Translations under genes and position numbers: made by a program
In this document: piece by piece, positions 1 through 64,000 of the stretch
How positions within the stretch are numbered: the stretch's first letter is position 1
How the letters are laid out: each line of letters starts with the position of its first letter
The notes under the pieces: model-generated
Told to the model about the DNA's origin: nothing
Databases searched by the model: none
What the model saw: only the letters and a program-made list of their open reading frames with translations
Source of the DNA: Corallococcus macrosporus DSM 14697
Lineage (GTDB): Bacteria > Myxococcota > Myxococcia > Myxococcales > Myxococcaceae
DNA length: 64,000 nt
Assembly: GCF_002305895.1 (NCBI RefSeq)
Contig: NZ_CP022203.1
Coordinates: 62,001 to 126,000 of the forward strand
Reading direction: 5' to 3'

Positions 1-224
1 GTGCTGGTGCTGAAGTTCGAGTCCTCGACGCAGACCGGCTTGCCATCCACCGACACCTTCTTCGTGCCCTTCGCCGTGTCCGACGACATGGCGACGTTGG
101 GGTAGGGGATGGGCACGGGGCCGGCGGGGCTGGGTGTCTTGCAGACGTCCGGAAAGGCGATGCTCGTGCCTCCGGTGTCCTTGTGAACGACGGACAGCTT
201 GTTGACACCGACGGTCGCGCTCAT
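1..224 (-). CDS. PAAR-like DUF4150 protein (T6SS spike tip), 5' part only
   Basis: The reverse strand opens with ATG at 224 and encodes MSATVGVNKLSVVHKDTGGT, then a proline/glycine-rich stretch with IPYPNVAMSSDT and VDGKPVCVEDSNF, before running off the window. The 'FPDVCKTPSPAGPVPIPYPN' type segment is the hallmark of DUF4150 PAAR-like proteins, which cap the VgrG spike of the type VI secretion system and carry or recruit effectors. Only about 74 residues are visible, so a C-terminal toxin domain cannot be excluded. The neighbouring ketosynthase-like, AHH nuclease, immunity and DUF2169 genes support a T6SS effector island. The 121-bp gap to the divergent gene at 346 would hold both promoters. 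Confidence 0.8.
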   Translation of the reverse strand, partial: MSATVGVNKLSVVHKDTGGTSIAFPDVCKTPSPAGPVPIPYPNVAMSSDTAKGTKKVSVDGKPVCVEDSNFSTS

Positions 225-345
225 GGCGGATGGCTCCTCGTCCCGGGAGTGTATCGCTCCTGGCTTCATGACACGAGTCAGGGTGGTGGCCCGTTGTATC
301 GGGCCGTGGAAGACTGGCGCTCCGGTGTGGGAGGTCGTTGCGCGC

Positions 346-1467
346 ATGCTCGGATGGGTCCAGGCGGTGGGAATGGCGTCGTCACTGGGGGCGCTGGTCC
401 CTGCCTCGGCCGCGTTCCGGGCGGGGATGTCGTGGCCCTCGGCGGCGCCGGACTTCGAGGTCTTCCTGAAGGGCGACGAGGCCCCGAGCTCCGTCACCGT
501 GCACGCGGCGGGAGAAGCCACGCTGGGGTTCTCCGGGGTGGGCCGGCTGGTGGCGTTGCTGGCGGAGGCGCTGGTGGATTTGGGGACGCGGGTGGACGTC
601 GCGGCGTTGGGGCCCGGCGTGGGGCTCTACCTGGTGCTGCCCGACCCGGAGGCGCGGGGCTTCACGACGGGGAAGGACCCCTCCGAGGAGGACCCGGACG
701 ACGCCCGCGAGCGCATCGGGCTGTTGGTGGACCGGCTGGTGAAGGGGACGTGGCAGGCGCTGGGATGGCCCGCGTGGCGAGGGCCGGTGCGTGCGTTCCC
801 CACGGGGAACGTGGCCTTCGCCCAGGCGCTGGCGGCGGCGGGCGAGGACCTGCGGACCTCCAAGGTGGAGCGCGCGCTCTTCTGCGCGGTGGACAGCTTC
901 ATCTCGCCGGAGACGCTGACGTTGCTGCATCAGCAGCAGCGCCTGAAGACACCGGGGAGGCCCACGGGGTTGATGGCGGGGGAGGCCGCGGTGGCCCTGT
1001 TGCTCACGCGCGAGGAACCCGCGGAGCCCTCCATGGCCGTCGTGCGGGTGGCGCAGGGGCGTGACGTGGCGCCGTTGGATGGGGAGCAGCCACCGGATGG
1101 GCAGGAGCTGGCCCGGCAGGTCCTCGCGGCCTTGGGGCCCTTGGGGCAGGACGCGCCCGCGCCGCTGATGGTGTCGGACCACGACGGGCAATACGCGCGA
1201 GCCTTCGAGTGGGGGATGCTCCAGGTCCGTCTGAGGGAGACGGACGCCCGCTTCGAGCGAGGCGCGGTGTGGATGCCGGCCAAGAGCTTCGGGCACACGG
1301 GCGTGGCCTCGGGAGCGGTGGCCACGGCGTTGGTCTCCCGGGCGCTGGCGCGAGGTTACGCGCCGACGTCCTCCGTGCTGGTGCTCTCCTCCGCCGAGGC
1401 AGGGGAGCGCGCCGTGATTCACCTCACAGCGCCAGGCCGTTCCAACCCTCGGCTTCGTAGACCTTGA
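346..1467 (+). CDS. Degenerate beta-ketoacyl-synthase-like protein of T6SS/toxin island
   Basis: A 373-residue thiolase-fold protein. It aligns along its length with the gene at 41025 (shared VDS..S...L..L......LKTP.R..G.M.GEAAVALL core and a C-terminal G.TG.ASG motif). The start at 346 matches the paralogue N-terminus and has GGGAGG upstream; the frame stays open further 5'. In true ketosynthases a catalytic Cys sits in a CASG motif; here the equivalent stretch (GNVAFAQALAAAGE) has none, although the GHTG histidine motif remains. It is therefore probably a non-catalytic structural or chaperone protein of the secretion locus (inference). Its last 44 bases overlap the convergent Imm11 gene and the final residues (GRSNPRLRRP) look like read-through into it. 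Confidence 0.75.
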   Translation: MLGWVQAVGMASSLGALVPASAAFRAGMSWPSAAPDFEVFLKGDEAPSSVTVHAAGEATLGFSGVGRLVALLAEALVDLGTRVDVAALGPGVGLYLVLPDPEARGFTTGKDPSEEDPDDARERIGLLVDRLVKGTWQALGWPAWRGPVRAFPTGNVAFAQALAAAGEDLRTSKVERALFCAVDSFISPETLTLLHQQQRLKTPGRPTGLMAGEAAVALLLTREEPAEPSMAVVRVAQGRDVAPLDGEQPPDGQELARQVLAALGPLGQDAPAPLMVSDHDGQYARAFEWGMLQVRLRETDARFERGAVWMPAKSFGHTGVASGAVATALVSRALARGYAPTSSVLVLSSAEAGERAVIHLTAPGRSNPRLRRP

Positions 1468-2008
1468 AGCCGGTGAGTCCTGCCTGGACGAAGGCGGCGT
1501 GTACGTCCTCACGGATGAGGATGAGGCGGCGCTCCATGGTGCAGCGGAACATCTTGGCCTGCGGGGAGATGGCCTCGTACTTCAGGGCCAGTTTCTTCAC
1601 GCGGCCAATCTGGTCCTTCGCGATGGCGTTCATCCTGTAGACGGAGCGCTCCATGTCGATGGCGTCTTCCGCGCCCTGCAGGTTGAGGAAGGCGTAGTCA
1701 GGGCTGACGACATTGCCTTTGTGGTCCTTGACGATGACGGGGAGCCACTCCGCGTTGGAGACGCCCAGTGACTCGATGAGCTTGCGCGCGCGTCCAGAGA
1801 CGAGCAGGCCGCTCATCAGGTTCGGCTGGAAGTCATGGAGGTCCCGAGCATCCGGACGGTTGTCCGAGAAAGTCACCTCGCCACCGACAGGGAACTCCTT
1901 GGTCAGGCTGATGCCTTTGTCGAACTTCCAGTCCGCCGGGCTCCCACGTGGGTAGGCGTCGATGAATCCCGCTTCGCCAAGCGTGACCTTGAGGATGAGG
2001 AAGCTCAC
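1424..2008 (-). CDS. Imm11-type (DUF1629) immunity protein, copy a
   Basis: A 194-residue protein of the Imm11/DUF1629 family, cytoplasmic proteins encoded beside polymorphic nuclease toxins. Visible conserved blocks are SPADWKF, DFQPNLMSGLLVSGRARKLIES, EWLPV and the C-terminal RRLILIRED..AAF..AGLTGF..YEAEGWNGL. It starts with GTG only 3 bp after the small gene at 2012-2368, so it is the last gene of the operon that begins with the AHH toxin at 5468. It is very close to copy c (2987-3571), including the IGRVKKLALKYE segment, showing the pair arose by block duplication. Its 3' end overlaps the convergent ketosynthase-like gene by 44 bp. Confidence 0.88.
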   Translation of the reverse strand: MSFLILKVTLGEAGFIDAYPRGSPADWKFDKGISLTKEFPVGGEVTFSDNRPDARDLHDFQPNLMSGLLVSGRARKLIESLGVSNAEWLPVIVKDHKGNVVSPDYAFLNLQGAEDAIDMERSVYRMNAIAKDQIGRVKKLALKYEAISPQAKMFRCTMERRLILIREDVHAAFVQAGLTGFKVYEAEGWNGLAL

Positions 2009-2011
2009 GGG

Positions 2012-2368
2012 TCACTCCGCATCGCTCTCTTCGTCTTCCTCTTCCAGCCAGCGCAGGAATCGCATGGCACCCACCAATGCGAGTACCGGCTCCCCTTCCT
2101 CGTTACTGAAGCGGATGGCGTCCTGTTCGTCGGTCATGCTGACCTGGACGCAGTACATGGCCATGTCCTTGCCTGGGCGGACCAGGTCCTTCATCAAGGC
2201 ATTGATGACGCGTGGATGCGCCTCCATCACCTCCGTGTAGACCTCGTCCAAGGGTACAAGCACCCCACGGACGCCCTCACGCGCGGTGACGAAGCAGGGA
2301 GACTGCTCCTCCATGACTCGGGCAACGATGTCAGCGGGCTGCTCTTCCAGGCAGTTGGCTTCGAACAT
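2012..2368 (-). CDS. Small acidic immunity-locus protein, copy a
   Basis: A 118-residue acidic protein ending in EEEDEESDAE. I do not recognise an established family. The N-terminal third (PADIVARVMEEQSPCFVTAREGVRGVLVPLDEVY, split here only by me) recalls Phd/YefM antitoxins, in which an 'x-V-I-T-R-x-G-x-x-x-A-V-L-V-P-L-D-E' strand-helix pattern is typical; this is a weak visual match. It lies 6 bp after one Imm11 gene and 3 bp before the next, so it is translated as part of the immunity operon. An almost identical copy is at 3624-3983. It may be an accessory immunity or regulatory protein. Confidence 0.7.
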   Translation of the reverse strand: MFEANCLEEQPADIVARVMEEQSPCFVTAREGVRGVLVPLDEVYTEVMEAHPRVINALMKDLVRPGKDMAMYCVQVSMTDEQDAIRFSNEEGEPVLALVGAMRFLRWLEEEDEESDAE

Positions 2369-2374
2369 GATGGG

Positions 2375-2959
2375 TCAGAGCTCCAGTCCATTCCAGCCTT
2401 CGGCTTCGTAGACCCTGAAGCCGGTCAGGCCCGCGTCTTCGAATGCATTGAGGACATCATCTCGGACGAGAATCAGCCGGCGATACGTGCTGCATCTGAA
2501 GAACTTGGCGTTGGGACTGATACTCTTGGGTTGGAGCACCAGATTCTCGATGAGACCCACTTGGTCTTTGAAAATATGATTGATTTCATATTTCGAACGA
2601 CCCATGTCAATCGCGTCTTCCGTCCCTTGGAGGTTGAGGAACGCGTAGTCGGGGCCAACGACATGCCCTTGATGGTTCCTGACGGTGACCGGGAGCCACT
2701 CCGCGTTGGAGACGCCCAGTGATTCGATGACCTTCCGAGCCTTTCCTGAGACGAGAAGATCGCTCATCAGGTTGGGCTGGAAGTCATAGAGGTTCTGGTC
2801 ATCAGGATAGTTGTCGGAGAACGAGACCTCTCCGCCCAGGGGAAACTCCTTGGCCAGGCTAACACCCCGTTCAAACTTCCAGTCAGCCGGGCTCCCACGC
2901 GGGTAGGCATCAATAAACCCTGCCTCTTCCGCCATCACCTTGAATGCGAAATATTTCAT
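2375..2959 (-). CDS. Imm11-type (DUF1629) immunity protein, copy b
   Basis: A 194-residue Imm11/DUF1629 protein with ATG start (MKYFAFKVMAEEAGFIDAYP) and the shared SPADWKF, DFQPNLMSDLLVSGKARK and C-terminal YEAEGWNGLEL blocks. Its middle (about residues 120-155: SKYEINHIFKDQVGLIENLV, then LQPKSISPNAKFFRCSTYRR) differs strongly from copies a and c. The C-terminal ...LVRDDVLNAFEDAGL resembles copy d more. The underlying DNA around 2500-2610 is visibly A+T-richer than the flanks. It probably neutralises a nuclease with a different specificity from that of a/c (inference). Gap to copy c upstream is 27 bp. Confidence 0.88.
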   Translation of the reverse strand: MKYFAFKVMAEEAGFIDAYPRGSPADWKFERGVSLAKEFPLGGEVSFSDNYPDDQNLYDFQPNLMSDLLVSGKARKVIESLGVSNAEWLPVTVRNHQGHVVGPDYAFLNLQGTEDAIDMGRSKYEINHIFKDQVGLIENLVLQPKSISPNAKFFRCSTYRRLILVRDDVLNAFEDAGLTGFRVYEAEGWNGLEL

Positions 2960-2986
2960 GGGAGCAAACTCGCCGACTTGAGGCTC

Positions 2987-3571
2987 TTAAAGCGCCAAGC
3001 CGTTCCAGCCCTCGGCTTCATAGGCCCTGAATCCGGTCAACCCTGCCTGGACGAAGGCCGCATGCACATCCTCACGAATAAGGATGAGTCGCCGCTCCAT
3101 GGTGCAACGGAACATCTTGGCCTGCGTGTTGATTGATTCATACTTGAGCGCGAGTTTCTTGACCCGGCCAATTTGATCCTTCTCCAGCGCGTCCATCCGA
3201 TAGACGGAGCGGTCCATGTCGATGGCGTCTTCAGCACCCTGCAGGTTGAGGAAGGCGTAGTCAGGGCCGACGACATTGCCTCTGTGGTCCTTGACCACGA
3301 CAGGAAGCCATTCGGCATTGGCCACTTCCAGTGACTCGATGAGTTTGCGTGCTCGGCCAGAGACGAGCAGATCGCTCATGAGATTGGGCTGGAAGTCATA
3401 GAGGTTCCTGTCATCCGGGTAGTTGTCCGAAAAGGAAACCTCTCCGCCTGCGGGAAACTCTTTGGCGAGGCTGATGCCCTCGTCGAATTTCCATTCCGCG
3501 GGGCTTCCACGAGGGTAGCTATCGATGAAGCCAGCTTCCTCGGCCATGACTTTGAAGACGAAGTACTTCAC
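2987..3571 (-). CDS. Imm11-type (DUF1629) immunity protein, copy c
   Basis: A 194-residue Imm11/DUF1629 protein starting with GTG (MKYFVFKVMAEEAGFIDSYP). It shares the AEDAIDMDRSVYRMDALEKD and QIGRVKKLALKYESINTQAK central segment with copy a, and the MFRCTMERRLILIREDVHAA tail is identical to copy a. Together with the small gene at 3624 and copy d it forms the second unit of a tandem block duplication. The 52-bp spacer before it (3572-3623) is the longest inside the operon; an AGG-containing ribosome-binding region precedes the GTG. Confidence 0.88.
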   Translation of the reverse strand: MKYFVFKVMAEEAGFIDSYPRGSPAEWKFDEGISLAKEFPAGGEVSFSDNYPDDRNLYDFQPNLMSDLLVSGRARKLIESLEVANAEWLPVVVKDHRGNVVGPDYAFLNLQGAEDAIDMDRSVYRMDALEKDQIGRVKKLALKYESINTQAKMFRCTMERRLILIREDVHAAFVQAGLTGFRAYEAEGWNGLAL

Positions 3572-3623
3572 GGACGAACCTCATGTTGAAAGAGGTTCAG
3601 GGACCGCCTCGGGTGGCTGTACC

Positions 3624-3983
3624 TCATGGCTCCTCGGAGTCCTCGTCGTTCTCCTCTTCCAGCCAGCGGAGGAATCGCATGGCACCGACCAACGCGAGCA
3701 CTGGCTCCCCTTCTTCATCAGTGAAGCGGATGGCGTCCTGTTCGTCGGTCATGCTGACCTGGACGCAGTACATGGCCATGTCCTTGCCTGGGCGGACCAG
3801 GTCCTTCATCAAGGCATTGATGACGCGTGGATGCGTCTCCAGTACCTCCGTGTAGACCTCGTCCAAGGGAACCAACACCCCACGGACGCCCTCACGCGCG
3901 GTGACGAAGCACGGAGACTGCTCCTCCATGACTCGAGCAACGATGTCAGCGGGCTGCTCTTCCAGGCAGTTGGCTTCGAACAT
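3624..3983 (-). CDS. Small acidic immunity-locus protein, copy b
   Basis: A 119-residue near-duplicate of the product of 2012-2368. The two differ at only a few positions (VLETH for VMEAH, FTDEE for FSNEE, and the acidic tail ENDEDSEEP). The shared N-terminus has the weak Phd/YefM-like 'CFVTAREGVRGVLVPLDEVY' pattern; the shared C-terminal half (VQVSMTDEQDAIRF, ALVGAMRFLRWLEE) is unfamiliar. It sits 6 bp after Imm11 copy d. Retention of two nearly identical copies argues for dosage selection or for a very recent duplication. Confidence 0.7.
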   Translation of the reverse strand: MFEANCLEEQPADIVARVMEEQSPCFVTAREGVRGVLVPLDEVYTEVLETHPRVINALMKDLVRPGKDMAMYCVQVSMTDEQDAIRFTDEEGEPVLALVGAMRFLRWLEEENDEDSEEP

Positions 3984-3989
3984 GATGCG

Positions 3990-4574
3990 TCAGAGTTCCA
4001 GTCCGTTCCAGCCTTCCGCTTCGTAGACCTTGAATCCCGTCAACCCCGCTTGCTCGAAGGCGGCAAGGACATCTTCGCGGATGAGGATGAGCCGGCGTTC
4101 CTTGGTGCAACGGAACATCTTTGCGTCGGGACGGATGGTGCTGGTGCTCAAGGCCAATTCATCAATATTTCCGATCTGGTCCTTCTCCAGGGAGTCCATC
4201 TCGTACTCCGAGCGCTCCATATCAATGGCATCTTCGGTGCCCAGGAGGTTGAGGAAGGCGTAGTCAGGACCCACGATCGTCCCCTTGTGGTCCTTGACCA
4301 CAACGGGAAGCCACTCGGCATTGGTCACACTGAGCGACTCGATGAGCTTGCGCGCTCGGCCGGAGACAAGCAGGTTTCTCATGATGTTGGGTTGGAAGTC
4401 GTAGAGATTCCGATTGTCGGGGTAGTTGGTTGAAAATGAAACCTCCCCGCCCATGGGAAAGTCTTTGGTGAGGGCGATGCCTTCGTGGAACTTCCAATCA
4501 GCAGGGCTGCCGTTTGGGAGTTCCTCGATGTAGCCAGCTTCTTCTGCCATGACTTTGAAAACAAAATATTTCAC
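3990..4574 (-). CDS. Imm11-type (DUF1629) immunity protein, copy d
   Basis: A 194-residue Imm11/DUF1629 protein with GTG start, the gene directly downstream (21 bp) of the AHH toxin and so its most likely cognate immunity factor. Conserved blocks are SPADWKF, DFQPNIMRNLLVSGRARKLIES, EWLPVVVKD and the C-terminal EAEGWNGLEL. The central segment (SEYEMDSLEKDQIGNIDELA, then LSTSTIRPDAKMFRC) is unique among the four copies, which fits a toxin-specific recognition face. The N-terminal YIEELPNGSPADWKFHEGIA also diverges. Binding to the nuclease in the cytoplasm is inferred from family knowledge only. Confidence 0.88.
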   Translation of the reverse strand: MKYFVFKVMAEEAGYIEELPNGSPADWKFHEGIALTKDFPMGGEVSFSTNYPDNRNLYDFQPNIMRNLLVSGRARKLIESLSVTNAEWLPVVVKDHKGTIVGPDYAFLNLLGTEDAIDMERSEYEMDSLEKDQIGNIDELALSTSTIRPDAKMFRCTKERRLILIREDVLAAFEQAGLTGFKVYEAEGWNGLEL

Positions 4575-4595
4575 GGACGAACCTTTATGGTCGAT

Positions 4596-5468
4596 TTAGT
4601 AAAGAGCGCCCCATTCATAGCGACTCTTGGCCTTCTTGTCTTTTGGGGCAAAACGTATGAGGGGATGCTTGTACTCCTTCCCCGCAGTGACCGACGCCAC
4701 GACTGCACGGCTTAATGCAACGAGGAGCTTCCAGTACTTGTTCTCCAACTTGTGTAATTGAGCAAAAACATCTTCGACCAACGCCGTGTGGTCCTTTTGC
4801 GAGTCGATCGCTTTCTGGAGTTTTTGGGCGATGGCTTTCATATCTTCCATCACCTGCTGCGTGTAGTTGGGATGGTCGCCCGGGTGCTGCAGCAGCGCAT
4901 GAACGGGCACGGCCCAGGCCTGGTCCGGCAGCATGATGATGTTGTGGCCGTGGTTCAGGTTGTAGTCGGACTGGAGGATGAGGCGGAGCTGCCGGTACGT
5001 GAAGGCCGGCCCGTCCTTCAGCTCATAGTAGAACGCCGAGCCCGGGAGGATGTGATGCGCCTCCCACGCGTACGGGTACTTCTGGAGCGCGGGCTTCTTG
5101 TCCTTGTCCTTGGCGCGCGGGTTGAAGTTCTCCGGCGGTCCCCCGGGGAACTCCGCGGTCTGCTTCACGAGGTCCCGGATCTCATCCAGGTACGAGTGGT
5201 CGAAGACGCGGTACACCTCACGCCCGTCCAGGGACGCGATGTAGTCGGAGCCGTTCTGCGCGTAGTCGCTGTCCTTGCCGAGCACGCCCCGCGGCGCCGC
5301 GCTGTCGTCCACGTGGTCGGCGTCGTCCGCGGCGCTGTCCTTGGGCTTCGGCTTCTTCTTCTTCGCCGCCTTGGCCGCCGTGTACTTCCGGTCGCGGCTC
5401 CGCTCGAAGATGCCCAGGAGCCGTTGCGCCAGCTCGGTGTTCATTTCGCTCGCACTGAGGTTGCTCAT
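4596..5468 (-). CDS. AHH-motif nuclease toxin
   Basis: A 290-residue protein. The N-terminal 60 residues hold a Lys-rich stretch (AAKAAKKKKPKPK) and an acidic linker. The C-terminal half carries the AHH signature EAHHILPG (H138-H139) followed by YNLNHGHNIIMLP (H173, H175) and further His at 190, 195 and 199, the layout of AHH/HNH-type treble-clef nucleases found as polymorphic toxin domains. No signal peptide or transmembrane segment is seen, so export by the T6SS (PAAR-like and DUF2169 genes nearby) is inferred. ATG at 5468 has AGAGGTGGG upstream; an in-frame GTG lies at 5480. It is the first gene of the operon with four Imm11 genes and is divergent from the Imm49-like gene. Confidence 0.85.
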   Translation of the reverse strand: MSNLSASEMNTELAQRLLGIFERSRDRKYTAAKAAKKKKPKPKDSAADDADHVDDSAAPRGVLGKDSDYAQNGSDYIASLDGREVYRVFDHSYLDEIRDLVKQTAEFPGGPPENFNPRAKDKDKKPALQKYPYAWEAHHILPGSAFYYELKDGPAFTYRQLRLILQSDYNLNHGHNIIMLPDQAWAVPVHALLQHPGDHPNYTQQVMEDMKAIAQKLQKAIDSQKDHTALVEDVFAQLHKLENKYWKLLVALSRAVVASVTAGKEYKHPLIRFAPKDKKAKSRYEWGALY

Positions 5469-5538
5469 GCGCGTACCCACCTCTCACGTCGTATGGTGCC
5501 CCAACACCCGGTTCCAGGATACGCTCTCCCGCACCTTC

Positions 5539-6324
5539 ATGGCCCGCCTCATTTCCCTCCGTGCAGACGCTGCTGGCTCCCTGGGGGAGCGGCTGAGCCG
5601 GTTCGATCCGGGCGCGGACCGCTCCAGCATTCTCGCGCGGTTGGACGCCATCACGCTCGACCTGCACCTCATCGCCGTGGCCACGCTGCTGGTGGACGGC
5701 AATCCGCAGGGCTTCTTCCTCAACCTCTGCCGCATGGCGGAGAACGGCCGCCGGGTGCAGCGCCTCCTCGCGGACAGGGGACTGGCGCCTCCCCCCGCAC
5801 GGCGAAACACCCCGCTGCTGGGCGCGCTCGCCGCGGGCCACTTCTCCCTCGCGGAAGCCGTGGCCGCCAGCTCCGCCACGCAGTGGCAGCAAGGCGCTGA
5901 GTACGAGGACGAATTCCTCTGGGCCTCCGCGCTCCAGCACCTCACGCGCGCACCGTTCGCCTCACCGGAGCCCATCCTCGTCCCGCTGGAGAAGGTGGGG
6001 CAGGCCCCCTACGCCAGCCGCGTCGCCATGGCCCGGGCCCTGGTGTCCAAGGACGCCGCCGCCTTCGCCGAGGCCTTCGCCACCGCGTGCCAGGACTACG
6101 GCCTCGACATCGAGAAGCGCGCCCGCTCGGTGGCCACGCCCGTGACGTCCTTCGCGCCGCACCGGTTCCTCTGGCTCGAAGGGCTGGCCCTCCTGCGCCT
6201 CGCCGAGCGCGCCGGCATCGCACCCGAGGACACCGGCTTCCGTTACTGCCCACCGCTGGCCCGCGTCCCCATGACGGTGACGTACAGCGGCGACTGGGCC
6301 ATCGACACGGCGCCGGCGAAGTAG
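5539..6324 (+). CDS. Imm49-like immunity protein
   Basis: A 261-residue all-helical, soluble protein resembling the Imm49 family and the product of 44208-44945: both have an N-terminal helical region, a central ...FSLAEAVAASSATQWQ.. / ..SRSIATAMTPTWMQRMEPEEDF.. segment, an 'A.ALVSKDAAAFAEAF' / 'ALSTKDTDAFDAGL' segment and a C-terminal FLWLEGLALLRLAERAGI / FVFIEGAALVQLARRLGV helix. The start at 5539 (MARLISLRADAAGS) is chosen from the paralogue length; the frame is open further upstream into the toxin promoter region. It is divergent from the AHH toxin gene with about 70 bp between starts, and so may protect against that toxin or against an effector outside the window. Confidence 0.72.
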   Translation: MARLISLRADAAGSLGERLSRFDPGADRSSILARLDAITLDLHLIAVATLLVDGNPQGFFLNLCRMAENGRRVQRLLADRGLAPPPARRNTPLLGALAAGHFSLAEAVAASSATQWQQGAEYEDEFLWASALQHLTRAPFASPEPILVPLEKVGQAPYASRVAMARALVSKDAAAFAEAFATACQDYGLDIEKRARSVATPVTSFAPHRFLWLEGLALLRLAERAGIAPEDTGFRYCPPLARVPMTVTYSGDWAIDTAPAK

Positions 6325-6330
6325 CCCTCG

Positions 6331-7374
6331 TCAGTCCGCCCCGAAGGCTTGCCCCGGCTCCAGCTTCTCCGTGCCCTCGCACGTCACCTGGATGGCGCGC
6401 AGCTCCGTGGGCTCGCGCCGCAACGCGAAGGTGCCGCGCCACACGAGGAACAGCTTCATCGCGTCCGTGTCCAACACGACGGTGTCCAGCCGCAGCGGGC
6501 CGTCCACGTCATCCAGGCGCTGGGCCCGGGGCGCGAGGACCTCCGGAGACGGCAGCGCGGGCAACTTGAACGTCAGCGGCGCACCCGGCGCGACGTGCTT
6601 CAGCAGCACGGGCTCTCCACCCCGCAGGTAGCCCGCGACGCGCTGGTCCGGCGGCGCTCCGTTGAGGAAGCGCCGGTCGAAGTCCTTCGGCAGCAGCGGG
6701 CCGCGCGACTTCTTCCACGTGTCATCGTAGGTCCCCGCGTAGGCGGCGCGAGGCTGCCAGTGCGGCTCGATGAACCCGAAGCCCGTGGGCGGCGGGCGCT
6801 GGCCCCAGGACTTCAAGGGCTCGGTGGGGGACTCCAGGTTCGGCAGCCGCAGCCCCTCCTCGAACCGGCTGCCCTTCTCACGAAAGCCCGTGCCCAGCGG
6901 GTTGCGCGGCTCGAAGGCGTTGCCGTCCTTCCCGCCGAAGGCGCGCTCGTAGCGCAGGGGAATCCGTTCGAAGGGCAGGGGCTGCGTCACCCCGATGCCG
7001 CCCATGCTCTTGAACCACGTGCGGTCTCCCAGCACGCGGACCTGCTTGTGCACCGGCCCGACGTGCAGCTCCGCGACCAGCTCGCGAGTCCCCGCCGAGG
7101 GCGCATGGGCATGGCCCACCAGCACCACATCCGTGGCGGCCTTGAAGAAGGCGCCCTCGGGCTCCAGGCGGAGGCTGGCCGCAGCGCCTCCATCCCAGCG
7201 CTCGCCCCCGGTCAGCAGCGGCGCCTGCTCGGCGGACAGCACGGGCGCGCCCCGAGGCCGCAAGTCGAACGTGGCCTTCAGCACGGGGACGAAGAGGGGC
7301 CGCAGCGCCTCGTCGGTGAGGAACAGCGGCTCGAAGGTGAAGGGCGTGAGGTTCTCGGTGGAGGGGTGCCCCAT
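6331..7374 (-). CDS. DUF2169 T6SS accessory/adaptor protein
   Basis: A 347-residue soluble protein of the DUF2169 family. Characteristic segments are the N-terminal NLTPFTFEPLFLTDEALRP, VLKATFDL, DVVLVGHAHAP, VQVRVLGDR-like KQVRVLGDRTW, PLRYERAFGG, NPLGTGF, LPNLESP and the C-terminal DTVVLDTDAMKLFLVWRG. DUF2169 proteins are linked to T6SS effector loading onto PAAR tips; in Agrobacterium one is needed for delivery of the Tde2 DNase (established knowledge, recalled). Here it is convergent with the Imm49-like gene (6-bp gap) and close to the DUF4150 gene at 1-224, which fits a chaperone role for the AHH effector. Confidence 0.85.
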   Translation of the reverse strand: MGHPSTENLTPFTFEPLFLTDEALRPLFVPVLKATFDLRPRGAPVLSAEQAPLLTGGERWDGGAAASLRLEPEGAFFKAATDVVLVGHAHAPSAGTRELVAELHVGPVHKQVRVLGDRTWFKSMGGIGVTQPLPFERIPLRYERAFGGKDGNAFEPRNPLGTGFREKGSRFEEGLRLPNLESPTEPLKSWGQRPPPTGFGFIEPHWQPRAAYAGTYDDTWKKSRGPLLPKDFDRRFLNGAPPDQRVAGYLRGGEPVLLKHVAPGAPLTFKLPALPSPEVLAPRAQRLDDVDGPLRLDTVVLDTDAMKLFLVWRGTFALRREPTELRAIQVTCEGTEKLEPGQAFGAD

Positions 7375-7435
7375 GATGAAACCTGTCTATCAGCCCGTGG
7401 ACGCGGCGAGCCACCCCGCGCCCAGGGGCCCGCCG

Positions 7436-7876
7436 TCACTGCACGGTGAAGAGGTAGTTGTTCCCGAAGTTGGAATCCCACGCCTGGCAGCCCCAGCGGC
7501 TGGTGTTCTCGAACCAGACGGCCAGCGTCCCATGCGTGCTGAGCGGGATGGCCGGCGCGGGCGGGTTGGGCGTGGAGGAGAAGCCCGCCACCCAGAAGCT
7601 GTGCACCGGCCCGTTGTTGAACCGGTAGTGGCCCGTAATCGTCCACCCGGGCGCGCCACCGTTGAGGTTGCCCCGGCACTGTGTCAGCCGGTCGACGCTG
7701 TAGTGGATGGCCGCGGTGGAGCCGAAGGGCAGCGGGTTGGGGGCGGCGGCCACGCTCCAGCCCTGCGCCGGCGACTGGAAGGTGATGCTGGAGGTGGACT
7801 GCGAGGAGGCGGCCGTCGCGGTCAGCAGCACGGCGACGGCGGCGGCGAGACACCAACGGGGGGATTGACGCGGCAA
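7436..7876 (-). CDS. Small secreted protein, DUF6209-like
   Basis: A 146-residue protein with a clear signal peptide (RWCLAAAVAVLLTATAASSQ) when started from TTG at 7876, which has GGAG seven bases upstream; no ATG lies in frame near the signal peptide. The mature part is a small beta-rich domain with YSVDRLTQCRGN, W.ITGHYRFNN and a C-terminal VWFENTSRWGCQAWDSNFGN, a pattern I associate with the DUF6209 family of secreted proteins (moderate recall). The paired Cys (in LTQCRG and WGCQAW) could form a disulphide. Function unknown. It stands alone between the T6SS island and the App1 gene. Confidence 0.72.
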   Translation of the reverse strand: MPRQSPRWCLAAAVAVLLTATAASSQSTSSITFQSPAQGWSVAAAPNPLPFGSTAAIHYSVDRLTQCRGNLNGGAPGWTITGHYRFNNGPVHSFWVAGFSSTPNPPAPAIPLSTHGTLAVWFENTSRWGCQAWDSNFGNNYLFTVQ

Positions 7877-8030
7877 GGCGAAGCTCCAGGTTGAGAGTGG
7901 ACAGCATTGCGGATACGCACACCGAGGCAGCCCTGGGCTGCGACGGTCCGCCAGTGGACCCACACGGGTTTGTGCCGCTCAATCCACGGACTCTTCTAGA
8001 GTCAGGCTCCACACCTTTACGCCCCGCGCC

Positions 8031-9152
8031 ATGGCCGACTTTCTCCCTCGCTTCTACCGACTCGCCGTCCGCGTGGACGCCCAGTATGACGCGCTGAGCC
8101 GCAAGCTCCGTCAGAAGCTGGGAATCGCGCCGCCGCTGCGCATCCTCCCCTACCGGGGCTATGGCACGCCCGAGCGCGCCGTCATCAAGGCCCGCGTGCT
8201 GGAGGACCGGCACGTGCGCCCGCCGCAGCAGCGCCACACGCTGGTGGGCAGCGCGGTGGCCTCCTACAAGCGCTACATGACGCGCGAGGTGCCGGGCGCG
8301 CGCGTCGCGGTGCGCTGGGGCGACAAGCGCTGGGAGGGCACCACCGACGAGGAGGGCTTCCTGGAGCTGTGGGTGCCGCCGCCGGAGGGGGTGCGCTCGG
8401 GTTGGCACATGGTGGAGCTGGAGCTGCTGTCGCCGGAGCCGGAGGGCGTCTCCCGCGTGGCCGCGCCGGTGCGGATGGCCGGGCCGGGCGCGGAGTTCGG
8501 CGTCATCAGCGACATCGACGACACCGTCATCGTCACCGGCGTCACCGACCTGCTCAAGCGCGCCTGGGCGCTCTTCCTCACCGAGCACCGCGTGCGGCTG
8601 CCCTTCCCGGGCGTGGACGCCTTCTACGCCGCGCTCCAGCACGGCCGGGGCGCCAACGCGGACAACCCCATCTTCTACGTGTCCAGCAGCCCGTGGAACC
8701 TCTACGAGCACCTGGATGAGTTCCTCTCCCTCCACAAAATCCCCACCGGCCCGCTGATGCTGCGCGACTGGGGCCTGTCCAGCCAGGGCTTCGCGCCCGG
8801 CGGGGGTCATGGGCACAAGCTGGAGAAGATTCGCGCGGTGCTCGGCACCCTGTCGCACCTGCCCTTCATCCTCATTGGCGACAGCGGCCAGGAGGACGCC
8901 GAGCACTACCGCACCATCGTCCGCGAGTTCCCCGGGCGCATCCACTGCGTCTACATCCGCAACGTGCCCGGCCACCAACGCCGGGGCGAGGAGCTGACGC
9001 GCATCGCCGAGGACATCCGCGCCGCCGGCAGCCAGATGCTCGCGGTGGATGACACCACCGAGGCCGCCCGCCACGCCGCGCGCGAGGGGTGGATTCAGTG
9101 GCGCGAGGTTCGCGAGGTGGAGGCCCACCGGCGCGAGGACGCCGAGCGCTGA
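8031..9152 (+). CDS. App1-family phosphatidate phosphatase (DUF2183)
   Basis: A 373-residue HAD-fold phosphatase of the App1/DUF2183 family, named after the yeast actin-patch phosphatidate phosphatase that dephosphorylates phosphatidic acid to diacylglycerol. The N-terminal 150 residues form a beta-rich domain. The catalytic motif I is SDIDDTV (Asp161, Asp163). FYVSSSPWNLYEHLDEFLSL and LIGDSGQEDAEHY follow, giving motifs II-IV. No signal peptide is evident. It is monocistronic, with about 150 bp of non-coding sequence upstream. The substrate in bacteria is not established. Confidence 0.88.
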   Translation: MADFLPRFYRLAVRVDAQYDALSRKLRQKLGIAPPLRILPYRGYGTPERAVIKARVLEDRHVRPPQQRHTLVGSAVASYKRYMTREVPGARVAVRWGDKRWEGTTDEEGFLELWVPPPEGVRSGWHMVELELLSPEPEGVSRVAAPVRMAGPGAEFGVISDIDDTVIVTGVTDLLKRAWALFLTEHRVRLPFPGVDAFYAALQHGRGANADNPIFYVSSSPWNLYEHLDEFLSLHKIPTGPLMLRDWGLSSQGFAPGGGHGHKLEKIRAVLGTLSHLPFILIGDSGQEDAEHYRTIVREFPGRIHCVYIRNVPGHQRRGEELTRIAEDIRAAGSQMLAVDDTTEAARHAAREGWIQWREVREVEAHRREDAER

Positions 9153-9351
9153 GGACCCGCGGTGCGCTACGCGGAGAGCAAGGACATCCGCCTCAACGCC
9201 CTGGCGAAAATGGCAGGAGGCCCACCTCGAGGACTGAGTGCGTTTCGCACAGATTGCCTTGAAAACACGTTGTGACTTGAGTCGCACGCGGAGTCCGTGA
9301 CAATGCCTTTCATCCGGGCATCCCCGTGCCCGCCTCGGAAGGGTGTGACTC

Positions 9352-10617
9352 ATGCAAGGCAGGCTGACGCAGTCTTTGGGTTGGGTGTTCTCCGCGGTGC
9401 TCCTGGGTGCGTGCGGTCCAACGGACCCGGCGGAGGTCGTGGATGTCTCGGCGCTGGCTGAGCGTGAGCAGGGCGTGCTGTATCCGCCGCCGCTGCCGCC
9501 GAGCGGTGACATCGTGGACAGCACGGCCTTCATGGGGCCGCTGCACCTGGGCGGCTCGGTGCAGACGCAGTTCACCACCCAGCCGCAATACCTCTCCTTC
9601 GCGTTCAACGTGGCGGCGGGCGCGCAGGTGAAGCTGGAGGTGACGCACCTGGGCAGCAGCATGTACCTGGACACGGGCCTGTTCGTGTACGGCCCGAAGG
9701 ATGCCAATGGCAGCTATGGCACCACGCTGGTGGCGCAGGACGACGACGCCGGCTACGGCCAGTTGAGCAAGCTTGCGTCGCTGTCCCTGCCCCAGGGCGG
9801 TGAGTACCTCGCGGTGGTGTCCACGGGCACGGGCGTGGGCAAGCGCTTCCGGCTCCAGCTCGGCTGCCTCAACGGCGACTGTGTGGACCCGGCGCTCTTC
9901 GCCACGTGTGACTTGGACGTGGCCACGCGCATCGAGGTCTGCGTGCAGGCGCTGGTGGAAGAGGTGGACCCGGTGCTGGGCCGGCCCTACACGGCCGTAG
10001 AGGCCTTCGCGGCCTGTACCGACGCGAACGACGCGTATGCGTCCTACCTGGCGGAGTGCGCCGCGCCGCAGCCGAAGCCCTGGTGCACGAGCGGCCAGCA
10101 GGCCTTCCTGCAGCGGATGTGGCCGGTGTGCCAGGACTTCTACCGCGCCTACTACGGCGTGGGTCCACTGGCGCTGGGGAACCTGCCGCTGAGCGGCCCG
10201 CTGCAGGCGGCGCTGGCGGCGGGCAACGGGCACTGCAAGACGGGTGAGAACTGGTGTGACGGGCTGCTCGCCACGTACACCGTGCCGGGTGTCGCCACCG
10301 TGCCGCAGAGCCTCTCCCAGGTGGCGGACGCGGTGCTGTACGCGGCGCTGGGCCAGGCGGCGGACCACTACCGCTTCGAGCGCATGCCGGACCTGACCTA
10401 CGCGCGGCTCGGCGAGTACACCGGCCGCTGGTTCCCCGAGCTGCTCCAGGCCTTCCCGGCGGCGCTGGGCAACGGCTCGGAGACGCCGCTGGTGGCCCAC
10501 TACCACGCCAGCTACCCGGTGGCCCCGGGCGCCAAGGACTACCACCACCTCTACGTGGTGCTCTTCCCTCAGTCGTACAAGGTGGCCGCCTTCCAGGTCA
10601 TCCAGCACGAAATCTGA
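9352..10617 (+). CDS. Putative lipoprotein with pre-peptidase-like domain
   Basis: A 421-residue exported protein with a lipobox (AVLLGACG, Cys at residue 21). Residues about 50-170 look like a beta-sandwich of the bacterial pre-peptidase C-terminal type: LHLGGSVQTQF, LSFAFNVAAGAQVKLEV, GGEYLAVVSTGTG. The remaining 250 residues contain many Cys (CLNGDCVD, CDLDVATRIEVC, CKTGENWC) and no domain I recognise. GGAAGGGTG precedes the ATG. It stands alone and converges on ppk across a perfect hairpin. An outer-membrane-anchored location is inferred. Confidence 0.8.
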   Translation: MQGRLTQSLGWVFSAVLLGACGPTDPAEVVDVSALAEREQGVLYPPPLPPSGDIVDSTAFMGPLHLGGSVQTQFTTQPQYLSFAFNVAAGAQVKLEVTHLGSSMYLDTGLFVYGPKDANGSYGTTLVAQDDDAGYGQLSKLASLSLPQGGEYLAVVSTGTGVGKRFRLQLGCLNGDCVDPALFATCDLDVATRIEVCVQALVEEVDPVLGRPYTAVEAFAACTDANDAYASYLAECAAPQPKPWCTSGQQAFLQRMWPVCQDFYRAYYGVGPLALGNLPLSGPLQAALAAGNGHCKTGENWCDGLLATYTVPGVATVPQSLSQVADAVLYAALGQAADHYRFERMPDLTYARLGEYTGRWFPELLQAFPAALGNGSETPLVAHYHASYPVAPGAKDYHHLYVVLFPQSYKVAAFQVIQHEI

Positions 10618-10629
10618 GATGGCACGCGT

Positions 10630-10657
10630 GCCGGTGCCTCCAGGGCGAGGCACCGGC
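10630..10657. terminator. Bidirectional hairpin between lipoprotein gene and ppk
   Basis: A perfect 11-bp stem (GCCGGTGCCTC pairing with GAGGCACCGGC) with a 6-base loop lies in the 50-bp gap between two convergent genes. No U-tract follows on either strand, as is usual at this G+C content. Confidence 0.6.
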
Positions 10658-10667
10658 GCTGTCTACC

Positions 10668-12833
10668 TCAGGGCAGCGGGCGGCCCCCCTGGAGCTGGGC
10701 CATGCGCAGGGCGCGCTCCATCATCTCGCCCTGGGCCCAGCGCTTCTCCTCGCCCGCGCGCGGCTGCCGGCGGCGCCACGAGCCGTCCGCCGTCAGCTCC
10801 CACGCGGAGGTGGTGTCCGTCATGCAGCGCTCCAGCGAGTCCTTCACCTGGGCGGACAGCGCGGGGTCCTCCACCGGCGCGAGGATTTCCACGCGGTGGT
10901 CCAGGTTGCGCGGCATCAGGTCCGCCGAGCCGATGTAGCAGCGCACCTCCGGCCCGCGCTCGAAGATGTAGATGCGCGAGTGCTCCAGGAAGCGGCCCAG
11001 CACGGACACCACGCGGATGTTCTCCGACACGCCGGGCACGCCGGGGCGCAGGCAGCAGATGCCGCGCACGTTCAGCTCCACCTTCACGCCCGCGCGGGAC
11101 GCCTCGTAGAGGGCGTGGATGATGCCGGGGTCCACCAGCGCGTTCATCTTCATCTGGATGCGCGCGGGGCGCTCGGCGGTGTGCGCCGCGACGGTGCGCT
11201 TGATTTCGTCCAGCAGGCCCTGGCGCATGGTGAGCGGCGCCACCAGCAGCTTGCGGAAGGACTTCGGCCGGCCGAAGCCCGTGAGGTAGTTGAAGACGTC
11301 CGCCACGTCCGCGCCAATGTCCGGGTCCGTGGTGAACAGGCCCATGTCCGTGTAGAGGCGCGCCGTCTTCGGGTTGTAGTTGCCGGTGCCGATGTGCACG
11401 TAGTGCCGCACCTTGTCGCCCTCGCGCCGGACGATGAGGATGGCCTTCGCGTGTGTCTTCAGGGACGGAATCCCGTAGACGACGTGCACGCCCGCCTCTT
11501 CCAGCGCGTTGGCCCAACGGATGTTGGTGCGCTCGTCGAAGCGCGCCTTCAGCTCCACCATGCACACCGCCTGCTTGCCGCGCTCGGTGGCGGTAATCAG
11601 CGCGGGCACCAGGGGCGAGCTGTCCGACGTGCGGTACACCGTCTGCTTGATGGCCAGCACGTCCCCGTCCGCCACGGCCTCGGTGACGAAGCGCTCCACG
11701 GAGGTGGTGAAGGACTCGTAGGGGTGGTGGACCAGCAGGTCCCCCCGGCGCATGGACGCCATCACCGTGCCGCCGTCCGGCGCTTCCGCGTCCGGGCGCA
11801 GGCGGGCCTGGGTGACGGGCGTCCACGGCGGGTCCTTCAGCTCCGGGAAGCCCGGCGCGAAGGCGATGGACTGCAAGTCGTTGAGGCCCACCAGGCCGTG
11901 CTCCTCGTAGACCTGGCGCGCCTCCAGGCCCAGCGCCTCCACCAGCGGCTCGAGCAGCTTGGGGCTGATGCCCGCCTGCACCTCCAGGCGGATGACGTCG
12001 CCGAAGCGGCGCTCACGCAGCTCCGTCTCCACCGCCTTGAGCAGGTCCTCCGCGTCCTCGGACACGGTGAAGTCCGCGTCGCGGGTGACGCGGAAGGTGC
12101 CCCACGTCAGCACCTCCATTCCGGGGAACAAGTCCCCCAGGTGCTGGGCGATGACCTCCTCCAGCGGCACGAAGACGTTGCCCTTGAGGGGCAGGAAGCG
12201 CGGCAGCAGCTCCTTGGGCACCTTCACCCGCGCCACGCTCTCCTCGTCCGCGTCCGGGTCTCTCAGCAGCACCGCCAGGCTGAGTGACAGGTTGGAGATG
12301 TAGGGGAAGTGCCGCCCCAGGCCGATGGCCAGCGGGGTGAGGACGGGGAAGATTTGCTCCTTGAAGCGCTGGTCCACCTGGGCGCGCTGGTCGGCGTCCA
12401 AATCCCTGGCGGAGAGGATGCGCAGGCCCTTCTTGGCCAGGGCGGGGCGCAGCACCTTCTCGAAGGCTTCGCCGTGCCGGCGCGTCTGCTCCAGGATGCC
12501 GTCGTGCAGCTTGTCCAGGGTGTCGCTGGGGGAGGCCCCATCCGGGACGAGCCGCGCCACGCCGCCGCGAGTCTGCTCGTGCAGCCGCGCGACGCGAATC
12601 ATGAAGAACTCGTCCAGGTTGCGCGCGTAGATGGAGATGAACTTCAGCCGCTCCAGCAGCGGAATCTCCGCGGACTCGGCGAGCTGGAGGACGCGGTCAT
12701 TGAAGGCCATCCAGGAGAGCTCCCGGTTGAAGAACAGCTCCGTGTTCTTCGGCTCCGCGCCGGCCGGGATGACGTCCCGGTTCGAGGGCTTCTGGGTGAC
12801 GCTGCGACCACCGCCGCCGCCGCGTTTCGGCAT
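10668..12833 (-). CDS. ppk: Polyphosphate kinase 1
   Basis: A 721-residue PPK1, which reversibly polymerises the gamma-phosphate of ATP into inorganic polyphosphate. Domains follow the family order: N domain (FFNRELSWMAFNDRVLQLA, RNLDEFFMIRV), head domain, and two phospholipase-D-like C domains with the catalytic histidines H461 (LKTHAKAILIVRR) and H618 (EHSRIYIFERG), plus the GTGNYNPKTARLYTD loop. Length is slightly above the usual ~690 owing to a Gly-rich N-terminal extension. GAGGAG lies 11 bases before the ATG. The gene is monocistronic. Confidence 0.97.
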   Translation of the reverse strand: MPKRGGGGGRSVTQKPSNRDVIPAGAEPKNTELFFNRELSWMAFNDRVLQLAESAEIPLLERLKFISIYARNLDEFFMIRVARLHEQTRGGVARLVPDGASPSDTLDKLHDGILEQTRRHGEAFEKVLRPALAKKGLRILSARDLDADQRAQVDQRFKEQIFPVLTPLAIGLGRHFPYISNLSLSLAVLLRDPDADEESVARVKVPKELLPRFLPLKGNVFVPLEEVIAQHLGDLFPGMEVLTWGTFRVTRDADFTVSEDAEDLLKAVETELRERRFGDVIRLEVQAGISPKLLEPLVEALGLEARQVYEEHGLVGLNDLQSIAFAPGFPELKDPPWTPVTQARLRPDAEAPDGGTVMASMRRGDLLVHHPYESFTTSVERFVTEAVADGDVLAIKQTVYRTSDSSPLVPALITATERGKQAVCMVELKARFDERTNIRWANALEEAGVHVVYGIPSLKTHAKAILIVRREGDKVRHYVHIGTGNYNPKTARLYTDMGLFTTDPDIGADVADVFNYLTGFGRPKSFRKLLVAPLTMRQGLLDEIKRTVAAHTAERPARIQMKMNALVDPGIIHALYEASRAGVKVELNVRGICCLRPGVPGVSENIRVVSVLGRFLEHSRIYIFERGPEVRCYIGSADLMPRNLDHRVEILAPVEDPALSAQVKDSLERCMTDTTSAWELTADGSWRRRQPRAGEEKRWAQGEMMERALRMAQLQGGRPLP

Positions 12834-13016
12834 GGTGACTTGACTCCTCGTTGACTCCCCAGACTGGAGATGTAGCAGGACGTCCCCCCTCTCATTGTAA
12901 ACTCGCGTGTGACCTGGGTGAGGGAGCGGTCAGGCGATGTAAGCCTTCCTGGGCGGGCGGGCAGGGGGAAAGGGCTGGAGGCGTGGACTTTGTTGCATCC
13001 GCGATATGAGGACTGC

Positions 13017-13514
13017 ATGTCAGGCGACGTGAGCGCGACGGAGACGAACCCCCAGGCGGACGCGGCCAGTGGCCTCTTCACGGCCTTCCAGAAGGACCAG
13101 AAGGTGCCTCGAGGGCGGTGGGCGGGGGCGGTGGTGGCGGCCCTGGTGCCAGTGGCGCTGGGCGTGGGCCTCTGGGTCATCGCCAAGGGCGAGGAGAGGA
13201 CGTTCCGCATCGTCACGCCCAATGGCTTCAAGTCCATGCGGGGCGGCATGACGACGGAGCAGGTCAGCGCGCTGCTGGGGCGGCCCATCACCCTGGAGCG
13301 GGATGCCACCGGGGCGGAGTGCTACCGCTACGGCACGCCCAACCTGGTGAACCCCCAGTTCCTCATCTATTCGGTGTGTTACGAGGACGGGAAGCTGCGG
13401 GACGTGAAGACGCTCAAGTACTCGGCCTGGAACGTGGACCCCGCCACGGGGACCTACGCCGCGCCGGGTGAGGCGCCCGCGGCCGCTGCGCCCGTGCCTT
13501 CCCAGGAAGGCTGA
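13017..13514 (+). CDS. Membrane-anchored BamE/SmpA-like protein
   Basis: A 165-residue protein with one transmembrane segment (about residues 37-56, AGAVVAALVPVALGVGLWVI) after a charged cytoplasmic N-terminus, then a small outer domain. The GMTTEQVSALLGRPITLERD motif followed by CYRYG...LIYSVCYEDGKL is the pattern of BamE/SmpA-OmlA folds, which here may be a generic protein-interaction module and not the Bam subunit itself. The ATG at 13017 has GAGG upstream; the open frame extends 36 codons further 5' without homologous content. The C-terminus is Ala/Pro-rich. It is divergent from ppk. Confidence 0.75.
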   Translation: MSGDVSATETNPQADAASGLFTAFQKDQKVPRGRWAGAVVAALVPVALGVGLWVIAKGEERTFRIVTPNGFKSMRGGMTTEQVSALLGRPITLERDATGAECYRYGTPNLVNPQFLIYSVCYEDGKLRDVKTLKYSAWNVDPATGTYAAPGEAPAAAAPVPSQEG

Positions 13515-13604
13515 GCCGGCCACGCGTGCTGAAACGGGTGACGTCGTGGTGAAGGCGCTCCGGCAGGCACACCGCTGACGTGCGCCGCACCGGCCGTCCG
13601 CTCG

Positions 13605-15815
13605 CTACCGGCAGTCGGAGTCCGCTGCGTCCGCGAATCCATCCGCGTCGTTGTCCGCGCCGTCCTCGCACCGGCCCGTCTCCGTGGCGGTGGACTCGCT
13701 GATGTTGAGCGTGTACCGGATGGGCATGTCCTGGTCGGGATTCGCCATGCCGTCCACCACCACCAGCACCGTCTGCCCCTGCGCCAGCGTCACCTTCACC
13801 GCTGGCGAGCCCTGGGCACCTCCATCCGGGTTGGAAGCGCAGCCCAGCTCCGCGCCCCGGCAGCCGGTGAGCACGTAGAGCGCGTTGCCCCACTCGGTCG
13901 GCGCCGTGTCGAAGACGTAGGTGCCCGCTCTGGGCGCCGTCCACAGGTGCGCGCGGTCCTGCTGGAGCAGCGCGCCGCAGGTGCCCTGGAAGCCGTCGCC
14001 GGAGCCCGCCGTCTCGCCGTGGAACGTCACCGGCAACGCGCTGCCCAAATCGTGGTGCGCGCAGCCGCGGCCGCCGCAGCCCGGCGCGTCGTGGCAGTCG
14101 GTATCCGCGCAGTCCACCCAGCGGTCCCCGTCATTGTCCATGCCATCGAAGCAACTGCCCGCCTCGCTGGCCCGCAGCTCGTCGATGTGCAGCTCGAAGT
14201 ACCCGGCGCCGAAGCGGTCCGGGCTCGCCGAGTCCACCACCACCAGCACCGTCTGCCCCTCCACCAGCGGCACCGAGACGCGTGCGCCGCCGCCGTAGCT
14301 GATGCCATCCCGGCCGCACGCCAGCTCCGCGCCCCCGCAGCCGCCGCTGCGCACGGAGACGAGCGAGCGGATGGCCGACCTCGCCGTGTCGAAGGTGAAG
14401 AGCGCGCTCTTGGGCGCCGTCCACAGGAAGCCCCGGTCCGGCGCGCCGCCTCCGCCGCATGAGGCCTGGTGGTCATCCCCCGCGTACGCCGTGGAGCCCT
14501 TCACCAGCACCGGCAGCGCGCTGCCCAACTCCTGGTCCACGCACACGGACGCGCTCGCCGCGCAGACGTTGGGGACGCCCGCCCCGCCGCAAGACTCGGG
14601 CGCGGTGCAGGTGCCGCACTCCAGGAGTCCGCCACACCCATCGGGCACGGCGCCGCAAGTCTTCCCCAGGAGGCCGCAGGTGTAGGGCCGGCAGGAAGGC
14701 GCCGCGCACACGTTGGGCGCGCCGCCGCCCCCGCATGTCTCGCCGTCCGCGCACGTCCCGCACTGGAGCGCGCCGCCGCACCCGTCCGGCACGGTGCCGC
14801 AGTCCTTGCCCAACGACTCGCACGTGGCCGGGGTGCAGCGCGGACGGCCACAGACGTGGTCCACGCCGCCGCCGCCACACGTCTCACCCGCGGGGCAGAG
14901 CCCGCAGTGCAGCAGCCCGCCGCAGCCATCCGGCACGGTGCCGCAGTTCTTCCCCTGGGACTCGCAGGTGAGCGGGGTGCACACGCCGCCGCCGCACACG
15001 TTGGGCTCGGCGCCGCCGCACGTCTGCCCGTCCGCGCAGACGCCGCAGTCGAGCATGCCGCCGCAGCCGTCCGCCACCGGCCCGCAGTTCTTCCCCAGCG
15101 TCTCGCACGTTCCGGGCGTGCACGGCGGGCTGCCACAGACGTTGGGCACGCCGCCGCCGCCGCACGTCAGCCCGCCCGCGCAGACGCCGCAGTCGAGCAT
15201 GCCGCCGCAGCCGTCGGACACCTGTCCGCAGTTCTTCCCCAGCCCGGCGCAGGTGGCGCGCTTGCAGACGCCACGGCCACACACGTTGGGGGTGCCGCCG
15301 CCGCCACACGTCTGGCCGCTCCCGCAGACGCCACAGTCCAGGACGCCGCCACAGCCGTCCGGCACGGCGCCGCAGTCGCGCGCCAGCGACTCGCAGGTGT
15401 CCGGCGTGCACGTCGGCTCGCCACACACGTTGGGCGTCCCGCCGCCGCCGCACACCTCGCCGGGGCCGCAGGTGCCGCAGTCGAGCACGCCCTCGCAGCC
15501 GTCGGATGCCTGTCCGCAGTCGAGGCCCAGGGCCTCACAGGTGGCGGGCGCGCAGGGCGCGGGGCCGCACACGTTGTGCCGGCCGCCGCCGCCGCACACC
15601 TCACCGGGGCCGCAGGCGCCGCAGTGGAGCGTCCCGCCGCACCCGTCAATGGCGATGCCGCAGTCCATGCCCTGGGAGGCGCACGTCATGGGCACGCAGG
15701 CGGACACGGACTTGCGGCTGCCCGCGTCCTCGTCCGGCTGCGTGTGGCTGCACGCCGTCCATAGCACCAGGAAACACGCCCAGAACCACGCTCCCCGTCG
15801 CCCCACTCCGCGCAT
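13605..15815 (-). CDS. Lipoprotein with eight Cys-rich repeats and two beta-sandwich domains
   Basis: A 736-residue protein starting at ATG 15815 with a signal sequence ending in a lipobox-like WTAC (Cys22). Residues about 38-420 are eight tandem repeats of about 48 residues with the consensus C.P.TCE.LGK.CG.V.DGCGG.LDCG.C..G.TCGGGG.PNVCG, each with eight Cys. Two related jelly-roll domains follow (LGSALPVLVKGST... and LGSALPVTFHGET..., each ending in GQTVLVVVD), each closed by an acidic Asp-rich loop (DGMDNDGDRWVDCADTDC and DGADNDADGFADAADSDC) that looks calcium-binding. This architecture is typical of large myxobacterial surface lipoproteins; the function is unknown. It is divergent from the histidine kinase at 16066. 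Confidence 0.85.
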   Translation of the reverse strand: MRGVGRRGAWFWACFLVLWTACSHTQPDEDAGSRKSVSACVPMTCASQGMDCGIAIDGCGGTLHCGACGPGEVCGGGGRHNVCGPAPCAPATCEALGLDCGQASDGCEGVLDCGTCGPGEVCGGGGTPNVCGEPTCTPDTCESLARDCGAVPDGCGGVLDCGVCGSGQTCGGGGTPNVCGRGVCKRATCAGLGKNCGQVSDGCGGMLDCGVCAGGLTCGGGGVPNVCGSPPCTPGTCETLGKNCGPVADGCGGMLDCGVCADGQTCGGAEPNVCGGGVCTPLTCESQGKNCGTVPDGCGGLLHCGLCPAGETCGGGGVDHVCGRPRCTPATCESLGKDCGTVPDGCGGALQCGTCADGETCGGGGAPNVCAAPSCRPYTCGLLGKTCGAVPDGCGGLLECGTCTAPESCGGAGVPNVCAASASVCVDQELGSALPVLVKGSTAYAGDDHQASCGGGGAPDRGFLWTAPKSALFTFDTARSAIRSLVSVRSGGCGGAELACGRDGISYGGGARVSVPLVEGQTVLVVVDSASPDRFGAGYFELHIDELRASEAGSCFDGMDNDGDRWVDCADTDCHDAPGCGGRGCAHHDLGSALPVTFHGETAGSGDGFQGTCGALLQQDRAHLWTAPRAGTYVFDTAPTEWGNALYVLTGCRGAELGCASNPDGGAQGSPAVKVTLAQGQTVLVVVDGMANPDQDMPIRYTLNISESTATETGRCEDGADNDADGFADAADSDCR
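14555..15705 (-). repeat. Eight in-frame tandem repeats of about 144 bp
   Basis: Eight direct repeats with no spacers, each encoding one Cys-rich module. Units 3 to 8 are most alike (for example GGMLDCGVC and CGGGG.PNVCG recur almost word for word), so the array probably grows and shrinks by recombination. Confidence 0.85.
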
Positions 15816-16065
15816 GCGCTCCCGTCCCGCTCTGACCACGCCGCCGCCCGCGTCCAAGCTGGGGCCGGGCCCCGCCCCGTGCCCAGCCGCGGTGCGAGGC
15901 GGGGTTGGGCGGTGCACACACCGCGGCGCGCCCGTATGACGGCCGTCAACCCGGGCGCCCGCTTTCCAACGTTCGCGTCACCCGGCGAGCCCCCTGGCTC
16001 CGGGGCGGGGGGCGGTTCACCCTGCCCGAGGACATGGGCGGTGGGCCGTCCGGGGAGGAGGGGAG

Positions 16066-18342
16066 GTGGCACGTCCGTGGACGTTCGCGCAGCGCGCGGG
16101 CGCCGGCTTCGTCGTCTCGCTGCTGGTGGCGCTCGTGCTGGCGGGAACGTCCGTGGTGGCGCTGCTCTCCATGCGGACCAACCACAAGGCGCGCATCCTG
16201 GAATTGTCCCGGGACGTGCTGGACGTCAAACACCTGGAGCGGACCTTCAATGACAAGGTGGTCAGCGGCCGGGGCTTCGCCTTGTCGGGGGACGCGTTCT
16301 TCGCCCAGGACATGTCCGTGGCGCGCGAGCGCTTCATCAACACCTATGAATCCCTGAAGCGCCGCCTCACCCAGGAGCCCCTGGCCACGCAGTTGGAGGC
16401 CGTCTCCCACGCGGAGCTGGAGCACGAGGAGGCCATGCAGGCGCTCATCATGGAGCGCGAGGACGGCGTGCCCCCCCAGCGGCTGGCGCAGATTTTCGAC
16501 GGCCACGTGGCGGACACCCGGCGGCGGGCCCTGGAGAGCCTCCGGACGCTCCACCAGCAGGCCGAGGCCCGGCTGTCCCATGGCATCCATGAGAGCCTGA
16601 CGACGGACCGCGGCGCGCTCGGACTCTCCCTGTTCGCGGGGAGCCTGGGGCTGGCCGGCGCGACGATGCTGGCGTGGACGCTGACGCGCCGGCTGCGCCC
16701 CATCCAACAGGAGGCCGAGGCCAACGCCGAGCGCTTCCAGCTCCTCGTGGAGGGCGTGCGCGACCAGGCCCTCTTCCTGCTGGACGCGCGAGGCCGGGTG
16801 GAGAGCTGGAACCCGGGCGCGGAGCGCATCATGGGCTACCGCGAGGCGGAAATCCTGGGCCAGCCCTCCAGCGTCTTCTACCCGCCGGACGCGGTGGCGG
16901 CGGGGATTCCGGAGAAGGACCTGGCCCGGGCCCGGCGGGATGGGCGGCTGCACACCGAGGGCTGGCGGGTGCGCAAGGACGGCTCGCGCTACCTGGCGGA
17001 CACCCGCATCACCGTGCTTCAGGACGCGCGCGGGCGGCCGCGCGGCTTCGCCAAGGTGACGCGCGACATCACCGAGCGGCGCCGGGCCGAGCGCACCCAG
17101 CAGCTCCTGGCGGAGGCAGGGCGCCTCTTCCACCAGCTCCAGGACCCCGACCAGACGGTGGCCGAGCTGACACGCATCATGGTGCCGGAGGTGGCCGACG
17201 CCTGCCTGCTCTACCTGATGACGGCCAGCGGCGACCTCTGGCCCCGCGCGATTGCGCACGCGGTGCCCGAAAAGGAGGCGGTGCTGTGGGACTCGGCGCG
17301 GCGCTTTCCTCCGCCGCGAGACACGCACTGGGGCATCTGGCAGGTGCTGCGCACGGGGCGCTCCGAGCTCAAGAGCGACGTGTCTCCGGAGACCTTGTCA
17401 CAGGGGCTGGTGGGCCCCGAGCACCTCTCCCTGGTGGAGCAGGTGGGCGTGCGCTCCTACCTCGGCGTGCCGCTCCGGGTGGGGCAGCAGACGCGCGGGG
17501 TGTTCGTGCTGCTGACCTCCGCGCCGGAGCGGCGGTTGACGATGGCGGACCAGGTCTTCGTGGAGGAGGTGGCGGGGCGGGCCGCGCTCGCGCTGGACAA
17601 CGCCCGGCTGTGGAGCGAGGCGCAGGAGGCGGTGGAGCTCATCGGCGTGGCGGCGCACGACTTGGGCAACCCGTTGAACACGTTGCAGTTGCTGCTGCGG
17701 AGGCTCCAGCGGATGGAGCTCGCGGGGGAGCAGAAGGCGCGTGACGGGCTGGGCGCGGCGTTGAAGCAGACGCAGCGGCTGGGACAGTTGCTGCACAACC
17801 TGTTGGACTTGTCGCGGCTGTCGTCGGGGAAGCGGATGCTGGACGCGGCGCCGGTGGACCTGTCGGAGCTGGTGCACGAGGTCACGGAGCGCTTCGCCGA
17901 GCAGGCCGCCGAGGCGGGCACCAGGCTGGAGGTCAGCGCGGCGCCGGGACTGGTGGGCCGGTGGGACCGGCTGCGGTTGGACCGGGTGGTGACGAACCTG
18001 CTGTCCAACGCGCTGAAGTTCGGCAAGGGCCGCCCGGTGGAGGTTCGGGTGGAGCACGCGGGCATGGCGCGGGCCCGGCTGGCGGTGAGGGATTACGGCG
18101 TGGGCATCGCGCCGGAGGCGCAGCGGCGCATCTTCGAGCGCTTCGAACGGGAGCTGTCCGGCGGCCAGCACGCGGGCTTCGGGCTGGGGCTCTACATCGT
18201 CCGCCAACTGGTGGAGGCGCATGGCGGCACCATCCGCGTGGAGAGCGCCCCCGGTGAGGGCGCCACCTTCATCGTGGAGCTGCCGCTGCTGCTCCTGGGC
18301 TCGGAGCGACGTGAGCCTCCGGCCTCTCCCCTGTATTCGTGA
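16066..18342 (+). CDS. CHASE3-PAS-GAF sensor histidine kinase
   Basis: A 758-residue membrane kinase beginning at GTG 16066 behind GGGGAGGAGGGGAG. Order: transmembrane helix 1 (residues 13-34), a periplasmic helical CHASE3-like domain (35-182, with FALSGDAFFAQD), helix 2 (186-206), a PAS domain (222-340, ending in ..VTRDITERRRAE), a GAF domain (about 345-512), the HisKA H-box GVAAHDLGNPLNTLQL with phospho-acceptor H531, then HATPase with N box NLLSNALKF, G1 VRDYGVGI and G2 GFGLGLYIV. No response regulator is adjacent, so it is an orphan kinase. The signal is unknown. Confidence 0.93.
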   Translation: MARPWTFAQRAGAGFVVSLLVALVLAGTSVVALLSMRTNHKARILELSRDVLDVKHLERTFNDKVVSGRGFALSGDAFFAQDMSVARERFINTYESLKRRLTQEPLATQLEAVSHAELEHEEAMQALIMEREDGVPPQRLAQIFDGHVADTRRRALESLRTLHQQAEARLSHGIHESLTTDRGALGLSLFAGSLGLAGATMLAWTLTRRLRPIQQEAEANAERFQLLVEGVRDQALFLLDARGRVESWNPGAERIMGYREAEILGQPSSVFYPPDAVAAGIPEKDLARARRDGRLHTEGWRVRKDGSRYLADTRITVLQDARGRPRGFAKVTRDITERRRAERTQQLLAEAGRLFHQLQDPDQTVAELTRIMVPEVADACLLYLMTASGDLWPRAIAHAVPEKEAVLWDSARRFPPPRDTHWGIWQVLRTGRSELKSDVSPETLSQGLVGPEHLSLVEQVGVRSYLGVPLRVGQQTRGVFVLLTSAPERRLTMADQVFVEEVAGRAALALDNARLWSEAQEAVELIGVAAHDLGNPLNTLQLLLRRLQRMELAGEQKARDGLGAALKQTQRLGQLLHNLLDLSRLSSGKRMLDAAPVDLSELVHEVTERFAEQAAEAGTRLEVSAAPGLVGRWDRLRLDRVVTNLLSNALKFGKGRPVEVRVEHAGMARARLAVRDYGVGIAPEAQRRIFERFERELSGGQHAGFGLGLYIVRQLVEAHGGTIRVESAPGEGATFIVELPLLLLGSERREPPASPLYS

Positions 18343-18358
18343 GCCGCGGGGGCTCACG
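18338..18358. terminator. Hairpin spanning the stop codons of two convergent genes
   Basis: CGTGAGCC pairs with GGCTCACG around a 5-base loop. The stem contains the stop codon of the histidine kinase (18340-18342) and that of the MBL-fold gene (18354-18356), so it could end transcription both ways. Confidence 0.5.
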
Positions 18359-19253
18359 CGTGCAGCGGCGGCTGCGAATCCACGAAGGACCGCAGGGAGG
18401 ACAGCTCCGGGGCCTTCTCCTGCTCCTCGAGCAGCTCGAACTCCAGCGAGTCGTGCGCGCAGAACACCGTGACGTCCCGCCCGTGACGCTGCACCAGCTC
18501 GCGCAGCCGGCGCATGTTGTGCCAGCGCAGGTAGCCGTCCTTCTGCATCAGCTTCTGGTAGGCGCGCAGCCCCGGGGTGCAGCGGTACCGGTCCGGCGCC
18601 ATCTCCCCGTGGTAGAAGTACGCGTCTCCGGCGTGCAGCAGCCAGCCGCCACCATGCTGGATGGCCACGCCGGCGTGGCCCAGGGTGTGGCCTGGCAGCG
18701 GCACCAGCAGGATTTCCGGCGGCAGGCCTGACAGGTCGCGCACGCACTCGAAGCCGAACCAGCGCTCACCGTCCCCACCGGAGGGGTACGTCACCCAGTG
18801 TGACTCATGCAGCCACTGCAGCGGCCGGTAGCGGCGCCGGTCCAGCGGCGTCGCCTGGGCCACGGCGCTCTGGTACTCGTCCGACAGCAGGTGGACCCGG
18901 GCGTGGGGGAAGTCATCCAGGCCCCCGGCATGGTCGAAGTCCAGGTGCGTGAGGACGATGTCCCGCACGTCCTCGGCCTTGAAGCCCAGGCGCTCAATCT
19001 GCCGGATGGCCGTGGAGCCCTCGTTGAGCTGGGGCCGCGTCAACACGTCCAGGAACAGGGGCGCCAGCCGGGGACGGCGGTGCTTCACGTCCTCCAGGCC
19101 GAAGCCGGTGTCCACCAGGACGAGCCCCCGGGGGCCTTCCACCAGGAGGCAGTGGCACGTCAGCGCCGCGGGCCCCGTGAAGCCCTTCCGTCCGTCCACC
19201 AGCCGGCCGCCCGGTGGACACATGGTGGTGCAGTTCAGGTGGTGGATGCGCAT
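18354..19253 (-). CDS. Metallo-beta-lactamase-fold hydrolase
   Basis: A 299-residue soluble protein of the MBL superfamily. The metal-binding motif is LTHLDFDHAGG (HxxDxDH), with further ligands in LPGHTLGH and the GDAYFYHGE and FCAHD segments; the N-terminal CHCLLVEGPRGLVLVDTGFG is the usual first beta-beta unit. This arrangement resembles lactonase/AttM-like or generic MBL hydrolases; the substrate cannot be told from sequence. GAGGAGCGGAAGCG precedes the ATG. It is 139 bp downstream of the start of no other leftward gene and is probably monocistronic. Confidence 0.88.
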   Translation of the reverse strand: MRIHHLNCTTMCPPGGRLVDGRKGFTGPAALTCHCLLVEGPRGLVLVDTGFGLEDVKHRRPRLAPLFLDVLTRPQLNEGSTAIRQIERLGFKAEDVRDIVLTHLDFDHAGGLDDFPHARVHLLSDEYQSAVAQATPLDRRRYRPLQWLHESHWVTYPSGGDGERWFGFECVRDLSGLPPEILLVPLPGHTLGHAGVAIQHGGGWLLHAGDAYFYHGEMAPDRYRCTPGLRAYQKLMQKDGYLRWHNMRRLRELVQRHGRDVTVFCAHDSLEFELLEEQEKAPELSSLRSFVDSQPPLHA

Positions 19254-19392
19254 CGCTTCCGCTCCTCGGCAGGGAGCCGCTCGGGCGGCCCGGGTCCGGA
19301 GCTAAAGGTGCGCCGCGAGACGTCACGGAGGAATCCGCGCGAGCGGGGTGGCGGAAGGCTCGCCCGCCCGGCGGGGCGGCGGGATGCCCACC

Positions 19393-19878
19393 TCAGAGGT
19401 GTTGGAGGTGCTCGGCCGTCCGCTCCTCGCGGACGTTGCCGGTGTTGAGCGTCGTCGCGGGCTCGAAGAGGAGGACGTGGACCTCCTCCTCCGCCACGGG
19501 CCGGTGCTCCACGCCGCGGGGGATGATGATGAACTCACCCGGGCCCACGTCCACCGTGCGCTCGCGCAGCTCCATGCGCAGGTGGCCATGAAGCACGAGG
19601 AACAGCTCGTCCTCGGCGTCGTGCTGGTGCCAGACGAAGGGGCCGTGGAGCCGGGCCAGGCGGACGTGCTGGCCGTTGAGCTCACCCACCACCTTCGGAG
19701 ACCCATGCTCGGAGAAGAGGGCCAGCTTCTGTGCGAGGTTGACCTTGTCCACCACCTCGGGGGCCGGTACCTCCTGGGCCGCCCGGGCGGGCGCGGCACC
19801 GGTGCCCACCCGGCGGCGGGAGTCCCAGCGCGGACGGCGTCCGGCGAGGCCCGTGGGACTGCGATGAGGCGCGCTCAT
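19393..19878 (-). CDS. Cupin-domain protein
   Basis: A 161-residue protein with a single C-terminal cupin barrel (residues about 45-145). Motif 1 is VWHQHDAEDELFLVLHG (H, H, E ligands) and motif 2 is PRGVEHRP. It resembles small cupins that begin DKVNLAQKLALFSEHGSPKV, but carries an additional 40-residue Arg/Ala-rich N-terminus. The ATG at 19878 has GGAAGGAG upstream, which supports the longer form. Metal-dependent enzyme or binding function is unknown. Confidence 0.82.
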   Translation of the reverse strand: MSAPHRSPTGLAGRRPRWDSRRRVGTGAAPARAAQEVPAPEVVDKVNLAQKLALFSEHGSPKVVGELNGQHVRLARLHGPFVWHQHDAEDELFLVLHGHLRMELRERTVDVGPGEFIIIPRGVEHRPVAEEEVHVLLFEPATTLNTGNVREERTAEHLQHL

Positions 19879-20062
19879 GCGGGTGTCGTCTCCTTCCGCG
19901 GCGCCGCTGCGTTGGCTTGCGCCATGATTCCGAATTCGGAGTGTCTGCCTTCTGCGGAGGATAATCCCGCCTGTCGGCGCGCGGGAGTGGCCGCGAGGTC
20001 GACTACCCGACGGATGGCGTGAAACACCGCGCCCGCGTGTCGCGAAGGTGTCTGTCTCCGGC

Positions 20063-20986
20063 TCAGTCCGGGAAGAACATCGGGTCGCGCGTGGTGACGA
20101 ACGAGGAGATGGCGCTGGCCACCTCCGGCGGCAGCCCGGTGAACTGCACCCCCACGCCCGGCATCAGCTCCGGCGTGCGGGAATTGGCCTCGCGCACCCA
20201 GCGCACCACGCCCGTCACCTTCATGGGCCGCCCGCCCGGCAGGGTGAAGTCCAGCTCCACCTGCGTGCCGCGCGGCACCGCGTCCACCGTGGCGATGAAC
20301 ACGCCGCCCTCGCTGATGTCCAAGGAGAAGCCGGTGAAGAAGTTCGAATCGCTGCGCATGTCGATGGACGTGTGCATCCGCACCCGCCCGTTGCGCCTCG
20401 CGTCCTTCTCCGGCGCGGGGCGGGCGGGGGCCGCGGGAACGGGCGCATGTCCCTGGGCCTTCGCCGCCGCGGCCGCTCGCGCCAGCTCGGCCTGCCGGGC
20501 CTTCGCCGCTTCGTGCTGCGCGCGTGACGCGGCTTCCTGGCGGACCCGGGCGGCCTCGGCCTGACGCTCGAGCACCGCGTCCGCCTCGGCCACCGCGCGG
20601 GCCACCTGCGCGGCCTGCTCCTGGTGCGCCCGCAGCAACGCCTGCATCTCCGAGCCCGCCTGCCGCCGGGCCTGGAGCGCCGCCTGGCGGGCCTCCAGCG
20701 CGCGGGCGCGCGGCGCCTCCATGTCCAGCGCGGGCACCGCGGCCAGCTGGAGCCGGGAGGCCTGTTCCCCGAGCATGGGGTCGGCGCCCGGCGCCTGGTG
20801 GGCCCGCGTCAGGGCCTGCCGCGTCTGCTCCAGCCGCGTGGCCAGGGCGGAGGCCTCCGCGCTGGCCTGGGTGAGTTGTTCATGGAGCCGGGCCTCCAGC
20901 GTGGACAGCTCGCTCTCGGCGCGAGCCAGCTCCGCTTCACGGGAAGCAGCCGGGGGCATGCGGGCAGCAGGGGACGGCGAGCTCAT
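20063..20986 (-). CDS. Coiled-coil PilZ-domain protein
   Basis: A 307-residue cytoplasmic protein. Residues about 15-190 are Ala/Arg/Gln-rich and predicted as a long coiled coil (repeated EARQAALQARRQAG-like heptads). Residues 198-305 form a PilZ domain of the kind common in myxobacteria: RRNGRVRMHTSIDMRSD, then FTGFSLDISEGGVFIAT and VGVQFTGLPPE. Canonical c-di-GMP binding needs RxxxR and (D/N)xSxxG; here 'RRNGR' and 'DISEGG' are present, so ligand binding is plausible. It lies downstream of rtcB on the same strand with a 141-bp gap. Confidence 0.87.
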   Translation of the reverse strand: MSSPSPAARMPPAASREAELARAESELSTLEARLHEQLTQASAEASALATRLEQTRQALTRAHQAPGADPMLGEQASRLQLAAVPALDMEAPRARALEARQAALQARRQAGSEMQALLRAHQEQAAQVARAVAEADAVLERQAEAARVRQEAASRAQHEAAKARQAELARAAAAAKAQGHAPVPAAPARPAPEKDARRNGRVRMHTSIDMRSDSNFFTGFSLDISEGGVFIATVDAVPRGTQVELDFTLPGGRPMKVTGVVRWVREANSRTPELMPGVGVQFTGLPPEVASAISSFVTTRDPMFFPD

Positions 20987-21127
20987 TCGCTTGGGACTCC
21001 AGGGGCGCCACTGTAGCGCCCCCCGGACGGCCCCACGAGCCCTACGCGCCGAGCCGGAAATGACCCGGGGGCCCGGCCGCCCCGCCGGCCTTTGGCAGGC
21101 AGGCGGCCATGCGCCGCCCGGCCCGCC

Positions 21128-22480
21128 TCAGTCCGCGCCCTTGATGCAGGCCACCGGCTTGAGGCGCCAGGCCACCCGGGCCAGGCCGGCCATCTCCACC
21201 GTCTCCAGGACGTCGTCCAGGTTCTTGTAGCAGGGCCCGGACTCGTCCAGCGGCGTCTGGCGGGTGTTGAGCAGGATGCCCGCCTCCGCCATGCGCTTGT
21301 CGGTGGCGTCCTGCTTCAGCACGCGCTTCGCCTCGCCGCGCGACAGGCGGCGGCCGGAGCCGTGGTTCACCGAATAGATGGACTTCTGCGCGCCTTCTTC
21401 CGCGAAGAGGATGGCGCTGCCCGTCTCCATGGAGCCCGGGATGAGGATGGGGTGGCCCGTCTTCTCCCAGGGCGTGCCCTTGAGGGCGGGGTGGCCGCCC
21501 GGGAACGCGCGCGTGGCGCCCTTTCGCGCGACGAACCTCCCCGCCTCCTTCTGGATGAGGTTGTGGGAGATTTCGTAATACACGCTGGCCGTGCCGCCGA
21601 AGACGTCCTCCAGCGCGGCGCACACCGCCTCGCCGATGATGAGCCGGTTGGCCACCGCGAAGTTGGCCGCCATGTTGTGGAGGTTCCAATAGTCACGGCC
21701 CAGCGGGCTCTCCGCGTCCAGCCAGACATGGTCCTCGCTGCGGCTCTTGAGGCCCAACTGCGCGGCGCCCTCCACGAAGAAGTGCTTGGCGATGTTCCAC
21801 CCGAAGCCGCGGCTGCCGGTGTGCAGCATCACCCACACGCGGCCGTCCTGGTCCACCTGCATCTCGGTGAAGTGGTTGCCACCGCCCAGGCTGCCAAGCT
21901 GCTCACGCTTGCCGAAGGCGCGCTCGGGGATGTCCACCCGGTCGTCCTCCACGGGGATGTAGTCGCGCTCGGTGACGGACGAGCCCCGGCCCAGTGCCTT
22001 GGCTCCGTGGCGCACCACGTCCGCGAAGGTGCGGTCCGTCACCCGCCGCTGCTTCTGCACGCGGCTGGCGCCCACGCCCACGGCGATGCGCCGAGTGACT
22101 TCTTCAATCCAGCGGCGGCGCTTCGTGGCGTCGGCGACGTCCTCGGCGGTGAGCGTCGTCTGCAACTGCACCATGCCGCAGCCGATGTCGTAGCCGGCGG
22201 CGGTGGGCAGGAGGATGCCGTCCGTTTCCACCACGGTGCCAATGGGCACCCCGTAGCCCAGGTGACAGTCGGGCGTGACGGCCACCCGGGTGACCCCCGG
22301 GAAGGACGCGGCATTCACCACCTGGTCAAAGACGGAGTCCTCCAGGCCGGGTTGCTCGGGGCCCTCCCCCCAGAGCAACTTGTCGGAGAGGAACAGGTCC
22401 GCATCGACCTTCATGCTCTTGGTTTTTGGGAGGACGAAGTGCCCCTCCGAGACCTTCTCCAACCGCTGCTTCCAGCTCAT
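21128..22480 (-). CDS. rtcB: RtcB-family RNA ligase
   Basis: A 450-residue RtcB protein, a GTP- and Mn-dependent ligase joining 2',3'-cyclic phosphate and 5'-OH RNA ends. Visible active-site features: TPDCHLGYGVPIGTV, AAGYDIGCGM (Cys101, metal ligand), GSLGGGNHFTEMQ, MLHTGSRGFG, VYYEISHNLIQ, GSMETGS and the guanylylated histidine in VNHGSGRRLSR. The start at 22480 (MSWKQRLEKVSEG) is taken because it matches the family N-terminus; the longer frame adds unrelated residues. The C-terminal ACIKGAD is typical. Release of the usual archease partner is not seen nearby. Confidence 0.95.
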   Translation of the reverse strand: MSWKQRLEKVSEGHFVLPKTKSMKVDADLFLSDKLLWGEGPEQPGLEDSVFDQVVNAASFPGVTRVAVTPDCHLGYGVPIGTVVETDGILLPTAAGYDIGCGMVQLQTTLTAEDVADATKRRRWIEEVTRRIAVGVGASRVQKQRRVTDRTFADVVRHGAKALGRGSSVTERDYIPVEDDRVDIPERAFGKREQLGSLGGGNHFTEMQVDQDGRVWVMLHTGSRGFGWNIAKHFFVEGAAQLGLKSRSEDHVWLDAESPLGRDYWNLHNMAANFAVANRLIIGEAVCAALEDVFGGTASVYYEISHNLIQKEAGRFVARKGATRAFPGGHPALKGTPWEKTGHPILIPGSMETGSAILFAEEGAQKSIYSVNHGSGRRLSRGEAKRVLKQDATDKRMAEAGILLNTRQTPLDESGPCYKNLDDVLETVEMAGLARVAWRLKPVACIKGAD

Positions 22481-22757
22481 GACGCAAATCCCCCAGATGG
22501 GATGAACACGCGGCAGCGACGGGAGCGTCCAGGGAAGCTGACGCCAGGGGCCGGGACCCGAAGACAGGAGAAGAGGATGCTGGGGGCACAGGCGGGAAGG
22601 CGAGCGGATTCGGAGCCACACGCGGCCGCGTCCGGGTCCGGCATGTCCGGGCGAAAGTCAGCCCGAGAGCGGACGGCGACGTTCCGATCGCCCCGGGACT
22701 TGTCACGTCCGGATTCCATTCCCATCCATTCCGCAGCATCCAGGTAGGGGGTGGGCG

Positions 22758-23087
22758 ATGGGTTTCCTTGGTGGGATTTTCCTGGCGTTGGCGTTGCAGG
22801 CGGGGCCCGTGGAGCAGGAGCAGCAGAAGCCGGTGGAGGTGGCGGCCCCGGTGTTCAATCCCTCCGCGTGCGCGAAGAAGCGGGTGGACCCCTGCGGTTG
22901 TCACCATGTGTACGGCATCCGGCACTGTCACCCGAACCGGAAGGGTGACCACTGCGAGGCCCCGGTGAAGGCGGAGGTCGAGGCGCCCCGCAAGCGCCAG
23001 GACGCCTCGAAGAAGGCGGACACGCAGGCCCGGTCGCGCGAGCCCGAGAAGAAGCCGCTCGACCCGAGCAAGTCCGTGGCCATGTAG
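22758..23087 (+). CDS. Small secreted Cys/His-rich protein
   Basis: A 109-residue hypothetical protein with GGTAGGGGG six bases before the ATG and a short hydrophobic N-terminus (MGFLGGIFLALALQAG) that should act as a signal peptide. The core NPSACAKKRVDPCGCHHVYG then IRHCHPNRKGDHC packs five Cys and four His into about 35 residues, suggesting disulphides or metal binding. The C-terminal 45 residues are Lys/Arg/Glu-rich and probably disordered. Not recognised. It is divergent from rtcB with about 280 bp between. Confidence 0.6.
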   Translation: MGFLGGIFLALALQAGPVEQEQQKPVEVAAPVFNPSACAKKRVDPCGCHHVYGIRHCHPNRKGDHCEAPVKAEVEAPRKRQDASKKADTQARSREPEKKPLDPSKSVAM

Positions 23088-23514
23088 GACCTTGGCGCGC
23101 GGGCGATTCGCGGAGGAGCGCGGAGACCTCGCGCGCCAGCAGCGTGGGCACGGCGACGGGGGCCACGTGGCCCTGTCCGGCGGGGCTGCGCCGGCGCCCC
23201 GAATCCCAGAGAGATTCACCGTCAACGACGGCGAGCCGGTGGTGCAGGCGGCGAAGGCTCGCGGGTGATGGCGCTCCATGAGCTGAGGGACGGCACGCCG
23301 CGCCTTGTGTGGCGCGAGCACCTGGTGGGGCGAGGCGCCCTGTGGCGGGGTGGTCCCCGCGCGGCCCACGCCTCCCAGGCTGATGGCCTTGGGTGACTTC
23401 CTGGCGCAGTTGCTCACGGAGCTGACGTGAGGGCCCGGGTGGAAACAAGGGAAGGGAACGGGGTAACAAGGCGCGGGTGCCGTGCCGCTCCAGGCACGCC
23501 GCGTCGAGGTGCGC
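23088..23514. other. Non-coding stretch, nothing recognised
   Basis: About 430 bases between the small secreted protein and the sigma factor. All six frames were read; the open frames (for example leftward through 23100-23500) encode Pro/Arg-rich translations with no recognisable motif and no consistent third-base bias. It may hold the promoter of the sigma gene near 23440-23500 or the remains of a lost gene. Confidence 0.4.
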
Positions 23515-24429
23515 ATGCGACCGCAGCAGAGCCGCTCGCTCGTCTTCCTCCAGCAGCTCGGCTCGGGGGTGCGTGAAGGCTATGCGGCCCTGCCCGGGCT
23601 GGAGGGCACGCTGGCCGCGTTGTACGCCGGAGCGCGGCGGACCTGGCCGGACGTGGCGCTGGCGGAGGAGGACTTCCTGCGCCACCTCGCCGGCTGCCTG
23701 CCACGGGACGAGGACCCCGCCCGGGTGCTGGCCACCGTGCATGCCGCGGACCTCTACCTGGCGTGCGCCTGTGCCCGGGGAGACGCCGCGGCGCTTGTCA
23801 CGTTGGAGCGCCACGTCCTCCCCAAGGCGGCGGGCTCGGTGGCCCGGCTGAAGGCGTCGGGCGTGGACCCCGCCGAGGTGTTCCAGCTTCTGCGAGAGCG
23901 GCTCCTCGTGTCGGAAGGAGACCGGCCCGCGCGCATGGCGGAGTATCAGGGCGGCGGTCCGCTCGCGGCGTGGCTGCGGGCGGCGGCGGTGCGCACGGCC
24001 CTCAACCTCCAGCGCGCGGAGCGCCGACGGGCCCACGCCGAGGAGGAGGCGGAGGCGCTCCCACTCTCCCCCGGCGCGGGCATGGCGGAGGTTGAGCTGG
24101 CCTACCTGCGCAAGAACCACCGGGAGCACTTCCAGGCGGCGCTCTCCGACGCACTGAGTGCCCTGCCCACGCGGGAGCGCACCGTGCTGCGCCTGCACGT
24201 GGTGGAGGGGCTGAGCCTGGAGCGCATCGGCACCATGTACCAGACGCACAAGTCCACCGTGTCACGCTGGGTGGCCCGCGCCCGGGAGGCGGCGCTGGAG
24301 GGAACGCGTCAGCGGCTGGCGGAGCGGCTCCGGCTGACCTCCGGCGAACTGCACAGCCTGATGCGGGTGGTGCAGGGGGAGCTGGACTTCAGCCTGCCGT
24401 CCCTGCTGAGCAGGCCCGGCTCTTCCTGA
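23515..24429 (+). CDS. Sigma-70-type RNA polymerase sigma factor, myxobacterial subgroup
   Basis: A 304-residue protein. The first 110 residues are helical and lineage-specific. A region-2-like segment follows around VFQLLRERLLVSEGDRPARM and YQGGGPLAAWLRAAAVRTAL. Region 4 is clear: LSALPTRERTVLRLHVVEGL with the helix-turn-helix SLERIGTMYQTHKSTVSRWVARARE. The ATG at 23515 has GAGG upstream; an in-frame GTG at 23482 is an alternative. No anti-sigma gene is adjacent, although the kinase at 26069 carries an anti-sigma-like zinc finger. Its last 120 bases are overlapped antisense by the extended TetR frame. Confidence 0.83.
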   Translation: MRPQQSRSLVFLQQLGSGVREGYAALPGLEGTLAALYAGARRTWPDVALAEEDFLRHLAGCLPRDEDPARVLATVHAADLYLACACARGDAAALVTLERHVLPKAAGSVARLKASGVDPAEVFQLLRERLLVSEGDRPARMAEYQGGGPLAAWLRAAAVRTALNLQRAERRRAHAEEEAEALPLSPGAGMAEVELAYLRKNHREHFQAALSDALSALPTRERTVLRLHVVEGLSLERIGTMYQTHKSTVSRWVARAREAALEGTRQRLAERLRLTSGELHSLMRVVQGELDFSLPSLLSRPGSS

Positions 24430-25853
24430 GGGCGTCCGGAATTTTTTCGCGCTCGCCTGCAACGCCCCGGCATGGCCGGTGTCATCCCGGTGAAGGTGGA
24501 ACGAACCCCTGCTGGAGGACACACACCATGCATCACCGAATTGGCATCGCCCTGGTCACGCTGGCGTTGGTGGGAGCCCCTGCGTTGGCGGAGCAGACAA
24601 AGCCGGCCCCGGCTTCCAGCGCCTCGTCCGCCACCGAGCAGACGGTGGTCGTGAAGAAGGGTGGCCAGCACGCGCTGAAACTCCCGGGGATGGTGCGCAT
24701 CGCGATTGACGACCCGGAGGTCGCGGACATCGAGGCCGCCGGCAAAGACGTTCTGAAAATCATTGGAAAGAAGGCCGGCGAGACGGCGCTGCTCGTATGG
24801 GTGGGACCCGAGAACAAGCGCAGCAGCTACCGCGTCGTCGTCAGTGATTGAGGTGTGACCTTGGAGGCCCTGGCGCTTCCATGCGCCCGGGAGGATGTCC
24901 GCGCTCCTCCGTGCGTGGAGGAGGGGCGTGGGCACCGCCCGCCAGGGGGCTCGCGCCGGTGCAGCTCGTTGAAGACAAGCCTCATGCGAGCACGGTGAAT
25001 CAGCCTCAGCCGCGGCCGTGTCGGGCACGAAGCCGGAGCCGGACCTCGATTCGTCATGCGCGCATGTCGTCACTGGAGGTGTTTCATCGCCCGCGCCACG
25101 TAGCGCCTCGGGTGCCCGTTCCTCACGGGAGGTCATCGAGGCGGCAGGTGGCTCGGCGGATTCGGTTGAAGCGAACACCATGCCCATTCGGGATGCAGGG
25201 ACCGCCGTGGACGCGGGCTGGGGGTGCTCGCCTTCCGGAGGAGGACTGCCACCGCCTCGCGGGTTGGCGGACACCTCCGGGGCGAGCGCCCGCCAGAGGG
25301 CCTCTCCGGTAATCTGGACGTCTTCTTCACGCATCCCCTCGCCCTGGCCCGCCCGGCGCACGAGCTCAGCGAGGACTCCCCACACCATGCACTCGTGAAT
25401 CCACGTGCGCCCCTTTGGGAAGGCCCCCTCCCGCTCGCCATGTCCGAGCACCTCCAGCACCTGCGCGCGCGTCCGGCCGTCATGCTCCCCCGGCGTGTCC
25501 GCGTCTGGATGGGGGTGAAGGAAGGTGAAGCCCACGAGGTGGGGCTGCAGCAGCGCCCAGGTCGCCAGCTCGCGCCAGAAGGCGAGGAAGACGTCGCGAA
25601 ACCCCTGCCTCAGCGGGTCGCCGTCCGCCATCTGGTAGGCGACGAAACAGGCATAGGACAGGTCGCGCTCGGTGAGGGCCCGTATCGCCCTCGCGATGCC
25701 CTGCTTGCTGCCGTAGTAGCGGTACAGCGAGCCCACCGAGAGCCGCGTGGCACGGGCCAGCTCCGCGGCCCGCACGTTGTCCAGACCCCGCTGGGCCAGC
25801 AACTCCGCCGCGTCACACAACCTGGATTCGCGCAACTGCGCCAACGTGTACAT
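24309..25853 (-). CDS. TetR-family regulator, 3' boundary doubtful
   Basis: The first 200 codons (25853 to about 25250) encode a standard TetR protein: helix-turn-helix RAAELARATRLSVGSLYRYYGSKQGIARAI, then a helical ligand domain with FVAYQMADGDPLRQGFRDVF and WIHECMVWGVLAELVRRAG. After ALAPEVSANPRGGG the frame stays open for 300 more codons of low-complexity sequence, crossing antisense the secreted-domain gene (24528-24851) and the sigma-gene end. TetR proteins are usually 190-230 residues, so the natural stop was probably lost by mutation or frameshift, or the tail is real but unusual. A 20-bp palindrome 36 bp upstream probably is its operator. Confidence 0.6.
   Translation of the reverse strand: MYTLAQLRESRLCDAAELLAQRGLDNVRAAELARATRLSVGSLYRYYGSKQGIARAIRALTERDLSYACFVAYQMADGDPLRQGFRDVFLAFWRELATWALLQPHLVGFTFLHPHPDADTPGEHDGRTRAQVLEVLGHGEREGAFPKGRTWIHECMVWGVLAELVRRAGQGEGMREEDVQITGEALWRALAPEVSANPRGGGSPPPEGEHPQPASTAVPASRMGMVFASTESAEPPAASMTSREERAPEALRGAGDETPPVTTCAHDESRSGSGFVPDTAAAEADSPCSHEACLQRAAPARAPWRAVPTPLLHARRSADILPGAWKRQGLQGHTSITDDDAVAAALVLGSHPYEQRRLAGLLSNDFQNVFAGGLDVRDLRVVNRDAHHPREFQRVLATLLHDHRLLGGGRGAGSRGRLCLLRQRRGSHQRQRDQGDANSVMHGVCPPAGVRSTFTGMTPAMPGRCRRARKNSGRPQEEPGLLSRDGRLKSSSPCTTRIRLCSSPEVSRSRSASR
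24528..24851 (+). CDS. Secreted pilus-assembly-N-type domain protein
   Basis: A 107-residue protein with a clear signal peptide (MHHRIGIALVTLALVGAPALA) and one small beta domain: TVVVKKGGQHALKLPGMVRI, then AIDDPEVADIE...DVLKIIGKKAGETALLVW. This is the domain found at the N-terminus of CpaC/RcpA-type secretins (T2SS/T3SS pilus N), here free-standing in the periplasm. GGAGG precedes the start. The C-terminus of the Ser/Thr kinase at 26069 has the same kind of domain. The entire gene is covered antisense by the open TetR frame, whose 3' part is doubtful. Confidence 0.82.
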   Translation: MHHRIGIALVTLALVGAPALAEQTKPAPASSASSATEQTVVVKKGGQHALKLPGMVRIAIDDPEVADIEAAGKDVLKIIGKKAGETALLVWVGPENKRSSYRVVVSD

Positions 25854-25888
25854 CCGCCCGTCCCCCTGCCTCCGCGGTAGCGGTTCGT

Positions 25889-25908
25889 TGGAAGGAACGT
25901 TCCTTCCA
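25889..25908. promoter_or_regulatory. Perfect 20-bp palindrome, likely TetR operator
   Basis: The half-site TGGAAGGAAC is followed directly by its exact complement. It lies in the 215-bp gap between the divergent TetR gene (start 25853) and the Ser/Thr kinase (start 26069), where autoregulation and control of the kinase are both possible. Symmetry is seen; the binding protein is inferred. Confidence 0.6.
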
Positions 25909-26068
25909 CGACGACCTGTCTACCGGGTGGGTCTGACACGAGGTGGGAGGTGGGGCCGGCGCGCGAGCGGCGGTGTCTCTGGAGGTTGGGGCGACAGCGG
26001 CGTTGGCCTCGTCCCTGCTGGGTGGGTTGTCCGGGGCGCGGACCGGCTGCGATGATTCGAGGCGCGCC

Positions 26069-27511
26069 ATGAATCCGCCGCACCGTCCCCCCCTGTCCGC
26101 ATGCCCGGACGAGAACCTGCTCGCGGCGTTCGCCAGTGGCTCGGCTCCCGCGGGGAAGGTGGTGGTCGTGGAGGCGCACCTCGACGGTTGCGTGGACTGC
26201 CGGGCGCTGGTGGCGGCCGTGGCGGCCAGTTCGTCCCTTCCGGGAGCGGACGCGAGTGGCGCGGACGCGCCCACGTGGTGGGACACGGGCGTGCGGACGC
26301 TGACGGAGGCACCAGCGCTGCGGGAGGAGCCCATCCTCCCGCCCGGGACGCGGCTGGGAGGCTATCTGCTGCAAGGCGTGCTGGGCATGGGTGGGATGGG
26401 GGTGGTGTACGCGGCGGATGACCCGCGGTTGGGGCGGCGGGTGGCGCTCAAGCTGTTGCGGCCGTTGCGGGAGGGCGCGGCGGAGGAGGGGCGGGCGCGG
26501 CTCTTGCGCGAGGCCCAGGCGATGGCGCGGCTGTCCCATCCCAACGTGTTGCCGCTCTTCGAACTGGGGGCGGCGGAGGGGCGCGACTTCCTGGCCATGG
26601 AGTGGGTGGACGGCACGACGCTCGCGGACTGGCTTCGGGTGCGCGCGCGTCCCTGGCGCGAGGTGTTGGAGGTGTTCCTGGCGGCGGGAGCGGGCCTGGC
26701 GGCTGCTCACCGCGCGGGGATGGTGCACCGCGACTTCAAGCCGTCCAACGTGATGGTGGGGCGAGACGGACGGGTGCGCGTCACCGACTTTGGCCTCGCG
26801 AGGCACGGCACGGTGGAGGCTCTGGAGGTGGCCGATGGGCATGACGCCCTGGCGAGGAGCTCCGTGCTCACGAAGTGGGGCCAGGTCGCGGGGACGCCCG
26901 CGTACATGTCTCCCGAACAGCAGGCGGGCAGGCCCGTGGATGCCCGGAGCGACCAGTACAGCTTCTGCGTCGCGCTCCACGAAGCGCTCCATGGGGAGCG
27001 TCCGGGAGGACCTCCGAGCTCCACGGCATCGTGGAGGTCGAGCGCGCCACGGTACGTCCGCGCCGCGCTGGCGCGAGGGCTCGCGAGCGCTCCAGAGGAC
27101 CGTTTCCCCAACATGGATGCGCTGATGGCGGCGCTCTCCCAGCCGGCTCCCACCTGGCGGCGCCGGCGCCTCCTGACAGTCGCCGCGTGCCTGAGCGCGC
27201 TGGGCGTGGGGTCGGGCGTGCTCCTGTGGAGCTCGTCTCCGCCTTCCGAGCCTGACGCCGGCGCGCCGCGAGCCGGAAGGGCCGGTCGAACGGACAAGGC
27301 GCCGCTCGTCCTGCGCATCGGTGAGGCGCGGGAGCTGTCCGCGCCGGAGCTCGAGCGCATCGCGGTGGGAGACCCGTCCCTCGTCGAGGTCGAGCTGGCT
27401 CGTCCGGGGGTATTGCGCCTCACGGGGCAGTCGGAGGGAGCCACGGACCTGATTACGTGGGGCCGTGACGGGACGATGAAGTCCCGTTCCCTGTCCGTCA
27501 TCGCGCCCTGA
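26069..27511 (+). CDS. Ser/Thr kinase with zinc finger and outer pilus-N-type domain
   Basis: A 480-residue membrane kinase. Residues 12-44 carry an anti-sigma-like zinc finger (Cys12, His37, Cys41, Cys44 in AHLDGCVDCR). The kinase domain (about 98-355) has G-loop GVLGMGGMGVVY, Lys128 (VALKLL), HRDFKPSN (220-227), DFG (240-242) and GTPAYMSPEQ, so it should be active; the segment after HGERPGG is shorter than usual. A helix at 369-387 crosses the membrane. The outer C-terminus (410-478, LVLRIGEARELSAPELERIA, GDPSLVEVE, TDLITWG) matches the domain of 24528-24851. The ATG has GAGG upstream. A link between the two proteins, for example as sensor and ligand, is inferred. Confidence 0.88.
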   Translation: MNPPHRPPLSACPDENLLAAFASGSAPAGKVVVVEAHLDGCVDCRALVAAVAASSSLPGADASGADAPTWWDTGVRTLTEAPALREEPILPPGTRLGGYLLQGVLGMGGMGVVYAADDPRLGRRVALKLLRPLREGAAEEGRARLLREAQAMARLSHPNVLPLFELGAAEGRDFLAMEWVDGTTLADWLRVRARPWREVLEVFLAAGAGLAAAHRAGMVHRDFKPSNVMVGRDGRVRVTDFGLARHGTVEALEVADGHDALARSSVLTKWGQVAGTPAYMSPEQQAGRPVDARSDQYSFCVALHEALHGERPGGPPSSTASWRSSAPRYVRAALARGLASAPEDRFPNMDALMAALSQPAPTWRRRRLLTVAACLSALGVGSGVLLWSSSPPSEPDAGAPRAGRAGRTDKAPLVLRIGEARELSAPELERIAVGDPSLVEVELARPGVLRLTGQSEGATDLITWGRDGTMKSRSLSVIAP

Positions 27512-27513
27512 GG

Positions 27514-27729
27514 TCAGCGTCCGCCAGGTGCCTTGCGTGCCTGGCGCGGGGCTTCCTGGCCGAGCAGCCGGTATGCCTGCTGACGGTGCTCGCGCAGCGT
27601 GGGCGGCGTCTCGCCGAGCAGCGTCTTCAGACCGGCGTTGCTCGCGAACTGCTGTTGCCCGGCCATCACCTTGGCGATGTCCGCGTCATGGTCACCCACC
27701 ATGGCGGCCAGGAAGGCGCGGTCGAAGGC
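27514..27729 (-). pseudogene. C-terminal remnant of a DUF4142 protein
   Basis: The last 71 codons of a leftward frame read AFDRAFLAAMVGDHDADIAK, then KTLLGETPPTLREHRQQAYR and a basic tail. This fits the C-terminal half of DUF4142 (predicted outer-membrane or periplasmic helical bundle), where F...MV.DH..AI and LK......LPTLREHL are conserved. The N-terminal half and a signal peptide are missing; upstream, the frame continues only as an out-of-frame shadow of the thioesterase gene. It is probably a deletion remnant. Confidence 0.5.
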
Positions 27730-27796
27730 CGGGGCCCTGGAGGGATTGGAGCTTCGCCATCGTCTTCGCGGGGGCATCCCGCCATGCCCGAGCCGA

Positions 27797-28258
27797 CTAT
27801 GGCTCCGACAGGAGGAACAGCGCGTGTGCGCTGGCGATGGGCCGCGTGCGGTCGTCCTGCCACGCCTCCACCCGAACGTTGGCCACGCGCCGACCCTGGC
27901 GGGTGATGAGCGCCTTGGCGAAGGTGTCCTGCGGCTTGCCCGAGCGCAGGAAGTCCACGGTGAGGGAGATGACCTTCGGCACGCGCTCGGTGTTCGTCTG
28001 GAGGAGCAGCTCGAAGACGGCGGCGGACTCCAGCAGCGCGCCGAGCGTGCCGCCGTGCAGGGCGGGCAGCAGGCTGTTGCCGATGTTCCTCGGGCTGTAC
28101 GCCATGCGGCAGAGCATCTCACCGGCGAGGTTCTCCACGCCGATGCCCATGAAGCGCGTGTAGGGGATGGCGTCGGTGAGGCGCTTGTACTCACGCGACT
28201 TGCGCACCTGGCGCACCAGCTCGGGGAGGGGAGGCGGGGTGTCACTCATGGCCGTCAT
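27797..28258 (-). CDS. PaaI-type hotdog thioesterase, second of pair
   Basis: A 153-residue hotdog-fold acyl-CoA thioesterase. Key features: GIGVENLAGEMLCRMAYSPR, the catalytic loop PALHGGTLGALLESAA (H-G-G with the downstream acidic residue) and SLTVDFLRSGKPQDTF..A followed by GRRVANVRVEAWQ. The chosen ATG at 28258 overlaps the stop of the upstream thioesterase (ATGA), so the two are translationally coupled; another ATG is at 28249. Having two consecutive, diverged thioesterases suggests a heterodimer or two substrate classes. Confidence 0.85.
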   Translation of the reverse strand: MTAMSDTPPPLPELVRQVRKSREYKRLTDAIPYTRFMGIGVENLAGEMLCRMAYSPRNIGNSLLPALHGGTLGALLESAAVFELLLQTNTERVPKVISLTVDFLRSGKPQDTFAKALITRQGRRVANVRVEAWQDDRTRPIASAHALFLLSEP

Positions 28259-28707
28259 TCCTCCGTCCGCATGAAGGTGCCCTGGGCGGAGGCCACGGGG
28301 TGGCCCGGGTCGCCCTGGTGGACGAGCGCGCGCACGAAGGCCACCTGACGGGTGAGCCGGTAGCACTCGGCCACGCAGGTGAGGACGACGCCGGGCCGCG
28401 CGGGACGCAGGTAGTCGATGCGCAAATCCAACGTGACGAGCGGAGCGAAGCGGCCCAGCTTGAGGAACACGGCGGTGCCACACGTCGCGTCGATGAGCGT
28501 GGTCACCGCGCCGCCGGCGATGACCCGGGTCTCCGGGTTGCCGACGAGGTGCTCCGCGTAGGGCAGCTCGACGGTGGCCTCGGCGGGGCCGACGTCCACC
28601 AGGCGCAGCCCCAGCGCGTGGTTGTGGGGCACGACGTCGGTGTAGAACACCGCGCAGCGCGCCAGCCGCTCGGCCTTGTCTTCGGGAAGCGTGAAGTCGT
28701 CCGACAT
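28255..28707 (-). CDS. PaaI-type hotdog thioesterase, first of pair
   Basis: A 150-residue hotdog-fold thioesterase, likely hydrolysing acyl- or phenylacyl-CoA esters in the cytoplasm. Visible are FYTDVVPHNHALGLRLVDVG, the active loop TRVIAGGAVTTLIDATCGTA, LDLRIDYLRPARPG and FVRALVHQGDPGHPVASAQG. In the active loop a glycine-rich AGGAVTTLID replaces the HGG form of its partner, so catalysis may differ. It starts at ATG 28707 and is the first gene of a two-gene operon. Confidence 0.85.
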   Translation of the reverse strand: MSDDFTLPEDKAERLARCAVFYTDVVPHNHALGLRLVDVGPAEATVELPYAEHLVGNPETRVIAGGAVTTLIDATCGTAVFLKLGRFAPLVTLDLRIDYLRPARPGVVLTCVAECYRLTRQVAFVRALVHQGDPGHPVASAQGTFMRTEE

Positions 28708-28776
28708 GACGGGCGCGATACCAGATTCAAGGCCGCATGGCGCACTGCGTTTTGATGAGGTGCGTCAACCGCGACG

Positions 28777-29778
28777 TCAGGCGGCGGCGGCCGTCGAGCT
28801 GGAGAGCTGCTTCCACGCGCCGGCGAGCGACGTGCCGATGTCCCGCATCACCCCGTCATCCGACCAGTAGAAGGGGTGGACCAGGGGTGTCCAGGAGAAG
28901 AGCGGCCCGGCCACGCGCACGGCGCGGTCCTCCACCGCGGCGTGGTAGGCCTCGCTGAGGGGCTGGAGCGGCCAGGCGAAGATGTCGTCCTCGTCGTGGA
29001 AGTTGAGCCAGCGTCCAACGAGTCCTGGATGGTGGCGCGCCAGCTCCGGGGCGGGGACCTGCACGGGCTGGTCGAGCTCCGCGCGGGGATAGCGCAGGCT
29101 CCACAGGGCCATGGGGCTGCCCAGCGTGAAGAAGTGGCTGAGCGTCTCGCCGCGCTCCAGGGGCGAGCCGCCCTGGGCCGCGCGCACCGTCTCCTCGATG
29201 ATGTCCCGCCCGGCCAGCCGCTGGGCCTGCAAGTCATAGAAGTAGTTGCTGGCGATGACGCTGCCCAGGCTGTGCGCGATGACGAAGAGGGGCGCGGTGT
29301 CACCGGCCTGCTCGCGCAGGCGGCCCAGGGCCTCGGCGACCTTGCGGTGGATGCCCGTGTAGACGTCCGGGTCCGCGGGGTTCGCCTGGTAGGCGATGAT
29401 GTCACCCACGAAGTGGACCAGCATCCACCGCAGGCCGGGGTAGCGCAGGTCCATGCCGCGCAGGGACGGCCGCATCAGGCGGAGCATCATCGGCACGAGC
29501 GCGGACTCGTGGCCCTGGTTCACCGTGCGCACGCTGTCATGGAGGGACTTCCAGTACGCGTCCGCGTCGGCCGGGGCGTAGCGGGCCAGCAAGTCCTGCT
29601 CCGCGCCCTCCAGCACGGACGCCCAGTTCACCGTCTCGACGGCGAGTGCCTCCGTCGCGGCCTCCGCGTCTTCCCCGAAATGCTTGCGCAGCAGGCGCAC
29701 GGCGGTGTCGAAGAGGCCCGGGTCATCCACTTCAATGCCGTGGATGATGAGCACGGCGAGTTTCTGACGCGTCTGCAT
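28777..29778 (-). CDS. Alpha/beta-hydrolase-like protein
   Basis: A 333-residue soluble protein. The N-terminal KLAVLIIHGIEVDDPGLFDT is an oxyanion-type HG motif of alpha/beta hydrolases, and FVIAHSLGSVIASNYFYDLQ gives the nucleophile elbow H-S-L-G-S. A candidate acid/His pair lies in FHDEDDIFAWPLQPL and TPLVHPFYW. No signal peptide. The chosen ATG at 29778 has GGGGGAAG upstream; the longer frame adds a spurious Arg-rich N-terminus. The substrate is unknown; similar stand-alone proteins are lipase-like. It is divergent from the amidohydrolase at 29940. Confidence 0.78.
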   Translation of the reverse strand: MQTRQKLAVLIIHGIEVDDPGLFDTAVRLLRKHFGEDAEAATEALAVETVNWASVLEGAEQDLLARYAPADADAYWKSLHDSVRTVNQGHESALVPMMLRLMRPSLRGMDLRYPGLRWMLVHFVGDIIAYQANPADPDVYTGIHRKVAEALGRLREQAGDTAPLFVIAHSLGSVIASNYFYDLQAQRLAGRDIIEETVRAAQGGSPLERGETLSHFFTLGSPMALWSLRYPRAELDQPVQVPAPELARHHPGLVGRWLNFHDEDDIFAWPLQPLSEAYHAAVEDRAVRVAGPLFSWTPLVHPFYWSDDGVMRDIGTSLAGAWKQLSSSTAAAA

Positions 29779-29939
29779 GGCGCTTCCCCCCTCGGAATCA
29801 GTGGTTCCCGATGAGGGGGAGCTTACACGGCCCGGAAGAGGCTCGCCTGTCCGCCTGTTCTCGGCCGGCACCCATCGGCCCCCTGGGGCCGGATAGTCTC
29901 CGCCACCCGACACACGCTCTTCCCGCACGAGGACTTCTG

Positions 29940-32900
29940 GTGAAACGACTGACCTCCGCCCTCTTCGCCGTGCTGCTGACGCCCGCCGTGCCGCTGGCCG
30001 CGCAGCAGGCTCCGGCGAAGCCGCCCGCGGTCCGGCAGGACCCGCCGCGGCCGGCACCCGATACGAAGGACACCGCGCGCGACGCGGCCCGCGCCGCGGA
30101 GGTGGACGCCCCGCGCCCACCCTCCGGCGAGGCCGCGCAGAAGGGGGAGAAGGAGGCAGACACCTGGAAGGTGGAGGCGCCGGGCTTCCCCTCGCGGCAG
30201 GTGAGCATCGACGTCACCGAGGGCACGTGGATGAACGTGGACGTCAGCCCGCGCGGAGACGCAATCGTCTTCGACCTGCTGGGGGACCTCTACGTGCTGC
30301 CCATGGGCGGCGGCGAGGCGAAGGCGGTGACGTCCGGCGTCGCGTGGGACATGCAGCCGCGCTTCAGCCCGGACGGCAAGCGCATCGTCTTCACGAGTGA
30401 CAGGGGCGGCGGCGACAACATCTGGGTGATGGACCGGGACGGCTCGAACGCGCGGGCGGTGACGGAGGAGAAGTTCCGTCTGCTCAACAGCCCCGCGTGG
30501 AGTCCGGACGGGCAGTTCATCGTGGCGCGCAAGCACTTCACCGCGCGGCGCTCGCTGGGCGCGGGCGAGGTGTGGATGTACCACCACGCGGGTGGAGAAG
30601 GCGTGCAGCTCACCGAGCGCACCAACGACCAGAAGGATTTGGGCGAGCCCGCCTTCTCTCCGGATGGGCGCTACGTCTACTTCAGCCAGGACGTCACGCC
30701 GGGGAAGACGTTCGAATACAACAAGGACCCCAACGGCCAGATTTACGCCATCCAGCGTCTGGATTTGGAGACGAAGGAGATTGACCCCTTCGTCACGGGG
30801 CCGGGCGGCTCCATCCGGCCCACGCCGTCGCGTGACGGCAAGCAGTTGGCGTTCGTCCGCCGCGTGCGCGGCAAGAGCGTGCTCTACGTCACGGACGTGG
30901 CGTCCGGCGCGGAGCGCCCGCTGTATGACGGGCTCGACCGGGACATGCAGGAGACCTGGGCCATCCACGGCGTGTATCCCAGCGTGGCGTGGACGCCGGA
31001 CAACAAGTCGCTGGTGTTCTGGGCGGGCGGCAAGCTGCACCGCATCGACGTGGCCACGAAGAAGGTGACGCCCATCGCCTTCCGCGTGCGGGGCACGCGC
31101 ACGATTTTCGAGGCCGTGCGCAGTCCCCAGGCGGTGGCGCCCGAGCGCTTCAACACGAAGATGCTGCGCTGGGTGCAGGTGTCCCCGAAGGGGGACCGCG
31201 TGGTGTACCAGGCGCTGGGCAAGCTGTACGTGAAGGCGCTGCCGGCGGGAACGCCCCGGCGGCTGACGAAGCAGGACGAGCACCTCGAGTTCTACCCGTC
31301 GTTCTCCCGGGATGGGCGCTCCATCGTCTACACGACGTGGGACGACGAGAAGCTGGGCAGCATCCGCGTGGCGCCCGCCACCGGCGGCGAGGGCAAGGTG
31401 CTGACGACGAACCCGGGCTACTACGTGGAGCCCGCGCTCAGCCCGGATGGCAAGACGCTGGTGTACCGCGCGTCGGGAGACGGCTACCTGATGCCGGGCC
31501 AGTGGAGCCGGGACACGGGCCTGTTCGCCATGCCCGCGGGCGGTGGCACGCCGAAGCGCCTGGCGCGTGACGGCGAGCAGCCGCACTTCGGCGCGCGCCC
31601 GGACCGCGTGTACTTCCTGCACGTGGAGCGCAAGGAGAAGGAGGACGTGCGCTCGCTGAAGAGCATCGGCTTGAACGGGGGCGAGGAGCGCACGCACCTG
31701 ACGAGCGCCGAGGCCACCGAGCTGCGGGTGTCACCAGACGAGCGGTGGGTGGCGTTCCGGGAGAACTTCAACGCGTTCATCGTCCCGTTCGCGCTGGGGG
31801 CGAAGTCGGCCACGGTGGGGCCGAACTCGAAGGCGCTGCCCCTGGCGAAGGTGAGCCGGGACGCGGGGGAGTACCTGCACTGGTCCGGTGACAGCCAGCG
31901 GCTGCACTGGGCGCTGGGGCCCGAGCTCTTCACGCGCGGGCTGAAGGACAGCTTCCGCTTCATCGACGGCGCGCCGGAGAAGCTGCCGGAGGCGCCGGAG
32001 AAGGGCGTGGACCTCTCCTTCCCGGTGAAGGCGGACGTGCCCGAGGGCACGCTGGCGCTGGTGGGCGGGCGCGTCATCACCATGAAGGGGGACGAGGTCA
32101 TCGAGCAGGGCGTGGTGGTGGTGCGGGGCAACCGCATCGTCGCGGTGGGCCCGGCGGGGCAGGTGCAGGTGCCGTCCGGGGCGAAGGTGGTGGACGTGAA
32201 GGGCAAGACGTTGATGCCGGGCCTCATCGACGTGCACTGGCACGGGGCCATGGGCATGGACGGGCTGATGCCCGAGCAGAGCTGGGTGCATGCGGCGTCC
32301 CTGGCCTTTGGCGTGACGACGCTGCACGACCCGTCCAATTCGTCGGAAGAGGTGTTCGCCGCCAGTGAGATGGCGCGGGCGGGCGGCGTGGTGGCGCCGC
32401 GCATCTTCTCCACGGGCACCATCCTCTACGGTGCGTCCGGGGCGGGCTACCGCGCGCCCATTGAAACGGTGGACGACGCGCGCGCGCACCTGCGGCGGAT
32501 GAAGGCCATGGGGGCCTTCAGCGTGAAGAGCTACAACCAGCCGCGCAGGGACCAGCGGCAGAAGGTGCTCCAGGCGGCGCGCGAGCTGGACATGCTGGTG
32601 GTGCCGGAGGGCGGCTCGCTGCTCCAGCACAACCTGACGATGGTGGTGGACGGGCACACGGGCGTGGAGCACGCCATTCCAGTGGCGCGCATCTACGCGG
32701 ACGTGAAGCAGCTGTGGGGCAAGAGCGGCACCGGCTACACGCCGACGCTGGGCGTGGCCTACGGCGGCGTCTGGGGTGAGAACTACTGGTACCAGAAGAC
32801 GAACGTGTGGGAGGACAAGCGCCTGCTGTCCTTCGTCCCGCGCCGGGTGGTGGACGCGCGCAGCCGCCGGCCCTCCATGCACGTGCCGGAAGACGAGTTC

Positions 32901-33344
32901 GGCCACTTCGCCGCCGCCAGGGTGGCGCGCGAGCTGAGCGACGCGGGCGTGAGCGTGCAGTTGGGCGCGCATGGGCAGCGTGAGGGCCTGGCGGCGCACT
33001 GGGAGCTCTGGATGTTCGGCCACGGCGGCATGAAGCCGCTGCAGGCGCTGCGCTCGGCGACGCTGAGCGGGGCGCGCTACCTGGGGCTGGACGGGGAGAT
33101 TGGCTCGCTGGAGACGGGCAAGCTGGCGGACCTCCTCGTGCTGGACGGCAACCCCTTGCAGGACCTGAAGCACAGCCGCTCGGTGCGCTACACCATGGTG
33201 AACGGGCGCCTGTACGACGCGGCCACGCTCAACGAGGTGGGGACGCGGCGGCGTGCGCGCGCGAAGTTCTTCTTCGAGAAGGACGGCAACGAGGGCTGGA
33301 GCCCCAAGGCCACGGAGCACGCGCACACGCACTCGTGCGACTGA
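29940..33344 (+). CDS. Exported TolB-propeller amidohydrolase
   Basis: A 1134-residue exported protein starting at GTG 29940 (GAGG upstream) with signal peptide KRLTSALFAVLLTPAVPLAA. Residues about 95-680 are PD40/TolB-like beta-propeller repeats (FSPDGKRIVFTSDRGGGDNI, WSPDGQFIVARKH, FSPDGRYVYFSQD, PSRDGKQLAFVRR and others). Residues about 690-1110 form an amidohydrolase domain with the metal-binding HWH in LMPGLIDVHWHGAM, HDPSNSSEE, GVEHAIP and the C-terminal YLGLDGEIGSLETGKLADLL. The C-terminus ends in a His-rich EHAHTHSCD. Such fusions are thought to be periplasmic or secreted dipeptidase or imidazolonepropionase-like hydrolases; the substrate is unknown. Confidence 0.92.
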   Translation: MKRLTSALFAVLLTPAVPLAAQQAPAKPPAVRQDPPRPAPDTKDTARDAARAAEVDAPRPPSGEAAQKGEKEADTWKVEAPGFPSRQVSIDVTEGTWMNVDVSPRGDAIVFDLLGDLYVLPMGGGEAKAVTSGVAWDMQPRFSPDGKRIVFTSDRGGGDNIWVMDRDGSNARAVTEEKFRLLNSPAWSPDGQFIVARKHFTARRSLGAGEVWMYHHAGGEGVQLTERTNDQKDLGEPAFSPDGRYVYFSQDVTPGKTFEYNKDPNGQIYAIQRLDLETKEIDPFVTGPGGSIRPTPSRDGKQLAFVRRVRGKSVLYVTDVASGAERPLYDGLDRDMQETWAIHGVYPSVAWTPDNKSLVFWAGGKLHRIDVATKKVTPIAFRVRGTRTIFEAVRSPQAVAPERFNTKMLRWVQVSPKGDRVVYQALGKLYVKALPAGTPRRLTKQDEHLEFYPSFSRDGRSIVYTTWDDEKLGSIRVAPATGGEGKVLTTNPGYYVEPALSPDGKTLVYRASGDGYLMPGQWSRDTGLFAMPAGGGTPKRLARDGEQPHFGARPDRVYFLHVERKEKEDVRSLKSIGLNGGEERTHLTSAEATELRVSPDERWVAFRENFNAFIVPFALGAKSATVGPNSKALPLAKVSRDAGEYLHWSGDSQRLHWALGPELFTRGLKDSFRFIDGAPEKLPEAPEKGVDLSFPVKADVPEGTLALVGGRVITMKGDEVIEQGVVVVRGNRIVAVGPAGQVQVPSGAKVVDVKGKTLMPGLIDVHWHGAMGMDGLMPEQSWVHAASLAFGVTTLHDPSNSSEEVFAASEMARAGGVVAPRIFSTGTILYGASGAGYRAPIETVDDARAHLRRMKAMGAFSVKSYNQPRRDQRQKVLQAARELDMLVVPEGGSLLQHNLTMVVDGHTGVEHAIPVARIYADVKQLWGKSGTGYTPTLGVAYGGVWGENYWYQKTNVWEDKRLLSFVPRRVVDARSRRPSMHVPEDEFGHFAAARVARELSDAGVSVQLGAHGQREGLAAHWELWMFGHGGMKPLQALRSATLSGARYLGLDGEIGSLETGKLADLLVLDGNPLQDLKHSRSVRYTMVNGRLYDAATLNEVGTRRRARAKFFFEKDGNEGWSPKATEHAHTHSCD

Positions 33345-33393
33345 GCACCGCGGCACGTACACACGGGGCGGGCTGGCGCTAGAGTCGAGCGCC

Positions 33394-33858
33394 ATGCCCG
33401 TCTCCGTCGTCGAAGGCGACCTGCTCGTTCAGCCCGTGGAAGCCATCGTCAACGCGTGGAACCGGAACATCATCCCCTGGTGGCTGCTGCTGCCGCAGGG
33501 GGTGTCCGGGGCCATCAAGCGCCGAGGCGGCGTGGCGCCCTTCCGCGAGGTGGCGAGGGCCGGGCCCATGCCGTTGGGCTCGGCGGTGGTGACGTCCGCC
33601 GGGCGTCTGCCTTTCAAGGCCATCATCCACGTGGCGGGCATCGACATGCGCTGGCGGGCCTCGGAGCGCTCCATCCAGGACTCCGTCCGCAATGCCCTGA
33701 CAAGGGCCCGCGAGCAGGGATTGCGCTCCGTGGCCTTCCCTGTCATTGGCGCGGGCTCCGGCGGCTTCAATGAGGCGCGCGCCCTGGAGTTGATGCGCCA
33801 GGTATTGGACGTGGAGGCCGGCGCCCTCGACGTGAGCGTCGTGCGCTTCCGGCGCTAG
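33394..33858 (+). CDS. Macrodomain protein
   Basis: A 154-residue single macrodomain, which binds or hydrolyses ADP-ribose derivatives. Diagnostic parts are VVEGDLLVQPVEAIVNAWNR (the AIVNA strand), GVSGAIKRRGG, PLGSAVVTSAGRLPFKAIIH and AFPVIGAGSGGFNEARAL (the GxGxGG phosphate loop). It follows the amidohydrolase by 49 bp and may be cotranscribed. The usual second Asn-Ala is kept as NAWNRN. Confidence 0.9.
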   Translation: MPVSVVEGDLLVQPVEAIVNAWNRNIIPWWLLLPQGVSGAIKRRGGVAPFREVARAGPMPLGSAVVTSAGRLPFKAIIHVAGIDMRWRASERSIQDSVRNALTRAREQGLRSVAFPVIGAGSGGFNEARALELMRQVLDVEAGALDVSVVRFRR

Positions 33859-33918
33859 CGACTGGCGTCGGGCCCTCCCGTTGATGCTCGACTGCGGAAG
33901 CGGGGTGCCGTCTCCCGC

Positions 33919-34797
33919 CTACTCCTTGGACTCACCGCCGAGGATGCGCGGCGCCGTCGCGCGGTGGAAGCCCTCATAGGGCTTGGAGGCGGTGGTCTCC
34001 TCCAGCGGGAAAATCTTCGTGTTGCACGAAGCCCCGCCGTCAATCTTGATGACCTCGCCGGTGATGAATGCCGAGGCGTCGGTGAGGAGGAAGACGATGG
34101 CGGCGCTCACCTCGGACTCGGTGGCGAGCCGGTGCAGCGGCACCTCCTTCTTGAGGAGGGGAATCATCGCCTTCACGGCCTCGTCCTTGTAGCTGTCCAT
34201 GCCGCTGGAGGCCACCCAGCCGGGCGCCACGGCATTCACGCGCACGCCGGACGCGGCCCACTCCACGGCGGCCGTCTGCGTCAGGTTGAGCATGCCCATG
34301 CGCGCCGCGCCGGAGTGCCCCATGCCCGGCATGCCGCCCCACGAATCCGCGAGCATGTTGACGATGGCGCCCCCGTGGTTGCTCATGGACTGGAGGTAGA
34401 CCTCCCGCGCCATCAGGAAGCCGCCGGTGAGGTTGGTGGACACCACCGCGTCGAAGCCCTTCTTGGAGATGGCCGCCAGCGGCGAGGGGAACTGCCCGCC
34501 CGCGTTGTTGACCAGGCCGTGGATGGGGCCGTGCGCGGCGACGATGCGTGCCACGGTGGCCTTCACGCCCTCCTCGTCGCGGATGTCCAGCACCTCGAAG
34601 GACACCTTGCCGCCGTCCTCCTGGATTTCCTTCGCGACAGCCTCCAGCTTGTCCGGCTTGCGGCCCACCAGGACGACGTTGGCGCCCAGCGCGGCCAGCT
34701 CGTGCGCGGTGCAGCGGCCAATGCCACTGCCGCCGCCGGTGACGACGATGGTGCGGTTGCTGAAACAGCCCGGTGCGAAGAGAGAGCGGTAGCCCAT
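33919..34797 (-). CDS. SDR oxidoreductase lacking the canonical Tyr-Lys pair
   Basis: A 292-residue short-chain dehydrogenase with the NAD(P) motif VTGGGSGIG (residues 19-27), NNAG, and a C-terminal SAAIVFLLTDASAFITGEVI extension to the PYEGFHRATAPRILG tail. At the active site, where most SDRs have YxxxK, it reads GMGHSGAARMGMLNL, so Tyr and Lys are replaced by Ser and Arg. Similar replacements occur in 2,4-dienoyl-CoA reductase-like SDRs, and citronellol/citronellal-type dehydrogenases of atu clusters are relatives. Position 43 bp downstream of the TetR gene, divergent from the AtuA operon, supports a role in acyclic terpenoid or acyl-CoA breakdown. AGGAG precedes the ATG. Confidence 0.85.
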   Translation of the reverse strand: MGYRSLFAPGCFSNRTIVVTGGGSGIGRCTAHELAALGANVVLVGRKPDKLEAVAKEIQEDGGKVSFEVLDIRDEEGVKATVARIVAAHGPIHGLVNNAGGQFPSPLAAISKKGFDAVVSTNLTGGFLMAREVYLQSMSNHGGAIVNMLADSWGGMPGMGHSGAARMGMLNLTQTAAVEWAASGVRVNAVAPGWVASSGMDSYKDEAVKAMIPLLKKEVPLHRLATESEVSAAIVFLLTDASAFITGEVIKIDGGASCNTKIFPLEETTASKPYEGFHRATAPRILGGESKE

Positions 34798-34840
34798 GGT
34801 CAGCTCCTGATGTGGCGGTCGTTCGTGAAAGCGTCGGTCC

Positions 34841-35470
34841 TCAAGCCTTGCGCGCGCGCCGGGCGCCCAGGGCCTCGTCCAGGGTGAGCGCCCAGCGGTG
34901 GAGGACCTTCTTCCGCCGCGCGCTGTCGTCCCGCAGCAGGTTGGCCAGCGCGAGCCCCCGGATGAGGTCGAGCGTGCCCTGAATCAGCTCGCGCACCTCC
35001 GCGACGCCGTCATCCACGCCGAGCAGCCGCACCGTCAGCCGGTGGAACTCCCGCCCCACGCGCGCCTCCAAGGGCGCAAGCTGTGCGCGCAGCTCCGGGT
35101 CCGCCACGGCGGCCACCCAGAGCTGCACCGCCGCGGTGAAGACGGGGCTGAGGTAGATGCCCGCCAGCATGTGCAGGATGGCCTCCGTGCGGCGCGCGTC
35201 GGCTGGGAGCCGGGCGGCCTTGCGCAGCACCGCCTCCACCTGCTGGTGCCCCACGTACTCCACGGCGGCGGCCACCAGGTCGGCGCGGGTGGGGAAGTGG
35301 TGCTGACAGGCGCCTCGGGACACACCGGCCCGCTCGGCGATGACCGTCATCGTCGCGCCCGCCCACCCCAGCTCCGACAGGGCGCCAATGGCCGCCTCCA
35401 TCAGGCGCTGACGCGTGACGCGGCTGCGCTCCTGCTCCTGCCTGGCGGGCGTGCCGGATGCCTCACTCAC
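34841..35470 (-). CDS. TetR-family regulator of the atu-like cluster
   Basis: A 209-residue TetR protein with helix-turn-helix ATMTVIAERAGVSRGACQHHFPTRADLVAAA and a helical C-terminal domain. The longest frame starts with GTG at 35509, but that codon lies inside a 28-bp palindrome, so GTG 35470 (MSEASGTPARQEQ) is preferred; no strong ribosome-binding site is seen for either. It is followed by the SDR gene and is divergent from AtuA. Repression of both directions through the palindrome, relieved by an acyl-CoA, is the likely arrangement (inference). Confidence 0.85.
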   Translation of the reverse strand: MSEASGTPARQEQERSRVTRQRLMEAAIGALSELGWAGATMTVIAERAGVSRGACQHHFPTRADLVAAAVEYVGHQQVEAVLRKAARLPADARRTEAILHMLAGIYLSPVFTAAVQLWVAAVADPELRAQLAPLEARVGREFHRLTVRLLGVDDGVAEVRELIQGTLDLIRGLALANLLRDDSARRKKVLHRWALTLDEALGARRARKA

Positions 35471-35494
35471 CCGGCCAGGATGCGAGCCAGGAGT

Positions 35495-35522
35495 TAAAAA
35501 AGCAAGCACGCTTGCTTTTTTA
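35495..35522. promoter_or_regulatory. Perfect 28-bp palindromic operator between TetR and AtuA genes
   Basis: The left arm TAAAAAAGCAAGC is followed by two central bases (AC) and its exact complement. It lies 24 bp upstream of the preferred TetR start and 52 bp upstream of the AtuA start. It is A/T-rich at its ends, unlike the surroundings, and its size fits a TetR dimer pair. Confidence 0.75.
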
Positions 35523-35574
35523 GAGGTGCCTGCCCAGACTCACGCGTCTTTCGTTGCAGCCGAGTGGAGAGCTC

Positions 35575-37284
35575 ATGCCTGCGTCCCCCCTGCGTGTCGG
35601 CAATGCCTCGGGCTTCTACGGAGACCGCTTCTCGGCGGTCCGGGAGATGCTCGAAGGCGGCCAGCTCGACGTCCTGACTGGCGACTACCTGGCCGAGCTG
35701 ACGATGCTGATTCTGGGGCGGGACAGGATGAAGGACCCGTCCACGGGCTACGCCAAGACGTTCCTGAAGCAGATGGAGCAGTGTCTGGCGTTGGTGGTGG
35801 AGAAGCGGGTCAAGGTCGTCACCAACGCGGGCGGGCTGAACCCCGCGGGGCTGGCCGCCGCGCTGCGCGAGGTCGCCGCGAAGCTGGGGCTGAAGGTGAA
35901 GGTGGCGCACGTGGAGGGAGATGACCTCTCCGCGCAGGCGGACGCGCTCGGCCTGGGCTCGCCCCTCACGGCCAACGCGTACCTGGGCGGCTGGGGCATC
36001 GCGGCGTGCCTGCGCGCGGGGGCGGACATCGTCGTCACCGGGCGGGTGACGGACGCGTCGCTGGTGGTGGGCCCGGCGGCGGCGCACTTCGGCTGGAAGA
36101 CGGAGGACTGGGACCGGCTCGCGGGGGCCATGGTGGCGGGCCACGTGCTGGAGTGCGGCACGCAGGCCACGGGCGGCAACTACTCCTTCTTCACGGAGCT
36201 GGACGCGCGGCGTCCGGGCTTCCCGCTGGCGGAGCTGCACGAGGACGGCAGCAGCGTCATCACCAAGCACGCGGGCACGGGCGGCGCGGTGACGGTGGAC
36301 ACGGTGCTGGCGCAGCTCGTCTATGAAATCACCGGGGCGCGGTACGCGGGCCCGGACGCCACGGCGCGCTTCGACACCATCGCCCTGGCGTCACATGGCA
36401 AGGACCGCGTCCGCGTCTCCGGGGTGCGCGGCGAGCCGCCACCGCCCACGGTGAAGGTGTGCCTCAACCACCTGGGTGGCTACCGCAACGAGGCGACCTT
36501 CATCCTGGTGGGCCTGGACATCGAGGAGAAGGCGCGGCTGGCGCGCGAGCAGTTGGAGGCGGCGCTGACGCGCAAGCCTAAGGAGCTCCAGTGGTCACTC
36601 ACCCGGACGGACCGCGAGGACGCCGCCACGGAAGAGCAGGCCGCCGCCTTCCTGCGCGTGGTGGCGAAGGACCCGGACGCGAAGGTGGTGGGCCGGGCCT
36701 TCAGCGGCGCGGCGGTGGAGCTGGCGCTGGGCAGCTACCCGGGCTTCACGATGACGGCGCCGCCCTCCGACGGGGCGCCGTACGGCGTCTACACGCCGGC
36801 CTATGTGGAGGCGGGGCGCGTGGAGCACGTCGCGGTGCTCGAGGACGGGGCGCGCACCGTCATCGCCCCGCCAGGCGAGTCGCGCCCGCTGGAGCCGGTG
36901 GCGCCGTCCCCGTTGCCCGCGCCGCCGCCTGGAGGCCCCACGCGCCGGGCGCCGCTGGGGCGAATCGTCGCCGCGCGCAGTGGCGACAAGGGCGGCACGG
37001 CGAACATCGGCGTCTGGGCGCGCACGGACGCGGCGTGGCGGTGGCTGGCGCACGCGCTCACGGTGGAGACGCTGCGGGAGCTGCTGCCGGAGGCGGCGCC
37101 GCTGCCGATTGAGCGGCACGTCTTCCCCAACCTTCGCGGGCTGAACTTCGTCATCGACGGGATGCTGGGCGAGGGCGTGTCCTCGTCCACGCGCTTCGAC
37201 CCGCAGGGCAAGGCGCTGGGCGAGTGGCTGCGCTCGCGGCACCTGGACATCCCCGAGGCGCTGCTGCGCGAAGGACAGGAGTAG
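35575..37284 (+). CDS. AtuA-family protein (acyclic terpene utilisation, DUF1446)
   Basis: A 569-residue protein of the AtuA/DUF1446 family. N-terminal signatures: VGNASGFYGDRFSAVREMLE, DVLTGDYLAELTM, VVTNAGGLNP, and GWGIAACLRAGADIVVTGRV. It ends with an additional C-terminal module (about residues 460-569: RRAPLGRIVAARSGDKGGTA, NIGVWAR, LRGLNFVIDGMLGEGVSSST) seen in long AtuA forms. AtuA proteins are encoded with geranyl-CoA or related carboxylases in citronellol/geraniol pathways; the exact biochemistry is unclear. GGAG precedes the ATG, and the stop is 4 bp before the carboxylase gene, so this is an operon. Confidence 0.9.
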   Translation: MPASPLRVGNASGFYGDRFSAVREMLEGGQLDVLTGDYLAELTMLILGRDRMKDPSTGYAKTFLKQMEQCLALVVEKRVKVVTNAGGLNPAGLAAALREVAAKLGLKVKVAHVEGDDLSAQADALGLGSPLTANAYLGGWGIAACLRAGADIVVTGRVTDASLVVGPAAAHFGWKTEDWDRLAGAMVAGHVLECGTQATGGNYSFFTELDARRPGFPLAELHEDGSSVITKHAGTGGAVTVDTVLAQLVYEITGARYAGPDATARFDTIALASHGKDRVRVSGVRGEPPPPTVKVCLNHLGGYRNEATFILVGLDIEEKARLAREQLEAALTRKPKELQWSLTRTDREDAATEEQAAAFLRVVAKDPDAKVVGRAFSGAAVELALGSYPGFTMTAPPSDGAPYGVYTPAYVEAGRVEHVAVLEDGARTVIAPPGESRPLEPVAPSPLPAPPPGGPTRRAPLGRIVAARSGDKGGTANIGVWARTDAAWRWLAHALTVETLRELLPEAAPLPIERHVFPNLRGLNFVIDGMLGEGVSSSTRFDPQGKALGEWLRSRHLDIPEALLREGQE

Positions 37285-37288
37285 ACCG

Positions 37289-38905
37289 ATGCCCCGAATC
37301 ACCTCGCGAATCGACCCGAACTCCGAGTCCTTCCAGGCGAACCGCGCGGACATGCTGGCCCGCGTCGCCGAGCTGCGCGCCATCGAGGCGAAGGTCCGCC
37401 ACACGGAGAACCAGGCGAAGGACAAGTTCCACAAGCGCGGGCAGCTCTTGCCCCGGGAGCGGCTGATGCTGCTGCTCGACAGGGGCTCGCCCTTCCTGGA
37501 GCTGTCCACGCTGTGTGGCCATGGCTACCACGACGACAGCGACGGCTCGCTGGCGGGCGGCAACAGCATCATCGGCATCGGCTACGTGTCCGGGGTGCGG
37601 TGCCTCGTCTTCGCGAACAACTCCGCCATCAAGGGCGGCACCGCGTCGCCGTGGGGCGTGCAGAAGGCGCTGCGGGGCCAGGCGCTGGCGCTGGAGAACA
37701 AGCTGCCCATGGTGTCGCTGGTGGAGAGCGGCGGCGCCAACCTGATGTACCAGCAGGAAATCTTCATCCCCGGTGGGGAGACCTTCTACAACCAGGCGCG
37801 GCTGTCCGCGGCGGGCATCCCCCAGGTGACGGTGGTGCACGGCTCCAGCACGGCGGGCGGCGCCTACCTGCCGGGCCTGTCCGACTACGTGGTGATGGTG
37901 AAGAAGAAGGCCAAGGTGTTCCTCGCGGGCCCGCCGCTGCTCAAGGCGGCCACGGGGGAGGTCGCCACGGACGAGGAGCTGGGCGGCGCCGAGATGCACG
38001 CCACGGTGGCGGGTACCGCGGACTACCTGGCCGAGGACGACGCGGACGCCATCCGCATGGCGCGGGAAGTCGTGGCGAAGCTGGGGTGGAACGCGCAGCT
38101 CCCGTCCGCCGAGCGGCCCACGTATGCGGAGCCGGTGTACTCGCCCGACGAGCTCTGCGGCGCGGTGCCCGTGGACTACCGCAAGCCCTACGACTGCCGC
38201 GAGGTCATCGCGCGCATCGTGGATGGCTCGGAGTTCACCGGCTTCAAGGACGAATACGACGCGCACACCGTCTGCGGCTGGGCGAGCCTGTATGGCCACC
38301 CGGTGGGCATCATCGGCAACAACGGGCCCATCTCGCCCCACGGCGCGACGAAGGCGGCGCAGTTCATCCAGCTCTGCTGCCAGAAGGACACGCCCATCCT
38401 CTACCTGCAGAACACCACGGGCTACCTGGTGGGCACGCAGCCGGAGCAGGGGGGCATCGTGAAGCACGGCGCGAAGATGATTCAGGCCGTGGCCAACGCG
38501 ACGGTGCCGCAGCTCACGGTGTTGATTGGCGGCGCGTTTGGCGCGGGCAATTACGGCATGTGTGGCCGCCCCTTCCACCCGCGCTTCATCTTCGGCTGGC
38601 CCAACGCGCGCACCGCCGTCATGGGCGGCGAGCAGGCGGCGAAGGTGATGTCCATCGTCTTCGGGGAGAAGCTGGCCCGGCAGGGGCAGGCGGTGGACGA
38701 GGCGCAACTCAAGGCGTTCTGCCAGCCCATCATCGACCAGTTCGACAAGGAGTCGCACCCGTTCAACTGCAGCGCGCGGCTGTTCGACGACGGGCTCATC
38801 GACCCGCGGGACACGCGGCGGGTGCTCGGCTTCGCCCTGTCGGTGTGCCGCGAGGCGAAGCGGCGGCAGGTGCACCCCAACACGTTCGGCGTCGCGCGGC
38901 TGTGA
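37289..38905 (+). CDS. Acyl-CoA carboxylase beta (carboxyltransferase) subunit
   Basis: A 538-residue carboxyltransferase of the methylcrotonyl-/geranyl-CoA carboxylase type (LiuB/AtuC-like). Recognisable are GQLLPRERLMLLLDRGSPFL, the acyl-CoA pocket with VESGGANL and GSSTAGGAYLPGLSDY, and the biotin-side GPISPHGATKAAQFIQLCCQ, then NTTGYLVG and GAGNYGMCGRPFHPRF. Together with the following alpha subunit it would carboxylate a branched enoyl-CoA at the gamma carbon. It sits between AtuA (4 bp) and the alpha subunit (14 bp). Sequence alone does not separate geranyl-CoA from methylcrotonyl-CoA specificity; the AtuA neighbour favours the first. Confidence 0.92.
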   Translation: MPRITSRIDPNSESFQANRADMLARVAELRAIEAKVRHTENQAKDKFHKRGQLLPRERLMLLLDRGSPFLELSTLCGHGYHDDSDGSLAGGNSIIGIGYVSGVRCLVFANNSAIKGGTASPWGVQKALRGQALALENKLPMVSLVESGGANLMYQQEIFIPGGETFYNQARLSAAGIPQVTVVHGSSTAGGAYLPGLSDYVVMVKKKAKVFLAGPPLLKAATGEVATDEELGGAEMHATVAGTADYLAEDDADAIRMAREVVAKLGWNAQLPSAERPTYAEPVYSPDELCGAVPVDYRKPYDCREVIARIVDGSEFTGFKDEYDAHTVCGWASLYGHPVGIIGNNGPISPHGATKAAQFIQLCCQKDTPILYLQNTTGYLVGTQPEQGGIVKHGAKMIQAVANATVPQLTVLIGGAFGAGNYGMCGRPFHPRFIFGWPNARTAVMGGEQAAKVMSIVFGEKLARQGQAVDEAQLKAFCQPIIDQFDKESHPFNCSARLFDDGLIDPRDTRRVLGFALSVCREAKRRQVHPNTFGVARL

Positions 38906-38919
38906 GAGGAGCGGACACG

Positions 38920-40914
<1,995 letters not shown>

Positions 40915-41024
40915 GAAGAGAGATGTCTCCCCTTGAACGAAAGGAGGCGGCATCAGGAGCGCAGCGCACGGGCGCGCTGTCCGAGCGCGCTTGGCCATGT
41001 CCGAGGTACGAATAGAATACGGGC

Positions 41025-42077
41025 ATGTCGCTGGCCATCACCGGATTGGGGCTGGTGTCCTCTCTGGGTCATGACGTGGTCTCCGGGTGCGCGGCGATTC
41101 GCTGCGGAATGTCGCGGCCTGTCCCACTGGGGCTGCAGGTTGTCTCTTCCGGAGATGAGCCCGGCGTCGAGTCCGTGGTGGGATTTCCCATCCAGGGACT
41201 CACGGATGGATTCGTGGGGCTGGGCCTCTATGCGCTGCTCGTCCAGGAGGCCATCCAGGACCTGTGCATCTATTCGGGGCTCACGGGAGCGGACCCCCGC
41301 TTCTGGCAGGACACCGCATTTTTCCTGGGCCTTTCGGGCCCTCGAACGCCCGAGCAGGACCTGATGGTGGAGCAGCTCCAAGAGCGGCTCCTTCCGGCGG
41401 TCAGCCGCCGCAGCGGTCTGGTCTTCTCGCCAAGGCTTCAGAAGGTCTTGGCTCGCGGGCACGTCTCCGTCCTCTCGGCCATGGCTGAAGCGGGCGAAGC
41501 CATCGCCTCCGGCCAGGTCCAGCGGGCGCTCATCGTCGGGGTGGACAGCCTCACGAGTGACCTGGAGGCGCTGGAGTGGCTGGCCATGAAGGGGCGGCTG
41601 AAGACGCCGGAGCGCGCCGTGGGCTTCATGCCAGGAGAGGCCGCCGTGGCGTTGCTCGTCGAGGACCCGGGTCAGGCGAGAAGGCGTGGGGCCAGGGTGG
41701 AGGCGCGCGTCGAGGCGCTGCATGTCGGAGGGGGAGGCGGCGCGGCGCCCTCGATGCGGTTGGTGGGGGTGCTGGAGGAGACGCTGGCCCGGGCGACGCG
41801 GATTGGCGACGTGTACGGTGACCTCAACGGCGAGGAGTCACGGGCGATGGAGTGGGGCACGCTCCTGGCGCGGCTCCCCGCGGACTCCGTATTGGCCGAG
41901 GCCCGGAGTCACTGGCCGGCGGTGTCGCTGGGGGACACCGGGGCGGCCAGCGGTGGCGTGTCCGTGGCGGTGGCCACGCGGTCGTTCGTGCGGAAGTACG
42001 CGCGCGGTGATGAGATTCTCGTGTGGTCGAGGTCTGATGAGGGCGCGGTGGCCTCGGGGCTGCTTGTCCGTCCATAG
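41025..42077 (+). CDS. Degenerate beta-ketoacyl-synthase-like protein, second locus
   Basis: A 350-residue thiolase-fold protein, starting MSLAITGLGLVSSLGHDVVS as in true ketosynthases, and paralogous to 346-1467. The core RALIVGVDSLTSDLEALEWL, LKTPERAVGFMPGEAAVALL and the C-terminal LGDTGAASGGVSVAVA are kept. The nucleophile Cys motif is absent (RGHVSVLSAMAEAGEAI in its place) and the first catalytic His motif reads GDTG instead of GHTG. It is therefore probably non-enzymatic. It is 12 bp upstream of the nuclease toxin gene and very likely cotranscribed, pointing to a role in toxin folding or loading. Confidence 0.78.
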   Translation: MSLAITGLGLVSSLGHDVVSGCAAIRCGMSRPVPLGLQVVSSGDEPGVESVVGFPIQGLTDGFVGLGLYALLVQEAIQDLCIYSGLTGADPRFWQDTAFFLGLSGPRTPEQDLMVEQLQERLLPAVSRRSGLVFSPRLQKVLARGHVSVLSAMAEAGEAIASGQVQRALIVGVDSLTSDLEALEWLAMKGRLKTPERAVGFMPGEAAVALLVEDPGQARRRGARVEARVEALHVGGGGGAAPSMRLVGVLEETLARATRIGDVYGDLNGEESRAMEWGTLLARLPADSVLAEARSHWPAVSLGDTGAASGGVSVAVATRSFVRKYARGDEILVWSRSDEGAVASGLLVRP

Positions 42078-42089
42078 GAGCGTGAAGGC

Positions 42090-43007
42090 ATGGCATCCAG
42101 CGATACGCACCTGGCGTGGGACCCGAAGACGCTCAACCACACGGACCGGCCCTCCGGGTTCGGGTGCCTGTGGCGGCATACGATTACGGACAACGGTGGT
42201 TGGAGCGCCCATCCGTGCAACCACATGTCCAATTGCTACAAGGTCTCCTTGAATGAGCGCAGCGCGCTCTACAACAAGGACCATCAGGCGATTGCCCGGC
42301 GGATGAAGCTGGTCCAGGAGGACTTCGGCCTGAGCGGCAAGGCGAAGAAGCGCATCTGGAAGCGCTTCCCCGTCAGTGACAACTCGAAGCGGAAGCTGAC
42401 CCTGTCGGACTTCTTCGACAGAGCGCGGCAGTCCCTCTACTGGCTGCGCCGGGGGCCGGAGGGGTGGCACATCGGGGTGAAGCACCTGGACCCGGTGCCG
42501 AATCAGGCGCTGAAGAAGGGGAACCGGCCTCAGTTCCAGCCTCGTCAGAATCAGACCCAGGGTGGGCATGGGGCCTTCTATCCCTACGAGCACAACTACC
42601 ACCACCTCATCCCGGTCGGCGCCGTCGAGGAGTGGGTCATCGGCAAGGGAGGGTCGGGGAGCCCGGCGCGCTCCGACCAGGTGGTGAAGCTCATCCTCAT
42701 CTCGCGGTGGAACATCCACAACGAGAAGAACATGGTCCTGCTACCGCAGCAGGAGTTCGAGGCGCTCATCGTGGGCCTGCCGGCCCACTGCCCGTGGGGC
42801 GTGCCCGCGCATGCGGCGTATCAGACGTCGCTCAAAGATCGGCTCCGGGAGCTGCGAGGTGTGATTGACCGTGCTGTGATCGAGAAACAGCACCCAAGGG
42901 ATCTCAAGGCAGCTATTCTTGAAGAATTGAATGAGCTATCTGAATCGCTACTTGAACAGGTCAAACAGATGAGGGCTGGTGTTCAGCTCGGTGCTGTTGA
43001 TGTCTAG
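42090..43007 (+). CDS. HNH/AHH-type nuclease toxin, second locus
   Basis: A 305-residue soluble protein. The C-terminal half has NYHHLIPVGA (H171-H172) followed by SRWNIHNEKNMVLLPQ and H233/H241 (PAHCPWGVPAHAAY), the order of an AHH/HNH treble-clef nuclease toxin and comparable with EAHHILP...HNIIMLP...VHALLQHP of the gene at 4596. The N-terminal 120 residues contain several Cys/His (FGCLWRHTITDNGG, HPCNHMSNCYK) and match nothing I know. No signal peptide, so a secretion system is assumed. The last 150 bases turn A+T-rich. Two Imm11-like genes follow, 9 bp downstream. Confidence 0.8.
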   Translation: MASSDTHLAWDPKTLNHTDRPSGFGCLWRHTITDNGGWSAHPCNHMSNCYKVSLNERSALYNKDHQAIARRMKLVQEDFGLSGKAKKRIWKRFPVSDNSKRKLTLSDFFDRARQSLYWLRRGPEGWHIGVKHLDPVPNQALKKGNRPQFQPRQNQTQGGHGAFYPYEHNYHHLIPVGAVEEWVIGKGGSGSPARSDQVVKLILISRWNIHNEKNMVLLPQQEFEALIVGLPAHCPWGVPAHAAYQTSLKDRLRELRGVIDRAVIEKQHPRDLKAAILEELNELSESLLEQVKQMRAGVQLGAVDV

Positions 43008-43016
43008 AGGCCTTGC

Positions 43017-43604
43017 GTGAAATATTCCTATTACACGTTCAAACATCCGCACGATGCCCGCGCCGTGGAGATTGTCGACCTTCCAGATAAGGTTGAACGT
43101 TATTTTTATCTCCATGATGGTGTTCCTTGCGCGTCCTATATGCCTCCTTCGGCTGAACTCAGTTTGAACGAAGGGGCGGGTGATATGCTCACGGACTTCA
43201 TCGACAATCCAGACCGTGTGCTCTACGTATCGTCGCGAGCTCAGGAGGTTCTTGCAAGCAGGGGGCTGATTGGAGGTGCGATCGAGCTACTACCATTTGT
43301 TCTGCTGGATAAACGTGGCCGTCGAGTTCGAGATCCATATGCCATCGCCAACCCTCTGATGCGGGTGGAGTGCTTGGACCTCGAACGCTCAAAATGTCGC
43401 CGACGCACCGGTGGGCAAAATCAGATTGTTGAGGTCAAGTTGCTACACGTCAGAGAGGATGCGATTCCAGAGCAGGCTCAACTTTTCCGGTTGGCGGAGT
43501 TGCCCAAGCTAATGGTCATTCGGTCCGATCTGCTGGCGGCGCTTCAGGAAGCAGGAATTACTGGGGTTGCAGTCCACCCTGTTGGGACGAATATCCAGGG
43601 CTGA
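43017..43604 (+). CDS. Imm11-like immunity protein, second locus, copy 1
   Basis: A 195-residue Imm11/DUF1629-like protein with GTG start 9 bp after the toxin gene. It has RAVEIVDLPDKVERYFYLHD, AGDMLTDFIDNPDRVLYVSS, IELLPFVLLDKRGR, LERSKCRRRTG and the terminal FRLAELPKLMVIRSDLLAAL..AGITGVAVHP. Its codons are notably A+T-rich (for example AAATATTCCTATTAC at the start) compared with the copy next to it, so it was probably acquired or exchanged separately. As the first gene after the toxin it is the likely cognate immunity factor. Confidence 0.83.
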   Translation: MKYSYYTFKHPHDARAVEIVDLPDKVERYFYLHDGVPCASYMPPSAELSLNEGAGDMLTDFIDNPDRVLYVSSRAQEVLASRGLIGGAIELLPFVLLDKRGRRVRDPYAIANPLMRVECLDLERSKCRRRTGGQNQIVEVKLLHVREDAIPEQAQLFRLAELPKLMVIRSDLLAALQEAGITGVAVHPVGTNIQG

Positions 43605-43610
43605 AATTTC

Positions 43611-44192
43611 ATGTCGCATGTCTATTTCACGGTGAAGTTCGGCCTCGACCCGCGCGCGGCGCAGATTGTTGAGCTGCCTGACAAGGTCGAGCGCTATTTC
43701 TATCTCACCAAGGGCCGCCCCGTGGCGCCCTACCTGCCGCCGACCACCGAGCTCAGCCTCTATGAGCGCGCAGGCGACATGCTCACGGATTTCATCGGCA
43801 ACCCGGATTGTGTCCTCTACGTCTCAGAGCGAGCGCAGCAGGTGCTGGCGGCACGCGGCCTCATAGGTGCGGAGCTGGAGTTGTTGCCGTTTGTCTTGCT
43901 CGATAAACGCGGTCGCAAGTTGAGGGAGCCCTACTGCATCGCGAACCCACTGCGCAGTGTCCCTTGTGTAGACCGGGAGCGTTCGAAGTACCGTTTGGAT
44001 GGGCCGGACGAAATCGGCGACATCCGGATGCTGTGTGTCCGTGAAGGTTCCATCCCTGATGATGCGCAGTTGTTCCGAGTGGCCGAGTTCCCCGAGATGA
44101 TGGTGCTCCGCTCCGACCTGCTGGAGGCCTTCCATCAGGCGGGGCTCACCGGGCTCGCGGTTCACCCCACAGGCACGGAGATTCCGGGCTGA
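43611..44192 (+). CDS. Imm11-like immunity protein, second locus, copy 2
   Basis: A 193-residue paralogue of the preceding gene (shared LPDKVERYFYL, GDMLTDFIGNPDCVLYVSER, ELLPFVLLDKRGRKLREPY, MVLRSDLLEAFHQAGLTGLA), but with normal high-G+C codon use. The variable stretch is DRERSKYRLDGPDEIGDIRM, equivalent to the variable middle of the Imm11 copies at 1424-4574. Spacing of 6 bp from copy 1 and 15 bp to Imm49 supports one operon. Confidence 0.83.
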   Translation: MSHVYFTVKFGLDPRAAQIVELPDKVERYFYLTKGRPVAPYLPPTTELSLYERAGDMLTDFIGNPDCVLYVSERAQQVLAARGLIGAELELLPFVLLDKRGRKLREPYCIANPLRSVPCVDRERSKYRLDGPDEIGDIRMLCVREGSIPDDAQLFRVAEFPEMMVLRSDLLEAFHQAGLTGLAVHPTGTEIPG

Positions 44193-44207
44193 CGCCCGGG
44201 TACCCCC

Positions 44208-44945
44208 ATGGATTCGGTCCTCGACAACATCCTCTTCCTGGTGGGCCAGCGGATGCCCCGGCTCCAGTCGTCGTCGGCGAAGCCGGACGCGAAGCTGACC
44301 TTGGAGACCGCCGCGCTCTGGCGCCAGTACGGCTGTGGTCTCCTTCTGTCGGAGTTGGACGAAGAAGGCTTCCGAGACGGACTGGAGCAAGCGGCGACGC
44401 TCTACCTGAACCTGCTCAAGCGCCGCGGCGCGTGCTCCGAGTTCGACCAGTACTACCTGGCTCGCAGCAAGGGCGAACCCCTCTTCGACGCCCTGGCCGC
44501 GGGCAATGGGGGCCTGTCCCGGTCCATCGCCACGGCGATGACGCCGACGTGGATGCAGCGGATGGAGCCCGAGGAGGACTTCCATTACTTCGGTGTCCTC
44601 ATCGCCCTGGTGCTGGCCCAGCCGAACCTGGACTCGGAACTCGCGGCGTTCGAGCGGACGCTCCAGGGCGGAAGCTCCCACCGCTTCGACGTGGTGAAGG
44701 CCCTGTCCACGAAAGACACCGACGCTTTCGACGCGGGCCTCCACGGAATGATTGAGGAGCAGGCCGCCTGGGTCGAGCGCCAGCAGCGCTCCGGCCTCTT
44801 CGACCCCTACCGCCACAAGACGGAGGCCTTCGTCTTCATCGAAGGCGCGGCGCTGGTCCAACTGGCACGCCGCCTGGGCGTGCCGACCCAGGAGCGCTAC
44901 CGCCTCATCCCCGCCGCCGTCTTGGAAGGCCAGGCGCGTCCCTGA
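44208..44945 (+). CDS. Imm49-family immunity protein
   Basis: A 245-residue helical, soluble protein matching the Imm49 pattern: LETAALWRQYGCGLLLSELD, LNLLKRRGACSEFDQYY, PTWMQRMEPEEDFHYFGVLI, RFDVVKALSTKDTDAFDAGL and FVFIEGAALVQLARRLGV. It is the last gene of the ketosynthase-like / toxin / Imm11 / Imm11 operon and has a diverged counterpart at 5539-6324 in the first island. It may protect against a different toxin family, giving the operon a broad immunity set (inference). Confidence 0.82.
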   Translation: MDSVLDNILFLVGQRMPRLQSSSAKPDAKLTLETAALWRQYGCGLLLSELDEEGFRDGLEQAATLYLNLLKRRGACSEFDQYYLARSKGEPLFDALAAGNGGLSRSIATAMTPTWMQRMEPEEDFHYFGVLIALVLAQPNLDSELAAFERTLQGGSSHRFDVVKALSTKDTDAFDAGLHGMIEEQAAWVERQQRSGLFDPYRHKTEAFVFIEGAALVQLARRLGVPTQERYRLIPAAVLEGQARP

Positions 44946-44960
44946 CGCGCCCCACCTCCG

Positions 44961-46172
44961 TCAGGTCTCCGCCGCCTCCGGAGCACGGCCCCGGGGCCCC
45001 CGCTTGAGCGCCAGCAGCGCCACGACACACAGCGCGGCGCCGGAGGTGCAGACGCCCGTCCAACCCCAGTGCGTCCACGCGAAGGTGCCCAGCCACGAGC
45101 CCGCGGCGCCTCCCGCGAAGTACGTCACCATGTAGAGCGTGTTCAGCCGGCTGCGGGCCTCCGGGCGCAGCGAGTACACCCGCGTCTGGTTGGAAATCTG
45201 GTTCGCCTGGACGCCCAAATCCAGCAGCACCACGCCCAGCGCCATGCCCCACAGCCATCGTCCCAGGGGCCACATCACCACGAAAGATAGCAGCAGCACG
45301 ACGATGGCGCCGGCGTTGATGCGCCGGTCCCCCCGCTGGTCGGCATAGCGGCCCACCACCGGCGCCACGGCGGCGCCCGCCACGCCCACCACGCCGAAGA
45401 GCCCCGCCACCTGCGCGTCGTACTTCTGCGGCAGGCTCTGGAGGTACAGCGCCAGCGTGGACCAGAAGACGCTGAACGCGCCGAAGCTGAGCGCGCCCAG
45501 CACCGCGTGCAGCCGCAGCACGGGCTCGGTGCGCGCCAGGTGGATGAGCGAGCGGAGCAACTGCGGATACGGCATGGACGCCACGGGCGGCTGTGACGGC
45601 AACGTGAAGCGCAGCACCCCGGCCGACACGAGCATCAGCCCCGCCGCCATCCAGAACATGGCGCGCCAACCCAGGTGCGTCCCGACGAAGCCCGCCGCCG
45701 TCCGGGACAGGAGGATGCCAATGAGCACGCCGCTCATGACGGTGCCCACCACCCGGCCTCGCTGCGCCGCGGGAGCCAGGTGCGCGGCGAAGGGGACGAG
45801 GAGCTGCGGGATGATGGTGGTCACGCCCACGACGAAGCTCGCGGCCACCATCCAGTGCAGCGTCGGCGCCAGCGCCACGCCCACGAGCGCCAGCGCCACC
45901 AGCAGGTTCATGGTGACGATGACCCGTCGCCGCTCCAGGCTGTCACCCAGCGGGACGATGAAGAGCATCCCCACCGCGTAGCCCACCTGCGTCAGCATGG
46001 GCACCAGCCCCAGCGCGCTCCCGGAGGCGCCCAGGGCCGCGCCGATGTCTCCCAGCAGCGGCTGGTTGTAATAGAGGTTCGCGACGGTGGCGCCCGAGGC
46101 GGCGGCCATCAACCACACCAGCCCGGTGGACAGGGCGGTGTGGGGAGCGTCCGGAGGGGAGTGCGTCGTCAT
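44961..46172 (-). CDS. MFS transporter
   Basis: A 403-residue major facilitator with about 12 predicted transmembrane helices. Early features are [20 protein letters not shown] and the loop 2-3 motif [22 protein letters not shown] lies in the central loop. The family of small-molecule exporters with NLYYNQPLL near helix 1 includes drug and sugar-efflux-like proteins; the substrate is unknown. ATG 46172 is preferred because upstream residues are not membrane-like, but no good ribosome-binding site is visible. It is divergent from the dioxygenase gene by 62 bp. Confidence 0.9.
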
Positions 46173-46234
46173 GGAGGCAGGCGGACTCTCGCGCCGCACC
46201 CTGCCGGGGTCCAGACCTGTGTAGGCTCCCTGCA

Positions 46235-47251
46235 ATGCCTGAACTGGATTCCGCACGCGGCGGCTTGCCCATCATCGACATGGCGTCCCTGTTCGACACC
46301 ACCCGTGTCACCGAGCGGGCACGCGTCGCGCGGGAAATCGAGCAGGCCTGTCGCGACAGCGGCTTCTTCTACGTGACGGGCCACGGCGTGTCCGCGGACG
46401 TGCTGGCGCGGCTGGAGCAGGAGAGCCACCGCTTCTTCGCGCTGCCTCGGGCCGCGAAGGAGGCCATCGCCATGGCCCAAGGTGGCGTCGCGTGGCGGGG
46501 CTGGTTCCCGCTCGGGGGCGAGCTGACCTCGGGGAAGCCGGACCGGAAGGAGGGGCTCTACCTGGGCACGGAGCTGGGGAGCGAGCACCCACGGGTGAAG
46601 GCCGGCTGGCCGTTGCACGGCGCCAACCTGTGGCCCGCGGAGGTGCCGGAACTGCGCGCGGCGGTGCTCGACTACATGGACGCCTGCACGCGCGCCGCGC
46701 ATGCGCTGATGGAAGGCGTGGCGCTGAGCCTGGGCCTGGACGCGGACTACTTCCGGCGGCACTACACGGCCGACCCGACGGTGCTCTTCCGCGTCTTCCA
46801 CTATCCCGCCGAGCCTGAACGTGAAGTGGAAAGCTGGGGCGTGGGCGAGCACACCGACTACGGCCTGCTCACGCTGCTGGCGCAGGATGACCACGGCGGG
46901 TTGCAGGTGAAGACGCCGCGCGGCTGGGTGGAGGCGCCGCCGCTGCCCGGGACGCTGGTGTGCAACATCGGCGACATGCTCGACCGGATGACGGGCGGCT
47001 GGTACCGCTCCACGCCGCACCGGGTGAAGAACGTGAGCGGCAGGGACAGGCTGTCCTTCCCGCTCTTCTTCGACCCGGACTTCGCTGCCGAGGTCCACCC
47101 CCTGCCGCGTGGCACCGGCGCCGACGTGGACGAGGACCGCGCGCGCCGTTGGGACGGCGCCAGCGTCCACGCCTTCCAGGGCACCTACGGCGACTACCTG
47201 CTGGGCAAGGTGTCCAAGGTGTTCCCGGCGCTGGTGCGCCGCGTGCTGTAG
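46235..47251 (+). CDS. 2-Oxoglutarate/Fe(II) dioxygenase (isopenicillin N synthase-like)
   Basis: A 338-residue enzyme of the isopenicillin-N-synthase/2OG oxygenase family. The N-terminal DIOX_N part has [10 protein letters not shown] and [16 protein letters not shown]. The double-stranded beta-helix carries the iron ligands His206 and Asp208 ([13 protein letters not shown]) and His262 (STPHRVKN), and the 2-oxoglutarate-binding pair Arg272/Ser274 ([11 protein letters not shown]). It is cytoplasmic and oxidises an unknown small molecule. Divergent from the MFS gene, with which it may share regulation. Confidence 0.92.
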
Positions 47252-47422
47252 GCCGGGCCACGGACGCGGGCGCTCCACGCCAGTGCCCACTTTCCACTGT
47301 ATTGGCAGAGTGCCAATAATCTCATGGACGCCCCGGGGTGGCTTCCCTAGGCTTCACGCCGTGGGTACCGGCGCGTTCCAAGGCATCACCCCTGTCTTGC
47401 CTGTGATTTCCGGAGGTCGTCC

Positions 47423-48196
47423 ATGTCGCCGTCTGCCTTTCGCCTGGGTGGCCGCCGTGCGCTGATTACCGGGGCCTCCGGGGGCCTGGGGCTGCACTTC
47501 GCGCAGGTGCTGGCGCAAGCGGGCGCCGAAGTCGTGCTGGCGGCCCGCCGCGAGGACAAGCTGGCCGCCGAGGTGGACCGGCTGCGGAGCCTCGGGGCCC
47601 GTGCCCACGCCGTGTCACTGGACGTGACGAGCGCCGACTCGGTGCGCGCGGCGGTGGCAGAGGCCGAAGCGCGGACGGGCGGCGTGGTGGACGTGCTGGT
47701 GAACAACGCGGGCGTGTCCGGGCAGCGCTTCTTCCTCCAACTGGAAGAAGCCGAGTGGGACACGGTGGTGGACACCAACCTCAAGGGCGCCTACCTGGTG
47801 GCGCGCGAGGTGGCTCGGCGGTTGGTGGAGCACACGCAGCCCGGCAGCATCATCAACATCGCCTCCATCCTGGGGCTGCGGGTGAGTGGCTCGGTGTCGT
47901 CGTACTGCGCGTCCAAGGCGGGGCTGATTCAGCTCACCAAGGCGATGGCGTTGGAGCTGGCGCGTCACGGGATTCGGGTGAATGCCCTGGCGCCGGGATA
48001 CATCGAGACGGACTTCAACCGCGCGTTCTTCGAAGGGGAGGCCGCGAAGAAGCTGGTGGCGCGCATCCCCTTCCGCCGGCTGGGGCAGATGCGGGAGCTG
48101 GACGGTCCGCTGCTGCTGCTGGCCTCGGAAGCGGGCAGCTACATGAGTGGCAGCGTGCTGGAGGTGGACGGCGGCCACCTCTGCTCCACGCTGTGA
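47423..48196 (+). CDS. SDR family oxidoreductase
   Basis: A 257-residue classical SDR with TGASGGLG (residues 17-24), NNAG, catalytic Ser in IINIASILG and the YCASK motif (Tyr and Lys present), plus the C-terminal YMSGSVLEVDGGH. It likely oxidises a 3-hydroxyacyl-CoA or related alcohol with NAD(P). GGAGG lies upstream of the ATG. It heads an operon with the acyl-CoA dehydrogenase, APH and DUF6285 genes, which are often found together in fatty-acid breakdown clusters. Confidence 0.9.
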   Translation: MSPSAFRLGGRRALITGASGGLGLHFAQVLAQAGAEVVLAARREDKLAAEVDRLRSLGARAHAVSLDVTSADSVRAAVAEAEARTGGVVDVLVNNAGVSGQRFFLQLEEAEWDTVVDTNLKGAYLVAREVARRLVEHTQPGSIINIASILGLRVSGSVSSYCASKAGLIQLTKAMALELARHGIRVNALAPGYIETDFNRAFFEGEAAKKLVARIPFRRLGQMRELDGPLLLLASEAGSYMSGSVLEVDGGHLCSTL

Positions 48197-48237
48197 GTCC
48201 CGCCCCGTCCCGTCACACGCCACCCCTGGAGCCCGCA

Positions 48238-49437
48238 TTGGATTTCTCCCTGTCGCCCGAGGTCGAGGACCATCGAAAGCGTGTGAGGGCCTTCGTCGAG
48301 CAGCACGTGCTGCCGCTGGAGAAGCAGCCCGACGCCTTCGACGCGCATGAGAACCTCCGCGAGGACGTGGTGGCCCGGGTGCGCGCCCGCGCTCGCGAGG
48401 AAGGGCTGTGGGCCTTCCAGATGCCGAAGTCCCGCGGAGGGCAGGGGCTGGGCGTGGTGGGCATGGCGGCCTGCTACGAGGAGGCGGCGCGCTCGCCCTT
48501 CGGGCCGGTGATGTTCAACGCCGCGCCGCCCGACGACGGCAACATGATGGTGCTGGAGAAGGTGCTCCGGACGGAGGACCTGAAGCAGCGCTGGCTGCAG
48601 CCCCTCATCGACGGCGAGGTCCGCTCGGCCTTCGCGATGACGGAGCCGGACGGCTGTGGCTCCGACCCGTCCCTCACGTACACGAAGGCCACGCGGCGGG
48701 GCGACACCTGGGTCATCACCGGCCGCAAGTGGTTCATCACCGGCGCGGAAGGGGCCCAGCACTTCATCCTGATTGCGCGCACCTCCGACGATGAGCGCAA
48801 GGGCCTCACCGCGTTCCTGTTCGACGCGGACCAGCCGGGTTGGCGGATTGAACGGCGCATCCCCATCATGGGCCCCGAGGAGCACGGCGGGCACTGCGAG
48901 CTCGTGTTCGACGGCCTGGAGATTCCGGACGCGCACCGGCTGCTGGAGGTGGGGGACGGCCTCAAGGTGACGCAGATTCGGCTCGGCACGGCGCGCCTCA
49001 CGCATTGCATGCGCTGGCTGGGGCTGGCGAAGCGGTGTCTGGAAGAGGCGGGGGCGTACGTGTCGAAGCGGATGAGCTTCGGCTCGACGCTGGCGCAGCA
49101 TGAGGGCGTGCAGTGGATGCTGGGAGACGCGGCCAAGGACATCCACATTGGCCGGCTGCTCACCATGAGCGCCGCGTGGAAGCTGGACCAGGGGGACTTC
49201 GCTCGCACGGACATCTCCATCGCGAAGATTCACGTCGCGGACACGCTGCACAAGGCGGCGGACACCGCCATCCAGCTTCTGGGGGCGCGGGGCTACTCCA
49301 AGGACACGCTTGTGGAATGGATATACCGCTACGCCCGGCAGGCCCGGCTGGTGGACGGCGCCAGCGAGGTGCACAAGCAGGTGCTGTCGCGCGCGTACCT
49401 GGCGGAGGGGCCGTCCTTCTTCAAGTGGGGCGTGTGA
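48238..49437 (+). CDS. Acyl-CoA dehydrogenase
   Basis: A 399-residue FAD-dependent acyl-CoA dehydrogenase. Segments: LDFSLSPEVEDHRKRVRAFV, SAFAMTEPDGCGSDPSLTYT (FAD/substrate loop), WVITGRKWFITGAEGAQ, RMSFGSTLAQHEGVQWML, and IQLLGARGYSKDTLVEWIYR-ARQARLVDGASEVHK. It resembles the ACAD10/11-like group encoded with an APH-type kinase. TTG 48238 is chosen because family members start exactly there and GGAG lies 6 bp upstream; GTG at 48193, overlapping the SDR stop, is the alternative. Confidence 0.92.
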   Translation: MDFSLSPEVEDHRKRVRAFVEQHVLPLEKQPDAFDAHENLREDVVARVRARAREEGLWAFQMPKSRGGQGLGVVGMAACYEEAARSPFGPVMFNAAPPDDGNMMVLEKVLRTEDLKQRWLQPLIDGEVRSAFAMTEPDGCGSDPSLTYTKATRRGDTWVITGRKWFITGAEGAQHFILIARTSDDERKGLTAFLFDADQPGWRIERRIPIMGPEEHGGHCELVFDGLEIPDAHRLLEVGDGLKVTQIRLGTARLTHCMRWLGLAKRCLEEAGAYVSKRMSFGSTLAQHEGVQWMLGDAAKDIHIGRLLTMSAAWKLDQGDFARTDISIAKIHVADTLHKAADTAIQLLGARGYSKDTLVEWIYRYARQARLVDGASEVHKQVLSRAYLAEGPSFFKWGV

Positions 49438-49440
49438 GCC

Positions 49441-50457
49441 ATGCAGGCGGCGCAGAGGACGGCACTGGAGCGCTTCCTGGCCCAGAGGGCGGACGCCCGC
49501 GCGGTGCGAATCGACGAGGCCCGGCTGCTCGCGGGCGGTGCCATCCAGGAGAACTGGCTGCTGTCGGCCACCGTCACCGGAGGCCCGTTGGAGGGCACGC
49601 TGGAGTGCGTCCTGCGCGCGGACGCGCCGTCGGGCGTCTCCGCGTCACACAGCCGCGCCCAGGAGTTCGCGCTGCTCCAGGAGGTCTTCCACGCGGGCGT
49701 GACGGTCCCCGAGCCCCTGTGGCTGGGAGACACCTCCGTGTTCGGCCGGGACTTCTTCGTGATGCGCAAGGCCCGAGGCACGGCGGCGGCGCACCGGCTG
49801 ATGAAGGAGCCCACCCTGGGCGGGGACCGGGAGCGGCTGACGGAGCGCATCGGCGAGGAGCTGGCGCGGCTGCACACCCTGCGCCCGCCCCTGGAGCGCC
49901 TGGCCTTCCTGCCGGCGCCCACGCCTTCTCCCGCGCTGAAGGGCGTGGAGGAGTTCCGTGCCTTCCTGGACGGGCACCACACGCCATTCCCCGCGCTGGA
50001 ATGGGGCCTCCGCTGGCTGGAAATGCACGCGCCGCGCACGCGGGAGTGGGTGCTGGCGCATCGGGACTTCCGCACGGGCAACTACATGGTGGACGAGGCG
50101 GGGCTCACGGCCGTGCTGGACTGGGAGTTCGCCGCGTGGTCGGACCCGCTGGAGGACCTGGGCTGGTTCTGCGCGCGCTGCTGGCGCTTCGGCCAGGTCG
50201 ACAAGGAAGCAGGCGGCATCGGCTCCCGTGAGGCGCTGTTCCGAGGCTATGCGCGCGTGAGCGGCCGCGAGCCGACGCGCGAGGCGGTGTTCTACTGGGA
50301 AGTGTACGCCCACGTCCGGTGGGCGGTGATTGCCCTCCAGCAGGGCGAGCGCCATGTGTCGGGGCAGGAGCCCTCCCTGGAGCTGGCGTTGACGGCGCAT
50401 GTCGTGCCGGAGCTGGAGCTGGAGATTCTCCGGATGACGGGGGTGGGCCATGCGTGA
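49441..50457 (+). CDS. APH-type phosphotransferase (ACAD10/11-associated)
   Basis: A 338-residue kinase-fold protein of the aminoglycoside phosphotransferase superfamily. The catalytic loop is VLAHRDFRTGNYMVDEAG (HxDxxxxN) and the metal-binding Asp is in AVLDWEFAAWSDPLEDLGWF. In eukaryotes the same domain is fused to acyl-CoA dehydrogenase (ACAD10/ACAD11), where it phosphorylates 4-hydroxyacyl-CoAs so that the fatty acid can be degraded (recalled). Position 3 bp after the acyl-CoA dehydrogenase gene supports that role here. The stop overlaps the start of the next gene by 8 bp. Confidence 0.9.
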   Translation: MQAAQRTALERFLAQRADARAVRIDEARLLAGGAIQENWLLSATVTGGPLEGTLECVLRADAPSGVSASHSRAQEFALLQEVFHAGVTVPEPLWLGDTSVFGRDFFVMRKARGTAAAHRLMKEPTLGGDRERLTERIGEELARLHTLRPPLERLAFLPAPTPSPALKGVEEFRAFLDGHHTPFPALEWGLRWLEMHAPRTREWVLAHRDFRTGNYMVDEAGLTAVLDWEFAAWSDPLEDLGWFCARCWRFGQVDKEAGGIGSREALFRGYARVSGREPTREAVFYWEVYAHVRWAVIALQQGERHVSGQEPSLELALTAHVVPELELEILRMTGVGHA

Positions 50458-50812
50458 GCGTCCCGATGGCGCCGAGCTGCTGGCGATTGCCCGCGAGGTG
50501 CTGCGCAACGAGCTGCTGCCCCTGCTGCCCAGGGACAAGGCCTACGGCGCGCTGATGATTGCCAACGCCATGGGCATCGCCGAGCGGCAGCTCCGCAGCG
50601 GGATGGGCGCTCAGGAAGAGGAGCGGCGGGCGCTGGCCATGTTGCTCGAACGTGACGGGGACCTGGCCACGCTGAACCGTGTGTTCGCGGTCCGCATCCG
50701 CCAGGGCGCGTTCGACGACAACGCCCACGCCCGCGAGCTCCTGTGGAACGCGACGGTGCAGCGGGTGCGGGAGAGCGCGCCCAAGGCGCTGCCGGGAGCG
50801 TCATCACGTTGA
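50450..50812 (+). CDS. DUF6285 protein of the acyl-CoA operon
   Basis: A 120-residue helical protein with MRERPDGAELLAIAREVLRN, ELLPLLP and KAYGALMIANAMGIAERQL, the pattern of the DUF6285 family that accompanies APH-type phosphotransferases and acyl-CoA dehydrogenases. It overlaps the APH stop by 8 bp, so translation is coupled. A partner or stabiliser of the kinase is the simplest guess; there is no biochemical evidence that I know of. Confidence 0.85.
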   Translation: MRERPDGAELLAIAREVLRNELLPLLPRDKAYGALMIANAMGIAERQLRSGMGAQEEERRALAMLLERDGDLATLNRVFAVRIRQGAFDDNAHARELLWNATVQRVRESAPKALPGASSR

Positions 50813-50904
50813 CGGAGCCCAGGCCGCGTGCTTGAGAGCGCTGGGCCGGATGACGAGATTCGGCGCTTCGCAGCCGCGGCTCACCGACCAGGAGACCTTC
50901 CGAC

Positions 50905-51549
50905 ATGATGACCGTCAGCGCGTTCAAGTGGGTACCGCCGTTCGCTCAAGGACTCGTGCGGGACCTCCGGGTGAGGTGGGCGCTGGAGGAGGCGGGGCTG
51001 CCGTACCAGGTGCGGCTCATCGACAACAAAGTCCAGGCGTCGGCGGACTACCGCGCGCTCCAGCCCTTCGGACAGGTGCCGGTGCTGGAGGATGAGGGCC
51101 TCGTCCTCTTCGAGTCGGGCGCCATCGTGCTCCACATCGCCAACAAGAGTGACGCCTTGCTTCCGGCGGACGCGGCGGGCAGGGCTCGCGCGGTGACGTG
51201 GCTCTTCGCGGCGCTCAACTCCATTGAAATCGCAATCCAACCGCTGGCCGAGGTGGACCTGTTCTTTGCCCAGGAAGAGTGGGCGAAGCTGCGCAGACCG
51301 GCCGTCGTGGAGCGGCTGAACAAGCGGCTGGGCGAGCTCGCGGCGAGCCTGGGCGAGCGCGAGTACCTGGAGGACCGCTTCACGGCGGGCGACCTGATGA
51401 TGGTGACGGTGCTCCGCATCCTGCGTCACACGGACCTGCTGGACGGCTTCCCCACGCTGAAGGCGTACAAGGAACGCTGCGAGGCCCGGCCCGCCTTCCA
51501 GCGAGCCCTGGCGGCCCAACTGGAGCCGTTCCAGCAGCCTCGCGTTTGA
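50905..51549 (+). CDS. Glutathione S-transferase-like protein
   Basis: A 214-residue GST. The thioredoxin-like N domain has RVRWALEEAGLPYQVRLIDN, PFGQVPVLEDEGLVLFESGA (cis-Pro and glutathione gamma-Glu binding ES) and the helical C domain has FTAGDLMMVTVLRIL. It begins MMTVSAFKWVPPFAQG, where FKWVPPFAQG occupies the usual catalytic Ser/Cys loop, so it may lack a classical nucleophile-stabilising residue. It follows the acyl-CoA operon by 92 bp on the same strand. Confidence 0.9.
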   Translation: MMTVSAFKWVPPFAQGLVRDLRVRWALEEAGLPYQVRLIDNKVQASADYRALQPFGQVPVLEDEGLVLFESGAIVLHIANKSDALLPADAAGRARAVTWLFAALNSIEIAIQPLAEVDLFFAQEEWAKLRRPAVVERLNKRLGELAASLGEREYLEDRFTAGDLMMVTVLRILRHTDLLDGFPTLKAYKERCEARPAFQRALAAQLEPFQQPRV

Positions 51550-51629
51550 GCGGAAGCCTTCCAAGCTCCTGAAAACAGGCGAAATCCCGGGCATCGAAAT
51601 GAAGGTTGAAAAGAATCCGTCCGGACGGC

Positions 51630-52211
51630 ATGTTTCAGGACATGACGAGCGCCCACCAACGCAAGAAGCAGCCGGAGGTCATCCGCGCGCAGCTCCTCCG
51701 CGCGGCCGCGGAGCTCGTCGTCCAGGGGGGCACCCAGGCGGTGACGCTCGACGCCGTCGCCGCGCAAGCGGGCGTGACGAAGGGCGGCCTCCAGCACCAC
51801 TTCCGCAGCAAGCAGCTCCTGCTGGACGCGCTGTTCGAGGAGATGAACCAGCGGTTCATCGAGTCGTTCCACGCGTACATCGAGGCGGAGCCGGAGGCCC
51901 AAGGGAAGGAAGCCCGTGCGTACCTCCGGGCCATGGTGGGTAATCCCAGTGACGCGCATGAGAACAGCGTCCTGCGGGCGTTGACCAGTAGCATGATGGT
52001 GGACCCCGAGCTGCGCGAGCGCTGGAGCTGTAGCTGGCAGGAAGACCTCAAGTCGCAGCCGGAGAAGACGGACCCCGCGCACATCAACGCCATCATCTGC
52101 CGGCTCGCCTGTGACGGCCTCTGGTTCGCGGACCTCATCGAGGACAAAGGCATGAGCCCTGAAGTCAGAGCCGCGGTCATCCGCCGTCTCGAGGAGCTCA
52201 CCCGGGAGTAG
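51630..52211 (+). CDS. TetR-family regulator upstream of RND pump
   Basis: A 193-residue TetR protein: helix-turn-helix VTLDAVAAQAGVTKGGLQHHFRSKQLLLDA and a C-terminal ligand domain with SMMVDPELRERWSCSWQEDL. Starts at 51606 (TTG), 51630 (ATG) and 51642 (ATG) are all possible; 51630 is a compromise. It is 175 bp upstream of the RND adaptor on the same strand and is the probable local repressor of that pump (inference). No clear palindrome is seen immediately upstream. Confidence 0.87.
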   Translation: MFQDMTSAHQRKKQPEVIRAQLLRAAAELVVQGGTQAVTLDAVAAQAGVTKGGLQHHFRSKQLLLDALFEEMNQRFIESFHAYIEAEPEAQGKEARAYLRAMVGNPSDAHENSVLRALTSSMMVDPELRERWSCSWQEDLKSQPEKTDPAHINAIICRLACDGLWFADLIEDKGMSPEVRAAVIRRLEELTRE

Positions 52212-52342
52212 ATGCCCCTCATCATCCGCGTGGCTTCATCCGGCTGATACCCCAGCCCGGAATTCGTCTGTCCCGTGACGGCCTTGTGTCTCGAATTGTG
52301 TCATTCGTCATGTCATCTGCTCGGGAGCAGGTGACGTTTCAT

Positions 52343-52367
52343 GCCCGGGTTGCCGGCGGACCCGGGC
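52343..52367 (+). terminator. Leader hairpin between TetR gene and RND operon
   Basis: GCCCGGGT pairs with ACCCGGGC across a 9-base loop, ending about 20 bp before the adaptor start. It could end tetR transcription or act as a leader structure for the pump mRNA. No U-tract. Confidence 0.4.
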
Positions 52368-52386
52368 GCGGTGCTGTGTGAAAAGT

Positions 52387-53538
52387 ATGTCTTTGCGTGT
52401 TCCTTCAATGACTCTCCGTCGTTCAACGCGGCTTCTCCTCGCCTCGGCGCTGCTTCCCCTGCTCGCTTGTGAAGGCAGGCCGGAGGAGGCGGCCTATGCA
52501 CCGCCGGTCCAGGAGGTCTCCACCCTGAAGGTGCAGGGTGAGTCCATCGTCCTTCATGATGAATTCCCCGGGCGCGTCTCCGCGTTCCGCGTCGCCGAGG
52601 TCCGCCCGCAGGTGGGCGGGCTCATCCGCAGCCGGCGCTTCGCCGAGGGAGACACGGTCCAGAAGGGGCAGCCGCTCTACCAACTGGAGGCGGCGGTGTT
52701 CCGGGCAGCGGTGGACGGCGCGGCGGCGGCCCATGCGGCCAGCGAGGCCGCGCGGCTCCAGGCGGAGCTGCACGCGGGACGCATCCAGTCCCTCTTCGAG
52801 AAGGGGGCGAGCACCCAGCAGGCCTCCGACGACGCACGGGCCGCGCTCGCCATCGCGAACGCGGAGGTGGCGCGGGCCCGCGCGGCGCTGGACCGGGCCC
52901 GCGTCGACCTGGACTACGCCACGATTACCGCGCCCATCGCGGGACACATCGGCATCTCCCAGGTGAACGAGGGCGCGCTCGTGGGCCCCGCGGACCCCAC
53001 GGCGCTGAGCGTCATCCAGCAGATTGACCGCGTCTTCGTCGACATCAAGTCGCCGGTGGAGCGCGCGGTGGGCCTGCAGTCCCTCCAGGGCGATGACGGG
53101 GGCGCGGAGGTCATCCTGCTCGCCTCGACGGGAGCGCCCTATCCGGAGCGAGGCCGGGTCCAGTTCGCCGACATCTCGGTCGACCCCGGGTCTGGCGAAC
53201 TCACCGTGCGCGCCCTGGTCCCCAACGCGCAGCGGAAGCTGCTGCCGGGCATGTTCGTCAAGGCGCGCGTCGTGCTCGGAGAGGTCGCCAACGCGCTGCT
53301 CGTCCCGCAGCAGGCCGTGCTTCACGACGCACAGGGACAGGCGCAGGTCTTCGTCGTCCGTGAGGACAACACCGCCGAGGCGCGCAACGTCCGCGCCGGG
53401 CGCATCATCAGCGGACGCTACCTGGTGGAGGAAGGCCTCTCTGCCGGAGAGCGTGTGGTGGTCGAGGGGCAGGACCGTCTCGCGCCCGGCCAGCAAATCA
53501 CCCCCGTCGAGTGGCAGCACGCCCCGGCCTCGCGCTGA
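52387..53538 (+). CDS. RND efflux periplasmic adaptor (AcrA/MexA type)
   Basis: A 383-residue membrane fusion protein with a lipoprotein signal (LLLASALLPLLAC) and typical order: beta-barrel start EFPGRVSAFRVAEVRPQVGG, lipoyl half-motif IRSRRFAEGDTVQKGQPLYQ, alpha-hairpin coiled coil (residues about 105-180), second half YATITAPIAGHIGISQVNEG, and the membrane-proximal GERVVVEGQDRLAPGQ. The start is uncertain between 52378 (GTG), 52387 and 52408. It precedes the RND pump gene by 14 bp. Confidence 0.92.
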   Translation: MSLRVPSMTLRRSTRLLLASALLPLLACEGRPEEAAYAPPVQEVSTLKVQGESIVLHDEFPGRVSAFRVAEVRPQVGGLIRSRRFAEGDTVQKGQPLYQLEAAVFRAAVDGAAAAHAASEAARLQAELHAGRIQSLFEKGASTQQASDDARAALAIANAEVARARAALDRARVDLDYATITAPIAGHIGISQVNEGALVGPADPTALSVIQQIDRVFVDIKSPVERAVGLQSLQGDDGGAEVILLASTGAPYPERGRVQFADISVDPGSGELTVRALVPNAQRKLLPGMFVKARVVLGEVANALLVPQQAVLHDAQGQAQVFVVREDNTAEARNVRAGRIISGRYLVEEGLSAGERVVVEGQDRLAPGQQITPVEWQHAPASR

Positions 53539-53552
53539 ACCTGGAGTGAGCC

Positions 53553-56500
53553 GTGCCACGATTCTTCATTGAACGCCCGGTCTTCGCCTGGGTGATTGCC
53601 ATCTTCATCGTGCTCGCCGGAGCCATCTCCATTCCCCGGCTTCCCATCGAGCGCTATCCGTCCATCGCGCCGCCGAGCGTGACGATTACCGCCACCTATC
53701 CCGGCGCCACGCCGGCCGCGATGAACGACAGCGTCGTGTCGTTGATTGAGCGCGGCCTGTCCGGCGTGAAGAACATCCTGTACTTCGAGTCGTCGAGCGA
53801 CACGTCGGGCGTCGCGCAGATTGTGGTGACTTTCGCTCCCGGCACGGACCCGGACCTGGCGCAGGTCGACATCCAGAACCGCCTCAAGACGGTCGAGTCG
53901 CGGCTGCCGCAGATGGTGCGGCAGCTCGGGCTCCAGGTGGAGACGACCACCACCAACTTCCTGCTCTTCTCCACGCTCCTGTCGAGCGATGGCCGCTACG
54001 ACGAGGCCGAGCTGGGCGACTTCCTGAGCCGCAACGTCGTGGAGGACCTGCGGCGCGTGCCCGGCGTGGGACGCGTCCAGCTCTTCACGCCGTCCCGCGC
54101 GCTGCGCGTGTGGCTGGACCCGGAGCGGCTCATCTCCCACGGCATCTCCGTGGACGAGGTCGCCGCGGCGATTCGCGCGCAGAACGCGGAGGCCTCGCCC
54201 GGACGGCTGGGGGACACGCCCGCGGTGCCGGGCCAGCGGGTCACCACGCCCCTGATGCTCCAGGGACAACTCCAGGACGTCGCTGACTTCGAGCACGTCA
54301 TCGTGCGGGCCAACCCGGATGGCTCCAACGTGCTGCTCAAGGAGCTCGCCAAGGTGGAGCTGGGGCCCCAGAGCTACGCCACCACCACCCGGCAGAACGG
54401 AAAGAACGCGGCCACCTTCGGCGTGCAGCTCGCCCCGGGGGCCAACGCCCTGGACACCTCGGAGCGCATCCGCGAGCGGATGGCCGACCTGTCACGGTCC
54501 TTCCCCGCGGGCGTGGAGTACACGATTCCGTATGACGCGGCGCCCTTCGTGCGCATCTCCATCCAGAAGGTGGTGCAGACCTTCTTCGAGGCGATGCTGC
54601 TCGTCTTCGCGGTGATGTACCTGTTCCTCCAGAGCGTGCGCTACACGCTGATTCCCGCCATCGTCGCGCCCATCGCGCTGCTGGGCACCTTCGCGGTGAT
54701 GCTGGCGTCTGGGTTCTCCATCAACGTGCTGACGATGTTCGGCATGGTGCTGGCGATTGGCATCATCGTGGATGACGCCATCGTCGTGGTGGAGAACGTC
54801 GAGCGCCTCATGGCGGAGGAGGGGCTCTCCCCCCTGGACGCCACCAAGAAGGCGATGAAGGAGATAACGGGCGCCGTCATCGGCATCACCCTGGTGCTCA
54901 CCTCCGTGTTCATCCCCATGGCGTTCGCCACGGGCTCCGTCGGCACCATCTACCGCCAGTTCAGCCTGGCGATGGCCGTGTCGATTCTCTTCTCCGCGTT
55001 CCTCGCGCTCACGCTCACCCCGGCGCTCTGCGCGACGCTGCTGAAGCCCGTGGCGCATGGCCACACCGCGAAGCGCGGCTTCTTCGGCGCGTTCAACCGG
55101 CTGCTGGAGCGGGTGACGGCGCGCTACGCCGCCTGGACCGGGGCCATCGTGAGGCGCCTGGGCCGGGCCTTCTTCGCGTACGCCGCGGTGCTCGCGATGG
55201 TGGCCTTCGCGTTCTGGCGGCTGCCGGGCGCCTTCTTCCCGGAGGAGGACCAGGGGTTCCTCAACGTGTCGGTGCAGCTCCCGTCGGACGCCACGGCGGA
55301 GCGGACCAACGCGGTGCTCGGCGAGGTGGAGTCCTACCTGGGCGGGCGCGAGGGCATCCAGGACGTGCTCACCATCCAGGGCTTCGGCTTCTTCGGCTCG
55401 GGAGCGAACGCCGGCCTGATGTTCGTGATGATGAACGACTGGGATGCGCGCAAGGGCGCCACGGCGCCGGGCGAGGTCGCCGCCGCCAGCGCGCGCTTCG
55501 CCTCCCCCCGGGAGGGCATGGTCATCAATGTGATTCCGCCCGCCGTGGACGGGCTCGGCAACAGCGCGGGCTTCGCGATGCGGCTGGAGGACCGCGCCGG
55601 CCACGGCACCCAGGCGCTCAACGACGCCATGAATCACGTCCTCCGCCGCGCCTATGAGAGCAAGGTCATCGCGTTCCCGTACCAGGAGGGGCTGCCGGAC
55701 GGCTCCACGGTGCGAATCCAGGTGGACCGCGAGCGCGCGGCGGCGCTCGGGGTGTCCTTCGCGGACATCAACTCGGTCATCTCCACCGCGCTGGGGTCCA
55801 CGTACGTCAACGACTTCCCCAACAAGGGCTACATGCAGCAAATCATCCTCCAGGCGCGCGCGGAGTCCCGCATGCAGGTGGAGGACGTGCTCAAGCTGCC
55901 GGTGCGCAACGTGCGCGGGCAGATGGTGCCCCTGTCCTCGGTGGCCGAGCCCGTCTGGGAGCGGGGCCCCATGCAGCTCGTCCGCTACAACGGCTACCCC
56001 GCCGTGCGCATCGCCGGCACCGCGGCGCCGGGCTACAGCAGCGGTGACGCCATGGCGGAGATGGAGCGCATCGCCGCCGAGCTGCCGCAGGGCTTCGCGG
56101 TGGAGTGGACGGGACTCTCCTACCAGGAGCGGCTGTCCGGCTCGGAGGCGCCCATCCTCCTGGCGCTGTCCATGCTGGTCGTCTTCCTGGTGCTGGCGGC
56201 GCTCTATGAGAGCTGGTCGATTCCCCTGTCGGTGATGCTCGTCGTGCCGCTGGGGCTCATCGGCGCGCTGGCCGCCGTGCTGTCGCGCGGGCTGATGAAT
56301 GACATCTTCTTCAAGGTGGGCCTCATCACCATCATCGGCCTGTCCGCGAAGAACGCCATCCTCATCGTCGAGTTCGCCAAGCAGTTGGAGGAGCAGGGCC
56401 GCTCGCCACTCCAGGCGGCGGTGGAGGCGGCGCGGCTGCGCTTCCGTCCCATCCTGATGACGTCGCTCGCCTTCGCGCTGGGCGTGGTGCCGCTGGTGGT

Positions 56501-56690
56501 GGCCAGCGGGGCCAGCGCGGAGACGCAGCGGGCCATTGGCACCGGCGTGTTCGGCGGCATGGTGTCCGGCACCGTGCTGGCCATCTTCCTGGTGCCGGCC
56601 TTCTACGTCGCGGTGCGGAGCCTGCTCAAACGCCGCGACGCCGTCGTGGAGGCGCCGTCGGTGAAGGAAGCGCCCGTGGGGAGCCACTGA
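53553..56690 (+). CDS. RND efflux pump, HAE1 (AcrB/MexB) family
   Basis: A 1045-residue inner-membrane proton-driven pump with GTG start. It begins MPRFFIERPVFAWVIAIFIV as in AcrB, has the Walker-like proton-relay GMVLAIGIIVDDAIVVVENV (two Asp in helix 4), porter-domain motifs such as AAMNDSVVSLIERGL, and LKNALILIVEF-like LSAKNAILIVEFAKQLEEQG in helix 10 (Lys). It exports hydrophobic or amphiphilic compounds together with the adaptor. No TolC-type gene follows: transcription meets a hairpin and a convergent gene, so the outer-membrane channel must come from elsewhere. Confidence 0.95.
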   Translation: MPRFFIERPVFAWVIAIFIVLAGAISIPRLPIERYPSIAPPSVTITATYPGATPAAMNDSVVSLIERGLSGVKNILYFESSSDTSGVAQIVVTFAPGTDPDLAQVDIQNRLKTVESRLPQMVRQLGLQVETTTTNFLLFSTLLSSDGRYDEAELGDFLSRNVVEDLRRVPGVGRVQLFTPSRALRVWLDPERLISHGISVDEVAAAIRAQNAEASPGRLGDTPAVPGQRVTTPLMLQGQLQDVADFEHVIVRANPDGSNVLLKELAKVELGPQSYATTTRQNGKNAATFGVQLAPGANALDTSERIRERMADLSRSFPAGVEYTIPYDAAPFVRISIQKVVQTFFEAMLLVFAVMYLFLQSVRYTLIPAIVAPIALLGTFAVMLASGFSINVLTMFGMVLAIGIIVDDAIVVVENVERLMAEEGLSPLDATKKAMKEITGAVIGITLVLTSVFIPMAFATGSVGTIYRQFSLAMAVSILFSAFLALTLTPALCATLLKPVAHGHTAKRGFFGAFNRLLERVTARYAAWTGAIVRRLGRAFFAYAAVLAMVAFAFWRLPGAFFPEEDQGFLNVSVQLPSDATAERTNAVLGEVESYLGGREGIQDVLTIQGFGFFGSGANAGLMFVMMNDWDARKGATAPGEVAAASARFASPREGMVINVIPPAVDGLGNSAGFAMRLEDRAGHGTQALNDAMNHVLRRAYESKVIAFPYQEGLPDGSTVRIQVDRERAAALGVSFADINSVISTALGSTYVNDFPNKGYMQQIILQARAESRMQVEDVLKLPVRNVRGQMVPLSSVAEPVWERGPMQLVRYNGYPAVRIAGTAAPGYSSGDAMAEMERIAAELPQGFAVEWTGLSYQERLSGSEAPILLALSMLVVFLVLAALYESWSIPLSVMLVVPLGLIGALAAVLSRGLMNDIFFKVGLITIIGLSAKNAILIVEFAKQLEEQGRSPLQAAVEAARLRFRPILMTSLAFALGVVPLVVASGASAETQRAIGTGVFGGMVSGTVLAIFLVPAFYVAVRSLLKRRDAVVEAPSVKEAPVGSH

Positions 56691-56697
56691 CGGACAC

Positions 56698-56727
56698 GGC
56701 GCTGGCGGGCACGCACCCGCCAGCGCC
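56698..56727. terminator. Bidirectional hairpin after the RND pump gene
   Basis: A perfect 12-bp stem (GGCGCTGGCGGG with CCCGCCAGCGCC) and 6-base loop lie in the 47-bp gap between the convergent pump and DUF59 genes. No U-tract on either strand. Confidence 0.65.
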
Positions 56728-56737
56728 GCGGTGCTGC

Positions 56738-57109
56738 TCAGGAGCGGGGCGGCCGCGCCCCGTCACGCGGCAGCAGGCGGCCACCCAGCATGGTGATGCG
56801 CTTGTCCGCGAGCCGCTGGCGGGCCCCAGGCTCGATGTCCTGCGGCGTCCACTTCAGCTCCTGGTCGAACTCCACGTTCACCGTGGTGACGCCGTCCACC
56901 GCCAGCAGCCGCTGCTCGATTTCCCGCATGAAGTAGGCGGCCATCATGCACATGGGCGAGGTGATGTGCAGGCGCACCGTCACTTCGCCGTCGGTGCGCT
57001 TCACCGACTCAATCAGCCCCATCTCCCCGATGCCCAGCGGCACGCCCGTGGCGCAGCTGCACGGGTCCGGGATGTCCTGGATGCGCTCGCGCAGGGCCTG
57101 CTCACTCAT
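56738..57109 (-). CDS. MIP18/DUF59 iron-sulfur assembly-type protein
   Basis: A 123-residue protein of the MIP18/DUF59 (PaaD/SufT-like) family, which helps load or mature Fe-S or metal sites. It has IPDPCSCATGVPLGIGEMGL (Cys17, Cys19), and HITSPMCMMAAYFMREIEQR (Cys54 in the usual single-Cys position). The paired Cys in DPCSC are unusual for the family. Its start overlaps the amidohydrolase stop by 8 bp (57102-57109), so the two are translationally coupled and probably act on one another. Confidence 0.87.
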   Translation of the reverse strand: MSEQALRERIQDIPDPCSCATGVPLGIGEMGLIESVKRTDGEVTVRLHITSPMCMMAAYFMREIEQRLLAVDGVTTVNVEFDQELKWTPQDIEPGARQRLADKRITMLGGRLLPRDGARPPRS

Positions 57110-58178
57110 AGAGGCTCTCCTTGTAGCTGTACGGCTGGTGGTCGCCGCGCGCCTTCAGCTTCGCGAACACGTCGTTGGCGATGTTCTTCTTCACCGCCTC
57201 CACGTCCACGCCCGCGTAGCGCGCGTAGTTGCCACCCAGAATCATCCGCTTCACCTCCGGCGTCACCTGCATGCCCGCCACCTGCACCAGCTCGTCCGGG
57301 AGCTGGAAGTCATGCCAGAACTTGTGCAGCGCCGGGTGCGGGTGGCTGAACACCGTCCCGGAGCCCCACATGATTTTGTCCGGCCCCGCCCACTTCAGCA
57401 GCGCGGCCAGGGACTCGGCGAACCAGCGCTCCCGCTTCACGATGAGCGCGCCCGTCACCTCCAGGTTCACGTACACGTTGGGGAACAGCGAGAGCTGCAT
57501 GCCCGTCTCGTCCAGGAAGGCCATGCCGCCGTGGACGATTTCGAAGTTCAGGTCGGGGAACGCGTCCGCCGCGCCGCCGATGTCGTCCACCTTGTAGGGC
57601 TCCAGCGGCACCGCGCCCATGGGCAGGCCCTTGTGCACGGCGATGTTCTTGATGCCCAGCTTCTGCGCCCGCTCGAAGAGCGGGAAGGCGATGCTCGGGT
57701 CATCCATGCGCCAGCCCGTGTGGCGGAACTTCTCGCCCAGCCACGCCGCCGGGTAGAGCTTCAGGCCGCTCGGCTTGAGCGTCTCGTACTGCTGCTCCAA
57801 GTCATCCAGGGCCGCCGTGCCGCGCAGCGGGTCCACGCCCGCGTACACCAGGAAGCGGTGGGGATAGTTGCGGTGAATCTCCAGCGTCTTCTCATAGGAG
57901 CACAGGCCGTCGTGGTACAGCGTCTGGAGCGGCAGCACGTGGTGCACCGCCAGGTCCACGCCGCTCTCCACGAAGAGCAGGTGCGCCAGCTCCTGCACGG
58001 ACCAGTTCTTCAGGAAGCCTTCCGCCGTGGGCACGCGGTGCGTGTCCCCGGACAGGCCGCTGTGCAGGCCCCAGATGAGCCCCGCGAGCGACTCGGCGTA
58101 CTTGCCGGCGCGGTAGTTGGTGGGGTGGAGGTTGTAGGCGTGTGTCACCGCGTCGATGACGAAGTTGCCGTCAATCAT
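57102..58178 (-). CDS. Amidohydrolase_2-family metal-dependent hydrolase
   Basis: A 358-residue cytoplasmic TIM-barrel enzyme (amidohydrolase 2, related to ACMSD and LigW decarboxylases). The N-terminal metal site is atypical: NFVIDAVTHAYNLHPTNY, with His in place of the HxH motif. Further ligands appear in GLKLYP, NIAVHKGLP, EIVHGGMAFLDETG and MWGSGTVFSHP. The coupled DUF59 gene is translated directly after it. Substrate unknown; hydrolase or decarboxylase activity is a family inference. Confidence 0.85.
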   Translation of the reverse strand: MIDGNFVIDAVTHAYNLHPTNYRAGKYAESLAGLIWGLHSGLSGDTHRVPTAEGFLKNWSVQELAHLLFVESGVDLAVHHVLPLQTLYHDGLCSYEKTLEIHRNYPHRFLVYAGVDPLRGTAALDDLEQQYETLKPSGLKLYPAAWLGEKFRHTGWRMDDPSIAFPLFERAQKLGIKNIAVHKGLPMGAVPLEPYKVDDIGGAADAFPDLNFEIVHGGMAFLDETGMQLSLFPNVYVNLEVTGALIVKRERWFAESLAALLKWAGPDKIMWGSGTVFSHPHPALHKFWHDFQLPDELVQVAGMQVTPEVKRMILGGNYARYAGVDVEAVKKNIANDVFAKLKARGDHQPYSYKESLYE

Positions 58179-58201
58179 CCGAGGACTCCTTTCACAGTTG
58201 G

Positions 58202-58219
58202 GCCGGGCACTCGCCCGGC
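58202..58219 (-). terminator. Hairpin just after the hybrid histidine kinase
   Basis: GCCGGGC pairs with GCCCGGC over a 4-base loop, immediately beyond the kinase stop and about 24 bp before the amidohydrolase start, so it should partly separate the two leftward transcripts. Confidence 0.45.
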
Positions 58220-58220
58220 T

Positions 58221-60524
<2,304 letters not shown>

Positions 60525-60765
60525 GCTTCCCTTGGGTAACCAGGGCGCAGCCAGCGCCGGCTTGGGGGGAAGGCCGGGTCATGGCGTGCGAGGTGTTCGT
60601 AGATGCCTTTGCGCTTTCCACGACATAGACACTATTTGTGGAAAAATTGCATGTCCTGATTTCGTGGTGAGGTACGGCTCATACTCGGAGTCATGGCGCT
60701 GACGAGATGCGCAACAGGTGGAGCACACGTCGTCTTCCGAAATCGTACCCATGGTGGGGCAGGCC

Positions 60766-61995
60766 TTACCCCTGGAGCAGGGGCACGCGCTTCCAGTGGG
60801 CTTCGATGCGGTGGCGGCTCTCCTCCGGCAGCGGGAGCTGGGCCTGCAGCGAGGACCAGGTGTCGAGCGACGCCTCCACCGCGCGCTTCACCACGGGCAG
60901 CACGTCGCTGGTGGGCAGCTCCAGCTTCCGGGCCAGCCGTTCAAAGCCGCTCAGGGAGATGTCCTCGAAGCGCTTGGAGCGGGCGAAGTTGAGCGCGAGC
61001 GTGTCCGCCGGCATGTACTGGAGCGTGGACACCAAATCGTACGCGGGCGACAGCGTGGCGCGCGTGCCGTCCGGGTAGAGCAGGGACCAGTTCTTGTGGT
61101 GCGCGTCCCCGTTGCCAATGACGGCGATGAACACCAGCCGCCGCAGGAACTCATGCAGCGCGTCCAGGCCGGCGACCTTGTAGATGACGTTGGCGACCGT
61201 CTCGTAGTTGTACTTCTTGTACTTCTCGTCCGCGTACAGCCCCAGCACCTGCGTCAGGTCCTCCATGTGGACGCGGCGGCCGGGCTCGGGGCGGTCGAAG
61301 CGGCGCACGGCGTAGGCCACGTCCTCGCGCAGGGTGATGCCCTCGGGCAGGCCCTGGATGTCCGCCACGTTCAGCAGCGTCACCTCCGGCACGGTGATGC
61401 CGGCGGCGCGGGCCCACGTCATCATGGAGAACTCATTCTCCGGGACGCGGTCGTAGCGGTTGTCCGGCAGCTTCACGATCCAGTTGCCGCCGCGCCCGCC
61501 CGCCGGGAGCGTCATGGCCTTGTCCCGGCGCAGCATGGAGAACTTGAGCTGCACGCCCGCCAGCGAGAAGCGCAGCGGCTCCTGCTCCCGCGGCGCGTGG
61601 GGCGCCTGGGCGTCCTCCTCCACCGGCTCCAGGCCGCTGAGGGACAACACGCTGGCGGGCCGCACCACGATGGCGCCGGGCAGGTCCTCGCCCAGCCTGG
61701 CGATGAGGAAGAACTCGCGCTGGCGGGCCACCTGCTCGCGCTCCGCGATGAGCTCGCGCAACGTGCCCTCCGGCAGCAGGTTGGAGAAGAAGGAGGGCAG
61801 GCGCAGGCGGCTGGTGTGCCGGCGCGTGAGGTCGTCCTCGAAAATCTGCCCCAGCACCGGGCGTGGGTAGCGCTGGCGGTACTCCTCCGAGATGACGAAC
61901 TCGATGCGCTCGTCCTCCAGCAGCGTCAACGTGCCGACGTGCACGTCGCCCAGGTGGACGTCCAGGATTCCGGCCGTGGCGCGGGTGGGCTCCAA
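60766..61995 (-). CDS. HipA-family Ser/Thr kinase, in operon with DUF262 and lacking HipB
   Basis: A 409-residue full-length HipA-type kinase. It has the N-terminal HipA-specific domain (LDVHLGDVHVGTLTLLEDER, PSFFSNLLPEGTLRELIA), the QLKFSML and WIVKLP (Lys175) segments of the ATP pocket, the catalytic GNGDAHHKNWSLL (Asp297, Asn302) and SPAYDLVST (Asp320). All catalytic residues look intact, so it should phosphorylate a target, glutamyl-tRNA synthetase in E. coli HipA. TTG 61995 starts 1 bp after the DUF262 stop, with AGGAGGAGG upstream. No HipB-like helix-turn-helix gene is present on either side; DUF262 takes its place. That is the odd point. Confidence 0.88.
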   Translation of the reverse strand: MEPTRATAGILDVHLGDVHVGTLTLLEDERIEFVISEEYRQRYPRPVLGQIFEDDLTRRHTSRLRLPSFFSNLLPEGTLRELIAEREQVARQREFFLIARLGEDLPGAIVVRPASVLSLSGLEPVEEDAQAPHAPREQEPLRFSLAGVQLKFSMLRRDKAMTLPAGGRGGNWIVKLPDNRYDRVPENEFSMMTWARAAGITVPEVTLLNVADIQGLPEGITLREDVAYAVRRFDRPEPGRRVHMEDLTQVLGLYADEKYKKYNYETVANVIYKVAGLDALHEFLRRLVFIAVIGNGDAHHKNWSLLYPDGTRATLSPAYDLVSTLQYMPADTLALNFARSKRFEDISLSGFERLARKLELPTSDVLPVVKRAVEASLDTWSSLQAQLPLPEESRHRIEAHWKRVPLLQG

Positions 61996-61996
61996 G

Positions 61997-63670
61997 TCAG
62001 TCCTCCTCCTCGACGACCAGGGATTGGAGGGACGGACGGTCCGACTCCTCGTAGCGGGTGCGGGCGCGCAGGAACTCGATGATGTGTCTATCGATGAGCT
62101 CCATGCGCTGCATGAGGAATTCGAGCGTGCCGCCCTCGCGCAGCGTGGCGCGCATGGCGGGGGTGATGGCGTGGCTCTGGAGGACCTCGGGCGGCGGGGC
62201 GGGCTCACCGCGCAGCACGTCCACCAGGGCCAGGCCCGGCAGGGGCGGGTGCAGCAGGTAGTTGGCGGGCGTGAAGAGGAAGGAGCGGTAGAGCGCGGGG
62301 TCCAGCTTCAGCTCGGCGTCGGGCTCCTGCACGTTGAGCGACTTGAGCACGGGGCTGAGGCTGGCGGGCTCGGTGTCGCTGAAGAGCTGGGGCGTCTCCA
62401 GCAGGGCGCCGGTGCGCAGGTGCCGGGGCTGGAGCGCGTACAAGGCGTTGAGGGCCATGCCGCGCGAGCGCAGCGCCAGGCCGAACGTGGCGGGCTGCGC
62501 GTGCTGGGCCAGCCATTCGTCGGAGAGCGGCCGCACCTGCGCCAGCAGCGACTGGACGGACTGCTCCTCATCGGGGCCAATGGCGGCCAGCAGCTCCTGG
62601 GGCGACAGGGCCCGGCTGTCCAGGAAGCTGTCCACCAGGGTGCCGCGCCAGAAGCCGCGCGCGAGCAAGTCCCGGGTGCGCGGAGACGGCTCCGGGTGGA
62701 GGTGGAAGAAGCGCGCGAGCAGCACGAAGTAGAGCGGGTTCGTCATCAACCGCCCGTGGGGGATGCCCGCGTCGCGCTTGAGGAAGACGATGACGCTGCG
62801 CAGCGCCGCCTCCGTCTGGAGCAGCGTCTCGGTGAGGTCGTCCTCCTCGCGCAACTGCTTCTGGAAGTCCTGGGTGAAGTCCAGGCCGCGCACCGCGAGC
62901 ACGGCCCGCAGCAGCAGGGACTCGTCGACGCGGCCGAAGCCCAGCTCCACCAGGCTGTTGGCCAGCGCCTTCAGGTTGGGCAGCCTCGAGCCCGCCGCGC
63001 CGCCGTAGAGCGCGTTGAAGACCTCGTCGTCGGTGAGCGGCTTTCCGGAGGTGTTGAGCCGCTTGAAGATGATGCGCAGCGTCTTCTCCTCCGCGGCTTC
63101 AACGACATACGCGGGCATCTGGTACTCGCGCGCCGCCTTGCCCAGGCGGATGGCCGCGCGGACGTGCTCCGGGTTCTTCTCCCGGCCGGGGTAGCGGTCC
63201 AGCCAGCCCAGGAGCTGCTCGCTGTCCAGCACCCGGTTGAGCGGCAGCCAGTGCGGAGGCGGCAGCTCGCCGGGCGCGAGCGGGACGATTTCCTGCGTGT
63301 CCAAGTCGAAGAAGAGCGTGAAGCCGTCATGCGCGGTGGGCTCCTGCTCCGGGTGGAGGAGCACCGCGGCCAGCGCGGTGATGCGCTGCTGCCCGTCCAC
63401 CACCCACAGCGCCTGGCTGTGGGAGGGCGCGTCGATGCGCACCGGGCCGAAGCTCACGCTGGCGGCGGGGGCCTCGCGCTTCCAGAAGAGCAGCGTGCCA
63501 ATGGGGTACCCGCGGTAGACGCTGTCGAGCAAATCCCTCACATCGCCGGCCTCCCAGCGCAGGGGCCGCTGGAAGTGGGGCAGTCGCACCTCACCTCGCC
63601 GGACGCGGTCCAACAGGTCCTCGATGCTGAATGCCGTCGCCTGGGGACGCCGTGTCAGGGTGGATTGCAT
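61997..63670 (-). CDS. DUF262 (GmrSD/ParB-like) protein upstream of HipA
   Basis: A 557-residue cytoplasmic protein with the DUF262 core: VRLPHFQRPLRWEAGDVRDL, then WVVDGQQRITAL (DGQQR, 92-96, the ParB-fold nucleotide-binding motif) and TLRIIFKRLNTSGKPLTDDE. The C-terminal 300 residues are helical and lack the HNH (DUF1524) nuclease signature of GmrD. DUF262 proteins occur in modification-dependent restriction and other phage-defence systems. ATG 63670 has GAGG upstream; the longer frame is implausible. It is the first gene of the DUF262-HipA operon. Confidence 0.88.
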   Translation of the reverse strand: MQSTLTRRPQATAFSIEDLLDRVRRGEVRLPHFQRPLRWEAGDVRDLLDSVYRGYPIGTLLFWKREAPAASVSFGPVRIDAPSHSQALWVVDGQQRITALAAVLLHPEQEPTAHDGFTLFFDLDTQEIVPLAPGELPPPHWLPLNRVLDSEQLLGWLDRYPGREKNPEHVRAAIRLGKAAREYQMPAYVVEAAEEKTLRIIFKRLNTSGKPLTDDEVFNALYGGAAGSRLPNLKALANSLVELGFGRVDESLLLRAVLAVRGLDFTQDFQKQLREEDDLTETLLQTEAALRSVIVFLKRDAGIPHGRLMTNPLYFVLLARFFHLHPEPSPRTRDLLARGFWRGTLVDSFLDSRALSPQELLAAIGPDEEQSVQSLLAQVRPLSDEWLAQHAQPATFGLALRSRGMALNALYALQPRHLRTGALLETPQLFSDTEPASLSPVLKSLNVQEPDAELKLDPALYRSFLFTPANYLLHPPLPGLALVDVLRGEPAPPPEVLQSHAITPAMRATLREGGTLEFLMQRMELIDRHIIEFLRARTRYEESDRPSLQSLVVEEED

Positions 63671-63777
63671 GCGCTTGCCTCTGCTCGGCCTGTAACACGG
63701 CCCGCACGGGATGCTCGCCTTCCGGTGGCGGGCGCCGGGAATCACCTGGTTCGGACAGTGACAGCGGAATCATCTGT

Positions 63778-63794
63778 ATTCACTGGTGGTGAAT
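63778..63794. promoter_or_regulatory. Short inverted repeat upstream of the DUF262-HipA operon
   Basis: ATTCAC and its complement GTGAAT flank five bases, about 108 bp upstream of the DUF262 start, in an A/T-richer patch. It could be an operator; nothing else supports it. Confidence 0.25.
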
Positions 63795-63800
63795 GTTGGA

Positions 63801-64000
63801 TTATGAGCTTGGGGGGGGAGCGTGCTTGACGGGCGCCCGGCCGCCCTTCAACATGCCGTCCACGTTTCCTCCTCGGAGTGAGACGCGGCGGCGGTGATTG
63901 CCTCCCCCAAAAGCGACACCGCCGTGGAAGTCCCAGTTGAGCCCCGCGCGCCGCGTTCCCCCTCTCGGCGCGCGGTGGCCCCTGGGATTCTTGGTTCGCC
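63801..64000 (-). CDS. Possible 3' end of a leftward gene
   Basis: From the window edge a leftward frame is open for 65 codons and ends at TAA (63801-63803). It reads ...LNWDFHGGVAFGGGNHRRR..., then KGGRAPVKHAPPPSS. Codon choice is not decisive and no family is recognised, so this may be chance. If it is real, it is encoded on the same strand and upstream of the DUF262-HipA operon. Otherwise 63671-64000 is only the promoter region of that operon. Confidence 0.25.
   Translation of the reverse strand, partial: RTKNPRGHRAPRGGTRRAGLNWDFHGGVAFGGGNHRRRVSLRGGNVDGMLKGGRAPVKHAPPPSS

What the first reader, a model, noticed from the sequence alone, without database searches (positions are those of the whole stretch)
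60766..63670. DUF262-HipA operon without HipB: candidate undescribed defence or toxin-antitoxin unit
The HipA kinase has all catalytic motifs but no hipB. Instead a DUF262 protein with DGQQR motif lies upstream, and HipA starts (TTG) 1 bp after its stop, behind a strong AGGAGGAGG. DUF262 proteins occur in phage-defence systems; HipA is a toxin kinase. Tight coupling suggests one functional unit, for example a DUF262 sensor with a HipA effector, or DUF262 as the antitoxin.
Basis: partly seen in the sequence, partly recalled or inferred. Interest (0 to 1): 0.7.

Follow-up and report, generated by a model that had tools for sequence, protein, structure and literature searches.

The report
HipA kinase with DUF262 partner
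A growth-arresting type of bacterial kinase (HipA), normally held in check by a small DNA-binding antitoxin, is here tied in one tightly coupled gene pair to a DNA-modification-sensor-like protein (DUF262); the same pair recurs across many bacterial phyla and looks like an undescribed two-gene toxin or defence unit, though its function is untested.

Summary
A 557-residue DUF262 (GmrSD_N) gene is followed, after 1 bp, by a TTG-started HipA gene with an intact kinase site and no hipB. Of the 80 best DUF262 relatives in GTDB genomes, 77 have a HipA kinase directly downstream, with start and stop codons a few bases apart; no third gene is shared. The DUF262-linked HipAs form one clade. Searching from HipA instead, 48 of 50 strong Myxococcota hits sit behind DUF262. 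The nearest HipAs outside the clade have a HipB-type HTH gene in that very position (23 of 25 Gammaproteobacteria hits), so DUF262 appears to have replaced HipB about once and then spread as a unit. Thirteen Myxococcus species carry both genes between a peptidase gene and a histidine-kinase gene; 13 others carry neither there. The DUF262 protein keeps the QR/DGQQR/FxxxN motifs and a BrxU/SspE-like fold but lacks the DUF1524 nuclease motif. Best reading: a nuclease-less sensor/regulator controlling a HipA kinase, like HipAD (HipA+DUF3037), a validated anti-phage pair. Defence is plausible but not shown: neighbourhoods are mostly housekeeping and no interface was predicted confidently.

The parts
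61997..63670 (-). DUF262 (GmrSD_N) gene, 557 aa, ATG start, TGA stop: N-terminal ParB/Srx-like domain (about residues 10-225) plus helical C-terminal region without a DUF1524 nuclease motif
   Evidence: Pfam PF03235 E 2e-30; AlphaFold pLDDT 86.8, BrxU Z 16 and SspE Z 9-10; no EHxxP at any fixed place
60766..61995 (-). HipA kinase gene, 409 aa, TTG start, TAA stop
   Evidence: Pfam HipA_C 4e-51, Couple_hipA 2.5e-17; catalytic residues conserved
62003..62011 (-). AGGAGGAGG, presumptive ribosome-binding site of hipA, inside the last codons of DUF262 (..EEED-stop)
   Evidence: sequence; the same acidic, GAGGAG-like tail ends many relatives' DUF262
63383..63397 (-). DGQQR motif of DUF262 (residues 92-96)
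   Evidence: present in 60 of 61 aligned relatives
63053..63067 (-). FxxxN motif of DUF262 (residues 202-206, FKRLN)
   Evidence: F202, R204, N206 at 99-100%; 60 of 61
63566..63571 (-). QR motif of DUF262 (residues 34-35)
   Evidence: 99-100% conserved
61564..61566 (-). HipA Ser144, counterpart of the autophosphorylated Ser150 of E. coli HipA
   Evidence: alignment with E. coli HipA; invariant in 73 pairs
61036..61107 (-). HipA catalytic stretch D297 (GNGDAHHKN, with N302) to D320 (AYDL)
   Evidence: alignment with E. coli HipA D309/N314/D332; invariant

Best explanation
The two genes form one translationally coupled module. The HipA kinase is the effector. The DUF262 protein is its partner: it sits in the slot where related HipAs have the antitoxin HipB and most likely keeps the kinase off. 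The DUF262 protein belongs to the GmrSD/BrxU/SspE group of nucleotide-dependent DNA-modification sensors but has no recognisable nuclease; sensing of foreign or modified DNA, or of a nucleotide change during infection, would release HipA, which would phosphorylate a cell target (a tRNA synthetase in characterised HipAs) and stop growth. Shown here by sequence: the pairing, its conservation, the intact kinase site, the intact DUF262 motifs, the missing nuclease motif, the exchange with HipB. Inferred: inhibition of HipA by DUF262, sensing, and the role in phage defence.
For: 77 of the 80 best DUF262 relatives across Myxococcota, Pseudomonadota, Acidobacteriota, Cyanobacteriota, Actinomycetota, Planctomycetota and other phyla have HipA directly downstream; the three exceptions lie at contig ends or are truncated. 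Gap median 0 bp, overlaps common. From the HipA side: 48 of 50 strong hits in 195 Myxococcota have DUF262 upstream; 4 of 4 Actinomycetota hits. Close HipA relatives outside the clade have HipB upstream in 23 of 25 Gammaproteobacteria hits and in one Myxococcota hit. DUF262-linked HipAs group together on the tree. Distances of the two proteins correlate, r 0.92, against at most 0.21 in 999 shuffles. Both genes are present or both absent at one locus in 26 Myxococcus species. Motifs. Precedents: HipAD/DS-6, a HipA with a DUF3037 partner that protects against phage, where partner deletion is toxic and HipA is needed (PMC13092281, PMC12548924); DUF262 described as a likely DNA-modification sensor whose NTP hydrolysis regulates an effector (PMC12137116). 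DUF262 relatives in other Myxococcota genomes sit with other partners: PDC-M55B, an Mrr-like nuclease, or a fused Schlafen domain.
Against: No experiment. The joined-chain model has pTM 0.60, so no confident DUF262-HipA interface. Flanking genes are mostly housekeeping; no PADLOC family occurs in more than one of 122 flanking genes. In Myxococcus the pair has a fixed chromosomal place, it is nearly absent from plasmids (2 of 72,556 records at 80% cover or more) and from viral contigs, unlike many mobile defence systems. A few genomes have a frameshifted DUF262 beside an open HipA (L084, L089, L105), which a strictly required antitoxin would not allow, unless these are sequencing errors or HipA is also dead. 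The branch joining all DUF262-linked HipAs against the HipB-linked ones has support of only 83.
Confidence: 0.55

Rival explanations
1. Plain chromosomal toxin-antitoxin or stress module: DUF262 only neutralises HipA, and the pair works in dormancy, persistence or development, not in phage defence.
For: Fixed chromosomal site in Myxococcus, all 16 genomes of group g20 (Corallococcus by its matching loci) carry it, housekeeping neighbours, purifying selection on both genes (dN/dS 0.13-0.44). HipBA of E. coli acts this way (established knowledge).
Against: DUF262 proteins with known function are phage-defence sensors; patchy presence among Myxococcus species and wide spread over phyla suggest exchange; a Shedu gene has been inserted next to the pair in this genome.
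Confidence: 0.27
2. DUF262 is the effector (a diverged type IV restriction enzyme) and HipA is its regulator, switching it by phosphorylation.
For: The C-terminal region still aligns with BrxU and SspE, including the SspE C-terminal half (Z 9.1); S499-H500 and R522 are well conserved there.
Against: No DUF1524 domain at E up to 10 and no EHxxP motif at a fixed place in 61 relatives; the C-terminal half is the least conserved part (45-60% against 68-84% identity), while the kinase site is invariant.
Confidence: 0.1
3. The genes are merely neighbours with unrelated roles, or a decaying module.
For: A few loci have a broken DUF262 with an open HipA; the joined-chain model gives no confident interface.
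Against: Pairing in 77 of 80 relatives over many phyla, overlap of start and stop codons, correlated divergence, joint presence and absence.
Confidence: 0.04

Closest known systems
hipBA toxin-antitoxin modules (HipA kinase + HipB HTH antitoxin)
   Same: Same kinase architecture and catalytic residues; partner gene upstream and overlapping; HipB-linked HipAs are the nearest outgroup of this clade.
   Different: No HTH antitoxin; the partner is a 557-aa DUF262 protein.
HipAD / DS-6 / PADLOC PDC-M66 (HipA-like kinase + DUF3037-DUF1829)
   Same: HipA-type kinase with a non-HipB partner in a two-gene unit; validated anti-phage activity, kinase needed, partner prevents toxicity (PMC13092281, PMC12548924).
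   Different: Partner family unrelated by Pfam: DUF3037/DUF1829, not DUF262.
GmrSD / BrxU / SspE / GrwAB type IV restriction (DUF262 + DUF1524)
   Same: DUF262 with QR, DGQQR and FxxxN motifs; overall fold like BrxU (Z 16).
   Different: No DUF1524/His-Me nuclease motif; a kinase gene takes the effector's place.
PADLOC candidate PDC-M55
   Same: Its component C is a DUF262 protein alignable over its full length with this one (E 8e-59).
   Different: A locus that also has PDC-M55B scores 588 bits for C, this one 198; PDC-M55B is absent here and HipA matches no M55 model.
Hip kinase gene organisations of Gerdes et al. 2021 (hipBA, hipAB, hipBST, hipEB, yjjJ, hipRF, hipRG, hipMP, hipL, hipIN, hipJS)
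   Same: HipA-family kinases classed by partner gene.
   Different: None has a DUF262 partner; the paper's text does not mention one.

Membership tests
hipBA type II toxin-antitoxin module | HipA kinase with Gly-rich/activation loop Ser, ATP-binding Lys, catalytic and metal-binding Asp | tested here: met
   S144, K175, D297, N302, D320 aligned with E. coli HipA and invariant in 73 pairs
hipBA type II toxin-antitoxin module | Adjacent HTH antitoxin HipB | tested here: not met
   No HipB-type hit in the window or the 10 kb upstream; DUF262 fills the slot
hipBA type II toxin-antitoxin module | Toxin arrests growth, partner neutralises it | not testable with these tools
   needs expression tests
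hipBST (split kinase with HipS antitoxin) | Kinase lacks N-subdomain-1, which is a separate HipS protein | tested here: not met
   Couple_hipA domain is present in HipA itself, residues 11-111
HipAD / DS-6 / PDC-M66 | Partner with DUF3037 and DUF1829 | tested here: not met
   Partner has GmrSD_N only
GmrSD-family type IV restriction | DUF262 domain with QR, DGQQR, FxxxN motifs | tested here: met
GmrSD-family type IV restriction | DUF1524 His-Me nuclease domain with EHxxP motif | tested here: not met
   No GmrSD_C match at E up to 10; no EHxxP at a fixed position
GmrSD-family type IV restriction | NTP-stimulated cleavage of modified DNA | not testable with these tools
   needs biochemistry
PADLOC candidate PDC-M55 | PDC-M55C-type DUF262 protein | tested here: inconclusive
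   Full-length match, 198 bits, against 588 bits for a locus that also has PDC-M55B
PADLOC candidate PDC-M55 | PDC-M55B gene next to it | tested here: not met
   No match in the own genome; the model does find its gene in L280
Anti-phage defence system | Location in defence islands | tested here: inconclusive
   122 flanking genes: no PADLOC family in more than one; Shedu next to the pair in this genome only
Anti-phage defence system | Protects against phage | not testable with these tools
   needs plating tests

The most novel reading that the evidence does not exclude
A GmrSD-type DNA-modification sensor that has lost its nuclease holds and releases a HipA kinase, turning recognition of modified phage DNA into kinase-driven growth arrest: an abortive-infection system assembled once by replacing HipB and now spread over many phyla.
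Probability: 0.35. Interest if true: 0.78.

Novelty: new variant of a known kind. Interest (0 to 1): 0.62.

Why it matters
HipA kinases are classic persistence toxins known by their HTH antitoxin. A large clade that has exchanged the antitoxin for a DNA-modification-sensor-like protein would link two well-studied families, give a testable case of antitoxin replacement, and suggest that HipA kinases serve as effectors behind different phage sensors, in line with the recently validated HipAD system. It also offers a natural comparison: closely related HipAs with HipB or with DUF262.

Tried and rejected
HipB hidden nearby: no HTH hit in the window or the 10 kb upstream; the one found belongs to another hipA about 100 kb away. 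A third gene in the unit: none shared outside close relatives; a SAM methyltransferase follows or is fused to HipA only in part of the Myxococcaceae. aspS upstream of the pair (a possible HipA target): only in three related Methylococcaceae-type loci, so shared descent. Identity with PADLOC PDC-M55: only the DUF262 component, distantly. Phage or plasmid carriage: almost none. Complex prediction by reading the in-frame stop between the two Lamprocystis genes as a residue: each part folds well, but pTM 0.60 leaves the interface open. A structured RNA in the region: no Rfam match over gathering score. Remnants of the pair in Myxococcus species without it: none convincing.

Full report
What is there. 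On the minus strand, window 63670-61997 encodes a 557-aa protein whose only Pfam domain is GmrSD_N (DUF262, PF03235, E 2e-30), and 61995-60766 encodes a 409-aa HipA kinase (Couple_hipA and HipA_C). The HipA gene begins with TTG one base after the DUF262 stop. Its likely ribosome-binding site, AGGAGGAGG, lies inside the last codons of DUF262. Aligned with E. coli HipA, the autophosphorylated serine, the ATP-binding lysine and the catalytic and metal-binding residues are all present, and they are invariant in 73 pairs. DUF262 keeps the three motifs (QR, DGQQR, FxxxN) described for GmrSD-type enzymes.

It is not a local accident. In 41 relatives, all 15 HipA matches stronger than E 1e-50 have DUF262 directly upstream and the weaker ones do not. 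A search of 84,980 species genomes with the DUF262 alignment gave 389 relatives, of which the best 80 were kept. They come from Myxococcota, Pseudomonadota, Acidobacteriota, Cyanobacteriota, Actinomycetota, Planctomycetota and others. In 77 of the 80 a HipA follows on the same strand; the other three lie at contig ends or have a truncated DUF262. HipA begins within about 30 bases of the DUF262 stop, often overlapping it, with one exception at about 130 bases. No third gene is shared outside close relatives.

The test from the other side. Searching 195 Myxococcota genomes with the HipA alignment gave 50 matches at E 1e-60 or better. Comparison with the DUF262 hits shows 48 adjacent pairs and one pair split by contigs. 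The fiftieth has a HipB-type HTH gene instead. In 396 Actinomycetota genomes the four strong hits all have DUF262. In 369 Gammaproteobacteria genomes, 25 HipAs pass E 1e-55: one has DUF262, one is cut by a contig end, and 23 have a HipB-like HTH gene in exactly the same upstream, mostly overlapping position.

Evolution. In trees of 97 and 101 kinases the DUF262-linked HipAs lie together, apart from E. coli HipA and other Myxococcota HipAs. The HipB-linked relatives branch at the base of the same well-supported larger clade (100); the branch that separates the DUF262-linked ones has support of 83, so a single origin is likely but not certain. The simplest reading is that a hipBA module exchanged HipB for a DUF262 protein and the new pair then spread as a unit. 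Pairwise distances of the two proteins correlate at 0.92, with at most 0.21 in 999 shuffles; part of this is shared descent, and among distant pairs r is 0.59.

Gain and loss as a unit. In 27 Myxococcus genomes the histidine-kinase gene next to HipA is conserved. Thirteen species have the pair between this gene and an M28-type peptidase gene. Thirteen others have the same neighbours and neither gene, with no convincing remnant. Both genes are under purifying selection (dN/dS 0.13-0.44). The DUF262 C-terminal half diverges fastest (45-60% identity between species where its N-terminal half keeps 68-84% and HipA 78-88%). This would suit a specificity region, but relaxed constraint would look the same.

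What DUF262 brings. Its AlphaFold model (pLDDT 86.8) matches BrxU over most of its length (Z 16, with large rmsd, perhaps from domain movement), SspE (Z 9-10), and ParB-type nucleotide-binding domains in its N-terminal half (Z about 7). There is no DUF1524 domain at E up to 10 and no EHxxP nuclease motif at any fixed position in 61 relatives. Related DUF262 proteins in other Myxococcota genomes stand beside other partners: PDC-M55B, an Mrr-like nuclease, or a fused Schlafen-type domain. The same sensor-like scaffold is thus combined with different likely effectors.

How it most likely works. Shown: the pairing, its conservation, the intact kinase site, the DUF262 motifs, the missing nuclease motif and the exchange with HipB. 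Inferred: DUF262 restrains HipA as HipB does and releases it on a signal, probably foreign or modified DNA or a nucleotide change; HipA then phosphorylates a target and stops growth. The closest tested precedent is HipAD (DS-6, PDC-M66), a HipA kinase with a DUF3037 partner: the kinase is needed for phage protection and removal of the partner is toxic (PMC13092281, PMC12548924). Against a firm defence claim stand the ordinary neighbours, the stable chromosomal place in Myxococcus, near absence from plasmids and viral contigs, a few loci with a broken DUF262 next to an open HipA, and the lack of a confident interface in the joined-chain model (pTM 0.60).

Known or new. Gerdes et al. 2021 list ten gene organisations of HipA kinases, none with DUF262. 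No paper in the library joins DUF262 with HipA, or GmrSD with HipA, in a relevant way, and the GmrSD phylogenomic survey does not mention HipA. PADLOC's PDC-M55C is a distant relative of the DUF262 protein with a different neighbour. The pair is best called a new variant of HipA-kinase modules with exchanged partners. Subscription literature and preprints were not searchable, so prior description cannot be ruled out.

Noticed in passing
L035:11185-12375 (+), about window 65,184-66,374, just beyond the window end: A Shedu (SduA, DUF4263) gene, PADLOC E 1e-87, followed by a DUF6310 protein, inserted between DUF262 and the peptidase gene in this genome only.
   Followed up: partly
L041:1827-3851 and other Corallococcus loci (L040-L053): In Corallococcus the DUF262-linked HipA is fused to a C-terminal SAM methyltransferase; in some Myxococcus species the methyltransferase is a separate gene after HipA, and in some it remains without the pair.
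   Followed up: partly
window 63846-63991: A 146-base intergenic stretch upstream of DUF262 is about 90% identical in nearly all Myxococcus species examined, with or without the pair; no Rfam match.
   Followed up: partly
L027:3603-5979 and L030:13157-13966: Tox-REase-5 toxin and Imm52 immunity genes (polymorphic toxin parts) occupy the variable space upstream of DUF262 in two Myxococcus genomes.
   Followed up: no
L080:9602-13324: A Deltaproteobacteria MAG has DUF262 followed by two HipA kinases of this clade, the first with a 347-aa extension without Pfam match.
   Followed up: no
L280:403-3044 (G012): A clear PDC-M55B-PDC-M55C pair (588 bits for C) in another Myxococcus genome; PDC-M55B has no Pfam domain.
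   Followed up: no
G000:C1 about 19,563-22,707 (L283:2064-5208): The own genome has an HTH gene overlapping a diverged hipA, followed by a second diverged hipA, about 100 kb from the window pair.
   Followed up: no
L089, L084, L105: Loci with a frameshifted DUF262 beside an open HipA; L089 is an isolate with high coverage, so possibly real decay.
   Followed up: no
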